Assembly (NCBI GenBank): GCA_945271295.1
Contig: CALYPG010000022.1
Span: 1 to 46,747, forward strand
DNA length: 46,747 nt
Direction: 5' to 3'
Source of the DNA: an uncultured Gilliamella sp.
GTDB lineage: Bacteria; Pseudomonadota; Gammaproteobacteria; Enterobacterales; Orbaceae
Shown here piece by piece: positions 1 through 46,747 of this stretch; within the stretch, counting starts at the first letter, position 1; each line of letters starts with the position of its first letter. Both the position numbers and the translations under genes were made by a program. Below the pieces are notes generated by a model. It saw only the letters and a list, made by a program, of their open reading frames with translations, was not told the DNA's origin and ran no database searches.

Positions 1-27
1 ATGGAATAACGCAAGGGGTTAAATATG

Positions 28-49
28 AAAAAAGCCCCATCGGGGGCTT
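28..49 (-). terminator. rho-independent terminator behind the cI stub
   Basis: A stem of AAGCCCC with GGGGCTT and a short loop has an A-run on its left side, which gives a U-run on the minus-strand transcript. It lies about 60 bases past the stop of the truncated repressor, so it was probably the end of the original repressor transcript. Confidence 0.7.
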
Positions 50-107
50 GAATATCAATTTAAAGTGATTTGTTTTTGAATTAAATACTTTTTTACTTAG
101 CAATAGC

Positions 108-188
108 TTAATTTTTCTCAGCTAATTGATGTTGAGACATGCCAGATTTTTTCAATGCCAAATTAATTCTATCAGTAAATGAAGTCAT
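108..188 (-). pseudogene. truncated CI-like phage repressor (N-terminal stub)
   Basis: The 26 codons read MTSFTDRINLALKKSGMSQ followed by HQLAEKN and a stop. This is the first helix and the start of the helix-turn-helix of an XRE/CI-type repressor. No recognition helix, linker or C-terminal dimerisation/cleavage domain follows in any frame before the terminator at 28-49. It is divergent from cro and has its own promoter at 218-246. The rest of the gene appears to have been deleted, leaving only the 5' end and the terminator. If the short peptide is made it cannot bind DNA, so cro expression would lack classical CI repression unless another repressor acts in trans. Confidence 0.75.
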
Positions 189-217
189 AGTTTTATCTCG
201 TGGTAATTGAATTATCA

Positions 218-246
218 ATTCTATAACTCAAGTTATCAAATATCAA
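218..246 (-). promoter_or_regulatory. repressor promoter (PRM-like)
   Basis: On the minus strand TTGATA (246-241), a 17-base spacer and TAGAAT (223-218) match a sigma70 promoter reading toward the cI stub. TTGATAA-like half-sites overlap it. Confidence 0.55.
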
Positions 247-259
247 ATAATAAAAGTTA

Positions 260-288
260 TTGATTTTCGGTATAACATTAGTTATTAT
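260..288 (+). promoter_or_regulatory. early rightward promoter (PR-like) for cro
   Basis: TTGATT (260-265), a 17-base spacer and TATTAT (283-288) match a sigma70 promoter. The expected start near 295 lies inside the palindrome at 285-310, which suits a repressor-blocked early promoter. Confidence 0.55.
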
Positions 289-310
289 TGATAATATATA
301 TTATCAATAA
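285..310. promoter_or_regulatory. 26-bp perfect palindromic operator
   Basis: The two 13-base arms are exact reverse complements, with the outer part TTATTGATAA on the left and TTATCAATAA on the right. It overlaps the -10 and start of the cro promoter and abuts the cro ribosome-binding site (AAGGAGG, 309-314 region). Related TTATCAA half-sites occur at 212-220 and 233-246. It is a probable Cro/CI operator, and it could also fold in the mRNA just ahead of the binding site. Confidence 0.65.
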
Positions 311-320
311 GGAGGTTAAG

Positions 321-539
321 ATGAATGAACCTATAGCAAGAGCCATACAAATTTTAGGTAGTCAAAGAAAATTGGCGATTTGTTGCAATGTTTCTCAACC
401 AGCTATTAGTAAATGGTTAAAAGGGCAGAGAGTATCGGCAGAATATGTAAATTCAATTGTTCAAGCTACGGCTGGAAAAGTGCAAGCTTACGAACTTCGA
501 CCAGACATATTTAATATCGAACAGACTAATACAATCTAA
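321..539 (+). CDS. Cro-like / YdaS-family DNA-binding protein
   Basis: This is a 72-residue helix-turn-helix protein. The recognition region VSQPAISKWLKGQRV (about residues 24-38) is typical of Cro/YdaS-type phage regulators, and the C-terminal segment KVQAYELRPDIF is a family hallmark. I chose ATG at 321 because AAGGAGG lies just upstream; an upstream TTG at 288 would put the operator inside the coding region. The gene is divergent from the cI stub and starts the early rightward transcript. It probably binds the palindrome at 285-310 and represses the repressor and its own promoter. Family assignment is secure; which operator it prefers is inferred. Confidence 0.8.
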   Translation: MNEPIARAIQILGSQRKLAICCNVSQPAISKWLKGQRVSAEYVNSIVQATAGKVQAYELRPDIFNIEQTNTI

Positions 540-550
540 AAGAGGTAACC

Positions 551-778
551 ATGAGTAAATTACAAGGTGACAAAAAGCAAAATCAATGTTTAAGCATTTT
601 ACAACATCTACAGAGTGGTCGAACAATTAATCCTTTACAAGCGTTAAATCAATATAGTTGTTTTAGATTAGCGGCACGCATTTATGATTTAAAACAAAGT
701 GGTTATTTAATAGATAAACGGATGATAAAAACAGAAAACGGTAAAAAGCTTGCTCAATATTCCATGAGGATTGGGTGA
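551..778 (+). CDS. phage winged-helix protein (HTH_39-like)
   Basis: This 75-residue protein has the pattern QCLSILQHLQSGRTINPLQA then FRLAARIYDLKQSGYLIDKR. That matches small phage winged-helix proteins in which a lowered-hierarchy helix is followed by the conserved RL.ARI.DL...G motif. It lies 11 bases after cro, with AGAGG before the ATG, and is probably co-transcribed with it. In lambdoid phages such genes sit in the early region near the replication genes, which are absent here. The target is unknown. Function is inferred from fold only. Confidence 0.65.
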   Translation: MSKLQGDKKQNQCLSILQHLQSGRTINPLQALNQYSCFRLAARIYDLKQSGYLIDKRMIKTENGKKLAQYSMRIG

Positions 779-866
779 TGAATTAAAAAACACGAAGTAG
801 AAAACTTAAACAGAGTAAGCCTGACTAACTAATGAATGAAATTAAAGAATAAGAAGGAAAGATGAG

Positions 867-1220
867 ATGAGAGAGATTAAAGAGATTTTAAATGCCTGGA
901 AAAATACCCGTGTGCTTACACGGATCGGAACTGAATATCCCTCAAAATCATCAGGTTTTGAAGGTGCCCCGCGCGATATAGATCATCGCCAATATTTAAC
1001 TGAAACTGAAGCCGAAGAGGTAGATAATGCGGTTTTGAGTTTAAAAGAAGCCAACTATTCACATTGGGTTGTTTTAACTGCTTATTATTTAAGGGGGATA
1101 TCGTGTAATGCCCAAGCAAAAGTTATAGGTAGGCGTCCTCATGATATTATTAATTTATTAAATGAAGCGGAATGCTTTATAAAAGGGTATATTTTTGAGT
1201 TTTTCAAAAAAGCATCATGA
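867..1220 (+). CDS. Q: Q-like late antitermination protein
   Basis: This 117-residue protein resembles the phage antitermination Q family (Phage_antitermQ type). It starts with IKEILNAWKNT, has a central acidic stretch, then a helix-rich C-terminus ending LNEAECFIKGYIFEFFKK. A Q protein binds next to the late promoter, loads onto paused RNA polymerase and lets it read through terminators. The sequence directly downstream fits exactly: a consensus promoter at 1248-1276 and a terminator at 1311-1338. The start ATG at 867 follows GATGAG. Further terminators inside the tail operon (1455, 3606, 5609) would also require such read-through. Confidence 0.75.
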   Translation: MREIKEILNAWKNTRVLTRIGTEYPSKSSGFEGAPRDIDHRQYLTETEAEEVDNAVLSLKEANYSHWVVLTAYYLRGISCNAQAKVIGRRPHDIINLLNEAECFIKGYIFEFFKKAS

Positions 1221-1247
1221 TATTTTAATTTTTATGATTAAAGGGGG

Positions 1248-1276
1248 TTGACTTTGCGCAAATGCGCATGTATAAT
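1248..1276 (+). promoter_or_regulatory. late promoter (PR'-like) with putative Q-binding repeats
   Basis: TTGACT (1248-1253), exactly 17 bases, then TATAAT (1271-1276) form one of the best promoters in the window. The spacer contains two copies of TGCGCA separated by two bases, the kind of repeated element that some Q proteins bind between -35 and -10. It starts 27 bases after the Q stop codon and reads toward the holin and tail genes. Confidence 0.75.
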
Positions 1277-1310
1277 TACCCCATAATGTATTTTTATATA
1301 TGCGAAATTC

Positions 1311-1338
1311 AAGCCCAATTACCTAGTTGGGCTTTTTT
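1311..1338 (+). terminator. early terminator of the late transcript (tR'-like)
   Basis: AAGCCCAA pairs with TTGGGCTT and is followed by a T-run. It lies about 55 bases after the predicted late start, reproducing the promoter/terminator arrangement on which lambda Q acts. Without antitermination, late RNA would be a short leader only. Confidence 0.8.
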
Positions 1339-1454
1339 ATTTCTCCTAATTTTCTCATTTCGTCTAAATGCCAGCTTTCAGGTTAAAATTGACTGTAAAT
1401 GTAATGACAATTAGGTAGCATAAAATCAACGCTTATTAACAGTATTTTTAAATT

Positions 1455-1478
1455 AAACCGCTTAATTGCGGTTTTTTT
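1455..1478 (+). terminator. second terminator upstream of holin
   Basis: AAACCGC pairs with GCGGTTT across a six-base loop, followed by seven T residues. The region 1339-1612 otherwise has no supported gene. This is a second barrier between the late promoter and the holin. Confidence 0.75.
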
Positions 1479-1612
1479 ATATCCAAAATTTGCCTGAACA
1501 CCAATATTGGGTTGTTTCGTTTTTCGGGGTGGCAGAACAATCATAGATAATAATTTAACCTAAAAGCTGCTTAACCCTTTCTTATTTCAATAGCCTCAAA
1601 CGGAGGCACATT

Positions 1613-1939
1613 ATGAAGATTAAACGTATGCCGATAAAAGACCCTGATAATGTCAACTGGCTCGTTGTCATTTATTTATTCATCATCACTTCACTTGGTT
1701 CGTTGGCTAGCTACTGTTATCACATTTTGAACGGTGACCAATTCCGAATAGGAACGTTGATAGCGCAAATATTTATTTCCACATTTGCTGGTGCTTTAGT
1801 GGTGCTTGCCGCCAGTTATTTTAATTGGGCTTTTGAGTTGGCCGGTGGTATTGCCGGCTTGGCGGGTTGGTCTGGTGCCACATTGATTAAAGCATTGGAA
1901 GAACGATTAATAAAAAAAGCCAAAGGGGATGAACAGTGA
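1613..1939 (+). CDS. phage holin (LydA/holin superfamily III-like)
   Basis: This 108-residue protein has three hydrophobic segments at about residues 15-35, 48-68 and 73-93, a charged N-terminus (KIKRMPIKDPDNVNW) and a basic tail (LEERLIKKAKGDEQ). This layout is typical of phage holins, which make inner-membrane lesions that release endolysin or collapse the membrane. GGAGG precedes the ATG (AACGGAGGCACATTATG). The stop overlaps the start of the endolysin stub by four bases, so the two were translationally coupled. The gene is intact although its partner is truncated. The exact holin family is inferred from the pattern. Confidence 0.75.
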   Translation: MKIKRMPIKDPDNVNWLVVIYLFIITSLGSLASYCYHILNGDQFRIGTLIAQIFISTFAGALVVLAASYFNWAFELAGGIAGLAGWSGATLIKALEERLIKKAKGDEQ

Positions 1940-2091
1940 AGCTTACCGAACATTTTACATTAGAAGAATTTACCCATTCAACTACCGCAAGTCGATTGAA
2001 AATTAATAATTGCGTACCTACTGATTTAATGTCCAATATTCAACTTGGCTATTCGAGGATTAATAAAATTATTAGTAAGTTAGCATTGTAA
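1936..2091 (+). pseudogene. truncated M15-type endolysin (D-Ala-D-Ala peptidase) N-terminus
   Basis: A GTG start overlapping the holin stop gives MKLTEHFTLEEFTHSTTASR, the usual beginning of M15_3 phage peptidases. A normal protein of about 120-150 residues would carry the zinc-binding His and Asp residues later. Here the resemblance fades after about residue 35 and the frame stops after 51 codons. No catalytic motif follows in any frame. The truncation coincides with the loss of all Rz-like, terminase and head genes, so it is probably the left breakpoint of one large deletion. Confidence 0.75.
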
Positions 2092-2307
2092 AATTGACTA
2101 ATACTAATAAGTTAAGTCATAACTAATACTAGAAACGCTTGTTAAGTATTTTCTATCTAATTTAGAGTTTACTCTCAATGAAATTTAACTCTAATCCAAT
2201 CATAAGTGCTTATCTAACTGTTTTAGATCAAATCACTTACCTAGTACCAAACAGTCTAATTACTGGGCTGATTCATTAATTTAATTATAAATAGGAGATT
2301 TTATACT
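2092..2307 (+). other. non-coding deletion scar between lysis and tail genes
   Basis: The segment is AT-rich with no supported gene. It contains an inverted repeat TTAGAGTT / AACTCTAA in the 2160-2195 region. In a complete phage roughly 10 kb of Rz, terminase, portal and capsid genes would lie here. Confidence 0.6.
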
Positions 2308-2979
2308 ATGAGTTTTGCATTACCTAATGGTGCACGTGTTTATGTACAAAAAGCGAAGGACATTACCTATAATTTTGAAACTATATCAAATGCAAAAGAA
2401 GCCGTAATTGTACTTAAAACTGGACATGGAATAGTAGTGGGTGATGAAGTTATTATTACTTCATCATGGAGTAAATTAAATAATGTTGTTGCTAAAATTG
2501 TTCGTGTTAATAATACTGAAGTTACATTAGGTAGTATTAATACTACTAATACCAATATATTTCCAGCGGGTGAAGGTAAAGGTACAATAACAAAAATCAC
2601 AGAATGGGAGCAAATTCCACAAATAAAAGAAGTATCTTCAGAAGGTGGTGAACAACAGTTTGTTCAAATACAGTTTCTTGATGACAATGTAGAAAGACAA
2701 CTGCCTACGATTAAATCAGCTAAAAGCAAAAATTATATCATTGCTCATGATAGTTCGTTGGCGATTTATGCTTTATTACAAGAGTTAGACCAAACTAACG
2801 ATATTGTAGCAATGAAAATGTATGTGCCAAAAGCTAAAGAAACTCGCTACGATTCAGTTCGCATTTCTTTTGATCCGACCCCTGAAACTGCTGTTAATGA
2901 TATTGAAACAGTTAAAATTAGTGCAACAGTTGAATCACCTGCAATTACATTCTATAAAAGTAAAGAAACTGAAAATTAA
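2308..2979 (+). CDS. phage tail tube protein (lambda gpV-like)
   Basis: This 223-residue protein resembles the Phage_tail_3-type major tail proteins of siphoviruses. It shows an N-terminal PNGARVYVQKAKD, a central hydrophobic GHGIVVGDEVIITSSWSKLN segment, then GEQQFVQIQFLDDNVERQLP and a C-terminal beta-rich part. These proteins stack as hexameric rings to form the flexible tail tube through which DNA (or, in a tailocin, ions) passes. AGGAG lies upstream (AATAGGAGATTTTATACT), and the tail chaperone gene follows after 11 bases. Length is normal for the family and the frame is intact. Confidence 0.85.
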   Translation: MSFALPNGARVYVQKAKDITYNFETISNAKEAVIVLKTGHGIVVGDEVIITSSWSKLNNVVAKIVRVNNTEVTLGSINTTNTNIFPAGEGKGTITKITEWEQIPQIKEVSSEGGEQQFVQIQFLDDNVERQLPTIKSAKSKNYIIAHDSSLAIYALLQELDQTNDIVAMKMYVPKAKETRYDSVRISFDPTPETAVNDIETVKISATVESPAITFYKSKETEN

Positions 2980-2990
2980 GGAAATTAATA

Positions 2991-3302
2991 ATGGCCAAAT
3001 TCAAATTAGTTGCAGAGCCAACATTTAAAAGTAAAGTTTTGATTCCTCGTCCTGGGCAAGAAAATGGCCAAATCGAATTTACTTTTAAGCATTATAAACT
3101 AAGTGATATTGCTAAATTTGAGGAAGAGTTGAAAGATAAGTCTGTAGCTGAATTTTTAATGAAAATTCTAACTGGTTGGGATTTAGAGGAAGAATTTAAT
3201 CAAAATAATTTGGAGATTATGTTAGATAACTATCCTGCAACGGTTCAAGCAATTTCAGATACCTATTACAAAGAGATATTTGGACAACGCGAAAAAAACT
3301 AA
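2991..3302 (+). CDS. G: tail assembly chaperone (gpG-like)
   Basis: This 103-residue acidic protein (Phage_TAC type) has the pattern TFKSKVLIPRPGQ then FTFKHYKLSDIAKFEEEL. It is the short form of the chaperone pair that coats the tape measure and recruits tail tube subunits. The final codons GAA AAA AAC TAA contain the heptamer A AAA AAC at 3293-3299. A -1 slip there yields the longer GT product. The ATG follows a GGAA-type site (AAGGAAATTAATA). Synteny, directly after the tail tube and before the tape measure, is exactly that of lambda. Confidence 0.85.
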   Translation: MAKFKLVAEPTFKSKVLIPRPGQENGQIEFTFKHYKLSDIAKFEEELKDKSVAEFLMKILTGWDLEEEFNQNNLEIMLDNYPATVQAISDTYYKEIFGQREKN

Positions 3303-3607
3303 TCAAACTCGTCACTGCACTTTATACTTCTGAACCATCCAAAGAGGAATTAGCCGCATTTGGGTTAACTGAGCTTGATTATGAAGATGAGTATATTGAG
3401 ATATGGCAAGATAATCTTGATTCGTTTAGATTGTTTAGTGCCATGTCTACGCAGTGGCGAGCGACTGTGGGTGGAATTACGGGTCTTGATTATAATTGTT
3501 TACCTTGGGTAATGAAAATGCAACATATCAAGGAAAGCGATAATATTTTCAATGATATTCAGATTATGGAAAGTGAAGCCTTAAGAATAATATATAAATC
3601 AAAATAA
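2991..3607 (+). CDS. GT: tail assembly chaperone GT fusion via programmed -1 frameshift
   Basis: The frame after the -1 slip runs from 3299 to the stop at 3605-3607 and adds about 102 residues. It starts LIKLVTALYTSEPSKEEL and continues AAFGLTELDYEDEYIEIW, ending with a segment containing FRLFSAMSTQWR and GLDYNCLPWVMK. This resembles the DUF1799 T-domain that follows G in siphoviruses and lets GT contact the tail tube. The extension has no start codon or binding site of its own, so it can only be made by frameshifting. The extension frame is open with no interruption, which suggests the mechanism is still selected. Confidence 0.85.
3293..3299 (+). promoter_or_regulatory. slippery heptamer for -1 frameshift
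   Basis: A AAA AAC in the G frame fits X XXY YYZ, one codon before the zero-frame stop at 3300-3302. Tandem AAA and AAC tRNAs can re-pair one base back. Confidence 0.85.
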
Positions 3608-3627
3608 CCGACGTAAGTCGGTTTTTT
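3606..3627 (+). terminator. intrinsic terminator after GT
   Basis: AACCGAC pairs with GTCGGTT over a four-base loop, followed by a T-run. It overlaps the GT stop codon. In intact lambdoid phages the tape measure gene follows directly, so this terminator inside the tail operon is unusual. Confidence 0.75.
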
Positions 3628-3930
3628 GTGTTTTATATATATATGATTATTTATTAAATAGTAATTTATCAAATAATGACTTAATTAAAAAAATAATTAA
3701 TAAAGCCGTTTTTAAAACTTAAAGCGTATCTATTTATAAGTTAAGAAGTTCTATCCTTATTAAATAACATTCAATAGCTAGACTCACTTATGACGTGAAA
3801 AACATAATTATTTATTGTAAGACAATTAATTATTAAATTTTACCAATTATCCATAAAAAAATAAGTAGCTAATTATATTTTACAAATTTATAACTCGCAC
3901 CTTATGTTTTTATGATTTATAGGAAAATAT
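3628..3930 (+). other. 303-bp AT-rich non-coding gap inside the tail operon
   Basis: There is no supported gene on either strand. It separates GT from the tape measure, which are normally contiguous. It could be a deletion or insertion scar, or it could carry a promoter for the distal tail genes. I saw no clear -35/-10 pair and no terminal inverted repeats of an insertion sequence. Confidence 0.5.
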
Positions 3931-5202
3931 ATGCAAGAAGATATCTCATCATTATCCATTCAAGTGAACACAAAAAATATCAATGATGCCACAAAGACTT
4001 TAGATAATTACAGAAAAAAAGCAATAGATACGACAAAGGCAAATAATAGTGTTACAAACTCTTTAGCGCAGGTTACTAATAAGTTTACAAAAATGGCAAC
4101 AAAAGTGAATGGAACTCATCAAATTGTTAACAAATATAATACTTCCATGAAACAAAATCAGCAAGTTCAGTCTGATATCAATGATCCAAAAACAACTGTT
4201 GAGAAATTTCTCGAAAACCTTCAAGTATACATTGATAGATTTAAAACTGATAATTCTGTTAACGGAGCGTCATTGCAAAATGACAAAAGGAAAGCACAAT
4301 TATTAAAACTTGAACAAGATGAAGAAAATGAAAAAAAGGGTGTTCATGATCCATCGGCAATTGCTGATATTATAAAAAAGTATACGGCAATCAAACAACA
4401 ATTACAGCAAAGTTGGGAAGAAGAGGAAAAAAAACAGGGTAGCTGGTTTGGTTGGTTGACAGCGAGCATTGAAGACTATCTTAATAAAGCTCAAGATTTT
4501 TCAAGTATGACAAAAGATTTGGCAAAAAACACAATGGGGCAATTAACCAGTATGGTATTAACATTTGTTAATACAGGTAAATTAAATTTTAAGGATTTTG
4601 CAAAATCAATTATTGCAAATATCATCGAAATATCACAAAAACTGTTAATTTTTCAAGCTTTTCGCTCTATATTTAAGTGGATGACTGGGGGTGGGGCTGG
4701 TGCCTCAACGGGAGGGCTGCAAACAGTTTATACCGGCGGTTATGTTCGAGGTTTTGCCTTAGGTGGTATTGTTGGTTATAACGATAAACCAGGTGGTTTT
4801 ACTGGACCAGGCAATAAATATCAACCCGCGGGAATAGTTCATAAAGGTGAGTTTGTGTTTACTAAAGAAGCAACAAAACGAATAGGTGTAAACAATCTTT
4901 ATGCATTAATGAGAGAAGCTAACAAAGAATATGCAAGTGGTGGCTACGTTGATCTTGGCCAACCATCCACTATTGGGCTGACTCGACAACATAATAATTC
5001 ATCAAGTGGTTTAAATATTACAGCGAACGTCACGGTAAATATGCCTTTAGAGAATGATTCATCTGTAAGTACAGATAATAGTATTGATCCTCAAGCAGCG
5101 ACAAGTCAAATTAAGGCGATCATTCAAGAAGAGATCAGTGAAACCTTTAGAAAATCGGTTTCGCCTGGTGGGAATTTGTATAATGTTATTCACGCACGAT
5201 AA
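3931..5202 (+). CDS. tail tape measure protein, internally shortened
   Basis: This 423-residue protein carries both ends of a lambda-family tape measure. The N-terminus ISSLSIQVNTKNINDATKTL is the usual start. The C-terminal part has the WFGWL region (about 170), a hydrophobic helix near 215-245, the glycine-rich hinge MTGGGAGASTGG (about 251) and the conserved QPAGIVHKGEFVFTKEATKR (about 297). The middle, usually several hundred residues of coiled coil and hydrophobic segments, is largely missing. Tape measure length sets tail length, so a particle would have a short tail. The open frame shows the deletion was in-frame. AGGAAAATAT precedes the ATG. Confidence 0.8.
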   Translation: MQEDISSLSIQVNTKNINDATKTLDNYRKKAIDTTKANNSVTNSLAQVTNKFTKMATKVNGTHQIVNKYNTSMKQNQQVQSDINDPKTTVEKFLENLQVYIDRFKTDNSVNGASLQNDKRKAQLLKLEQDEENEKKGVHDPSAIADIIKKYTAIKQQLQQSWEEEEKKQGSWFGWLTASIEDYLNKAQDFSSMTKDLAKNTMGQLTSMVLTFVNTGKLNFKDFAKSIIANIIEISQKLLIFQAFRSIFKWMTGGGAGASTGGLQTVYTGGYVRGFALGGIVGYNDKPGGFTGPGNKYQPAGIVHKGEFVFTKEATKRIGVNNLYALMREANKEYASGGYVDLGQPSTIGLTRQHNNSSSGLNITANVTVNMPLENDSSVSTDNSIDPQAATSQIKAIIQEEISETFRKSVSPGGNLYNVIHAR

Positions 5203-5246
5203 AGTAGGATAATACGGCTTAGTCAAGGTAAAGTTTTGGGGAAAAT

Positions 5247-5588
5247 ATGACAATAGATAGATTTATGTGGAAAACAATGGGTACACCAAAAGGTACTGAT
5301 ACATCAAATATTAATGAGGTGAGTTTCGGTGATGGTTATACTCAATTATCAAGTAATGGAATCAATAATGCTAGTGAATCATGGGAATTAACTTATACCG
5401 GTCGTGATGAGGAGATAAAGGAAGTGAGGACTTTTTTAAATTCACATATTATCAAATCATTTAAATGGATAAATCCATATGGTGAGGAAAAATTATATCG
5501 GGTGGTTAATAAATCCATTGAATCAGAATTTGTTGCAGGTAAAATTGTTTCACTTTCATTCAAGTTTATCCAATCTTATGCGCCATAA
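5247..5588 (+). CDS. M: minor tail protein M
   Basis: This 113-residue protein matches the Phage_min_tail family, with EVSFGDGYTQLSSNGINNAS near residue 25 and a FKWINPYGEEKLYRV segment. M joins the tail tip between the tape measure and L. GGGGAAAAT precedes the ATG. The gene is full length and sits in its usual place, 44 bases after the tape measure. A terminator follows before L. Confidence 0.85.
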   Translation: MTIDRFMWKTMGTPKGTDTSNINEVSFGDGYTQLSSNGINNASESWELTYTGRDEEIKEVRTFLNSHIIKSFKWINPYGEEKLYRVVNKSIESEFVAGKIVSLSFKFIQSYAP

Positions 5589-5608
5589 ATAATTAAAATA
5601 TATTCACT

Positions 5609-5631
5609 AAACCACCTTTGGGTGGTTTTTT
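5609..5631 (+). terminator. intrinsic terminator between M and L
   Basis: AAACCACC pairs with GGTGGTTT over a TTTG loop, followed by T residues. This is a second terminator inside the tail operon, which should reduce distal expression unless polymerase is antiterminated. Confidence 0.8.
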
Positions 5632-5649
5632 CATTTATGGAGAAAATAA

Positions 5650-6384
5650 ATGTCAATTACACAAGACCTACAGACACTTGAAGGTAATCAATTAATACAA
5701 CTTATAGAAGTTGATGGAACAAAGTTTGGACTTGATGAAGTGTTGAGATTTCATGCTCACAATATTTCTGTAGAAGGATGGGCGTCATTTGCCGCTGAGA
5801 ACTTACCATCTATTAAATGGCAGGGCAAAGAATATCTACCATATCCTTACGAAATCAAGAATATAGAACTTAGTAGTACAGGCGCCCAACCAATACCAAA
5901 ATTATCGGTCGGGAATATTGATAATAGAGTTACCCGGCTTTGTATCGATTATGATGACTTAGTACAAGCTAAAGTTAAAATTCATACCACTATGGCAAAA
6001 TATCTTGATGCTGTTAACTGGAAAGATGGCAATCCACAAGCTGATCCCACTCAAGAACGAGTCCAATTATTTTTTATCAATAATAAATCGTTAGAAAATA
6101 AAACTACAGTTGAATTTGAATTATGTTCACCGTTCGATATTCAAAATCTACAATTACCCACAAGACAAATAACAACAGTTTGTACATGGTGTATGCGTGG
6201 TTGGTATCGAAGTGGTACCGGTTGTGATTATGCAGGTAACAAATATTTTACTAAAGATGGCTTAGCAACTAATGACCCATCAAAAGACGAATGTGGCGGG
6301 CTTTTAAAAGATTGTAAAGCCAGACATGGTAATAATCCACTTCCGTTTGGTGGTTTTCCTGCAGCGAATCTTCAAGGTAAATAA
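5650..6384 (+). CDS. L: minor tail protein L with Fe-S-type cysteines
   Basis: This 244-residue protein matches the lambda gpL family. The N-terminal domain (about 1-175) includes NLPSIKWQGKEYLPYPYEIK. The C-terminal domain keeps a cysteine cluster: TTVCTWC near 177-180, GTGC near 189, then DEC and KDC about 215-222. Lambda gpL is known to bind an iron-sulfur cluster through its C-terminal cysteines, and the same pattern here suggests the same. TATGGAG precedes the start region. The gene overlaps nothing and is followed after one base by K. Confidence 0.85.
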   Translation: MSITQDLQTLEGNQLIQLIEVDGTKFGLDEVLRFHAHNISVEGWASFAAENLPSIKWQGKEYLPYPYEIKNIELSSTGAQPIPKLSVGNIDNRVTRLCIDYDDLVQAKVKIHTTMAKYLDAVNWKDGNPQADPTQERVQLFFINNKSLENKTTVEFELCSPFDIQNLQLPTRQITTVCTWCMRGWYRSGTGCDYAGNKYFTKDGLATNDPSKDECGGLLKDCKARHGNNPLPFGGFPAANLQGK

Positions 6385-6385
6385 T

Positions 6386-7108
6386 ATGCGACAAAAATTA
6401 TTAGATTTAATTAAACAACACGTTGAACGTGAATACCCTAATGAAGCGTGTGGTTTGATTGTTGATACAGGCAAAATCCAAAAATACATACCATGTAACA
6501 ATATATCAGATAAACCAACCGAACATTTTGAAATATCCCCTGAAGAGCAACTTGAAGCAGAAAAACAAGGGGAAATAATCATGATTATTCACTCTCATCC
6601 AGATGTACCAAAGCTAGTACCTTCTGAATTTGATCGTATCCAATGTGACCATTCTGGCATTGAATGGGGAATTATGTCGTATCCTGATGGTGACTTTTGC
6701 ACCATTTCACCAAGAATAAACCGAGACTACACTGGGCGCCAATGGTTACTTGGTCATGCTGATTGTTGGTCTTTGATTAGGGATTACCATAAGCGCGAGT
6801 ATGGCATTAAGTTAAATAATTACTCTGTTGATCGAGAATGGTGGGAAAGTGGTAAAGAAAACCTATATGACGATAATTGGCAAACTGAGGGATTTATAGA
6901 GGTAAATCTTGAGGATATAAAAGCAGGTGACATCATTATGATGCGTATTAATGCTTCAGTTACCAATCATGCAGCTATTTATATTGGTGATAATCTTATT
7001 CTACATCATTTATATGGTCAATTATCTTCACGTATACCTTACGGCAAATATTTCCGAGATAGAACAGTACGTATTGTTAGGCATAAGGAGTTATTCAATG
7101 TTATGTAA
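6386..7108 (+). CDS. K: tail assembly protein K (JAB/MPN plus NlpC/P60)
   Basis: This 240-residue protein has two enzyme domains. The first (1-110) is a JAMM metalloprotease-like fold with HSHP near residue 68, SEFD after it, and NEACGLIV near the start. The second is NlpC/P60, with the catalytic-type Cys in GHADCWSLIRDY (about residue 126) and His in TNHAAIYIGD. Lambda K is required for tail tip assembly. I chose the ATG at 6386, two bases after the L stop, because a longer upstream frame would overlap L. The 3' end overlaps I by 11 bases. Confidence 0.85.
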   Translation: MRQKLLDLIKQHVEREYPNEACGLIVDTGKIQKYIPCNNISDKPTEHFEISPEEQLEAEKQGEIIMIIHSHPDVPKLVPSEFDRIQCDHSGIEWGIMSYPDGDFCTISPRINRDYTGRQWLLGHADCWSLIRDYHKREYGIKLNNYSVDREWWESGKENLYDDNWQTEGFIEVNLEDIKAGDIIMMRINASVTNHAAIYIGDNLILHHLYGQLSSRIPYGKYFRDRTVRIVRHKELFNVM

Positions 7109-7712
7109 TTTAACACTTAAAGGCGCAATGGCTAAACAGTTCGGTAAAAAACATCAATATAATGTTCAAAATTTCAAAGAATTACTCCGAGCATTATGTG
7201 CAACAGTAAAAGGTTTTGAAAAATATATGAATTCTGCACATCTAAAGGGAATTAAATTTGCTTTTTTTGTTGATGGTAAAAATATTGGTATTGATGAATT
7301 TGATATTAACGTTAATGGTAAAAACTATATGATTATGCCAGTAACGCAAGGTGCAAAAAGTGGTGGTTTTTTACAAGTCATTATTGGTGCAGTAGCTTTG
7401 GTGGCAGCATTTTTCACAGCTGGTATGTCACTGGTTTCATGGGGAGCCGCAATGACTGCTAGTACAATTTCGGCAACATCAATTTTAACAGGTATGGGTA
7501 TTAGTATGATGTTAGGTGGCGTTGTTCAATTGCTTACTCCCCAACCTAAATTTAATGCGGGTACTTCATCTAGCACAGAAAATAAACCTAATTATGGATT
7601 TGGTGGGCCAGTTAATACTAATGCAGTCGGTTATCCGGTTCCAATTTTATTGGGTGAGCGCGAAATAGGTGGTGCGGTGATTAACGCCGGTATTTATTCA
7701 CAAGATCAATAA
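7098..7712 (+). CDS. I: tail assembly protein I
   Basis: This 204-residue protein matches the lambda tail assembly I family. It has an N-terminal beta-grasp-like half, a strongly hydrophobic glycine/alanine stretch around residues 93-145 and a C-terminal GFGGPVNTNAVGYPVPILLG, a family signature. AAGGAG at 7085-7090 precedes the ATG at 7098. The start lies inside K (11-base overlap), so translation is probably coupled. The protein is probably an assembly factor that is not retained in the mature tail, by analogy with lambda. Confidence 0.85.
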   Translation: MLCNLTLKGAMAKQFGKKHQYNVQNFKELLRALCATVKGFEKYMNSAHLKGIKFAFFVDGKNIGIDEFDINVNGKNYMIMPVTQGAKSGGFLQVIIGAVALVAAFFTAGMSLVSWGAAMTASTISATSILTGMGISMMLGGVVQLLTPQPKFNAGTSSSTENKPNYGFGGPVNTNAVGYPVPILLGEREIGGAVINAGIYSQDQ

Positions 7713-7722
7713 CAGGTGAAAT

Positions 7723-10700
7723 ATGCAACTAATACAAGGTCAAAAAGGTGGCAGTAAGAAACCACATACACCATATGAGCAGCCTGATAACTTACTTTCT
7801 ACAGCAAAACTCAAAGTACTTTTGGCATTAAGTGAAGGTGAAATTCAAGGCGATTTAACAGCACAAAATATTTTTATTGATGGTACTCCGTTAGCTAATC
7901 AAGATGGTTCTTATAATTTTACAGGGGTTAAGTGGGAGTTTCGTAATGGTTCACAACCTCAAGATTATATTCAAGGTATTCCTGAAATTAGTAACGAGCT
8001 AAGGGCTGGGTTTACAATCAAAACCGACAAACCATGGGTTCGTTCATTTTCTAATTTAGATCTTGACGCAATAAGAATTAAACTGAGTTTACCTACCCAT
8101 GTGCAATATAAAGATAATGGAGATACAGTTGGTACTGTAACTCAATATGCCATTGATCTATCAACTGATGGAAGTGCATTTGAAACCGTAGTAAATGGAA
8201 AGTTCAATGGTAAAACGACGTCAGAATATCAACGTGATCATCGAATCAATTTACCGGATGCAGTAGAAGGTTGGACGATACGTATTAGAAGAATAACACC
8301 TGATTCTAAGTCAAGTAAGTTAATTAATGCTTTTGGTGTATCTTCATATGCAGAAGTAATAGATAGCAAAATGCGATATCCTAATACAGCATTACTGTAT
8401 TTAGAATTAGATGCAAGTCAGTTTAATGGTTCGGTACCTAAAATCAGTTGTTTGTTAAAAGGCAAAGTTATTCCTGTTCCTGATAATTATGACCCGATAA
8501 GCCGAACCTATTCAGGTATTTGGACCGGCGGTTTCAAAATGGCCTATACGAACAATCCTGCTTGGATAGCTTATTATCTTATGCGTGATGAAATAGCAGG
8601 TATGGGGCTAAGAATTGGTACTACAATGTTAGACAAATGGTCAATCTATCAATTAGGCCAATATTGTGATCAAATGGTATCTGATGGGCAAGGTGGTAAG
8701 GAGCCAAGATTTGCTTGTAATGAATATATACAAAATCAGGAAGACGCTTACACAGTACTTAAAGATCTAGTTGCTTCTTTCCGTGGTATTATTTTTTGGG
8801 GTAACGATCAAATATGTTTAACAGCAGATATGCCGCAAGATGAGCCGGATTTTATCTATCATCCGTCAAATGTAATTGGTGATTTTGCTTATTCTGGAGG
8901 TTCTTATAAAAATCGCTATACCTCTTGCTTAGTTGCTTATTCAGACCCTAATAACCACTATAATGATGATGTTGAAGCTGTTTGGGATCATGACTTAATG
9001 CGTCGATATGATGTTAATGTCATGAAATTAACGGCAATTGGTTGCACATCTCAGGCCGAAGCTCATAGGCGTGGGCGTTGGGCTTTGCTTTCAAATGCAA
9101 AAGATGGAGCTGTTACATTTACCGTTGGTTTAGATGGTTATATCCCTTTGCCTGCCAGGATTATTGGTATCGCCGATCCGTCTTTTTCCGGTAAGGAAAA
9201 CGGAGGGCGCATTCATGAAGTAGTTGGGCGAAAAATAACGCTAGACAGGGCCGTAGATTATCAAGCAGGTGATCGTCTAATTATCAATTTGCCAGATGGC
9301 ACCGCACAAAGTAGAACAATAAAATCCATTAGTGCAGATAAAAAAACGATTACTGTTACAGCTAATTACAAAGTTGAACCTGTCGTTGGAGCAGTTTGGT
9401 GTATTGATAGTGATAATATTGCCATTCAATATTATAGAGTAACATCGATATCAGCAAATGGTAATGGGCAATTCACAATAACAGCTATTCAACACGATCC
9501 AGATAAGTTCAAATATATCGATGATGGTGTAAGGATAGAGCCTAAGCCAATAACTATCACGCCTCCTAGCTCAGTTACCGTCCCGAAAAATATTGTGATT
9601 ACTGAAAATAGTTATGTGTCTCAAGGATTATCAGTAGCATCGTTAAATGCAACTTGGGATGCTGTTGATGGTGCGACTAATTATGTTGCACAATGGCGAA
9701 AAGATAATTCATCTTGGATTAATGTTGGTTTCACAAATGGAACAAATTTTTCAGTAGATGGTATTTATTCAGGTGTTTATGATGTTCGTGTGCGTGCAAT
9801 CAATGCAGTTGAAACTTCGTCGCCGTGGGGTTATTCTGAATCAACCTATATCAAAGGTAAGGTAGGCAAACCCGACAAACCTGTTGGATTTACAGCGAGT
9901 GACAACGTTGTATTTGGCATCGATTTAAGTTGGTCATTCCCAGTTGGTAGTGGTGACACCAGTCATACTGAGATTCAATATTCAACTAATGAAAATGAAG
10001 AAAATGCATTGCCATTAACTAACGTTACTTATCCAAGTTGCAACTATTCACAAACAGGTCTAACCATTGGTCAGGTATTTTTCTACCGCGCTCGCTTAGT
10101 CGATAAAATCGGTAATGTCAGTGATTGGACTGGGTGGGTAAGGGGTATATCTAGTACCAATACTAATGATCTAACCGATCATATTTTTGAGGAAATAAAA
10201 CAGACTGATGCTTGGAACTCACTTGTTGATTCGATTGATAACACTACTATTAGTTCAATTGAGAATGCTAAATCAATTATTGAAAATGCGTTAGCAATTG
10301 ATAGCGAAACAAAGCAACGCAGAATTGAAAACGGCAACTTATCAGCAGAGATTAAAGAAACAAATGCTGTTTTATTAACTGAAAAAGAAGCGACAGCAAT
10401 TGCACTAAAAGAGCTTAATTCCAAATATGGTGATGTAAGTAGTAATTTATCAGAGTTAAAGCAAACGACTGCAGAACAAAATGCCGCAATGGCGCAATCT
10501 ATCCAAACAATCGGCACTAAAGTTGGTGAAGTATCAACCTCAATTTCAGATGTTAGTAAGACTGTAAATAATCTCGACGGGAAAGTCTCCGCGCATCGCA
10601 CCATGAAAGTTGAAGTTGATGATAAAGACCAACAATATGTTGCTGGCATGACAATGGGGGTTGAAAATTCTGATAAAGGTATGCAATCAAACGTCATCTT

Positions 10701-11442
10701 CTTGCAAGACCGATTCTCAATAATGAATGGTGCAGGAGGGAAACCCAATGTTATTTTTACAACTAATGGTGATCAGGTCATTATCAAAGATACGGCTATT
10801 GGAAATGGATCTATTACTAACGCTAAAATTGGTAATATCATTCAATCAGATAATTTTAAGGAAGGTGTCTCCGGTTGGCAGTTATCAAAAAATGAAGGAA
10901 AACTGAAAGCTGTAAATGCTGATATTTCAGGAAAATTGAAAGCCACATCAGGTGAACTAAACAATGTTGTAATTAACGACACTTGTAAAATTAATAAATT
11001 GAAAGTAGATCAAATTGAGGGTGACGTTCTGAAATGTGTTTATCTCAATGCTAATCAATCTATTACAGTACCCCCAACGGATTATGATAGAAACATTTTC
11101 TTACATCAGATATTTATTACAACCTATGGTTATAATGGGGAATGTTTGATTAAAATTAATAACATTGATGTTGTGAAATTATATGTTAAGGGATATTCAT
11201 ATCATCCAAAAACTAGTAAAGATAGTGACGCTTATCATAATTATTTTATAGGTATAGATCAGGGAAGTTTTAGTCATTTTATTCCAAAATGGCAATCATT
11301 AAAAATTGAATATCTAATAAATAATCTAACTTTCAAAAAAAATACAAATGGAAACAAAGTTGCAGCAATAGGATTTCATAGACCAGAATGTTGCTTTTTT
11401 ACATATCCAAAAACGTTATGTTTATTAGTAACTAAAAATTAA
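7723..11442 (+). CDS. J: central tail fibre / host specificity protein J
   Basis: This 1239-residue protein is the tail tip hub. The N-terminal 600 residues form the conserved hub part (SKKPHTPYEQPDNLLSTAKL at the start, WTGGFKMAYTNNPAWIAYYL near 265). Two fibronectin type III-like domains follow at about 610-805, then a coiled coil (about 840-940) and a DUF1983-like segment around HRTMKVEVDD (about 957). The last 200 residues form a tip with no recognisable family and are the likely receptor-binding part. AGGTGA precedes the ATG. Length is near that of lambda J (about 1130). Confidence 0.9.
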   Translation: MQLIQGQKGGSKKPHTPYEQPDNLLSTAKLKVLLALSEGEIQGDLTAQNIFIDGTPLANQDGSYNFTGVKWEFRNGSQPQDYIQGIPEISNELRAGFTIKTDKPWVRSFSNLDLDAIRIKLSLPTHVQYKDNGDTVGTVTQYAIDLSTDGSAFETVVNGKFNGKTTSEYQRDHRINLPDAVEGWTIRIRRITPDSKSSKLINAFGVSSYAEVIDSKMRYPNTALLYLELDASQFNGSVPKISCLLKGKVIPVPDNYDPISRTYSGIWTGGFKMAYTNNPAWIAYYLMRDEIAGMGLRIGTTMLDKWSIYQLGQYCDQMVSDGQGGKEPRFACNEYIQNQEDAYTVLKDLVASFRGIIFWGNDQICLTADMPQDEPDFIYHPSNVIGDFAYSGGSYKNRYTSCLVAYSDPNNHYNDDVEAVWDHDLMRRYDVNVMKLTAIGCTSQAEAHRRGRWALLSNAKDGAVTFTVGLDGYIPLPARIIGIADPSFSGKENGGRIHEVVGRKITLDRAVDYQAGDRLIINLPDGTAQSRTIKSISADKKTITVTANYKVEPVVGAVWCIDSDNIAIQYYRVTSISANGNGQFTITAIQHDPDKFKYIDDGVRIEPKPITITPPSSVTVPKNIVITENSYVSQGLSVASLNATWDAVDGATNYVAQWRKDNSSWINVGFTNGTNFSVDGIYSGVYDVRVRAINAVETSSPWGYSESTYIKGKVGKPDKPVGFTASDNVVFGIDLSWSFPVGSGDTSHTEIQYSTNENEENALPLTNVTYPSCNYSQTGLTIGQVFFYRARLVDKIGNVSDWTGWVRGISSTNTNDLTDHIFEEIKQTDAWNSLVDSIDNTTISSIENAKSIIENALAIDSETKQRRIENGNLSAEIKETNAVLLTEKEATAIALKELNSKYGDVSSNLSELKQTTAEQNAAMAQSIQTIGTKVGEVSTSISDVSKTVNNLDGKVSAHRTMKVEVDDKDQQYVAGMTMGVENSDKGMQSNVIFLQDRFSIMNGAGGKPNVIFTTNGDQVIIKDTAIGNGSITNAKIGNIIQSDNFKEGVSGWQLSKNEGKLKAVNADISGKLKATSGELNNVVINDTCKINKLKVDQIEGDVLKCVYLNANQSITVPPTDYDRNIFLHQIFITTYGYNGECLIKINNIDVVKLYVKGYSYHPKTSKDSDAYHNYFIGIDQGSFSHFIPKWQSLKIEYLINNLTFKKNTNGNKVAAIGFHRPECCFFTYPKTLCLLVTKN

Positions 11443-11502
11443 TTGATATTCTAAAAAATACTTTTGTAGCGGTTTTTTCACGTTCAAATTTTGAGGAAAC
11501 AT

Positions 11503-12825
11503 ATGTCTTGGTATAAAGAAGGCTCTGTTAATATAGAGCAAGGCAGTAAAACAGTAATAGGAAATGATACTAAGTGGACAAACCCTTTAATTGGGGTTTG
11601 CGCTGGTCAAATGCTGATATTAAAAACAGCAGAAACAATTGAAATTTATGAAATTGCATCGATTCAGTCTGATACACAATTAACTTTAGCAAATAAATAC
11701 AATGGAGTGACTAAAGCTGGCGTTAGTTACGAAATTCCGACTGCTCCTAAAGTTTCAATTGAAGCTTTAGCGTTGCGACTATCTGAAATGCTTAATTATT
11801 ATCAAAAACAGATGGATGGGTGGCAGTCAATATTAACAGGAGAGGGGGAGGTAACTCTAACTGCTCCAGATGGTAGAGTTGTTACGATAAAATCGCAATA
11901 TTCAATTGCAAATGAATTAATAGAATATGTTAAAGCAAGCGAAAAATTGGCAGAAAGTTCAACGAAAAGCGCAGAATTAGCTAATCAATCTGCAACTAGT
12001 GCAAATAGCGCCAGTTCTTCAGCGAAAAACAGCGAAAGTAGTGCCAAAATAAGTGCTGAAACCGCATCAAAATCCGCACAAGCAGCTAGTCAATCTGCTA
12101 AAGAAGCAAGTAATAGTGCTGCGTTAGCTAAAATATCAGAAATAAATAGCAAAACATCAGAAGCTAACGCTGCACAATCAGCAATAGACGCTAAAAATGC
12201 CAAAGAATCCATTGATACATCAAATTTCATACAAAAAAGTGGAAAAGAAAATCAGTCAATTTCAGGTTCATTAAATATTAACGAATTAACAGAAAATGGT
12301 GAAAGAGTTTATTCACCGAATAATAAGCCTAGTGCTGATGATATCGGGGCTTTAGCTGCTACTAAAACGATGGTAAATAATGTACCTATTTACATGATAG
12401 GTGATCAAATTAATTTTGAAAAAACACCGAAAGTAAATGGAAAATCGGTCATTACAGATATCTCAGAGATTCAATCTAAATTAACGGAGCTGAATAACAG
12501 AGCCTATATTACTGAATCATATCAAAATGGCGACAGCTGGTACCAACGTTTTTCGAACGGTTTTATCATGCAGGGTGGAACACGAAAAATTGGCGATGTC
12601 GGAGCATTATCTGGTGGTGGCGTAACATTTAATATGATAACACCATTTTCAACCACATTTTGGACGCCTCAACTAGAGCAGATATCAATAAATCAGGGGT
12701 GGAATTATTTAACAAATTGTATACCACAAATTTATAACGATAGATTTGTTTTGTATATTTATAACAATCACCCATCATTAGTTGCACTTCAGCCAGTATT
12801 TAGATGGTTAGCTTGCGGTTATTAG
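11503..12825 (+). CDS. side tail fibre, expressed allele of a switchable pair
   Basis: This 440-residue fibre begins SWYKEGSVNIEQGSKTVIG, a common fibre attachment domain. A serine/alanine-rich coiled region with Phage_fiber_2-type repeats spans about 147-245. A short linker follows, then a C-terminal tip ending WLACGY. I chose ATG at 11503 because GAGGAA lies just upstream. The recombination-like repeat at 12384-12402 encodes residues 295-300 (PIYMIG). Everything after residue 300 would be replaced if the downstream segment inverted. The current tip is about 140 residues. Receptor choice probably depends on this tip together with J. Confidence 0.85.
   Translation: MSWYKEGSVNIEQGSKTVIGNDTKWTNPLIGVCAGQMLILKTAETIEIYEIASIQSDTQLTLANKYNGVTKAGVSYEIPTAPKVSIEALALRLSEMLNYYQKQMDGWQSILTGEGEVTLTAPDGRVVTIKSQYSIANELIEYVKASEKLAESSTKSAELANQSATSANSASSSAKNSESSAKISAETASKSAQAASQSAKEASNSAALAKISEINSKTSEANAAQSAIDAKNAKESIDTSNFIQKSGKENQSISGSLNINELTENGERVYSPNNKPSADDIGALAATKTMVNNVPIYMIGDQINFEKTPKVNGKSVITDISEIQSKLTELNNRAYITESYQNGDSWYQRFSNGFIMQGGTRKIGDVGALSGGGVTFNMITPFSTTFWTPQLEQISINQGWNYLTNCIPQIYNDRFVLYIYNNHPSLVALQPVFRWLACGY
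12384..12402 (+). repeat. inner 19-bp inverted repeat of the fibre switch
   Basis: ACCTATTTACATGATAGGT lies inside the expressed fibre gene and matches 18 of 19 bases of the repeat at 14231-14249 in the opposite orientation. It has dyad arms ACCTAT and ATAGGT around a seven-base centre, as a recombinase site would. It encodes PIYMIG in frame. Confidence 0.7.
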
Positions 12826-12838
12826 AGGAGATAAGATT

Positions 12839-13171
12839 ATGACATATACGAACGAAGAATACGCAGAAATGGCTATTAAAGCGAATGAAGAAGGCAAAAC
12901 TTTAAAAGAGGTAAAAGGAAAGCTAAAGCTGGTTGAACCCGACTCTATTCATTTGTCTGACGAACAAATTGTCTCGCAAAATCAAGTTATAAAGAATTCA
13001 CTAATTAATGAAGCCAATGAAAAAATATCGTTATTTAAAGATGTTATCGATTTAGACATGCAGGAATCAAACGAAGAGGAGCAACTCAAGCAGTGGAAAA
13101 AATATAGAATTATTCTTACTCGTATTGATGTATCAGACATTAATGTTATATTCCCCAAAAAGCCCGTTTAG
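12839..13171 (+). CDS. tail fibre assembly chaperone (Tfa-like), expressed allele
   Basis: This 110-residue protein has a charged helical N-terminus and a C-terminal Caudo_TAP-like region (LKQWKKYRIILTRIDVSDIN). It closely parallels the C-terminus of the opposite-strand chaperone (LLKKWKFYRIQLKSIDTNKL). GAGGAGAT precedes the ATG, 13 bases after the fibre. Such chaperones fold or trimerise a specific fibre tip, so each tip travels with its own chaperone. It is shorter than its partner (175 residues), lacking the usual N-terminal region. Confidence 0.75.
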   Translation: MTYTNEEYAEMAIKANEEGKTLKEVKGKLKLVEPDSIHLSDEQIVSQNQVIKNSLINEANEKISLFKDVIDLDMQESNEEEQLKQWKKYRIILTRIDVSDINVIFPKKPV

Positions 13172-13177
13172 GGCTTC
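13157..13177. terminator. terminator shared by convergent fibre-chaperone genes
   Basis: AAGCCC pairs with GGGCTT over a short loop, with A residues on the left that give a U-run on the minus strand. The hairpin contains or touches both convergent stop codons. Confidence 0.6.
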
Positions 13178-13695
13178 TCTGGTAATTCAATATCTAATTT
13201 ATTTGTATCAATAGATTTTAGCTGTATACGATAAAATTTCCATTTTTTCAGTAGTTTTTTATCATCATCTGTTGCTATTTCAAGCTCTATTTTGTCATTC
13301 AAAATATCTATCTCATTGTTAGCATCAGATAGCAAATTTGCAATATTTAATTGTTGTTGTTTGATAATAAAGGTACTTTTCTGCTCATCATCAACCACCC
13401 ATTTTTCACCATTCCATTTACAAAATTCGAATGGCTCAAGTAACGTAAATCCTGCTTTAAGTTCACCAAGGTAGTCAATTTTAACGGCGTCTTTTGTTTC
13501 TATATTAAAGGCTGTTTTTTCGCGGTTATCCTCGACTAAAACCCATTTACCATCTTGCTCACACGGACAAAATCCATCTTTAAATTCAGGAGCAATCCGT
13601 AACGCATTGTCAGGTGGCATTGTGTCGTCGTTAGCCTCTAATTGATGTGTGTACGGTTTTAGTTCATCTGTATTATCAAAATAATAATTAATCAT
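13168..13695 (-). CDS. tail fibre assembly protein (Tfa), silent allele
   Basis: This 175-residue protein has the typical Tfa layout. It has an N-terminal MINYYFDNTDELKPYTHQ, a middle region with DGFCPCEQDGKWVLVEDN and WNGEKWVVDDEQ, and a C-terminal Caudo_TAP helix with KKWKFYRIQL. I chose ATG at 13695 over an upstream TTG because GGAG lies six bases ahead of it. It is convergent with the other chaperone and their ends overlap by four bases. It follows the silent fibre tip by one base. No promoter for this orientation is visible, so it is probably expressed only after inversion. Confidence 0.85.
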   Translation of the reverse strand: MINYYFDNTDELKPYTHQLEANDDTMPPDNALRIAPEFKDGFCPCEQDGKWVLVEDNREKTAFNIETKDAVKIDYLGELKAGFTLLEPFEFCKWNGEKWVVDDEQKSTFIIKQQQLNIANLLSDANNEIDILNDKIELEIATDDDKKLLKKWKFYRIQLKSIDTNKLDIELPEKP

Positions 13696-13696
13696 A

Positions 13697-14239
13697 TCAA
13701 ACTCCAAGGTAAATTACAGGTGTCATACCAATGTTAAGTGGGCGATTTTCATTTGCTGTTGGTACTACATTTGATGCACGAAAATCGTAGCCGTATGCCG
13801 GCCATTCCTTTTTTGGTGCAAATGCACCATTTTCCGGATAGATTGCATTCGCACCTACAAACGCGCCGCGAGTATATAGACCGTGACAGTCAACGATGCC
13901 AGTGTCGAAATGCCCCCAAATTTCTCGAATGGCATCATCTTCCCAGCTACCTACTTGCCGAGTAGTTCCATTAACTGCTCGCTCAAAAAAACCACGCCCA
14001 TCTGGAGCAAATGCCGTTGGCACGTTAATATATTGTTGTCCATTTATAGTTTTAATCGTAATACGATGGTCGTTTTTATAATTGGCAGATAAACCATTTA
14101 AAACCTTGCCTTGCGGTGAACTTAATAAGTAATTATCGCCATTACGAAAATACCATCCAAACGGCAATTCATCACGTCGAAATGGCATTAAACGTTGGTC
14201 TCCAATGGTATCTTTGAATACTACATGGCTACCTATCAT
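13697..14239 (-). CDS. silent alternative fibre C-terminus (headless)
   Basis: These 180 residues correspond to the C-terminal domain of a phage tail fibre: RLMPFRRDELPFGWYFRNGD, then VLNGLSANYKNDH, INGQQYINVPTAFAPDGRG and a terminal NIGMTPVIYLGV. No attachment or coiled-coil domain precedes it; a stop codon lies three codons before the ATG (TAA CCT ACT TAC ATG). The start codon lies within the 19-bp repeat at 14231-14249. In frame, the repeat reads YMIG here and in the expressed fibre, so inversion would give one continuous fibre with this tip. It is complete as a cassette rather than a random pseudogene. Confidence 0.85.
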   Translation of the reverse strand: MIGSHVVFKDTIGDQRLMPFRRDELPFGWYFRNGDNYLLSSPQGKVLNGLSANYKNDHRITIKTINGQQYINVPTAFAPDGRGFFERAVNGTTRQVGSWEDDAIREIWGHFDTGIVDCHGLYTRGAFVGANAIYPENGAFAPKKEWPAYGYDFRASNVVPTANENRPLNIGMTPVIYLGV

Positions 14240-14249
14240 GTAAGTAGGT
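14231..14249 (-). repeat. outer 19-bp inverted repeat of the fibre switch
   Basis: On the minus strand this reads ACCTACTTACATGATAGGT, one base different from 12384-12402. The two copies face each other across about 1.83 kb containing both fibre tips and both chaperones. Confidence 0.7.
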
Positions 14250-14269
14250 TAAATTTTCATGAACTTTCA

Positions 14270-14386
14270 TTAGCGTCCACGACTATCATTATAGCGGTCG
14301 GTCATAGCTTGGGATTTGTGACTTAATAGCATCATCATATCTATTTTTTTCGCTTTATGATAAACAACATAGTTCCTTCTATTTTC
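14270..14386 (-). pseudogene. C-terminal remnant of a tyrosine recombinase/integrase
   Basis: The open frame ends MMMLLSHKSQAMTDRYNDSR then GR and a stop. It resembles the end of lambda Int (LLGHKS...YRDDRG), with the active-site His (HKS) nine residues before the Tyr (RYNDSRG). Only 38 residues remain, and a stop lies directly upstream in frame. The rest of the catalytic domain is not found in 14387-15097. It lies 21 bases outside the fibre-switch repeat, so it could be the dead prophage integrase or the dead recombinase of the switch. Its position at the tail end of the prophage is unusual for a lambdoid integrase. Confidence 0.75.
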
Positions 14387-15097
14387 TTAAATTCGGTTAT
14401 TCTAAATTTTAAAAATAAGAAATTTACTATCCATTTTCGGTTTATAAAAACCAATTTCTGAAATTAAACACTAAAAATTAACTTTATCATGAATATTTGT
14501 AGGCGTTTGATGCGATATATAATTATTATTATCGTCGTCGCTATCTATGATATCGCAGTAGTGCAGTTATTCTATCTTAAGATCTTTAACTGGTATTTTT
14601 AAATAAATTGATAATATATTGTTTAATTTTAGACTTATTACTAATAGTACCGGTTGTTAGTAATAGTATATTTTTATCTTATTTAGGTAAGTGTGGTATC
14701 TTAAGTTTAATTAGATAGACATTAATTGCCTATCAGCTAACACTCTAATGGACGCAATGTTAAAGGTGAATATTGGGTTAATAGATTTATTTTATGCATA
14801 TTTTGGTAAGGAAAAATGAATCTAAAATTGTTGTATTTATATATAATTTAGCTAGTTGCTAAATCTTGTTACCATATTAGTATTGCGTAATATGGTTAAT
14901 TTGTTGGTAATATTTGTTGTTTTACCGTGATAATCTTTAACAATATCTTTTATGCATAAAACAATGTGTTATGGTTTCTAATATATATAAAAGACTGAGT
15001 TTTAGTCAGCTAGTTTTATAATTAATGTTACCAGCTATGACTAATATAAATATCTATTTGGTTGCTATAAATTTTATGCAAAAAAAATGCATGACAG
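14387..15097. other. non-coding region between prophage and lipoprotein gene
   Basis: No gene is well supported. A 37-codon hydrophobic frame at 14489-14602 (MNICRRLMRYIIIIIVVAIY at the start) lacks a ribosome-binding site. Short inverted repeats occur near 14645-14680 (TTACTAA/TTAGTAA) and 14870-14895 (CCATATTA/TAATATGG). The region probably represents decayed prophage flank. Confidence 0.5.
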
Positions 15098-15649
15098 TTA
15101 GTTATATGCATTATCGTTAAAAAATGATTTTTTGATAGCCATGATCTCTTTTATCATTATTTTTGCATTTTCTTTATCTATCAACAGATATTTTACAATA
15201 TTATGGATAAAATAATCATCCAAATTTTGTAGTGCTAGATATGGAGTATTGTCTTCTGTCACATATAAGGCAAAAGGAGATTGTTTATCTAATTGGAAAT
15301 CAGTTTTTAGTCTGGTTTTTTCATCCAATTCAGCCCACGCAATGAATTGATTTATTTCTGAAATTTGTTGTTCAATTTTATATTTTTCAATGGGTGCAAC
15401 TAAATAATTATGAAACTCCGCATTATGTACAAAATATATATGAGTATTCTTTTTTATTCTTACAAATAAATCATAACCGCTCTTAATTTTTTCTGAGCAT
15501 TTGCCTATTTCAATATCAACTTTACACATACTAGCCAATACATTAGATCGATATTCCGAAATTCCTGCTTCATTTTCATAATAATTATTATATAAAGCAC
15601 AACCATTTAGTGTTAAAAAAATAATTAGTAAAATAAATACCTTTTTCAT
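15098..15649 (-). CDS. small predicted lipoprotein of unknown function
   Basis: This 183-residue protein has a lipoprotein signal: MKKVFILLIIFLTLNGC, with the acylated Cys at residue 17 (lipobox LNGC) followed by ALY, so sorting to the outer membrane is likely. I chose ATG at 15649 because AAGGA lies six bases upstream; another ATG two codons earlier has no spacing from it. The mature part is mostly alpha/beta with a second Cys pair (SMCKVDIEIGKC). I do not recognise the family. It is monocistronic, has a weak T-rich terminator downstream near 15077-15109, and lies beside the prophage, so it may be accessory. Confidence 0.7.
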   Translation of the reverse strand: MKKVFILLIIFLTLNGCALYNNYYENEAGISEYRSNVLASMCKVDIEIGKCSEKIKSGYDLFVRIKKNTHIYFVHNAEFHNYLVAPIEKYKIEQQISEINQFIAWAELDEKTRLKTDFQLDKQSPFALYVTEDNTPYLALQNLDDYFIHNIVKYLLIDKENAKIMIKEIMAIKKSFFNDNAYN

Positions 15650-16349
15650 TATCATTCCTTACTTTATTCCTATTTTCCGTGTTTGCTTCGTTTCATTGAT
15701 TGAATAACCTCACGTAGCCATAAATGGATAACAAATCAAATTCATCAATAACTATTATAAAAACTAACAACTATGTTAGGTTGCTTTATGGCATACCATT
15801 AGATAGCACTTTTAAATATATTCATTTCATTTTCACATATTATATAACTACGTCTATTTCTTTATTCAAAAAACACTTTATATACTTGCTATCTATAATT
15901 TCAATCAAAAATTATTATTTTGTTAGTAACATCTATCATTTTGTTTTATCGGAAGTTCTATTATTCTTATTAACTAAATAAAATTCATGCACACTATAAT
16001 CTAAATATAAACGTTGATCAGATTTTTTACCAAATTAATCCTTTCCATTTATTAAAAATATATAGATTTTTAAATGGATATTGTGAATAGCATCTTTTAG
16101 ATTTCACTTCTATTAATAGATTAATCAGAAAGTAATAAAAAAAGTATTTAAAAAAGGATTGCTTTTATACCAATTAAATAATTTATTGTTATTTTATGTT
16201 AGCAATTGAGTGAATTACTATCAAACTAAATAGTCTGTTTCTAACAAAGTATAATATTGATAATAAGAACAATAATAGGGTTAGATAATTTGTTTCTCAT
16301 TTATTATCTATTTCCCTATTTTTGCTCTCAATTAGTTACAATCGCTTTA
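15650..16349. other. AT-rich intergenic region
   Basis: No gene is supported. A plus-strand frame of 85 codons at 15724-15981 has no ribosome-binding site and only low-complexity hydrophobic content. An imperfect hairpin at about 16274-16318 (AATAGGG...CCCTATT with inner TAGATAAT/ATTATCTA) lies just past the end of the AAA ATPase gene and may end its transcript. Confidence 0.5.
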
Positions 16350-19300
16350 TTATAATTTTAGTGCTTGAACACTTTGTACCAAATCAGCAAGTTGAGTGAC
16401 AATTTGTATACCTGTATTAGTTTCATCACCACCTAACGATTTATTACGCATAAAGTCGTTTTTTATTTGTTGCCAACGTTTGGTTTGTTTATCTGTGAGT
16501 TGATTACGGATTTCGGCTAACTTAAGTAAATTTTCTTCTGCACCATTAGTGAGTAATTGTGCTTCGCCAAGATAATGATCATCAATAATTTGATTAAGCT
16601 CTTCATCATTCATTACTGCCGATACTTTTTCGGCTAACTTATTCATATTTCGATAGCTGCCTTGTAATTTAAATGGGGGTTCGGTTCGATATTTATCTGA
16701 TTGAGCTGCACTTATTATATATTGTTGGTTGACTTTAAATACTACTTCACGAATTGTTAATAAGTGGCGAAGTACCGCGATAATTTCACTAATTTCAGCT
16801 TGACTATAGGCATAGCTTAATTCATTGGTGTTGAGTGGTTTACCTTGTGCATGATCGATAAATAGATAAAGGTCATTTAGGTCTCGTAATGCCATTGGAG
16901 ATAAAATTGGATTACTGGTTAAGCAATTTTCGATATAACTTGAAGCGAATACTTCATCCATACCGCCTAACACTTCACCTAAATTATAGATATCGGCACG
17001 ATTGGCTAACATGTCAGGAATTTTAAATACTTCGCCTGATTCAGTATAAGGGTTGCCTGCCATAATAACGCAGAATTTCTTACCTCGCAGATCGTATGTT
17101 TTGGTTTTTTGTTTCCATACCCCTTCAATGCGCCGTGAACCATCACAAAGTGAAATGAATTTTTGCAAGAATTCAGGGTTAGTATGTTGAATATCATCGA
17201 TATATAACATAACGTTATTACCCATTTCAAAGGCTAAGTTAAGTTTTTCTAGTTCTTGACGTGCTGTCGCATTAGGAGCTTGTTCTGGATCAAATGACAC
17301 TACACTATGACCCAAGGCAGGCCCGTTAATTTTCATGAAAATTAAGCCAAGTCGATTAGCGATATATTCCATTAAGGTCGTTTTACCATAACCCGGAGGA
17401 GAAATAAGTAATAATAATCCCATTAAATCACTACGGCGATTTTCACCAACTGTCCCCATCTGTTTTGCTAAGTTATCGCCTATAATTGGAAGATAGACTT
17501 GATTGATCAATTTGTTACGCACAAATGACGTTAATGGTTTGGCTTTGAATTCCTCAAGATGTAATGATTCTCGTTGTTCATTGAGTACCTCTTGGCGTAA
17601 ACATTGGTAATCTTGAAACTCAGGGATAATGACTCTGGATTGTTGACGCATACGGCTAAAGAAATCGTCTAGATTAATATTTAATCTACCTTGTATAATA
17701 CGAGGATGTTCGCCTAATAAATCATCAACAGAAATTTCAAGATCAACTTCACTGATAGTGGTTGTAATATTGCTTTCTTTACTAAACATACATAAAACGA
17801 CTGCTTCAGCGATATAATTACTGATTTTTTGATATTGCTCTAATGTACAAAGTCCTTTAAACCAACTTTCAATTAAATGCCAACGGTCAGCAATCCGTTC
17901 ATTAAGATTTAATTGCGACTGGTTAAAACCTACCCACATATGAGATTGTTCTAAATGCGTTTTTAAGCCTTCAAAAAGATAACCACTGTATTTACTTAAA
18001 ATAAATTGTTGTGGAGTTTCAATTAATACATAGCTTAAATATTCAGCGGCTTGTTTGATATGATATTGTTGATGTTGTATCGGATTTGTTTGCAAAAATT
18101 TAGATATTTCTGCCGCTATTTCACTACGGAGATTTGTTAAACCTTCATCATGACCAAATAGAACATAAATATCCATGCAAGTTTTAGCACGTTCAGGCCA
18201 TAATTTAGCAATATCATTTTTTTGATTATAATGCCAATAGAGCATAGCTATACTACGTGCTAATGGGTTATAACGAAGTAAACCGGCTGTTTCACCAAGA
18301 GGAATTAGCTTAGATAAAATTTTCATGGCATCATGGTCGTGAATACCTTTTTCATAGCCTTCTCGGTAGCGCATAGCTGCATAATCACGTACTGTTTTGT
18401 TTAAAATATCGGGTTGATTTAATTGACTAATTAAGTCGGCATAAGTAAACTCGAATTCATTTTTTAAAGCCGAACTGATAATTGAGTAGGCAAGATATTC
18501 AGCACGATAAATTGTTGGTGTTTCTGATTCTAAAGAAATCATCCAATAGGGTTTATAACTTTCTAATTTAGGATGATCTATTTTTTCTTGATAGTTAGTT
18601 CCTGTTAATTGTAAAAACAGATGATTATCTTTAACAACTATAGTTAAATCGAGTTCCTGAGTATTAACACTAAATTTATGTCTAGGTCCCAGTTTAATAA
18701 CATTGCCACCTGACTCAAATATTTCTGATTTGTCACGTAAAGATCGAATAGCTTGATCTTTGGCACTTTTGAATTGTGATTCAATATCATCAGCTTTCAC
18801 ATTATCAAATAATGCCCTTAGTTTTTCGACAATTTCTCGAATTTTTAATGCTAATGGATCTGTGATAAAAAAAGCATTAAGTTCGGTAAGATTCGAAAAT
18901 TTAGCTGTTCTTCTTGGAATGCTGTCTAAAATCCGTTGTGCTGCGGTGAGTAGAGCTTCAGTGCGTCTTGATCTTTCTTCAATTAATGTTTGTTTATGCG
19001 TTTCAAAAGATTCTAATATTTCTTCTCGTTTAGCTAAAATATCATTAAGAAACTCTTCGCTTTCGCTAAATTGATTTTCCAATTCTTCTAATTGGACTAA
19101 CAATCGTGCGAGCTCATCTTCACATTTTTCTGGGGTAGTAGCTAAATTTAATGCACTGGTGATGCTTTGGTTGAATAGTTTAAATTGTGCACCAAATTGA
19201 GCAACCATTTCAATATTGGAAAGATTTTTTCTTTTTTGATTAATTCTGGCTTTGGTTTGATTTAACTTGGCATAAACTTCCGCAATAGACTCAATGATTT

Positions 19301-21293
19301 TAGTCTGCAATGTGACATCATCAAATTTTAGTGATGCGATTAATTGAGAAAGCATATCTAAATCGCCAGACATTTCTTCTGATATGTTTATTGGTTCAAT
19401 AAGCTTAGCAACGGTATCTGCTTTTGGAATACTGTTTTCAATATCATCTATTTTAGAAATAAAGGGTTCTAACGATTTCTCACTACCTAAAAATTGAGCT
19501 GTCGCTAATGTGACTAATGATTGGCGTTCCTTAAGTTCATTTTCCATTGTATCAATTTGATCTAAATCGATATAACGGTAAGTTCTTAATGTAACTAAAC
19601 TACCTAATTGCAACTTAATCGCATTAAGTGCATCGACATATTCTTGTGTTGCTTGCCAGCCATCAGGATAAAGTTTAGCTAATAGATCTTGTTGATTGGA
19701 TATTGCTTCACGCATGGCGCTAGCAGATTGGCGACGGATACTTTCAACTTTTTCATATTCGTCAAGCACCAATTCACTTGTTTGTGAAATATTACGTAAA
19801 ATTGGTGCAATTGATAAATTTTGTTCATCATTGAGCCAAAAATAGTTATCAAATAATCGTTTTGTATCTTCGCTTAATTTACTATATAGCTGAGATGAGA
19901 CACTTTGATTATCAATTTGACGAGCAATAAAGTAGAGATCGGAAATCCCACGAACAAGTTCGGCATTACCAATTTTACCTAAAAAACTATTATTTTGCGG
20001 TTGCTGGGCAGCGAATTCGTCGCTATAAAAAGGTGTTTGCCAGATTTGCATGGGATGAACCCTAGTCGGTTCATCATTTTGACCTTCAAAGACCACCATT
20101 CGCCCGTCTTCGAAAACTGCATAACCGTGACCAAAAATAGGGTTATCCAACTTTCGTTCAATCATATTGTAATTGAACAAAGCAAGTCGCCCGGAATTAG
20201 GATCATAAAATATATATAAAACATCTTCACCATTAGGTGAGCGTCTAATGCGTCTAAATCGCATGCCTGACATAGACTGATCAAAAGTTTTATATTCACC
20301 ATTTTGCAAATAGTAACCACCGGGAAAGATGACACCATGATCTTCCGGAAGTTGTATACAAGCTTGACCGATAGAATCTATTCTTTGTACTTTTTGCGTT
20401 AAGCTGTTATAAATTAAATAGCGCCAATTATCTTCGCGATACGGTAAAACCTTTAACAGGATTAGTGATCCAACTTTTGCATATTCAATTTTGGCATCAT
20501 TGATTGATTGGTTTTTATCAATTACATCTTCACGGTAAATGCCAAGCCCATCATTTGTATTGTTTTCACATTTAATGGTTAAATCACCACCAATTGTTTC
20601 GACAAAAACGGTATCTAAAATATTTACATGTGAAAAACGTCCATTAACAATATTCTCGCGAGTTGTTGCTATCCATTCGAAATCGTAAGCTGGAGGTAAA
20701 GCTATATCTCGTTCTCCACGATTATCGATATAAGTAATGGTTTTTTTATCACTGGAAATAGACCAGCGAAAAACACGTATATCATTCACGCGTTCGCCAA
20801 TTTGAAAACTAGCAAGTAATTTACCATCACGTTCAACTAATTGAAGTAGTTGGGCATTTTTATAATAAGTATAAAGTTCGCTAAAATCTTGAACAAAACG
20901 ATCAATGCTTAAAAATGTTTCAGAAATATTAACGGGATCGGCTTCATAATTACCATCCCTTTCAACAAGTTGATAAAGTGAGAATACATCTTCAATTTTA
21001 GTTTCTTTTTTTAGTCCTAAAAAAACGTTATAACCAAATAATAACCAGTCACCAAAACGAACAATATCACGAGCTATACAATTATTTTCAGTCCTAATGC
21101 GAATTCGGTTAATGATTGACATGTCACTTTTGCCAAATTCGGTAAGACGTTTTTGGTTTAATGCTTCGGTTTGTTGATTTAATTCTTGTCCTAATGATGT
21201 TAGACGTTTACGAAGAATTTCATAAGCTCCGCCTTCTGCGACTGCTTTATCTAATGTGGTGGGTTGTTGATTATCTTGTTGTGTTTCTGCCAT
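16350..21293 (-). CDS. giant AAA+ ATPase ('DNA repair ATPase'/DUF3686 type) of a PspA-flotillin cluster
   Basis: This protein has 1647 residues. The N-terminal 60-450 look like beta-propeller repeats (FRWSISSDKKTITYIDNRGE, RFRRIRRSPNGEDVLYIFYD). A long coiled-coil region follows (about 510-840). A C-terminal AAA+ domain has Walker A in SPPGYGKTTLMEY near residue 1300 and Walker B VMLYIDDIQ near 1363. Databases often label this family 'DNA repair ATPase', but the neighbours argue for membrane-stress work: PspA, flotillin and YqiJ lie upstream in the same direction. I chose ATG at 21293; a TTG six codons upstream is less likely. It is probably the motor that remodels PspA assemblies at the inner membrane, which is an inference from context. 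Confidence 0.8.
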   Translation of the reverse strand: MAETQQDNQQPTTLDKAVAEGGAYEILRKRLTSLGQELNQQTEALNQKRLTEFGKSDMSIINRIRIRTENNCIARDIVRFGDWLLFGYNVFLGLKKETKIEDVFSLYQLVERDGNYEADPVNISETFLSIDRFVQDFSELYTYYKNAQLLQLVERDGKLLASFQIGERVNDIRVFRWSISSDKKTITYIDNRGERDIALPPAYDFEWIATTRENIVNGRFSHVNILDTVFVETIGGDLTIKCENNTNDGLGIYREDVIDKNQSINDAKIEYAKVGSLILLKVLPYREDNWRYLIYNSLTQKVQRIDSIGQACIQLPEDHGVIFPGGYYLQNGEYKTFDQSMSGMRFRRIRRSPNGEDVLYIFYDPNSGRLALFNYNMIERKLDNPIFGHGYAVFEDGRMVVFEGQNDEPTRVHPMQIWQTPFYSDEFAAQQPQNNSFLGKIGNAELVRGISDLYFIARQIDNQSVSSQLYSKLSEDTKRLFDNYFWLNDEQNLSIAPILRNISQTSELVLDEYEKVESIRRQSASAMREAISNQQDLLAKLYPDGWQATQEYVDALNAIKLQLGSLVTLRTYRYIDLDQIDTMENELKERQSLVTLATAQFLGSEKSLEPFISKIDDIENSIPKADTVAKLIEPINISEEMSGDLDMLSQLIASLKFDDVTLQTKIIESIAEVYAKLNQTKARINQKRKNLSNIEMVAQFGAQFKLFNQSITSALNLATTPEKCEDELARLLVQLEELENQFSESEEFLNDILAKREEILESFETHKQTLIEERSRRTEALLTAAQRILDSIPRRTAKFSNLTELNAFFITDPLALKIREIVEKLRALFDNVKADDIESQFKSAKDQAIRSLRDKSEIFESGGNVIKLGPRHKFSVNTQELDLTIVVKDNHLFLQLTGTNYQEKIDHPKLESYKPYWMISLESETPTIYRAEYLAYSIISSALKNEFEFTYADLISQLNQPDILNKTVRDYAAMRYREGYEKGIHDHDAMKILSKLIPLGETAGLLRYNPLARSIAMLYWHYNQKNDIAKLWPERAKTCMDIYVLFGHDEGLTNLRSEIAAEISKFLQTNPIQHQQYHIKQAAEYLSYVLIETPQQFILSKYSGYLFEGLKTHLEQSHMWVGFNQSQLNLNERIADRWHLIESWFKGLCTLEQYQKISNYIAEAVVLCMFSKESNITTTISEVDLEISVDDLLGEHPRIIQGRLNINLDDFFSRMRQQSRVIIPEFQDYQCLRQEVLNEQRESLHLEEFKAKPLTSFVRNKLINQVYLPIIGDNLAKQMGTVGENRRSDLMGLLLLISPPGYGKTTLMEYIANRLGLIFMKINGPALGHSVVSFDPEQAPNATARQELEKLNLAFEMGNNVMLYIDDIQHTNPEFLQKFISLCDGSRRIEGVWKQKTKTYDLRGKKFCVIMAGNPYTESGEVFKIPDMLANRADIYNLGEVLGGMDEVFASSYIENCLTSNPILSPMALRDLNDLYLFIDHAQGKPLNTNELSYAYSQAEISEIIAVLRHLLTIREVVFKVNQQYIISAAQSDKYRTEPPFKLQGSYRNMNKLAEKVSAVMNDEELNQIIDDHYLGEAQLLTNGAEENLLKLAEIRNQLTDKQTKRWQQIKNDFMRNKSLGGDETNTGIQIVTQLADLVQSVQALKL

Positions 21294-21330
21294 TTTTAAC
21301 TCATCAATCAATATGCTGAAAAGCTTATTT

Positions 21331-21397
21331 GTTTTCGATAGAAATATATAACTCTACCGAAAACAGATAATAGTGATAATTCTGAATAAGAATTATC
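21331..21397 (-). other. tandem hairpins between flotillin and ATPase genes
   Basis: Two hairpins sit in the 117-base gap. One pairs GTTTTCG-TAGA with TCTA-CGAAAAC at 21331-21364 (one mismatch). The other pairs GATAATTC with GAATTATC at 21375-21397. Neither has a U-run on the minus strand, so they look like processing or stability elements rather than terminators. Confidence 0.5.
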
Positions 21398-21410
21398 AAA
21401 TTAAGTATTG

Positions 21411-23513
21411 TTATTCACTTTCATTTTTGGAAGATAAAAATTGTTTTGCTAATGCTTTTAAATCAGTATTTTTTAACGTTTCTTTAAGATCGACATTTTT
21501 ATTTCCTGATAAGCGAGACAATACTGATTGTAATGCAGATTGAAGAACAGGACTTTGATTAACAGTACCTTCAATTGCTTTACCAACACTAATTGCTTTA
21601 GAGAAACTATTGAAGAAGTTATCATTACCCCCAACAATTTCAATATTAGCTTTACTAAACGCTGCAGCAAGAACATCAGCTTGTTCTCTAGCAATATCTT
21701 TATTGGCAGCAATAGCAGCCATTGCTTGTTCAAAGATTTTTTCTAACGCTAAACGGAATTCTTCATGGCTTTGCGATTGTTCATTCATTGTTCCCATAGC
21801 TTGGAATTTCTCAACTAAGCCGTTTGCTTCAGCAATTAAGCGTTCGCGAATTACCAATGCTTCAGCAAGGCCTTGTTCTTTGGTTGCCGAAGCCTTTGCC
21901 AAACCAATTTTTTCATCACCACGAGCTTGTGCTGATAATTTTTCTTCCAGTACTTTTGCTTCAGTCAAACCTTGTTTTTCAATTGCTATAGCTTTAGCTT
22001 CAATAACTTTTGCTTCTGATAAGCCTTTTTCTTGGTTACCTTTAGCTTCAGCTAATAACGTTTCGGCTGTAATATTTGCTTTAACTAATCCTTCTTTTTC
22101 TTCAGCTTCTGCTCGTGCTTTGCGTACTTTTGCCTCAGCCAAGCCGATTGCTGCTTCTTCAGCTTCAATACCTTGAGCAAGTTGCTTTTTCGCCTCAGCT
22201 TGTTTAGCAGCTGCCTCAAGTTCAGCTTGTGCGATAGTGCTGATTTCAATCGCACGATGTTTTGATGCTTGTTCATCGGCTTCCGCTTGCTTAACTTGTT
22301 TAACTAATTCTTGCTCAGCTCTTGCTTCTGCTTCGATAATAGTTGTTTGTTTTTCGCGATCTGCTTTTGATACTTCTCGAACTTCTTTAATATTTTCTTC
22401 TTCAACAGCAACGGTTTTTTCAACAGCAACCCGTTCACGAATAACATTAGCAATAAGTTTTTTTTCTTCTTCGAGTACTTTATCTTTTTCAATACGTTGT
22501 AATTCAACTTCTCTTTCACGGGCAACGATCTCAAGTGACCTGGCCCTCTCAACTCGCTCTTCTTCGATTGCAATGGCACGAAGACGATTTTGTTGTGCTA
22601 CTTCTACTTCACGTAAACGATTTTCTTCTCGTACTTCGATCTCTTGTTGTGATTGAATTCTGGCCTGTTCAGCTTTCAAACGTTCTTCTTCTTGAACTTT
22701 CAATGTTTCTGCCGCTTCACGCGCTCTGATTGTCTCAATTTCACGTTTTTGACGTGCTTCTGCATCGGCTTGTTGTCGTTCAAGCTCAAGTTTTGCTTCG
22801 ATTGTTTCGGTGTCTTTTTTCTTTAATGCTAATTCAAGATCTCTTTCGCGTTTATTGGTTTCATCTTTATGAATAGCAGTGATTGAGGTAATTTTATTAA
22901 TACCTTCAGCGTCAAAGATATTATCTGGATCCAGTGATTTAATAGGAGTTTGTTCTAAATAATCAATGGCAACATCTTCTAGGGCATAACCATTTAAATC
23001 TTTACCAATAACATCAATAATACGTTCACGAAAATTCATCCGATCTTCGAATAATTTGGATAACTCAAACTGTTTACCTACAGTTTTCAATGCTTCAGAA
23101 AATTTGGCACTAAAGAGAGAACTCACTGCCTTTTGGTCTGAAGCTCTATCGACACCAATTGATTTTGCTACTTTTAACACATCTTCTGTCGTTTCATTCA
23201 CTCGTAAATAAAAAGCAACACAAATATCTGCACGTAAATTATCTTGACAAATCAAACCATCTTTCCCTCGACGCTCTACATCAAAAGTAATTAATGATAT
23301 TTTCATAAATTCTTTTTTATAGATAACAGGATAAACTAATGCCCCTGTGAAATGTACTTTCGGTTTTGAGCTAAGATCGTTGACTATAAGTGCTGTACCT
23401 TGTGGCACTTTGATATAAAAAGCTTTAAATAATAGAAAAAAACCAAAAATAACAAGAGCGATAATTGCTATCATTAAAAGAAAAAATATTACTGTATTAG
23501 TACTTATATACAT
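21411..23513 (-). CDS. yqiK: YqiK-like flotillin (SPFH protein)
   Basis: This 700-residue protein has an N-terminal transmembrane helix (about 8-32) followed by an SPFH domain (about 33-215; TFDVERRGKDGLICQDNLRA). A very long charged coiled coil runs from about 215 to 560. Its later part repeats a unit of about 25-30 residues built on EKGLSEAK and EKQGLTEAKV. The tail ends KALAKQFLSSKNESE. Flotillins form large ring scaffolds at membrane microdomains. It is longer than E. coli YqiK (553 residues), the extra length lying in the coiled coil and tail. It starts 30 bases after yqiJ, so the two are co-transcribed, as in E. coli. Confidence 0.85.
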   Translation of the reverse strand: MYISTNTVIFFLLMIAIIALVIFGFFLLFKAFYIKVPQGTALIVNDLSSKPKVHFTGALVYPVIYKKEFMKISLITFDVERRGKDGLICQDNLRADICVAFYLRVNETTEDVLKVAKSIGVDRASDQKAVSSLFSAKFSEALKTVGKQFELSKLFEDRMNFRERIIDVIGKDLNGYALEDVAIDYLEQTPIKSLDPDNIFDAEGINKITSITAIHKDETNKRERDLELALKKKDTETIEAKLELERQQADAEARQKREIETIRAREAAETLKVQEEERLKAEQARIQSQQEIEVREENRLREVEVAQQNRLRAIAIEEERVERARSLEIVAREREVELQRIEKDKVLEEEKKLIANVIRERVAVEKTVAVEEENIKEVREVSKADREKQTTIIEAEARAEQELVKQVKQAEADEQASKHRAIEISTIAQAELEAAAKQAEAKKQLAQGIEAEEAAIGLAEAKVRKARAEAEEKEGLVKANITAETLLAEAKGNQEKGLSEAKVIEAKAIAIEKQGLTEAKVLEEKLSAQARGDEKIGLAKASATKEQGLAEALVIRERLIAEANGLVEKFQAMGTMNEQSQSHEEFRLALEKIFEQAMAAIAANKDIAREQADVLAAAFSKANIEIVGGNDNFFNSFSKAISVGKAIEGTVNQSPVLQSALQSVLSRLSGNKNVDLKETLKNTDLKALAKQFLSSKNESE

Positions 23514-23543
23514 AATTTACTATTCTCCATAAATTAATCCTCA

Positions 23544-24212
23544 CTATCCATTAAAATCTTTTAAACTAATAATTTCATAACTATTATTGGTAGTATCATA
23601 TTTCAATAATACAGCTTTATCACCACGTTTGAATTGGTATGATTCGATACATCTAACTTGTAATATCAGACCCGCACCACCATTATCTAAAGTAGCCTCA
23701 CCTTTGTTGTTATTTACAGTACTTGAACGTATTTCTACTATTTGACCTAGAAGTGATTTATAGCTCTCAGTAGCATTAATTTTTCTAAAGAAAGGTCGAA
23801 TGGGTTTTATGATAAATGCGGTTAGATACACAGCTATGATGAAAGCTATAACAAAAATTAATGTTCCGATTAAGTAATAAAGTAAAACATAATCATATAA
23901 AGGTAAAATGAGTAAACGAAAAGAAAAATAACAGATAGACCATCCAATTAATGAAATTAAAGTGATAACTAATGTCATTGGTACTTCATTAAAACCGAAT
24001 TTCATTAATAAGCCGCCAAATCCGGACGATGTGGGTATCTCAGTTCCAAAACCATCAACATTATTAATACTATCTATATTAAAATCAATATTTAAACAAT
24101 CAATACTTAATATACCAATTGCTGCCACTAACCAGTATAAGACGCATAATGTTAATAACCCACTAAAAATAATTACTGGAAAAGAAAAAAAGATTCCCCA
24201 GAAAAGCTCCAT
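23544..24212 (-). CDS. yqiJ: YqiJ-like NfeD/OB-fold membrane protein
   Basis: This 222-residue protein has transmembrane segments at about 5-35, 76-100 and 105-135, and a C-terminal soluble OB-like domain (about 150-222; SLLGQIVEIRSSTVNNNKGE and QFKRGDKAVLLKYD). NfeD-type proteins pair with SPFH proteins, and this one directly precedes yqiK. GAAGG lies before ATG. It probably anchors or limits the flotillin scaffold in the inner membrane. E. coli YqiJ has about 209 residues, so the length fits. Confidence 0.8.
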   Translation of the reverse strand: MELFWGIFFSFPVIIFSGLLTLCVLYWLVAAIGILSIDCLNIDFNIDSINNVDGFGTEIPTSSGFGGLLMKFGFNEVPMTLVITLISLIGWSICYFSFRLLILPLYDYVLLYYLIGTLIFVIAFIIAVYLTAFIIKPIRPFFRKINATESYKSLLGQIVEIRSSTVNNNKGEATLDNGGAGLILQVRCIESYQFKRGDKAVLLKYDTTNNSYEIISLKDFNG

Positions 24213-24313
24213 TATATTTCCTTCACTTTTAAAAACTAGTCATCATGAACTAGCTATTCCATTTTTATTATTATTGATATTTATTTTAACAAAAAAATAC
24301 CAAAACCAATAAT

Positions 24314-25006
24314 TTAATTCGCTTGCTTATTTTTTAATTTTGCTAAAATAGCTACAGCATCTTGATTACCTGACTTAATACCTGCAGCTTCAAGTTTACT
24401 ATCAAGTGAATCTTGACCTTCTGACATAGCTAATTCATTTTTAGCTTCAATGGTTGCAGCTGTTTTTTCTTGACGTTTTTTTATGCGTTCTAGAGAATCT
24501 AGCGCTGTTTGTAGTTTAGCTGTTGAACCACCATAACGTTGGGCAATAGCTGATTGTGCTTTTTGTACGCTTTCAGTTGCTTTTACAATATCAACTTGTT
24601 GTTTTAAATTGCGTATATTTATTTCTGTTTGTGAAATGGATTGACGCAAATTTTTTACACTTTCAGCAAAATATGTCGCCTGTTTTTTATGATTCTCATT
24701 TTGATTTTCAAGTATTGAAAGTTTTTCAGCTACCTCTAAAGCTAATCCTTCATTATTACTTTCTAATGCTTTAAGAGCATAATTTTCATATTCAGCTATT
24801 TTGGCTTGGGTAGTTTGTACCTCTTTATCAGCCATTATTTGTTGAGCGAGTAAATTGGCTAATGATTCTTTAGCTTGTTTTAATTCAGCGTCAGCATCTC
24901 TTATTTCTTGATCAAGAATTCGTAAAGCTTGTGCGTCTATTACTGATTCACCAGCTTCATTTATACTACCACGAAGCGCTGTCACTAATTTTTTGAAAAT
25001 AGTCAT
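24314..25006 (-). CDS. yjfJ: PspA/IM30-family protein (YjfJ-like)
   Basis: This 230-residue protein is almost wholly alpha-helical. It begins MTIFKKLVTALRGSINEAGE, the amphipathic helix and first part of helix 1, and has long coiled-coil helices with ESVIDAQALRILDQEIRDAD. PspA/IM30 proteins are bacterial ESCRT-III relatives that polymerise on stressed inner membranes. Length and the partner gene yjfI match YjfJ rather than classical PspA. AGAGGTTAACA precedes the ATG. It is 31 bases after yjfI and 101 before yqiJ. Confidence 0.9.
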   Translation of the reverse strand: MTIFKKLVTALRGSINEAGESVIDAQALRILDQEIRDADAELKQAKESLANLLAQQIMADKEVQTTQAKIAEYENYALKALESNNEGLALEVAEKLSILENQNENHKKQATYFAESVKNLRQSISQTEINIRNLKQQVDIVKATESVQKAQSAIAQRYGGSTAKLQTALDSLERIKKRQEKTAATIEAKNELAMSEGQDSLDSKLEAAGIKSGNQDAVAILAKLKNKQAN

Positions 25007-25037
25007 TGTTAACCTCTCATTATTGATTTAAATTCAA

Positions 25038-25679
25038 TTAGTTAATTTTTATAAAATGTTCATAGGCTTCAGTAGCTTTAATTACATTATCAGACAGTGT
25101 TTCTAATTCATAAATAATATTACTTAATAATGAGGAAGAACTTAATGCTCCATACATGATGTAATTTAATGAACCATCTCCTGTTTTTTCAATGGCTATC
25201 GTTGATAATGGAAATAGCTTGCGAGTACATAAAACTTCTTCATTAAATTGAGTTGGTTCTGTTACTATATCAACTGGCCAAAGCAGTGCCTCTACTATAA
25301 TTTGTTGATTGGAAATACTTAAAAAAAGTGGTAAATCACCATATTCATGCATAATAATATGTAAACAAGCATCAATACCATCAATTATTTCAAGGCTGGC
25401 AAAGTTTTGCTTGAATATATCAGAATTTATTAATGCATCATAAAGATTTGCTATTGTCCAAATTTCGTTTTTTTTCATTACATTATTTCCCTGTTTATCG
25501 TTAAAGCTATTATTGTTATTTGTTTGAGTTTGTCGAAACATTTTTTCAATCTCAAGTAATTTTGGTGCGTTTTCTGGTAAAATCCAGACTTCTTTTTTAA
25601 TTAAACCTTGTTCTCTTAGACGTTGCCGATATTGTTGTTGATAAAATGCTGAACTTTTGGTTTCTTTATTTTTTTTCAT
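25038..25679 (-). CDS. yjfI: YjfI-like DUF2170 protein
   Basis: This 213-residue protein has two parts. The N-terminus (1-50) is basic, with FYQQQYRQRLREQGLIKKEV and WILPENAPKLLEIEK, and looks like a small nucleic-acid- or partner-binding element. The rest is a DUF2170 domain (about 70-213) with the pattern DACLHIIMHEYGDLPLFLSI then EALLWPVDIVTEP. A low-complexity Asn/Gln linker joins them. It is the first gene of the five-gene minus-strand unit and always seems to accompany YjfJ-type PspA proteins. A regulatory role is plausible but unproven. A 33-bp inverted repeat lies about 50 bases upstream. Confidence 0.75.
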   Translation of the reverse strand: MKKNKETKSSAFYQQQYRQRLREQGLIKKEVWILPENAPKLLEIEKMFRQTQTNNNNSFNDKQGNNVMKKNEIWTIANLYDALINSDIFKQNFASLEIIDGIDACLHIIMHEYGDLPLFLSISNQQIIVEALLWPVDIVTEPTQFNEEVLCTRKLFPLSTIAIEKTGDGSLNYIMYGALSSSSLLSNIIYELETLSDNVIKATEAYEHFIKIN

Positions 25680-25727
25680 AGCATTAACATTATATTTGTT
25701 AGTTAGTAGAATTTTATATTAACATAA

Positions 25728-25760
25728 AAATATCACATGTAAATATTACATGTGATATTT
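25728..25760. promoter_or_regulatory. 33-bp perfect inverted repeat in the yjfI promoter region
   Basis: Arms of 15 bases (AAATATCACATGTAA and its exact complement) flank a three-base centre. On the minus strand a TTTACA -35-like element in the repeat, followed by a TAATAT-like -10 about 16 bases later, reads toward yjfI. TCACA and TGTGA face outward, opposite to a CRP site. A TATAAT closer to the gene (about 25695) lacks a good -35. It is a probable operator of a dimeric regulator; a terminator role is less likely because the adjacent gene has its own. Confidence 0.6.
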
Positions 25761-26033
25761 CTTGAGATTATGTTTTATTTAACTACTTTAGTATAGGAAA
25801 ATAATTATAGTAATATTTTTCATAACAAAGTTAGTTTAGCTAATAATAAACTCATTGCATCTTAAATAATTATTTATTAACCCAGATTGAATAATAGTAG
25901 AGATGAAGAAATTTTTTAGAATTGAATAATAATTTTAGGTAATACAGAAATAATAAATAAAAGAATTAAAAGTAACATATATAACATTATAATTTAAAAC
26001 AATTTTTCTTATTATCGAGTAATTATAAAACAA
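25761..26033. other. intergenic region with no supported gene
   Basis: AT-rich sequence between the operator-like repeat and the receptor-gene terminator. I see nothing further in it. Confidence 0.5.
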
Positions 26034-26034
26034 A

Positions 26035-26056
26035 TTAACCCGCTTTAGCGGGTTAA
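26035..26056 (-). terminator. terminator of the heme receptor gene
   Basis: TTAACCCGC pairs perfectly with GCGGGTTAA over a TTTA loop. The minus-strand transcript continues into a U-rich stretch. It lies about 48 bases past the receptor stop. Confidence 0.7.
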
Positions 26057-26103
26057 GTACTATTGGTCAACTAGTTAAAACACTAATTCTTTTAATTGTT
26101 AAC

Positions 26104-28416
26104 CTAAAAATCGATATCTAAACCTAACTGGAATGTCCTGCCAGGAGCAGTAAACATTTCAAGGTATTTGTGATCTGAGGTACGGTATAATTTGTTATTA
26201 CTTAAGTAATCCCAATATTTTTGGTTGGTAAGATTATAAATACCACCACTTAATTTTATGTTTTTGGTTATGTTAACATAACCAGTAAGATCAAAAATTC
26301 CATGTCCTGCTATTCTGAAGTACTCATCATTTGAATCAGTAATAGGTTTTCCATCATTATTATATGAATTGCGGTTATTTGATTCTGCTTTTTTACCTTT
26401 TTGGAAGGTCGAAATTAGTGATAAACCATAAATTTTACTTGGATCATCCCATGCTAAACCAATTGTTGTTTTCATTGGCGCGATGGAATCCATTTCAATA
26501 TATTTATCGCCTAAATAACTTGATTTAGATTTACCTTGGTTATAACCAATTGCGAATCGTGCACTTAACCCATTAACTGATTCAAACCAAGTACCGAGGT
26601 TAAATTCACTGCTTAATTCTGCACCATAGATATAAGCTTTATCACGATTTTCAGCTTGATACACTAAGCGATTTCCAGTTCCTACAAAGTTTTTACGATA
26701 ACGTGTATAGGCAATAAAATCTTTGTATTTATTATAAAATGCAGCAGAGGAGAATGTAATACCGGCAACTGGTTGTCCTTTTAAACCTAATTCAAAATTA
26801 TCACTTGTTTCAGTTTTTAGATTTGAATCACCGACTAATAAATACATGGTGCTATGCGCTAAATAAGAACCGTACAATTGATTCTGATTTGGCATTTGGG
26901 CACTACGTTTATATTGTAGATAAGCAGTTAAATTAGGTTTTAAGTCATACATTAATGCTAATGATGGTAACAGTTTAAAATCACTATTGCTTTTGTACTG
27001 TTTACCTAATTGTGAGGCATTTATTTTTGTGACTGACATATTTTCAAGGTTACGCGGTTTTGTCTTTTGATATACCGCTCTTACACCAGGCACTATATAG
27101 TAATTATTGCTATCTTTAATTTTGAAGCTAATGCGATCTTCAAAGAAACCACCTAACTGATAAGTACGGCTATCTGCTTGAGGTTTTGCATAATCACCAT
27201 CAGGGAAAATCATACCATATCTTGGTTTGGCAGAAGTATAAAAAGGTGATTCATCTTCGCTCCATTTACCATTCAAACCAGCGCTAATTCTATGATTATC
27301 TGTGCTTTTTAATAATGTGGTAATAAAGTTGTAAGCTTTGGTATTATAATGAGTTTGAATATTATAATTTCCATGAGCTTTTGAATGCAGATCAGTATTA
27401 TCATAAACATTAGTTCTTTGGTAATTAAACTGAGTAGTTAGACTGTCAATCCAGTTGATATTAGTTGGTTGCCATTGATCTTTGATGGCTAAGTTAAAGC
27501 GGTTATTTTTACTGCGTTGATGATCAAACGATTCAACCTTTTTCCCTTTTTGATCCCAGGTATCATAATGGGAGTTTTTAGTTTTGCTATTAAAATCAAT
27601 GGTGGCATTTAATAAATGCTCATCAGTCATTTGCCAACCAAATCCAGCTAATATTGAATTAGAATGCCAATTTTCTGGATAACTACTGATGGAATCGCCA
27701 TGATTTCGTGTTTGTTGACCATCACGACGACTTAGCACTAAAATACCATTAAGATAGTCATCTCCTGCTGCCATGGTTAAACCTTGATGGTAACTTCTAT
27801 CAGCACTATCATAATTATTTTGGAAACCAAAATAACTTGTTTTACCAGGGTAAAGATAATAATTTGCAGATTTTGTTTGGAACGAAACGGAACCACCCAG
27901 TGCGTTGTTTGCATTGCTAACCGAAGTCGCTCCAGATTGAATATCTACTTTATTGTACATATAGGTATCAAGGTAATCACGACCAATACCATAAGAACCA
28001 AAGCCTGCACGTCCGACAGAGTTAACTCGTCCTTGAGCAATAGGTAAGGGCATACCATCAATATCAATTGATACTCGGTTTGCATCCAAACCGCGAATAT
28101 TATAGCCAGTAAATCCACTTCTATCCCAACTGCTCTTACCACTACCTGAACCAGAGATACTTCCTGGAGCAGAAATAAGCGGTTGATAACGCATAATTGT
28201 ACCAAAATTGGTTCCACCATTTCGTCGAATGTCATGTTCCGATATTTCAGTTTTGGAACCGGGTTCTTTGGACTCAACTTGAGCGGTTACTGTTATTGTA
28301 TCTTTGATCTTTTTTTCATCATCAGGTTTTTCAATTGCTATAACAGGTACAACAAATGTTAAACCTAAACTTAAGCTTAAAATACTTGTTTTTTTTGAAT
28401 TTATAAAATTGAACAT
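26104..28416 (-). CDS. TonB-dependent heme/hemoprotein receptor
   Basis: This 770-residue protein has a signal peptide (about 1-27), a TonB-box-like DTITVTAQ near residue 40, and a plug domain with GYNIRGLDANRVSIDIDGMP. A 22-strand-type barrel ends RTFQLGLDIDF, with the C-terminal Phe typical of outer-membrane proteins. The segment YLQYKRSAQMPNQNQLYGSY (about 505-525) corresponds to the FRAP/NPNL region of heme receptors. TonB and ExbBD are not in the window. It lies downstream of hmuT on the same strand, 133 bases later. Substrate (free heme or hemoglobin) cannot be told from sequence. Confidence 0.85.
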   Translation of the reverse strand: MFNFINSKKTSILSLSLGLTFVVPVIAIEKPDDEKKIKDTITVTAQVESKEPGSKTEISEHDIRRNGGTNFGTIMRYQPLISAPGSISGSGSGKSSWDRSGFTGYNIRGLDANRVSIDIDGMPLPIAQGRVNSVGRAGFGSYGIGRDYLDTYMYNKVDIQSGATSVSNANNALGGSVSFQTKSANYYLYPGKTSYFGFQNNYDSADRSYHQGLTMAAGDDYLNGILVLSRRDGQQTRNHGDSISSYPENWHSNSILAGFGWQMTDEHLLNATIDFNSKTKNSHYDTWDQKGKKVESFDHQRSKNNRFNLAIKDQWQPTNINWIDSLTTQFNYQRTNVYDNTDLHSKAHGNYNIQTHYNTKAYNFITTLLKSTDNHRISAGLNGKWSEDESPFYTSAKPRYGMIFPDGDYAKPQADSRTYQLGGFFEDRISFKIKDSNNYYIVPGVRAVYQKTKPRNLENMSVTKINASQLGKQYKSNSDFKLLPSLALMYDLKPNLTAYLQYKRSAQMPNQNQLYGSYLAHSTMYLLVGDSNLKTETSDNFELGLKGQPVAGITFSSAAFYNKYKDFIAYTRYRKNFVGTGNRLVYQAENRDKAYIYGAELSSEFNLGTWFESVNGLSARFAIGYNQGKSKSSYLGDKYIEMDSIAPMKTTIGLAWDDPSKIYGLSLISTFQKGKKAESNNRNSYNNDGKPITDSNDEYFRIAGHGIFDLTGYVNITKNIKLSGGIYNLTNQKYWDYLSNNKLYRTSDHKYLEMFTAPGRTFQLGLDIDF

Positions 28417-28549
28417 TTTTATCCTTTAACACATAATAAAATAAATAATCTTTTCAATTGGTTATAATAAATAATCACATAATTTCTAACTTTTATATTC
28501 GGCATTATCATCAAATTATTTTTCAAAATAATAAGTTACAAATTATAAA

Positions 28550-29401
28550 TTAATCTTGATAAAAACCTTGATAAAGTATATTAGCTACTTCATCAATTCT
28601 TGGCCCAATGCCAAAAAGATAGCTATCATCTATAGTAATAATTCTGTGATTTTTAAAAGCTGCGGTTTCGGTTATTCCAGGTATGGTGTTGATCTTATCT
28701 ATTCCTCCTAATTGATCAATTGAATAAGTGTTTAGTACAATGACTTCAGGATTCATTGCAATTATTGATTCAGCAGTATAGCTTTTATAACTTGTGTGAG
28801 TAGCAAGATTTTCACCACCTGCAATGGTGATTAACGCATCAGCTGTAGTATTTTTACCAGCTACAGAATTTGTTCCCCCCATACTCATAAGGAATAATAT
28901 TTTAGCTTTATTTGGATGAGTTAAGATTTTTTTTTGAAGTTCAGAAAGGTTGTTTTGTATTTTGCTGATTAATTGTTTCCCTTCTGCTTGTTTATTTAAC
29001 CTAGCTGATATTTTTTCAATATTACTATAAAGTAAATCAAGGGTTCCTGGTACGCGTTGTAAAGTTAATACATCAACTTTAGCTTGATTTATTTGATTTA
29101 TAACATTTTCTGGTTCGACATCATTTAAAGTAATAAAAAGAGAAGGTGACAGCGATAATATTCCCTCAACATTCAATAATTTCCAATATCCTATTTGTGG
29201 TAGCTGTTTTGTTGTGTCTGGATAATTACTCGTTTTATCGACACCAACGACTTGATCTCCAGCCCCAAGAGCAAAAACAATTTCAGTTAAGGAACCCCCT
29301 GCGACAACAATTCTTTCATTAGTTGGACTATAGTTAGCCATACTATTAAAGGCGAAAATTAACCAAAACAAACTTATTTGTGCAATAATTTTTTTCTTCA
29401 T
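28550..29401 (-). CDS. hmuT: periplasmic heme-binding protein HmuT
   Basis: This 283-residue protein has a Sec signal peptide (about 1-22) and the two-lobed TroA/BtuF fold typical of HmuT: RIVVAGGSLTEIVFALGAGD, DKTSNYPDTTKQLPQIGYWK and VIVLNTYSIDQLG near residue 215. It takes heme from the receptor and delivers it to HmuUV, which lie across the divergent promoter region on the plus strand. AAGGA lies nine bases ahead of the ATG. Being split from its permease by opposite orientation is an arrangement that still allows shared Fur control. Confidence 0.85.
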   Translation of the reverse strand: MKKKIIAQISLFWLIFAFNSMANYSPTNERIVVAGGSLTEIVFALGAGDQVVGVDKTSNYPDTTKQLPQIGYWKLLNVEGILSLSPSLFITLNDVEPENVINQINQAKVDVLTLQRVPGTLDLLYSNIEKISARLNKQAEGKQLISKIQNNLSELQKKILTHPNKAKILFLMSMGGTNSVAGKNTTADALITIAGGENLATHTSYKSYTAESIIAMNPEVIVLNTYSIDQLGGIDKINTIPGITETAAFKNHRIITIDDSYLFGIGPRIDEVANILYQGFYQD

Positions 29402-29452
29402 TATTTATTTCCTTATTTATTACCTTTTAGAATAGCACCAGAATATAATATT

Positions 29453-29471
29453 GAAAATAATAACTATTATC
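29453..29471. promoter_or_regulatory. Fur box upstream of hmuT
   Basis: GAAAATAATAACTATTATC matches 15 of 19 positions of the classical Fur consensus. It lies 52 bases before the hmuT start and suits iron-dependent repression of hmuT and the receptor. Confidence 0.65.
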
Positions 29472-29658
29472 AATAAAGTGTGTTCAAATTTTTTACTAAT
29501 TACATTTAGTTACATTATTTGATTTACAATAAACTTCGATTTATTATTAACTCATTACTTTTTTTATAATTATTAGTAATTAATTAAATAGTTAACAATA
29601 GATTTAACCAATTAATTTTCCTATTAGTTTAAAAAAAACAAATAAAAACATTGATAAA

Positions 29659-29673
29659 CGATAATAATTATTA
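29659..29673. promoter_or_regulatory. Fur box upstream of hutW
   Basis: CGATAATAATTATTA fits the 7-1-7 Fur form (TGATAAT-N-ATTATCA) with two mismatches. It lies 41 bases before the hutW start codon. Confidence 0.6.
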
Positions 29674-29713
29674 TTTAATTTATAAAGGATATATAGATAT
29701 AAGAATTGTTGTT

Positions 29714-31132
29714 ATGGAATCATTAGACGTCAGCTCATATTATGCTTTAAATTCAGTTTTACCTTTTAAAGACCGTTGGGCTGTAATGCCTTTGCAAGCA
29801 AGCTTGCCACTTAACCCTCAAGAAATTGATAAAAATTGGGAAACAATACAAAGCAATAACTTATCTGGGAAAAAAAGATTAATATACATACACATTCCTT
29901 TTTGTGATATTCATTGCCAATTCTGTGGTTTTTATCAAAATCCTTTACGAAAATTTGATACTAAAATTTATATTGATTATTTATTACAAGAAATATCACT
30001 TGAAATAAATAATCAGGCTATGCAATCGGGACCCATTCATGCTATCTATTTTGGCGGAGGCACGCCTTCGGCTTTAGCCGCAGGTCAATTAGGGCGAGTT
30101 ATTAGTTATCTAAAACAAAAAGCGCCGTTAGCACCTGATTGTGAAATTACGGTTGAAGGTCGTATTTCCGATTTTGATGATGATCGAGTGGATAGTTATA
30201 TTGAAGCTGGAGCTAATCGTTTTTCGATCGGTATCCAAACATTTAATACTAAAATTAGACAAAGATTAGGTCGGCAATCTACAGAACAACAAATTATTCA
30301 GAATTTTGAGCGTATTGCATCGCGCGATAGTGTGGCATTAGTTTGCGATTTAATGTTTGGATTACCCAATCAAGATTATGATACTTGGCAACAGGATTTA
30401 CAAATTGCCAATGATTTACCATTAGATGGGGTAGACCTTTACTCTCTTAACTTATTACCTACTACACCTCTAGCCAAAGGGGTTGCAAATCAGCGGATAA
30501 ACTTACCATCTGTTACAGATAAATGTGATTTTTATCATCAAGGTGCCAAGTTCTTGAGCAAACAAGGCTGGGCGCATTTAACTAATGCGCATTGGGCTAA
30601 AACGACGCGTGAACGTAACTTATATAATTCTTTGATTAAGCAAGGTTCGAATTTTTTTGCTTTCGGTTCTTGTGCAGGGGGTCGATTAGGTGGTCAGTCA
30701 TTTATGCTGCATCGAGATTTAACTCCTTATTATGCACTTTTAGATCAAGGTAAGAAACCTTTGATGATGTTAACCGGTAAATCCTTATTAGGTGATTGGT
30801 TACATCAATTACAAGCAGGTATAGAGAAGGGTAGAGTTGATTTGACCAAATTAACTACTCGTAGTGAATTATTTGATCCATTAATAAAACAATGGCATCA
30901 AGTTGGCTTATTGCAAGATCAGGATCGTTGTATGAATTTAACGCTATCAGGGCGTTTTTGGTCGAGTAATATTTTACAAGCATTACAACAACTGTTATTA
31001 CAACTTAATAATCCTGAATATATTGAAATGCAAAAACAAATGGCACAAAAAAAACCATCAATGCCACCTAATCATGCTATGCCATCAACGCACCCACATA
31101 AACAAACTATTAAAACAACGTTACCCAATTAA
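29714..31132 (+). CDS. hutW: anaerobic heme-degrading radical SAM protein HutW/ChuW
   Basis: This 472-residue protein has the radical SAM CxxxCxxC cluster in PFCDIHCQFCGFY (Cys64, 68, 71), then YFGGGTPSALAAGQLG and RFSIGIQTFN, as in the HemN-like ChuW/HutW family. ChuW opens heme without oxygen, making anaerobilin by radical methyl transfer. I chose ATG at 29714; the ribosome-binding site is weak and the AAAGGA at 29684-29689 is too far for it, so the start is uncertain. The gene heads a plus-strand set with hutX, chuY-like, hmuU and hmuV. The C-terminal tail rich in Lys, Pro and His (KKPSMPPNHAMPSTHPHKQT) is unusual. Confidence 0.85.
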   Translation: MESLDVSSYYALNSVLPFKDRWAVMPLQASLPLNPQEIDKNWETIQSNNLSGKKRLIYIHIPFCDIHCQFCGFYQNPLRKFDTKIYIDYLLQEISLEINNQAMQSGPIHAIYFGGGTPSALAAGQLGRVISYLKQKAPLAPDCEITVEGRISDFDDDRVDSYIEAGANRFSIGIQTFNTKIRQRLGRQSTEQQIIQNFERIASRDSVALVCDLMFGLPNQDYDTWQQDLQIANDLPLDGVDLYSLNLLPTTPLAKGVANQRINLPSVTDKCDFYHQGAKFLSKQGWAHLTNAHWAKTTRERNLYNSLIKQGSNFFAFGSCAGGRLGGQSFMLHRDLTPYYALLDQGKKPLMMLTGKSLLGDWLHQLQAGIEKGRVDLTKLTTRSELFDPLIKQWHQVGLLQDQDRCMNLTLSGRFWSSNILQALQQLLLQLNNPEYIEMQKQMAQKKPSMPPNHAMPSTHPHKQTIKTTLPN

Positions 31133-31143
31133 AGGATATTATT

Positions 31144-31647
31144 ATGGTAGATAAACAAACTTTTAATAAAAAATTAACCGAATATATGCAAAATAATCCT
31201 GAGGAATTATTAGAAAAAATAGCTCAAGATCATCAAGTTACATTGACTCAAGTTATTCAAGCTTTACCAAATGCAACAATAGTAGATGGCAACAATTTTG
31301 ATACGGTTTGGAGTGAGGTTTCAACTTGGGGTGACGTGATGTTTTTGATTCATTCTGGAGATATTATTGCTGAAATATCAGGTGAATTACCTCCGGGCAA
31401 ACATAGTGATAAATATTTTAATTTGCGTCATCAAAAAGGATTGAGTGGTCACATTAGAGCTGAGCATTGTCAATATATTGCTTTTATTGAACGAACATTT
31501 ATGAAAATGTCTACCGCATCAATTATTTTCCTTAATCATGCCGGACAATCAATGTTTAAAATTTTTGTTGGTCGAGATGATAAACATCAATTAAAAACAG
31601 AACAATTAGAAAAATATAGAACATTAGTAAAAAACTTAGCTAAGTAA
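31144..31647 (+). CDS. hutX: heme utilisation carrier HutX
   Basis: This 167-residue protein has the HutX/HugX pattern. An N-terminal helical region (EKIAQDHQVTLTQVIQALPN) is followed by the split-beta fold with VWSEVSTWGDVMFLIHSGD, GSLSGHIRAEHC-like GLSGHIRAEHCQYIAFIERT and SIIFLNHAGQSMFKIFVGRD. HutX-type proteins bind and traffic cytosolic heme, passing it to degrading enzymes. It is 11 bases after hutW (AAAGGATATT before the ATG), so co-translated. Family length is typical. Confidence 0.85.
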   Translation: MVDKQTFNKKLTEYMQNNPEELLEKIAQDHQVTLTQVIQALPNATIVDGNNFDTVWSEVSTWGDVMFLIHSGDIIAEISGELPPGKHSDKYFNLRHQKGLSGHIRAEHCQYIAFIERTFMKMSTASIIFLNHAGQSMFKIFVGRDDKHQLKTEQLEKYRTLVKNLAK

Positions 31648-31654
31648 AAACAAT

Positions 31655-32293
31655 ATGAAAACATTATTAATTTTTGGTGTGAGTCCTAAATTGGGGACTG
31701 GCTATCAAATTTCTCAATTAGCAATACAATGCCAACCAAAATGGCGTTGTATTGTTTTAGTCCGTGACGCCGATTTTGCTCAACAACTACTGCAACAAGG
31801 GATTGAGGCACATGTTGGTGATGCCAGTGATGTTTCGACAGTAAAAAAACTATGTGATTTAGCTGGTGCTGACGCAACGATTATTTCGACTTTAGGTGGC
31901 AGTACCGGTAATTATATTGCACAGCGGATTATAATTGATTGCGCTGAACAAGTTGGTATTAAACAAATGGTATTAGTTACCTCATTGGGCTGTGGCGATT
32001 CATGGCCAACTTTATCAACCCGGGCTAAACAAGCATTTGGTCAGGCAGTAAGAGAAAAATCCTTGGCTGAAGTATGGTTACAAACCAGTAAATTAAATTA
32101 CTTAATTTTAAGGCCAGGTGGCCTAGTTGATGGTGATGCAACCGGTAATGGCTGTTGCTATTACCAACAAGAGGTACATGGTTTTATTCATCGAACTGAA
32201 CTGGCAAAATTAATTATTAAAAAAATCGATGACCAACAACTTGATAATCGTGTCTATAGTGTTATTGAACCCGATCTAGTAATAAACTATTAG
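31655..32293 (+). CDS. chuY: ChuY-like NAD(P)-binding reductase
   Basis: This 212-residue protein has an atypical-SDR Rossmann fold: FGVSPKLGTGYQISQLAIQC at the nucleotide site, SDVSTVKKLCDLAGADATII, the strand MVLVTSLGCG and LRPGGLVDGDATGN near residue 155. ChuY reduces anaerobilin made by ChuW with NADPH in enterobacteria. The same neighbours (hutW, hutX) support that here. It begins seven bases after hutX. Symbol by homology; another NAD(P)-binding role cannot be excluded. Confidence 0.75.
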   Translation: MKTLLIFGVSPKLGTGYQISQLAIQCQPKWRCIVLVRDADFAQQLLQQGIEAHVGDASDVSTVKKLCDLAGADATIISTLGGSTGNYIAQRIIIDCAEQVGIKQMVLVTSLGCGDSWPTLSTRAKQAFGQAVREKSLAEVWLQTSKLNYLILRPGGLVDGDATGNGCCYYQQEVHGFIHRTELAKLIIKKIDDQQLDNRVYSVIEPDLVINY

Positions 32294-32340
32294 TATATAT
32301 AATTATATGATTAAATTGAAATTAGTAACGAGGTCTTTGG

Positions 32341-33327
32341 GTGCGGAATTGTAATCATCGTTTATTGTTGTGGGGGTTGCTTGCTCTTCTTTTAGTGCTA
32401 ATAATTTATTCAGCTAATACAGGTGCTTTGAAACTATCTTTTTCACATTTATTCAATATGTCATTCGAAGATCCATTGTTTAATATTTGGTTAAATATAC
32501 GTTTACCACGAATTGTATTGGCAGTAATTGTTGGGATGGCACTCGCTACATCTGGTGCGGTAATGCAAGGTTTATTTCGAAATCCATTAGCTGATTCTGG
32601 ATTATTAGGGATTAGTAGTGGTGCCAGTTTAGTAGTCGGTTTGACTATTATATTTCCTGCAATATTTCCTCCAATTATTATGTTATATGGCAAGATGATT
32701 GCTGCTTTTGTAGGTAGTTTGTTTATTTGTTTATTGATTTATATTTATAGTCTCAATGAGCAATGTAATTTGGCTAAAATGATATTATTAGGCGTAGCAA
32801 TTAATGCAATTATTGGCGCAATAATGGGCTTTTTGAGTTACATCAGTGATGAATCCCAATTACGCCAATTATCTTTATGGTCAATGGGGCATTTAGGCAA
32901 AGGTTCTTGGGATCTGGTATTTGTAGCGATGTCGCTTATCATACCGTCATTAATTTGTGTATTTAAACTTTCTCAGCAACTCAATATTTTACAACTTGGC
33001 GATGAAGATGCTCATTATCTCGGTGTTAATGTACAACGTATAAAACGATATTTATTGTTACTCTCTTCGGTACTTATTGGCACATCTGTCGCAGTAAGTG
33101 GCATTATTGCTTTTGTTGGCTTAGTGGTGCCGCATATGATCAGGTTACGTATTGGTGCTAATCATAGCTGGTTATTACCAGGTTCAGCGCTAGGTGGTGC
33201 TTGTTTATTACTATTAGCCGATACGTTAGCCAGAACAGTAATTGCTCCAACTGAAATTCCTGTTGGACTTTTTACTAGTTTAATTGGTGGCCCTTATTTC
33301 CTCTGGCTGATTTTAAGGCATAAATAA
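32341..33327 (+). CDS. hmuU: heme ABC transporter permease HmuU
   Basis: This 328-residue protein is a FecCD-type permease with about nine or ten transmembrane helices. Family motifs include [20 protein letters not shown] near residue 52, [20 protein letters not shown] near 75 and [12 protein letters not shown] near 260. The start is GTG at 32341 with GAGG seven bases upstream; no ATG fits. It works with HmuT and HmuV, and hmuV follows after 16 bases. Confidence 0.9.
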
Positions 33328-33343
33328 TAGATGGAATTTGTAT

Positions 33344-34117
33344 ATGTTAACCGCTAAACATTTAACTTTTCATTGTAAAACTCGAACTTTAATTGATGAT
33401 GTGTCTTTAAATATCAAAGCTGGTGAAATCGTAGTGATTATTGGGCCTAATGGTGCCGGCAAATCAACCTTATTACGTTTATTAACTGGATTTCAACCGC
33501 CGTCTTCAGGTGAATGCTATTTACTAAATAAGCCATTATCCCAATGGTCAACTAAGCAATTGGCGAAAATAAGAACGGTAATGTTGCAACAGAGTCAATT
33601 ATCTTTTCCATTTAAAGTTAAAGAAGTTGTTGCTATGGGGCGTTCACCTTATGGTAAAGCGTACGCTGTGGAAGCAATCAATGAGACTATGCAACAAACA
33701 GATTGTTTAAAATTAGCTGATCGCGATTATCGTAGTTTATCTGGTGGAGAGCAACAACGAGTACAATTGGCACGAGTGTTAGCACAATTATGGCAGCCAG
33801 AACCAGCGGAAAAATTACTCTTTTTAGACGAGCCTACATCCGCACTTGATTTATATCATCAACAACATACGTTGCGATTACTGAAACAATTAGCGAACAA
33901 ACAAAATTTGGCGGTATGTTGCATTTTACATGATTTAAATTTAGCCGCATTATATGCTGACAAAATACTATTACTTAGTCAGGGAAAGATTGTTGAACAA
34001 GGAACACCTGTCGAAGTATTGACTGAATATAATATTAACCAATGGTATGGCGTAGAATTAGGTATTTTTTTTCATCCTAGTAATAATTTAGTTCCTCAAA
34101 TTTATTTAAATCCATAA
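33344..34117 (+). CDS. hmuV: heme ABC transporter ATPase HmuV
   Basis: This 257-residue protein shows Walker [10 protein letters not shown], the signature [13 protein letters not shown], Walker [13 protein letters not shown] and the switch His in [16 protein letters not shown]. It is typical of HmuV and of siderophore/B12 importers. I chose ATG at 33344 (GGA eight bases upstream) over the TTG two codons before. It is the last gene of the heme set; 83 bases then separate it from zntB. Confidence 0.9.
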
Positions 34118-34200
34118 GACAAATTAGCCACTATCTGTCACTGCATTTTGATGCAATTTAGGTATATAATTATCAAAAATTAATCTAATGGTGATACATT

Positions 34201-35202
34201 ATGGCTAACGTAGATAGTATTGAAGTTGTTCCGGTTTCACGTTTTTTAGCCTCTGAACCGGTTTTTAGTTGTCAATTAGATGGTAAAGGAAAAGCAATTT
34301 CATTAAATAAAGAAAGCGAAGCTTCGGTGCAACAACCGTGTTGGATCCATTTAGATTTTGCTAAAACTGAAACAATCAATTGGATAAATTCAACCGATTT
34401 GATTCCTGATTTAGTTAAAACAGAATTGATTAAAACTAATCAAATTTCCAAAGAAATCCGTTTTGATTCTGGAATTTTAGTAGTTTTAAAAGGGGTAAAT
34501 TATATACCTAATGAATTGCCCGATCCAATTGTGACTTTCCGATTCTATATTACTGATAACTTAATTATATCTGCTAGACATCAACAAATTGATGCGATAA
34601 CGCAATTAAAAGAGAATTTAGAAAAAGGTATTGGACCGGTTGATGTGGCAGATTGGTTAATTCAAGTATCTGAGTTAATCAGTGATCAAGTTAATCTATC
34701 ATTTGATAGTGTACACAATAAAATTGTTAAACTTGAAGATTTAGTTTTAAATCAACGAATCTTTTCGCATAAAGAAATAGGTCGTGTCCGTAAACAATTA
34801 ATTGTTTTACGCCGCTTATTATCACCGCAACGGGATATTTTTGTTAAAATTTCGACCGAAAGAATTTCTTGGATTGACGACAATGATCGCCAGCGGTTGC
34901 ACGATATATCAAATCAGCAGAACCATTATGTCTCAGATATTGACAGTTGTTTACTGCGTATTGCTTCAATAATGGAACAAATTAATAGTTTTTTGGCCGA
35001 ATCTACCAATAAACGCATTTATTTAATGTCATTGTTTACTATTATATTTACGCCAATTACTTTTCTAACTAGTTTACTTGGAGTGAATTTAGCTGGTATT
35101 CCTTACAATGAACAACATTGGTCTTTTGTAGGATTGGTATTGTTGATAATTGCTATTTGTGTAGGTTCTGTGATTTGGTTAAAGTTTAAAAAATGGTTAT
35201 GA
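34201..35202 (+). CDS. zntB: zinc transporter ZntB (CorA family)
   Basis: This 333-residue protein has a soluble N-terminal funnel domain (about 1-260) and two C-terminal transmembrane helices. The signature GVNLAGIP near residue 300 is the CorA GxN motif in the ZntB form. ZntB forms a pentameric cation channel; Zn2+ transport is known for the enterobacterial protein. GGTGA precedes the ATG, and a TATAAT lies at 34165-34170. Length is typical (327 in E. coli). Confidence 0.85.
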   Translation: MANVDSIEVVPVSRFLASEPVFSCQLDGKGKAISLNKESEASVQQPCWIHLDFAKTETINWINSTDLIPDLVKTELIKTNQISKEIRFDSGILVVLKGVNYIPNELPDPIVTFRFYITDNLIISARHQQIDAITQLKENLEKGIGPVDVADWLIQVSELISDQVNLSFDSVHNKIVKLEDLVLNQRIFSHKEIGRVRKQLIVLRRLLSPQRDIFVKISTERISWIDDNDRQRLHDISNQQNHYVSDIDSCLLRIASIMEQINSFLAESTNKRIYLMSLFTIIFTPITFLTSLLGVNLAGIPYNEQHWSFVGLVLLIIAICVGSVIWLKFKKWL

Positions 35203-35375
35203 TGAAGTGAATGGTTTTATGGGTAAATGTGAATTAAAAAGTATGTTACTTTATAGTGTTGAGACCAAACATTTTACTAACTTTTTATTAAACAATAGTT
35301 ATCAAGTTCTATTTTCAAATTTTGTCAAAAAGGGATTTTCAGTTGTTTGCAACTTTTAATTAAAACTAGACATTT

Positions 35376-37268
35376 ATGCAATCTAATCAATCTTATCGTT
35401 TATTTATCGCCGAAAAACCTAGTCTAGCTAGGGCTATTGCCGATGTGTTACCTAAACCACATCAAAAGGGTAATGGTTTTATCAAAGCTAGCAATGGTGA
35501 TGTGGTTAGTTGGTGTATAGGACACTTATTGGAGCAAGCAACTCCCGAGGTTTATGATGCGCGTTATAAAAAATGGTTGCTTGACGATTTACCCATTGTG
35601 CCTGATAAATGGATCTTATTGCCGAAAAATAACACTAATAAACAGTTTAACGTTTTAGTTGATTTGATTAAGTCTGCCGATCAAATCGTTCATGCCGGAG
35701 ATCCAGATAGAGAAGGGCAATTATTGGTTGATGAAGTATTAAATTATTGTCAATTATCAGCTGATAAACGTAAATCAATTAAACGCTGTTTAATTAGCGA
35801 TTTAAATGCTAGCGCTGTGGAAAAATCCATCCAATATTTGCGTAGTAATCAAGATTTTGTACCACTATCCATTTCTGCATTAGCTAGGGCAAGAGCTGAT
35901 TGGTTATATGGAATAAATATGAGTCGGCTTTGTACTATTGTTGGTCAAAAAAATGGTTATCGTGGGGTTTTATCTATTGGGCGAGTGCAGACACCAATTC
36001 TTGGTTTAGTCGTAAGGCGTGATTTAGAGATTGAACAATTTGTTCCCAAACCCTTTTACGAAGTTTATGCCGTTTTAGAAACTAAAAACAATGAAACCTT
36101 TAAGGCTAAATGGCAACCCAGTGAAGCTTGTGCACCTTATCAAGATGAAGAAGGCAGGGTATTAGTTAAAGGGCTAGCTGAAAATGTGTGTCAACGAATT
36201 AAAAATCAAGTAGGTACGATTGATAAAGTAAGCAATAAAAAGAAAGAATTAGCACCACCGTTACCTTTTAATTTATCTGCATTACAAATTGAAATGGCAA
36301 AAAAATGTAGTTTAAGTGCTCAAGATGTTCTCGATATTTGTCAGTCGTTATATGAAAAACATAAATTGATCACTTATCCAAGATCGGATTGTCGTTTTTT
36401 ACCAGAAGAGCATTTGAAACAGGTTAATGGTGTAAAATTAGCGATTGAAAATAACTGTTCAGAGTTACAAACAGCCATAGCTAATGCCAATTTTGATTTA
36501 CGCTCTAAAGCTTGGAATGACAAAAAAGTGGAAGCACATCATGCCATTATTCCTACTTTACGCAAAGCAAAAATGGAGAATCTAACAGATAATGAAAAAA
36601 TCGTTTATCAAGTTATTGCAATACAATATTTAGCTCAATTTTACCCAGTTTATAAATATGCTGAATTACAAATTGATGTGGATATTCAGGGTGGAAAATT
36701 TGTTTCTAAAGCTAACCAAATGCTTGATGAAGGTTGGAAAGTCCTGTTTAAAACTAAAAGCATTAAAATTGATAGTGACGTAGATAATGATGAAGGTAAT
36801 GCATTATTAACAAAATTGGTCAAAAAGGGGGAAACAGTACAGTGTTTAGATGCTGAATTAATTAGCAAAGAAACTCAACCGCCTAGACCATTTACCGATG
36901 CAACTTTACTTTCGGCTATGACTGGTATAGCTCGTTTTGTTAAAGATCCTGATATCAAGAAAATACTCCGCGAAACTGATGGTTTAGGCACTGAGGCAAC
37001 GAGAGCCGGAATTATTGAACTTTTATTCAAACGTCAATTTCTAACTCGGCAAGGAAAATCAATTCGCTCAACAATAGTAGGACGAAACCTAATTTTAGCA
37101 TTACCTGATATTATGTCTACACCTGATATGACAGCACATTGGGAATTACAATTAGAAGAAATTAGTAAAAAGGAGTTTTCATATCAACAATTCATGCAAC
37201 AATTAAATATATCACTTTTCAATTTAGTTAATCAGCTAAAAAATACACGATTGAATATTAAAACTTAA
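35376..37268 (+). CDS. topB: DNA topoisomerase III
   Basis: This 630-residue type IA topoisomerase has the TOPRIM part at the start ([20 protein letters not shown]) with [15 protein letters not shown] as its acidic metal-binding motif. The active-site Tyr lies in [13 protein letters not shown] (Tyr334). The decatenation-loop region and the [14 protein letters not shown] motif are present. E. coli TopB has 653 residues; the shorter length here is at the C-terminus, where the basic tail is reduced. It relaxes and decatenates DNA. It stands alone between zntB and the mgtA leader. Confidence 0.9.
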
Positions 37269-37570
37269 CCCATATATTGTTTACGAAAGATATAAAAAAT
37301 TGACTTGCAGTTTTTTCGTTTTTATCTTTAAACTTAGAATGCAATAAATTGTAATGTTACTATGTTTAAAATATTAATGGCTTTTACCGTATTTTTTCAT
37401 TCATTTTTTTTAATAATTTTACAAGTTTCATTAAAAAATATGAGATATAAAAGTAACGATGAATTATAACTTATATTAATTATACTTGTATTAATTATAT
37501 ACTAATACGCTATTTTGAAAGCGAAACGTGCTTTTTTCACTCAATCACTTATTTTATTCGAGATTAACAG

Positions 37571-37599
37571 TTGACTTCTTATTCCTAAAGGCGTATAAA
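37571..37599 (+). promoter_or_regulatory. candidate mgtA promoter
   Basis: TTGACT (37571-37576), 17 bases and TATAAA (37594-37599). A start near 37606 would give a leader of about 520 bases. Another possible promoter, TTGACT-N17-TATCTT, lies at 37300-37328. I saw no clear pair of PhoP half-sites. Confidence 0.55.
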
Positions 37600-37708
37600 T
37601 TGCCCGCCTTTGAGCTTTTCTTACTTTTTTAACTATAAAAGGTGGTTAAAAATGAGGGCTAAGAAAAGTTGAAATACAAAGTGTTGAGTTCAAATATATA
37701 GGAGACAT

Positions 37709-37777
37709 ATGGACGCTCAATCGGGTCACCCCAATAGGTGGGGAGATAAATTCAAACAAATCACAATCGGTTACTGA
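37709..37777 (+). CDS. candidate mgtA leader peptide 1 (22 residues)
   Basis: AGGAG at 37700-37704 lies four bases before ATG. The peptide reads MDAQSGHPNRWGDKFKQITI then GY. Its codons span the CACCCC/GGTGGGG hairpin, so ribosome position could change leader folding. It has no resemblance to MgtL. Supported only by position and binding site. Confidence 0.35.
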   Translation: MDAQSGHPNRWGDKFKQITIGY

Positions 37778-37844
37778 ACCTGTCGGAATATCCATTTTTT
37801 CAGTTCACAAACCGAATTTGATAAAAACGGTAATGGTGAACGAT

Positions 37845-37958
37845 ATGCAATTTTTTACACGCTATCACACAAATTCAAAACATTATTTTGCACAATCTTT
37901 ATTGTTTTGTGTTTTATATCTTTCTGAAAAACATTTAGAACCCCCAAGTTGTATCTAA
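37845..37958 (+). CDS. candidate mgtA leader peptide 2 (37 residues)
   Basis: GGTGA lies a few bases before the ATG, inside one arm of the GTTCAC/GTGAAC stem. The peptide begins MQFFTRYHTNSKHYFAQSLL and ends with EPPSCI, a di-proline near the stop. Proline codons in mgtA leader peptides of enterobacteria slow ribosomes and control elongation, so the arrangement is suggestive. It could also be a chance frame. Confidence 0.3.
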   Translation: MQFFTRYHTNSKHYFAQSLLFCVLYLSEKHLEPPSCI

Positions 37959-38127
37959 ATCTTAAATAATTTTTTTATTGGCTAATTTATATTGAGCAAT
38001 AGCTTCATCAGCTAGCTTTGCCATGCAATAAATTTTTAGCTTATCACCAATTTTACTTACTTATAATTACTGCGTTAATTATGGGTCAGCAATCTTTTGT
38101 CTAAAAAATATATAAGTATAGGTACAT

Positions 38128-40839
38128 ATGATGACCAAAAACACATCAAAAAATATGACAGAAACTAAATTAGAAATAAAAGCTATTCGTGAGGCGCAAA
38201 ATAGTCTTGATAGCATTTTATCGAAATTTCAATCCAATCTTTCCGGGTTAACTCAGGAAACCGCTAAATCACATTTGGAAACATATGGTAAAAATGAAGT
38301 AGCTAGGGAAAAGGTACCATCAGTATTTATGCAATTATTAATGGCATTTAATAATCCATTTATTTTTGTATTATTAGTGCTAGCTAGTGTTAGTTTTGTT
38401 ACCGACTATTGGCTACCATTACAACAAGGTGAAGATACCGATGTTACTAGTATTATCATCATTGTTACTATGGTAGCACTCAGTGGTTTATTACGGTTTT
38501 GGCAAGAATTCAGATCGAATAGAGCGGCCGAAGCACTGAAATCTATGATTCGTACCACTGCAACAGTGTTACGACGTGCCCATAAAGATATGAGCCCTGA
38601 AAAAATAGAAATCCCGTTAAATGAAATCGTACCAGGAGATATTGTTTATCTATCCGCTGGGGATATGATTCCTGCCGATATCCGTTTAATTGAATCACGA
38701 GATTTGTTTGTTAGTCAAGCCGTGTTAACCGGCGAATCTATCCCGGTAGAAAAGTATGACACCTTAGGCGCCGTGTCACAAAAAACTACCGACGAAGTCG
38801 ATGTGTCGGAAATCACTAAAGATAATGTTTTAGATGTAAATAACGTGTGCTTTATGGGTACTAACGTTGTGAGTGGCACAGCCAAAGCTGTTGTAGTTGC
38901 AACCGGTGCTGATACTCATTTTGGTACCCTAGCAAAATCTATTGTCGGCTCACGAGCAGAAACTTCATTTGATCGTGGTGTTAACAGTGTTAGCTGGTTG
39001 TTAATCCGATTTATGTTAATTATGGTACCAATTGTACTGTTGATTAATGGTTTTTCTAAAGGTGACTGGGGTGAAGCAACATTGTTTGCGCTTGCAGTTG
39101 CGGTAGGCTTAACCCCTGAAATGTTACCAATGATCGTTAGTGCCAATCTGGCTAAAGGCGCGGTAGCTATGGCTAAACGCAAAGTAGTGGTTAAACGTTT
39201 AAACGCCATTCAAAATTTTGGCGCCATGGATGTGCTTTGCACTGATAAAACCGGTACCTTAACTCAAGATAAGATCATTTTAGAACATCACCTAGATATT
39301 AATGGTCAAATCGATCCATCAGTTTTAGAACTAGCATGGTTAAATAGCTATTACCAAAGTGGTATGAAAAACCTAATGGATAAAGCGATTATCCGTTTTG
39401 CTGAAGAAAAAACCACCATTAAAAAAATTGGTGTAGGGCACTATAATAAGATTGATGAATTGCCATTTGATTTTGTGCGTCGACGTTTATCCGTAGTGGT
39501 GCAAAATGGTGATGATAATCATTTAATGATCTGTAAAGGCGCCGTTGAGGAAATGCTGTCAATTGCCAGCCATGTGTATTTAAACGGTGAGTATTTACCC
39601 TTAGATGAACAGCGTAGACAAAATCTAATCGCCTTAGCTCACAATTACAATAAAGATGGTTTTAGAGTTTTGGCGGTTGGCATTAAACAGATACCAGCTG
39701 CACAGACTAAAAAACAATATAGTGTAAAAGATGAAAAAGAACTGGCAATACGTGGTTTTTTAACTTTCTTAGATCCACCAAAAGAAAGTGCTTATGAGGC
39801 AATTTCAGCATTAAATGAACATGGTGTTGGCGTTAAAGTCCTAACCGGAGATAACGAAATCATTACCATCAAAGTTTGCCGTGAAGTTGGATTAGAACCA
39901 GGAGTCCCACTGCTAGGTACTGAAATTGAACAAATGGACGATGTTGAACTTAAAGAACAAATTGAACAACGTACGATTTTTGCCAAACTGACACCATTAC
40001 AAAAATCACGTATTATTCGGTTATTGCAAGATAATGGTCATACGGTTGGTTTCTTGGGTGACGGTATTAATGATGCTCCTGCATTACGTGATTCTGATGT
40101 GGGTATTTCAGTTGATACAGCAACAGATATTGCTAAAGAGTCAGCAGATATCATTTTGCTAGAAAAAAGCTTGATGGTATTAGAAGAAGGTGTGATTTGT
40201 GGTCGTGAAACCTTTGGTAATATTATGAAATATCTTAATATGACAGCAAGTTCTAATTTCGGTAATATTTTTTCAGTATTAGTTGCTAGCGCGTTCCTAC
40301 CATTTTTACCAATGCTAGCAATTCATTTACTAATACAAAATTTACTGTATGATATTTCGCAACTCTCATTACCATGGGACAAAATGGATGAAGAGTTTAT
40401 ACAAAAACCGCGTAAATGGGATGCGCCAAATATTGGTCGTTTCATGATTTGGATTGGTCCAACTTCATCTATTTTCGATATTACAACTTATGTATTAATG
40501 TGGTTTGTGTTTAGTGCCAATAATATTGAAGCTCAATCACTATTCCACTCAGGTTGGTTCATTGAAGGTTTGTTATCACAAACATTAGTTGTACATATGC
40601 TAAGAACGCAGAAGATTCCATTTATTCAAAGTACTGCTGCGTTTCCAGTTATTGTAATGACCATGTTAATTATGGCTGTTGGTATTTATATTCCATTTTC
40701 GCCAATAGGTAACTTAATTGGTTTAGAGGCATTACCTTGGTCATACTTCCCATGGTTGATAGGTACATTACTTTGTTATTGCTGTGTAGCTCAATTTATG
40801 AAGCGTATTTATATAAAACGTTTTGGACAATGGTTTTAA
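38128..40839 (+). CDS. mgtA: Mg2+-transporting P-type ATPase MgtA
   Basis: This 903-residue type IIIB P-ATPase carries the phosphorylation motif DKTGTLTQDK (Asp about 373), TGES in VLTGESIPVEK, the nucleotide-binding motif CKGAVEEM, TGDN and GDGINDAPALRDSDVG. About ten transmembrane helices are present, with a long basic/hydrophilic N-terminus. It imports Mg2+ down its gradient at the cost of ATP. The start could be either of two adjacent ATG codons; AGGT lies just upstream. A long leader precedes it. A ten-base inverted repeat (TAAGCAAACA / TGTTTGCTTA, 40837-40880) covers the stop codon. Confidence 0.9.
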   Translation: MMTKNTSKNMTETKLEIKAIREAQNSLDSILSKFQSNLSGLTQETAKSHLETYGKNEVAREKVPSVFMQLLMAFNNPFIFVLLVLASVSFVTDYWLPLQQGEDTDVTSIIIIVTMVALSGLLRFWQEFRSNRAAEALKSMIRTTATVLRRAHKDMSPEKIEIPLNEIVPGDIVYLSAGDMIPADIRLIESRDLFVSQAVLTGESIPVEKYDTLGAVSQKTTDEVDVSEITKDNVLDVNNVCFMGTNVVSGTAKAVVVATGADTHFGTLAKSIVGSRAETSFDRGVNSVSWLLIRFMLIMVPIVLLINGFSKGDWGEATLFALAVAVGLTPEMLPMIVSANLAKGAVAMAKRKVVVKRLNAIQNFGAMDVLCTDKTGTLTQDKIILEHHLDINGQIDPSVLELAWLNSYYQSGMKNLMDKAIIRFAEEKTTIKKIGVGHYNKIDELPFDFVRRRLSVVVQNGDDNHLMICKGAVEEMLSIASHVYLNGEYLPLDEQRRQNLIALAHNYNKDGFRVLAVGIKQIPAAQTKKQYSVKDEKELAIRGFLTFLDPPKESAYEAISALNEHGVGVKVLTGDNEIITIKVCREVGLEPGVPLLGTEIEQMDDVELKEQIEQRTIFAKLTPLQKSRIIRLLQDNGHTVGFLGDGINDAPALRDSDVGISVDTATDIAKESADIILLEKSLMVLEEGVICGRETFGNIMKYLNMTASSNFGNIFSVLVASAFLPFLPMLAIHLLIQNLLYDISQLSLPWDKMDEEFIQKPRKWDAPNIGRFMIWIGPTSSIFDITTYVLMWFVFSANNIEAQSLFHSGWFIEGLLSQTLVVHMLRTQKIPFIQSTAAFPVIVMTMLIMAVGIYIPFSPIGNLIGLEALPWSYFPWLIGTLLCYCCVAQFMKRIYIKRFGQWF

Positions 40840-41012
40840 GCAAACAAATCAATGGCTGAAAATCAAACTATGTTTGCTTATTGAGTCAATAATAAAGGAA
40901 AGTTCATATTTATAAATATAAATGAGGTGACATTTTTTTTTGCACCAATAATATTATATTTAATATATATTATTTTAGAGTCATATAACTATAACAATAA
41001 GGAGAAATAATT

Positions 41013-41093
41013 ATGAAGACTCCACATAAAAATTTAATTTCGCTAATCAAAAGCCGTAAACAAAAAAAGGCTCAAGAGCAGTTAAATCGATGA
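41013..41093 (+). CDS. unnamed 26-residue basic small protein
   Basis: ATG at 41013 is preceded by AAGGAGAAA (GGAG at 41001-41004) at ideal spacing and is followed after about 20 bases by a strong terminator. The peptide begins MKTPHKNLISLIKSRKQKKA and ends QEQLNR, giving a strongly basic amphipathic helix. An AT-rich promoter-like region lies at 40940-40968 (TTGCAC with AT-rich -10). Position after mgtA recalls Mg2+-stress small proteins, but it has no hydrophobic segment like MgtS. I do not recognise a family. Confidence 0.5.
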   Translation: MKTPHKNLISLIKSRKQKKAQEQLNR

Positions 41094-41114
41094 AAGTTAA
41101 TATATTATAAGAAA

Positions 41115-41143
41115 AAATAAACCCCCATATATTGGGGTTTATT
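41115..41143. terminator. bidirectional terminator
   Basis: AATAAACCCC pairs with GGGGTTTATT, with A-runs left and T-rich sequence right. It can end both the small ORF on the plus strand and ydcH on the minus strand. Confidence 0.75.
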
Positions 41144-41201
41144 TGCTTGTTACTGTATATTTTTATCAAGCTAATTTATCAAGTGTAAATGGATTGAATG
41201 A

Positions 41202-41420
41202 CTACAAAGAAGACGCTTTTTTTAAAATCTCATGCATTTCATCTTTTAGTTTAAGTTTCTGCTTTTTCAATGTTTCAATTGATTCTGAAGTATCCACTGC
41301 AATCCCAGATTCAATATTTTTGATTTTTTGGTCAAGTTCGTTATGTTGATCAAACAATTTTTGAAAACGTAAATCTGTTTTTTTTAATTTAGAAATTAAT
41401 TCTCGGTATTCTGGAAACAT
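41202..41420 (-). CDS. ydcH: YdcH-family small protein (DUF465)
   Basis: This 72-residue protein begins MFPEYRELISKLKKTDLRFQ and continues LFDQHNELDQKIKNIE, then ends LKKQKLKLKDEMHEILKKAS. This is the YdcH/DUF465 pattern of a short helical hairpin. Function is unknown. AAGGAG-type sequence precedes it on the minus strand (TAAGGAGCCACT). It is divergent from yjgR. Confidence 0.85.
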   Translation of the reverse strand: MFPEYRELISKLKKTDLRFQKLFDQHNELDQKIKNIESGIAVDTSESIETLKKQKLKLKDEMHEILKKASSL

Positions 41421-41526
41421 AGTGGCTCCTTATAAGCTAGAAGAATAATAAAAATAGAAGTTATTGCTGTTTCAGCTTACAATATTCCTAATTATTTTAA
41501 TAGCAATTTTAATGAGGATTTGTACC

Positions 41527-43032
41527 ATGAGTGAATCTATCGTTATCGCCAAAAGCAATGGTAAAGATTTAGCCATTTTAGCAAGTTTTGCCAATCGTCA
41601 TGGTTTAATTACCGGAGCAACCGGAACTGGTAAAACCGTCACTTTGCAGAAAATAGCAGAAAGTTTTTCCAAGATAGGGGTTCCAGTTTTTTTAGCTGAC
41701 GTGAAAGGTGATCTTAGTGGAATAGGTGAACAAGGTACTTTATCGGAAAAATTACAAGCTCGTCTCAATAGTATAGGTGTAACAGATTGGCAACCTTATG
41801 CATCACCTGTTGAGTTTTGGGATGTGTTTGGCGAGAAGGGATTACCAGTACGTAGTACAGTTTCTGATATAGGCCCCATTTTACTGTCAAGATTACTTAA
41901 TTTAAATGATACCCAATCCGGAGTATTACAATTAGTCTTTAAAATTGCTGATGATAATAATTTACAATTACTGGATTTTAAAGATCTGCGAGCTCTAGTG
42001 CAGTTTGTGGGTGATAATGCTAAAAAGTTTACCACCGAATATGGCAATATTTCTTCATCATCAATTGGTGCAATCCAACGTAGTTTATTAACGCTTGAGC
42101 AACAAGGTGCAGAGTATTTTTTAGGCGAACCAATGCTTGATATTCAAGATCTGCTGCGCGTTAATAACGATGGTCAAGGGATAGTAAATATTTTAGCAGC
42201 CGGCAAATTATATAATAGCCCTAAATTATATTCTGTTTTTTTATTATGGTTACTATCTGAACTCTTTGAGCATCTTCCGGAAATTGGCGATCCGGATAAA
42301 CCAAAATTAGTTTTCTTTTTTGATGAAGCACATTTGTTGTTTAATGATATTTCGCCAGCATTATTGCAAAAAATAGAACAGGTGGTGCGTTTAATTCGTT
42401 CTAAAGGCGTAGGTGTTTATTTTGTTACCCAAAACCCTACCGATATTCCTGACACTATTTTAGGGCAGCTTGGTAATCGGGTACAACATGCATTACGTGC
42501 TTTTACACCGAAAGATCAAAAAGCCATAAAAGCAGCAGCACAAACCATGCGCAGCAATCCCAACTTTGATTCAGAAAAAGCAATTATGGAATTGGCAGTG
42601 GGTGAAGCATTAATCTCATTTTTGGATGAAAAAGGGCGTCCAAATATGGTCGAAAGGGGATTTGTGATTGCGCCTGATTCACGTATGGGACCAATGTCGC
42701 TTGAAAAACAAAATGCAATTATTAATCAATCCTATTTCTATACTAAATATTCAGATGCAGTAGATCGTGAGTCTGCTTACGAAAAACTCAAAGCCGGTTT
42801 TTCGCTCGACACAGCTGCTAATACTACTAGTAATAGTCAAAGTGATTCACAAAATGGAAGTTCAGGGGGATGGATGGACGTTCTGGGTTCATTATTTTTT
42901 GGTAGTCAAGGTCCAAAAGGTGGTCAGCATGATGGATTAGCGCAAAAAGTCGCCAAAAGTGCCACCAGGCAAGTTGCCAATGAAATTGGTAAACGAATTA
43001 CTCGGGGTATTTTAGGTGGATTTAAACGCTAA
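41527..43032 (+). CDS. yjgR: HerA/VirB4-like ATPase YjgR (DUF853)
   Basis: This 501-residue P-loop ATPase has Walker [13 protein letters not shown] (about residue 33), VKGDLSGI after it, Walker [14 protein letters not shown] near 262 and an arginine-finger type region with [19 protein letters not shown]. The DUF853 family has unknown cellular role; the fold is that of DNA-translocating HerA-like hexamers. I chose ATG at 41527 (GAGG upstream), giving the family length of about 500; an upstream hydrophobic extension is not likely to be translated. A Gly/Ser-rich linker lies near the C-terminus. Confidence 0.9.
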
Positions 43033-43123
43033 ATGACAAAATATTCCCGGATGATAACTGTAACTAATTTTCAATTAGCCACAACTTAACCACTATAAAG
43101 ATAGCAAAATAGGAGTATTTGCA

Positions 43124-44212
43124 ATGTTTAAATTGTTCGTTGAATGGTACAAAAGACGATTTAGTGATCCGCATGTGGTTTCGTTAATGGCTGTGATTAT
43201 TTTCCTGTTTTTAATAATTTATTTTTTCAATAAAATATTGTTACCAGTTTTAATTGCCATTGTACTTTCTTATTTACTCGATACCCCAGTTAATTTTTTG
43301 AACAAAAGGAAAATCCCACGCACTTTGGCAGTTATTTTAGTGTTGCTGGTGTTTATTATGGTGGTATTAGCGGGTTTTATGATTCTGTTACCCTTAATTT
43401 GGCAACAAAGTATCAGTTTGATTACCAATATTCCAAATATGCTAAATTTTGCTAACAAGTTTTTAATGTCTTTACCGGAACATTATCCTGAATTAATCGA
43501 TGTTGGGTTATTTGATTCGATCATTCAAGGTATTACCAGTAGAGTGGTACAAACTGGAAATTCCTTATTACAATTTTCTATTGTTTCTTTATTTAGTTTA
43601 GTTTCGGTAGTAATCAATGCGGTACTGATCCCAATAATGATGTTTTTCCTTCTTAAGGATAAAGCTAAAATATGGGAATATTGTTCAAAAATCCTGCCCA
43701 AAAATCGTACTATTTTAAATAAAGTCGCTAATGAAATGGATATGCAAATATCTAATTATATCGTTGGAAATGTATTACACATTATTATTTTAGCTGTGTG
43801 TGTTTATATTCCCTTTTGGTATTTTGGTTTAGATTATGGTTTATTATTAGCGGTGGTCGTGGGATTATCGGTATTAATTCCTTATATTGGTATTATTATT
43901 TCTAGTATCCCAGTGGTATTAATAGCGCTATTTCAATGGGGATTAAATGCTGAATTTAGTTACTTAATTTTCTGTTATATTATTATCCAGGCTTTAGATG
44001 GTAATTTACTTGTTCCATGTTTATTTTCTGAAAAATTGAATCTTCATCCACTAGTTATCATTCTATCAGTAATTGTATTTGGTGGATTATGGGGCTTTTG
44101 GGGAATATTTTTTGCAATACCTTTAGCCACTTTGGTAAAAGCAATTGTTAATGCTTGGCCCAAATCTGAAGAAATAAATAATATTAACCAAGAGGGAATA
44201 AAAGCAGATTAG
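43124..44212 (+). CDS. perM: AI-2E family permease PerM
   Basis: This 362-residue membrane protein has about seven or eight helices and the family's conserved parts: FFNKILLPVLIAIVLSYLLD near the start, IPIMMFFLLKDK in the middle and GLSVLIPYIGIIISSIPVVL toward the end. AGGAG lies nine bases before ATG. Family members are exporter-like and some are Na+/H+ antiporters; PerM's substrate is not known. It converges on bcp across a perfect terminator hairpin, keeping the neighbour pair seen in E. coli. Confidence 0.85.
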   Translation: MFKLFVEWYKRRFSDPHVVSLMAVIIFLFLIIYFFNKILLPVLIAIVLSYLLDTPVNFLNKRKIPRTLAVILVLLVFIMVVLAGFMILLPLIWQQSISLITNIPNMLNFANKFLMSLPEHYPELIDVGLFDSIIQGITSRVVQTGNSLLQFSIVSLFSLVSVVINAVLIPIMMFFLLKDKAKIWEYCSKILPKNRTILNKVANEMDMQISNYIVGNVLHIIILAVCVYIPFWYFGLDYGLLLAVVVGLSVLIPYIGIIISSIPVVLIALFQWGLNAEFSYLIFCYIIIQALDGNLLVPCLFSEKLNLHPLVIILSVIVFGGLWGFWGIFFAIPLATLVKAIVNAWPKSEEINNINQEGIKAD

Positions 44213-44229
44213 CTTTCTAATCTGCTTTT
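44200..44229. terminator. bidirectional terminator between perM and bcp
   Basis: AAAAGCAGATTAG pairs perfectly with CTAATCTGCTTTT over a CTTT loop. The perM stop codon lies in the left arm. The A/T ends work for both convergent genes. Confidence 0.9.
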
Positions 44230-44240
44230 GTTGTATTAAC

Positions 44241-44717
44241 TTAACTTAGCTGGTTTTTAAGATAGTCTAATACTACTTCATGATGATTATTAGTTTTAAA
44301 ATTATTAAATACTTTTTCAATTTTGCCATCTTTACCAATTAAAAAACTAATACGGTGAATACCATCAAAGGTTTTTCCCATAAATTCTTTTTCTCCCCAA
44401 GCACCAAAAGCTTGGGATACTTCATGGTTATCATCAGAAAGTAAAGTGAAATTGAGTAACTCTTTTTCCATAAAACGTGATAACTTTTCAGGTTTATCTG
44501 TACTTATACCAATAATTATTACCTCATATTTTTTAAATTCTTCAGCACTATCACGTAAATTACATGCTTGTACTGTACAACCCGGGGTCATTGCTTTGGG
44601 ATAAAAATAAATTAAAACACGTTGACCTTTAAAATCATTTAAGCTTATCTGCTCTCCATCTTGATCTGGCAACGAAAATTGAGGTGCTTTTTCACCTTCT
44701 TTGAGTGGATTAACCAT
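44241..44717 (-). CDS. bcp: thiol peroxidase Bcp (PrxQ type)
   Basis: This 158-residue peroxiredoxin has PKAMTPGCTVQACNLRD with peroxidatic Cys47 and resolving Cys52, the atypical two-Cys spacing of Bcp/PrxQ. SFLIGKDGKIEKVF follows near residue 125. It reduces hydroperoxides with thioredoxin. The usual residue before the motif is D (PKDMTPGC) and is Ala here. It may share a transcript with hemL, which ends 68 bases upstream of it. Confidence 0.9.
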   Translation of the reverse strand: MVNPLKEGEKAPQFSLPDQDGEQISLNDFKGQRVLIYFYPKAMTPGCTVQACNLRDSAEEFKKYEVIIIGISTDKPEKLSRFMEKELLNFTLLSDDNHEVSQAFGAWGEKEFMGKTFDGIHRISFLIGKDGKIEKVFNNFKTNNHHEVVLDYLKNQLS

Positions 44718-44785
44718 ATTTTTTCCTATTTTAATCGTTTAATATTTTCATCTTCATTGGTATCTAAAAACTTTGTATTATTGTC

Positions 44786-46081
44786 TCAGTTAATGTTACT
44801 AAAAAAACGATTTGCTGCATCAATGGTATGATTGACTTCTTTATCTGTATGCATAATAGACATAAAACCTGCTTCAAATGCTGACGGAGCAAAATAAACT
44901 CCTTCTGCAAGCATATGATGATAGAATTTTTTGAATAATTCAATATTACTTTTCATCACATCTTGATAACTGATTACTTCAGAAGCAGAAGTAAAAAATA
45001 ATCCAAACATAGCACCCACATGATTAATAACTAATGGAATGTTATGTCGTTTAGCTACGAATAATAATCCTTCAGCAAGTTGGTTAGTTTTATCTGTTAA
45101 TGTTTGATAAATACCTACATCCATCAGTTTAGTTAAGGTTGCATAACCGGCAGTCATGGCAACAGGGTTTCCTGAAAGAGTACCTGCTTGATAAATTGGT
45201 CCTAATGGGGCTAATTGTTTCATGATATCGGCTCGCCCGCCAAATGCACCTACAGGCATACCTCCACCAATGATTTTTCCTAAACAAGTAAGATCGGGGA
45301 CTATATCATAATAATCTTGCGCACCACCCAATGCGACCCTAAATCCTGTCATTACTTCATCTATAATTAATAAGGCACCATATTCATTACAAAGATCTCT
45401 AAGGCCTTGCAAAAATTCCTTTTTTGCTGGGACACAATTCATATTGCCAGCCACAGGTTCTATTATGATGGCCGCAATGTCATTTGGATATTGCTCAAAT
45501 TGTTTCTTAACAGAATCAAGATTATTATAATCACAGACTAATGTATGTTTGACAAAATCGTTTGGGACTCCGGGTGAAGTAGGGTGGCCAAACGTAAGTG
45601 CTCCGGAACCGGCTTTAACTAATAAATAATCGGCATGACCATGATAACAACCTTCAAATTTAATAATTTTATCGCGCCCGGTATAGCCGCGAGCCACACG
45701 GATAGCACTCATGGTTGCTTCTGTGCCTGAATTAACCATACGTAGCATTTCAATAGATGGCATAATCTGAGTGATTAGATTAGCAACTTTTGTCTCAATT
45801 TCTGTGGGTGCTCCAAAGCTAAGACCATTATGTATGGCATTAATAACAGCATTTATTACATCAGGATCATTATGCCCTAAAATCATCGGGCCCCATGAGC
45901 CTACATAATCAATGTATGCTTTTTCATCAACATCATAGATATAAGCACCATCAGCTCTTTTAATGAACAAGGGCGTACCGCCTACACCATTAAATGCTCT
46001 AACAGGGGAATTGACTCCTCCCGGTATTACTGATAATGCTTGATGATAAAGCATTTCAGACTTAAATGTAGTATTTAGCAT
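44786..46081 (-). CDS. hemL: glutamate-1-semialdehyde 2,1-aminomutase
   Basis: This 431-residue fold-type I PLP enzyme begins with the family segment [20 protein letters not shown], has [20 protein letters not shown] and the PLP Lys in [17 protein letters not shown] (about residue 268). It makes 5-aminolevulinate from glutamate semialdehyde in the C5 route to heme. So the cell makes its own heme as well as importing it. It is divergent from erpA, as in related bacteria. Confidence 0.95.
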
Positions 46082-46180
46082 AAAAATGATCTCTGTAAAA
46101 AAATAGAGTTGTATTTATTCATAAAATTAAGCTAATTTCAAGTTAGCTATCAGAAATATTATGTCATTAAAGTTTTCATT

Positions 46181-46210
46181 TTGTATTTTATTTTTTCCAA
46201 GGTATATAAT
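46181..46210 (+). promoter_or_regulatory. erpA promoter
   Basis: TTGTAT (46181-46186), 18 bases and TATAAT (46205-46210), about 30 bases before the erpA ATG. Confidence 0.6.
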
Positions 46211-46239
46211 ATATAACAAATAGCACTAGGAGATTAAAA

Positions 46240-46578
46240 ATGAGCAATGCATTACCAATTAACTTTACTGATGCTGCTGCAAATAAAGTTAAATCTTTGG
46301 TTACTGAAGAAGAAAACCCAAATTTAAAATTACGAGTCTATATAACTGGCGGCGGTTGTAGTGGCTTTCAATATGGTTTTACTTTTGACGAAAAAGTGAA
46401 TGATGATGATCTTGCGATTGAAAAAAATGGAGTTTCATTAGTCATCGATCCGATGAGTTTACAATATTTGGTCGGTGGTACAATTGATTATGTAGAAGGA
46501 TTACAAGGTTCACGTTTTGTTGTTGATAACCCTAATGCAACAACTACTTGTGGCTGTGGATCATCATTTAGTGTTTAA
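46240..46578 (+). CDS. erpA: iron-sulfur carrier ErpA
   Basis: This 112-residue A-type carrier has the three cluster-ligand cysteines: Cys40 in [12 protein letters not shown], and Cys104 and Cys106 in [11 protein letters not shown]. It inserts [4Fe-4S] clusters into IspG/IspH and other apoproteins. AGGAG lies eight bases before ATG. The start and full length match the family (114 in E. coli). Confidence 0.95.
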
Positions 46579-46747
46579 TAATGTTTTTAGTTACCATTTT
46601 ATGGATTCGCTGAATTATTCATTGAAAATGTAACAAACATTGAACAATTAGATGATTATATCAATTTTTTTATTGACTGAATAAATAAGATCGGTAAAAT
46701 GCACAGCATTCAAAGCGATGTTGTAACAAATATCTGTTTTGAGCCCG
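46579..46747. other. right window edge, no complete gene
   Basis: No complete gene is seen. A plus-strand ATG at 46699 opens a frame (MHSIQSDVVTNICFEP) that runs off the window, and a minus-strand frame enters from the edge. Neither can be assigned. Confidence 0.4.

What the first reader, a model, noticed from the sequence alone, without database searches (positions are those of the whole stretch)
12384..14249. Invertible tail-fibre cassette with in-frame 19-bp inverted repeats
The expressed fibre and its chaperone face a headless fibre C-terminus with its own chaperone (fibre-Tfa / Tfa'-fibre' arrangement, as in the Mu G segment). The two copies of ACCTA[T/C]TTACATGATAGGT differ by one base, are inverted, and both read YMIG in the fibre frame. 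Recombination between them would join the constant 300-residue stalk to either tip without a frameshift. The repeat is not the usual gix/hix-type serine-invertase site, so the switch may use another recombinase.
Basis: partly seen in the sequence, partly recalled or inferred. Interest (0 to 1): 0.8.

Follow-up and report, generated by a model that had tools for sequence, protein, structure and literature searches.

The report
Reversible tail-fibre tip switch, probably frozen
A phage-tail-like element in a bee-gut bacterium carries two alternative fibre tips between mirror-image DNA sites; relatives show the segment flipped and carry a lambda-integrase-like enzyme beside it, but in this copy that enzyme is reduced to a fragment, so the switch is probably stuck.

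Summary
The repeats are real, have no other copy within 2 mismatches in the genome, and read P-x-Y-M-I-G in the same phase. The host is most likely Gilliamella. In five related loci an intact arm-less lambda-Int-type tyrosine recombinase ORF ends at or inside the outer repeat; the two repeats match 19/19 there (18/19 in the window). The site is 6-bp arms around a 7-bp spacer, identical within each locus but differing between some loci. The segment is inverted between G025 and wkB308, breakpoints at the site; in G014/G032 one tip-Tfa unit is in the opposite orientation. Contigs of two draft assemblies stop at the site or one base past it. In the window only about 29 of its codons are recognisable, and endolysin, spanin, tail terminator and half the tape measure are cut or not found: this copy is probably frozen, unless a paralogue on contig C23 acts in trans. 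Unexpectedly, tip A holds a second site with similar arms and another spacer; elsewhere it forms inverted pairs around tip C-termini, and two 99%-identical contigs carry opposite orientations. Parallels: Mu G segment, carotovoricin, Bifidobacterium Rin. New variant of a known kind.

The parts
11491..12825 (+). Fibre gene in the expressed arrangement: constant stalk (to about 12383) joined at the site to tip B
   Evidence: ORF; PHROG tail-fibre matches; best stalk pieces 57-74% identical to relatives
12384..12402 (+). Inner tier-1 site ACCTAT-TTACATG-ATAGGT, reads PIYMIG
12839..13171 (+). Tfa B, putative chaperone of tip B
   Evidence: Caudo_TAP 1.3e-16
13168..13707 (-). Tfa A, putative chaperone of silent tip A (175 aa from the internal ATG)
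   Evidence: Caudo_TAP 2.5e-21
13697..14239 (-). Silent, headless tip A
   Evidence: ORF; 56-82% identical to tips that follow stalks in relatives; weak match to a solved short tail fibre, E 2.5e-5
13949..13967 (-). Second-tier site AACTAC-TCGGCAA-GTAGGT inside tip A (reads TTRQVG); no partner copy in this window
14231..14249 (-). Outer tier-1 site ACCTAC-TTACATG-ATAGGT, reads PTYMIG
14273..14359 (-). C-terminal remnant (about 29 aa) of the tyrosine recombinase that is intact next to the outer site in relatives
   Evidence: tblastn 65.5% over 29 aa, E 2e-8 to 4e-7 depending on the search
867..11442 (+). Upstream tail and lysis module: Q-like antiterminator, holin, major tail protein, shortened tape measure, then M, L, K, I and J homologues. 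Endolysin reduced to a 37-aa match; spanin and tail terminator not found by tblastn
   Evidence: PHROGs on Q, holin, major tail, tape measure; tblastn against the G025 element, whose genes are labelled; J by Pfam

Best explanation
The cassette is a two-way tail-fibre tip switch of the Mu G-segment layout, built for a lambda-Int-type tyrosine recombinase that lacks the arm-binding domain. The recombinase gene lies outside the segment and its ORF ends at the outer site. The enzyme would bind the 6-bp arms ACCTAY/RTAGGT, exchange strands within the identical 7-bp spacer, and so invert 1.3-2.0 kb, joining the constant stalk in frame to either of two tips, each with its own Tfa. Shown by sequence: site structure, enzyme adjacency, catalytic motifs, opposite orientations in related genomes. 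Inferred: that this enzyme does the work, where it cuts, and that the tips set target range. In the window the recombinase is a remnant and the tail element (probably a non-contractile, F-type tailocin) is decayed, so this copy is most likely frozen with tip B on.
For: G025 versus wkB308: flanks on the plus strand 96.7% and 98.7%, segment on the minus strand 85.7-92.9%, breakpoints at the site. G014 versus G032: flanks plus 89.6% and 90.7%, one tip-Tfa unit minus 97.4% over 984 bp. Of 18 recombinase-family loci reaching the C-terminus (window remnant included), 7 had an inverted pair of at least 18/19 (one, L092, duplicates G025b), 2 showed one copy before the contig ended, 9 had none. Site pairs 19/19 in 5 of 5 intact loci, 18/19 in the window; spacer identical within 6 of 6. 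The same stalk is followed by tip A or tip B. Contigs stop at the site or one base past it: wkB308 C41, own C23 and C42. Lambda Int residues 74-355 match query 16-293, E 1.6e-49. About 29 residues of recombinase in the window.
Against: No reads were available; no inversion was seen within one culture. The link between enzyme and sites rests on adjacency and co-variation. G016 (about 62% identical, intact ORF) has no tier-1 pair. In G014/G032 the other tip unit does not match apart from 245 bp at 72.7% on the plus strand, so replacement of a unit is not excluded there. In wkB308, C40 runs on through the site and overlaps C41 by 1166 bases, which a simple assembly break does not predict. Arm pairing does not separate stalks with a recombinase in view from those without (see full report). 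G000 keeps an intact paralogue on C23 that might act in trans, against 'frozen'; but the window contig is unbroken at both sites, unlike C23 and C42.
Confidence: 0.85

Rival explanations
1. The repeat is only a conserved protein motif (P-x-Y-x-x-G at the stalk-tip joint) shared by two duplicated fibre genes; opposite orders arose by ordinary rearrangement.
For: The motif is kept in several stalks with no recombinase in view, and the pairing of the 6-bp arms is no worse there as a group (4 to 6 of 6) than in loci with one (4 to 6 of 6, from the sequences).
Against: Upstream of the outer copy is the recombinase end, not stalk; pairs are identical within loci while spacers differ between loci; breakpoints fall at the site between G025 and wkB308.
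Confidence: 0.05
2. A serine invertase of the Gin/Hin kind acts in trans.
For: The own genome has two serine recombinases on contig C8.
Against: No Tfa match lies on C8 and I saw no fibre cassette among the ORFs around them (by eye, no family search). Five relatives searched have none, three of them (G025, wkB308, G011) with perfect pairs. The 19-bp site does not look like a 26-bp gix/hix site (recalled).
Confidence: 0.03
3. The enzyme is just the element's integrase, and the sites are attachment sites.
For: PHROGs label the matching families 'integrase'; its nearest solved relative is lambda Int.
Against: Copies flank the tip segment as inverted repeats, not the element as direct repeats; only two copies lie in the 80 kb read around the G025 element; the arm-binding domain is absent.
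Confidence: 0.04
4. The window copy still switches because the intact paralogue on contig C23 works in trans on its sites.
For: The C23 enzyme is an intact ORF with the catalytic motifs; the arms of the two site classes agree apart from one base on C42.
Against: The window contig is unbroken at both sites, whereas C23 and C42 stop at theirs. The spacers differ (TTACATG against TTATGAG); trans action is untested.
Confidence: 0.15

Closest known systems
Bifidobacterium prophage Rin shufflon (PMC6109161; abstract and passages seen)
   Same: Arm-less tyrosine recombinase next to the receptor-binding-protein gene; inversion swaps the C-terminus on a constant N-terminus; orientation differs between strains.
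   Different: Rin has several Rv genes and 11-bp asymmetric rix repeats in siphophages of a Gram-positive host; here two tips each with Tfa, 19-bp sites with near-palindromic arms, in tail elements of a gammaproteobacterium.
Eggerthella lenta clade 1 prophage Rin-like locus (PMC8778435; passages seen)
   Same: Tyrosine recombinase beside variable tip genes and short repeats.
   Different: 8-bp repeats and tandem Rv genes; no Tfa pair in the passages seen.
Phage Mu G segment with Gin; P1 Cin (recalled; also named in PMC6109161)
   Same: Constant fibre part, two tip-chaperone pairs in opposed orientation, recombinase gene next to the outer site (recalled).
   Different: Serine recombinase, 26-bp gix-type sites and an enhancer (recalled); here a tyrosine recombinase.
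Carotovoricin Er and other tailocins with DNA inversion (cited in PMC13280938; passages seen)
   Same: Inversion in the fibre region of a phage-tail-like bacteriocin.
   Different: Linked DNA invertase gene (of the serine type, recalled) and contractile tail (recalled), or no linked invertase in Xenorhabdus; here a linked tyrosine recombinase, with contractile and non-contractile tails.
R64 shufflon with Rci (recalled); an Rci-like recombinase gene in a prophage of P. fluorescens Pf-5 (PMC2647930; passages seen)
   Same: Tyrosine recombinase, 19-bp repeats with 7-bp core, swaps C-termini (recalled).
   Different: Pilus adhesin, several segments, asymmetric sfx arms (recalled). The Pf-5 passages describe no tip switch.

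Membership tests
Mu G-segment-type fibre switch (arrangement) | Stalk-tip-Tfa facing Tfa'-tip' between inverted sites | tested here: met
Mu G-segment-type fibre switch (Gin/serine invertase family) | Serine recombinase linked to the segment | tested here: not met
   Linked enzyme in relatives is PF00589; PF00239 not found in the 5 relatives searched, 3 of them with perfect pairs; own genome's two are on C8
Tyrosine-recombinase (Rin-like) fibre-tip inversion | Tyrosine recombinase gene adjacent to the outer site | tested here: met
   Met in 5 relative loci; in the window only a remnant
Tyrosine-recombinase (Rin-like) fibre-tip inversion | Arm-binding N-terminal domain absent | tested here: met
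   Lambda Int aligned only from residue 74; 289-303 aa against 376 aa in L095, L096 and L098. Tested on relatives, not on the window remnant
Tyrosine-recombinase (Rin-like) fibre-tip inversion | Both orientations in nature | tested here: met
   G025/wkB308; one unit in G014/G032. Not shown for the window's own lineage
Tyrosine-recombinase (Rin-like) fibre-tip inversion | Inversion depends on this enzyme | not testable with these tools
   Needs deletion or reporter assay
F-type tailocin | Non-contractile tail and lysis genes without head genes | tested here: inconclusive
   G025 element: 15 proteins scanned besides the switch genes; tail, tail terminator (labelled connector), lysis, Q, one moron label, one no match, no head label; 2 ORFs of 91 aa not scanned. 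The window contig starts inside the module, so its left end is unseen

The most novel reading that the evidence does not exclude
One family of arm-less lambda-Int-like recombinases runs a nested, two-level tip switch in Gilliamella tail elements. Sites share the arms (A[AC]CTAY...RTAGGT) but come in two spacer classes: TTAYRWG at the stalk-tip joint swaps whole tips with their chaperones; TCGRCAR inside tip A swaps only the tip's C-terminal part of about 80-90 residues. Because strand exchange needs equal spacers, the two levels stay independent, giving more than two tips from two nested inversions.
Probability: 0.35. Interest if true: 0.75.

Novelty: new variant of a known kind. Interest (0 to 1): 0.6.

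Why it matters
Tip switching lets a clonal population make tails (or phages) of more than one specificity. Here a lambda-type integrase seems to have lost its arm-binding domain and become a local invertase, and the same kind of enzyme-site pair sits beside both contractile and non-contractile tails in a bee-gut symbiont. Sites whose spacer is equal within a locus but not between loci give a natural test of spacer matching in tyrosine recombination, and the second spacer class raises the possibility of natural orthogonal switches in one fibre gene. The window adds a probably frozen state, useful for asking when a switch is lost.

Tried and rejected
Phage records: blastn of the cassette found no match. 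Serine invertase: looked for and rejected as the linked enzyme. Integrase/att-site reading: rejected because copies do not flank the element. IMG/VR scan for the tier-1 site gave 20 stretches; 5 of 20 had stalk, tip, Tfa or recombinase matches at E 1e-4, 15 had none. Of the 5, L149 repeats G011 C70, L135 repeats L093, L131 and L140 repeat contigs already held as L025 and L027. The genus scan for tier 1 with up to 2 mismatches hit 7 of 35 genomes; its single matches in G003, G009, G027 and at G025:272817 were not followed, though stretches of G003 and G009 were fetched. Recombinase relatives without tier-1 sites: 9 of 18 loci (best in G008 C7 is 16/19, AT-rich); L094, G032 C1, G023 and G008 C7 were not followed. 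Distribution: 8 of 44 family genomes at E 1e-20 or better, all one genus; 6 of 394 order genomes, an even sample, at 1e-60, same genus. I looked for the missing segment of the C23/C42 element by its Tfa and found none beyond C22 and C42. As a control I asked whether arm pairing is looser in stalks with no recombinase in view; it does not separate the groups. The recombinase tree has weak inner support and two long branches; I draw nothing from it beyond lengths and the alignment. Of the 6 tier-2 stretches from IMG/VR, L152, L155 and L156 were not examined. I made no structure predictions.

Paper searches (9 used): 'tyrosine recombinase, tail fiber, inversion, tailocin' 0 papers; 'tail fiber, DNA inversion, tyrosine recombinase' 5; 'Gilliamella, tailocin' 0; 'phage, tyrosine, invertase, receptor binding protein, inverted repeats' 1, the Rin paper; 'tailocin, DNA invertase, tail fiber' 1; 'Gilliamella, prophage, tail fiber' 1, passages without any inversion; 'Gilliamella, DNA inversion' 1, seen as listing only; 'shufflon, tyrosine recombinase, prophage, tail' 8; 'Gilliamella, phage tail-like' 4, of which one passage was seen and was a reference entry. 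Passages of PMC5903667 speak of prophage tail-fibre inversions in general. The library lacks most subscription journals.
Full report
WHAT IS THERE. The window is one contig (C22) of a 2.8-Mb genome. The fibre runs 11491-12825, tip B with Tfa B on the plus strand facing Tfa A and headless tip A on the minus strand. Both Tfa match Caudo_TAP.

THE ENZYME. In the complete genome G025 and in wkB308, the stop codon of a tyrosine recombinase (PF00589) abuts the outer copy of the same kind of site. In G011 the ORF ends one base before the site; in G025b and G014 it ends inside it. Eighteen recombinase-family loci reached the C-terminus (two further rows, G032 C148 and G008 C20, did not). Seven have an inverted pair of at least 18/19 within 6 kb: G025a, wkB308, G025b, its duplicate L092 (6876/6876 identical), G014, G011 and the window remnant. 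Two (L093, own contig C23) show one copy before the contig ends. Nine show none: G016, L094, G032 C1, L095-L098, G023, G008 C7. The Gilliamella-type proteins are 289-303 aa against 376 aa in L095, L096 and L098. The closest solved structure is lambda integrase, aligned only from its residue 74 on, so the arm-binding domain is missing. The motifs carrying R, K, H-x-x-R, H and Y (roles recalled) are present in the C23 copy.

THE SITE. Recounted, inner and outer copies match 19/19 in five intact loci (G025a, wkB308, G025b, G014, G011) and 18/19 in the window. The 7-bp spacer is the same inside each of the six loci; three spacers occur (TTACGTG in G025a and wkB308; TTATGAG in G025b, G014 and G011; TTACATG in the window). 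The one window mismatch is in an arm. Upstream of the site the sequences next to inner and outer copies do not match. This is what a tyrosine recombinase with strand exchange in the spacer needs (established knowledge), and a protein motif alone does not explain the outer copy, which follows a recombinase gene. A control against me: in stalks with no recombinase in view the arms pair 4 to 6 of 6 where the site is kept, and in loci with one also 4 to 6 (from the sequences), so arm pairing does not tell the groups apart.

INVERSION IN NATURE. Between G025 and wkB308, blastn aligns the recombinase flank on the plus strand (96.7%), the stalk flank on the plus strand (98.7%) and the segment on the minus strand (85.7% and 92.9%), with borders at the site. 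Between G014 and G032, flanks are plus (89.6%, 90.7%), and the tip-Tfa unit that is silent in G014 is the stalk-fused one in G032 (minus, 97.4% over 984 bp). The other unit of G032 does not match that of G014 beyond 245 bp at 72.7%, so this pair is weaker. In G032 the recombinase match stops after about 209-213 residues and no outer site was found, a second probably frozen case. Across 24 loci, several of them duplicates, the stalk is followed by tip A in some and tip B in others; where the site is kept, the tip match starts at or near the base after it. Assembly breaks point the same way: wkB308 contig C41 begins exactly at the tip-side edge of the site, though C40 runs on through the site and shares 1166/1166 bases with C41; in the window's own genome contig C23 ends, and C42 begins, one base beyond the site of a second element. 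By arithmetic a contig end falls within one base of a given point with chance about 1e-4 in a genome of 50 contigs. No reads were available, so mixed orientation is inferred.

THE WINDOW'S COPY. Beyond the outer site only 29 recombinase residues are recognisable (65.5%, 14273-14359 minus). Of 17 G025 proteins compared by tblastn at E 0.001, the endolysin matches over 37 residues, the tape measure over residues 519-864 of 866 (38.8%), and Q, spanin, tail terminator and the two genes between J and the fibre give no match (the window's own Q-like ORF matches the same PHROG). Holin, major tail protein, G, T, M, L, K, I and most of J (1067 of 1106 residues) match. The contig is unbroken at both sites. 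I conclude that it is a decaying element with tip B on. The intact C23 paralogue could act in trans; I cannot exclude it.

WHAT KIND OF ELEMENT. In G025 the element around the switch has Q, holin, endolysin, spanin and lambda-type tail genes; none of 15 scanned proteins had a head label, and 2 ORFs of 91 aa were not scanned. It looks like an F-type tailocin. The G025b element has a sheath, baseplate wedge and tape measure (6 proteins scanned, one with a best hit labelled head and packaging and a second hit to a baseplate protein), so the same kind of enzyme-site pair also sits beside a contractile tail. Killing activity is untested.

A SECOND LEVEL. Tip A contains AACTAC-TCGGCAA-GTAGGT at 13949-13967 (minus), reading TTRQVG, alone in the window. 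In G016 this class is an inverted pair spanning 568 bp with a silent second C-terminus between tip and Tfa. The genus search with up to 1 mismatch found it in 7 of 35 genomes, as an inverted pair in G015 and G016; IMG/VR gave 6 stretches, with pairs in L153 and L154. L153 equals G015 over 2685 bases, so there are three distinct pairs. L153 and L154 are 99.1% and 99.3% identical in the flanks on the plus strand and 99.6% over 537 bp on the minus strand: the segment is inverted. The arm base that differs (AACTAC, ACCTAC) stays with the flank while the sequence after the site changes place, which puts the crossover after position 2 and before about position 22. Against a shared enzyme: G015 has no relative of the recombinase at E 1e-20, only 12 other PF00589 stretches, no recombinase ORF was noticed in the 19 kb around its pair (by eye), and in G016 the repeat arms extend to 47 nt at 91%, so that ordinary homologous recombination is possible. 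For it: G016 has an intact family member 23 bp from Tfa A and no tier-1 pair. The loose arm pattern gave 2 strand matches, probably one place, in the other 32 kb of the window, so the single window copy is by itself weak.

KNOWN OR NEW. [quoted passage not shown] Fibre inversion in tailocins is in print (carotovoricin, and Xenorhabdus loci without a linked invertase; PMC13280938, passages). I found no paper on this in Gilliamella with the searches listed under Tried and rejected. The combination is a new variant of a known kind; the nested second site class is the most novel part and is not proven.

Noticed in passing
window 13949-13967; L113 17517-18084; L153 11269-11809; L154 1177-1716; L188 9116-9656: Second site class (TCGRCAR spacer) inside tip A; inverted pairs flank a silent tip C-terminus, and L153 and L154 carry opposite orientations at 99% identity.
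   Followed up: partly
L041 8462-13497 (G011 C117): wkB108 has two whole fibre-Tfa units in tandem with tier-1-like sites as direct, not inverted, copies; no recombinase ORF noticed beside them.
   Followed up: no
L094 5962-7127, also G032 C1, G023 C89, G008 C7: More distant recombinase relatives followed directly by similar downstream sequence (in L094 a small gene, YRVYVIKQRKGGSEI...) and no invertible site found; role unknown.
   Followed up: no
L088 end (G000 C23) and L126 start (G000 C42): A second element of the window's genome with an intact recombinase; both contigs stop one base past the site, and no Tfa of its segment was found in the assembly.
   Followed up: partly
L093 8084-8415 (same contig as L135): A silent tip C-terminus starting at a tier-2-like site, next to an inverted repeat at the contig end.
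   Followed up: partly
window 1936-2046 and 3931-5202: Endolysin remnant and a tape-measure gene matching only the C-terminal part of its relative: the tail element is decaying.
   Followed up: yes
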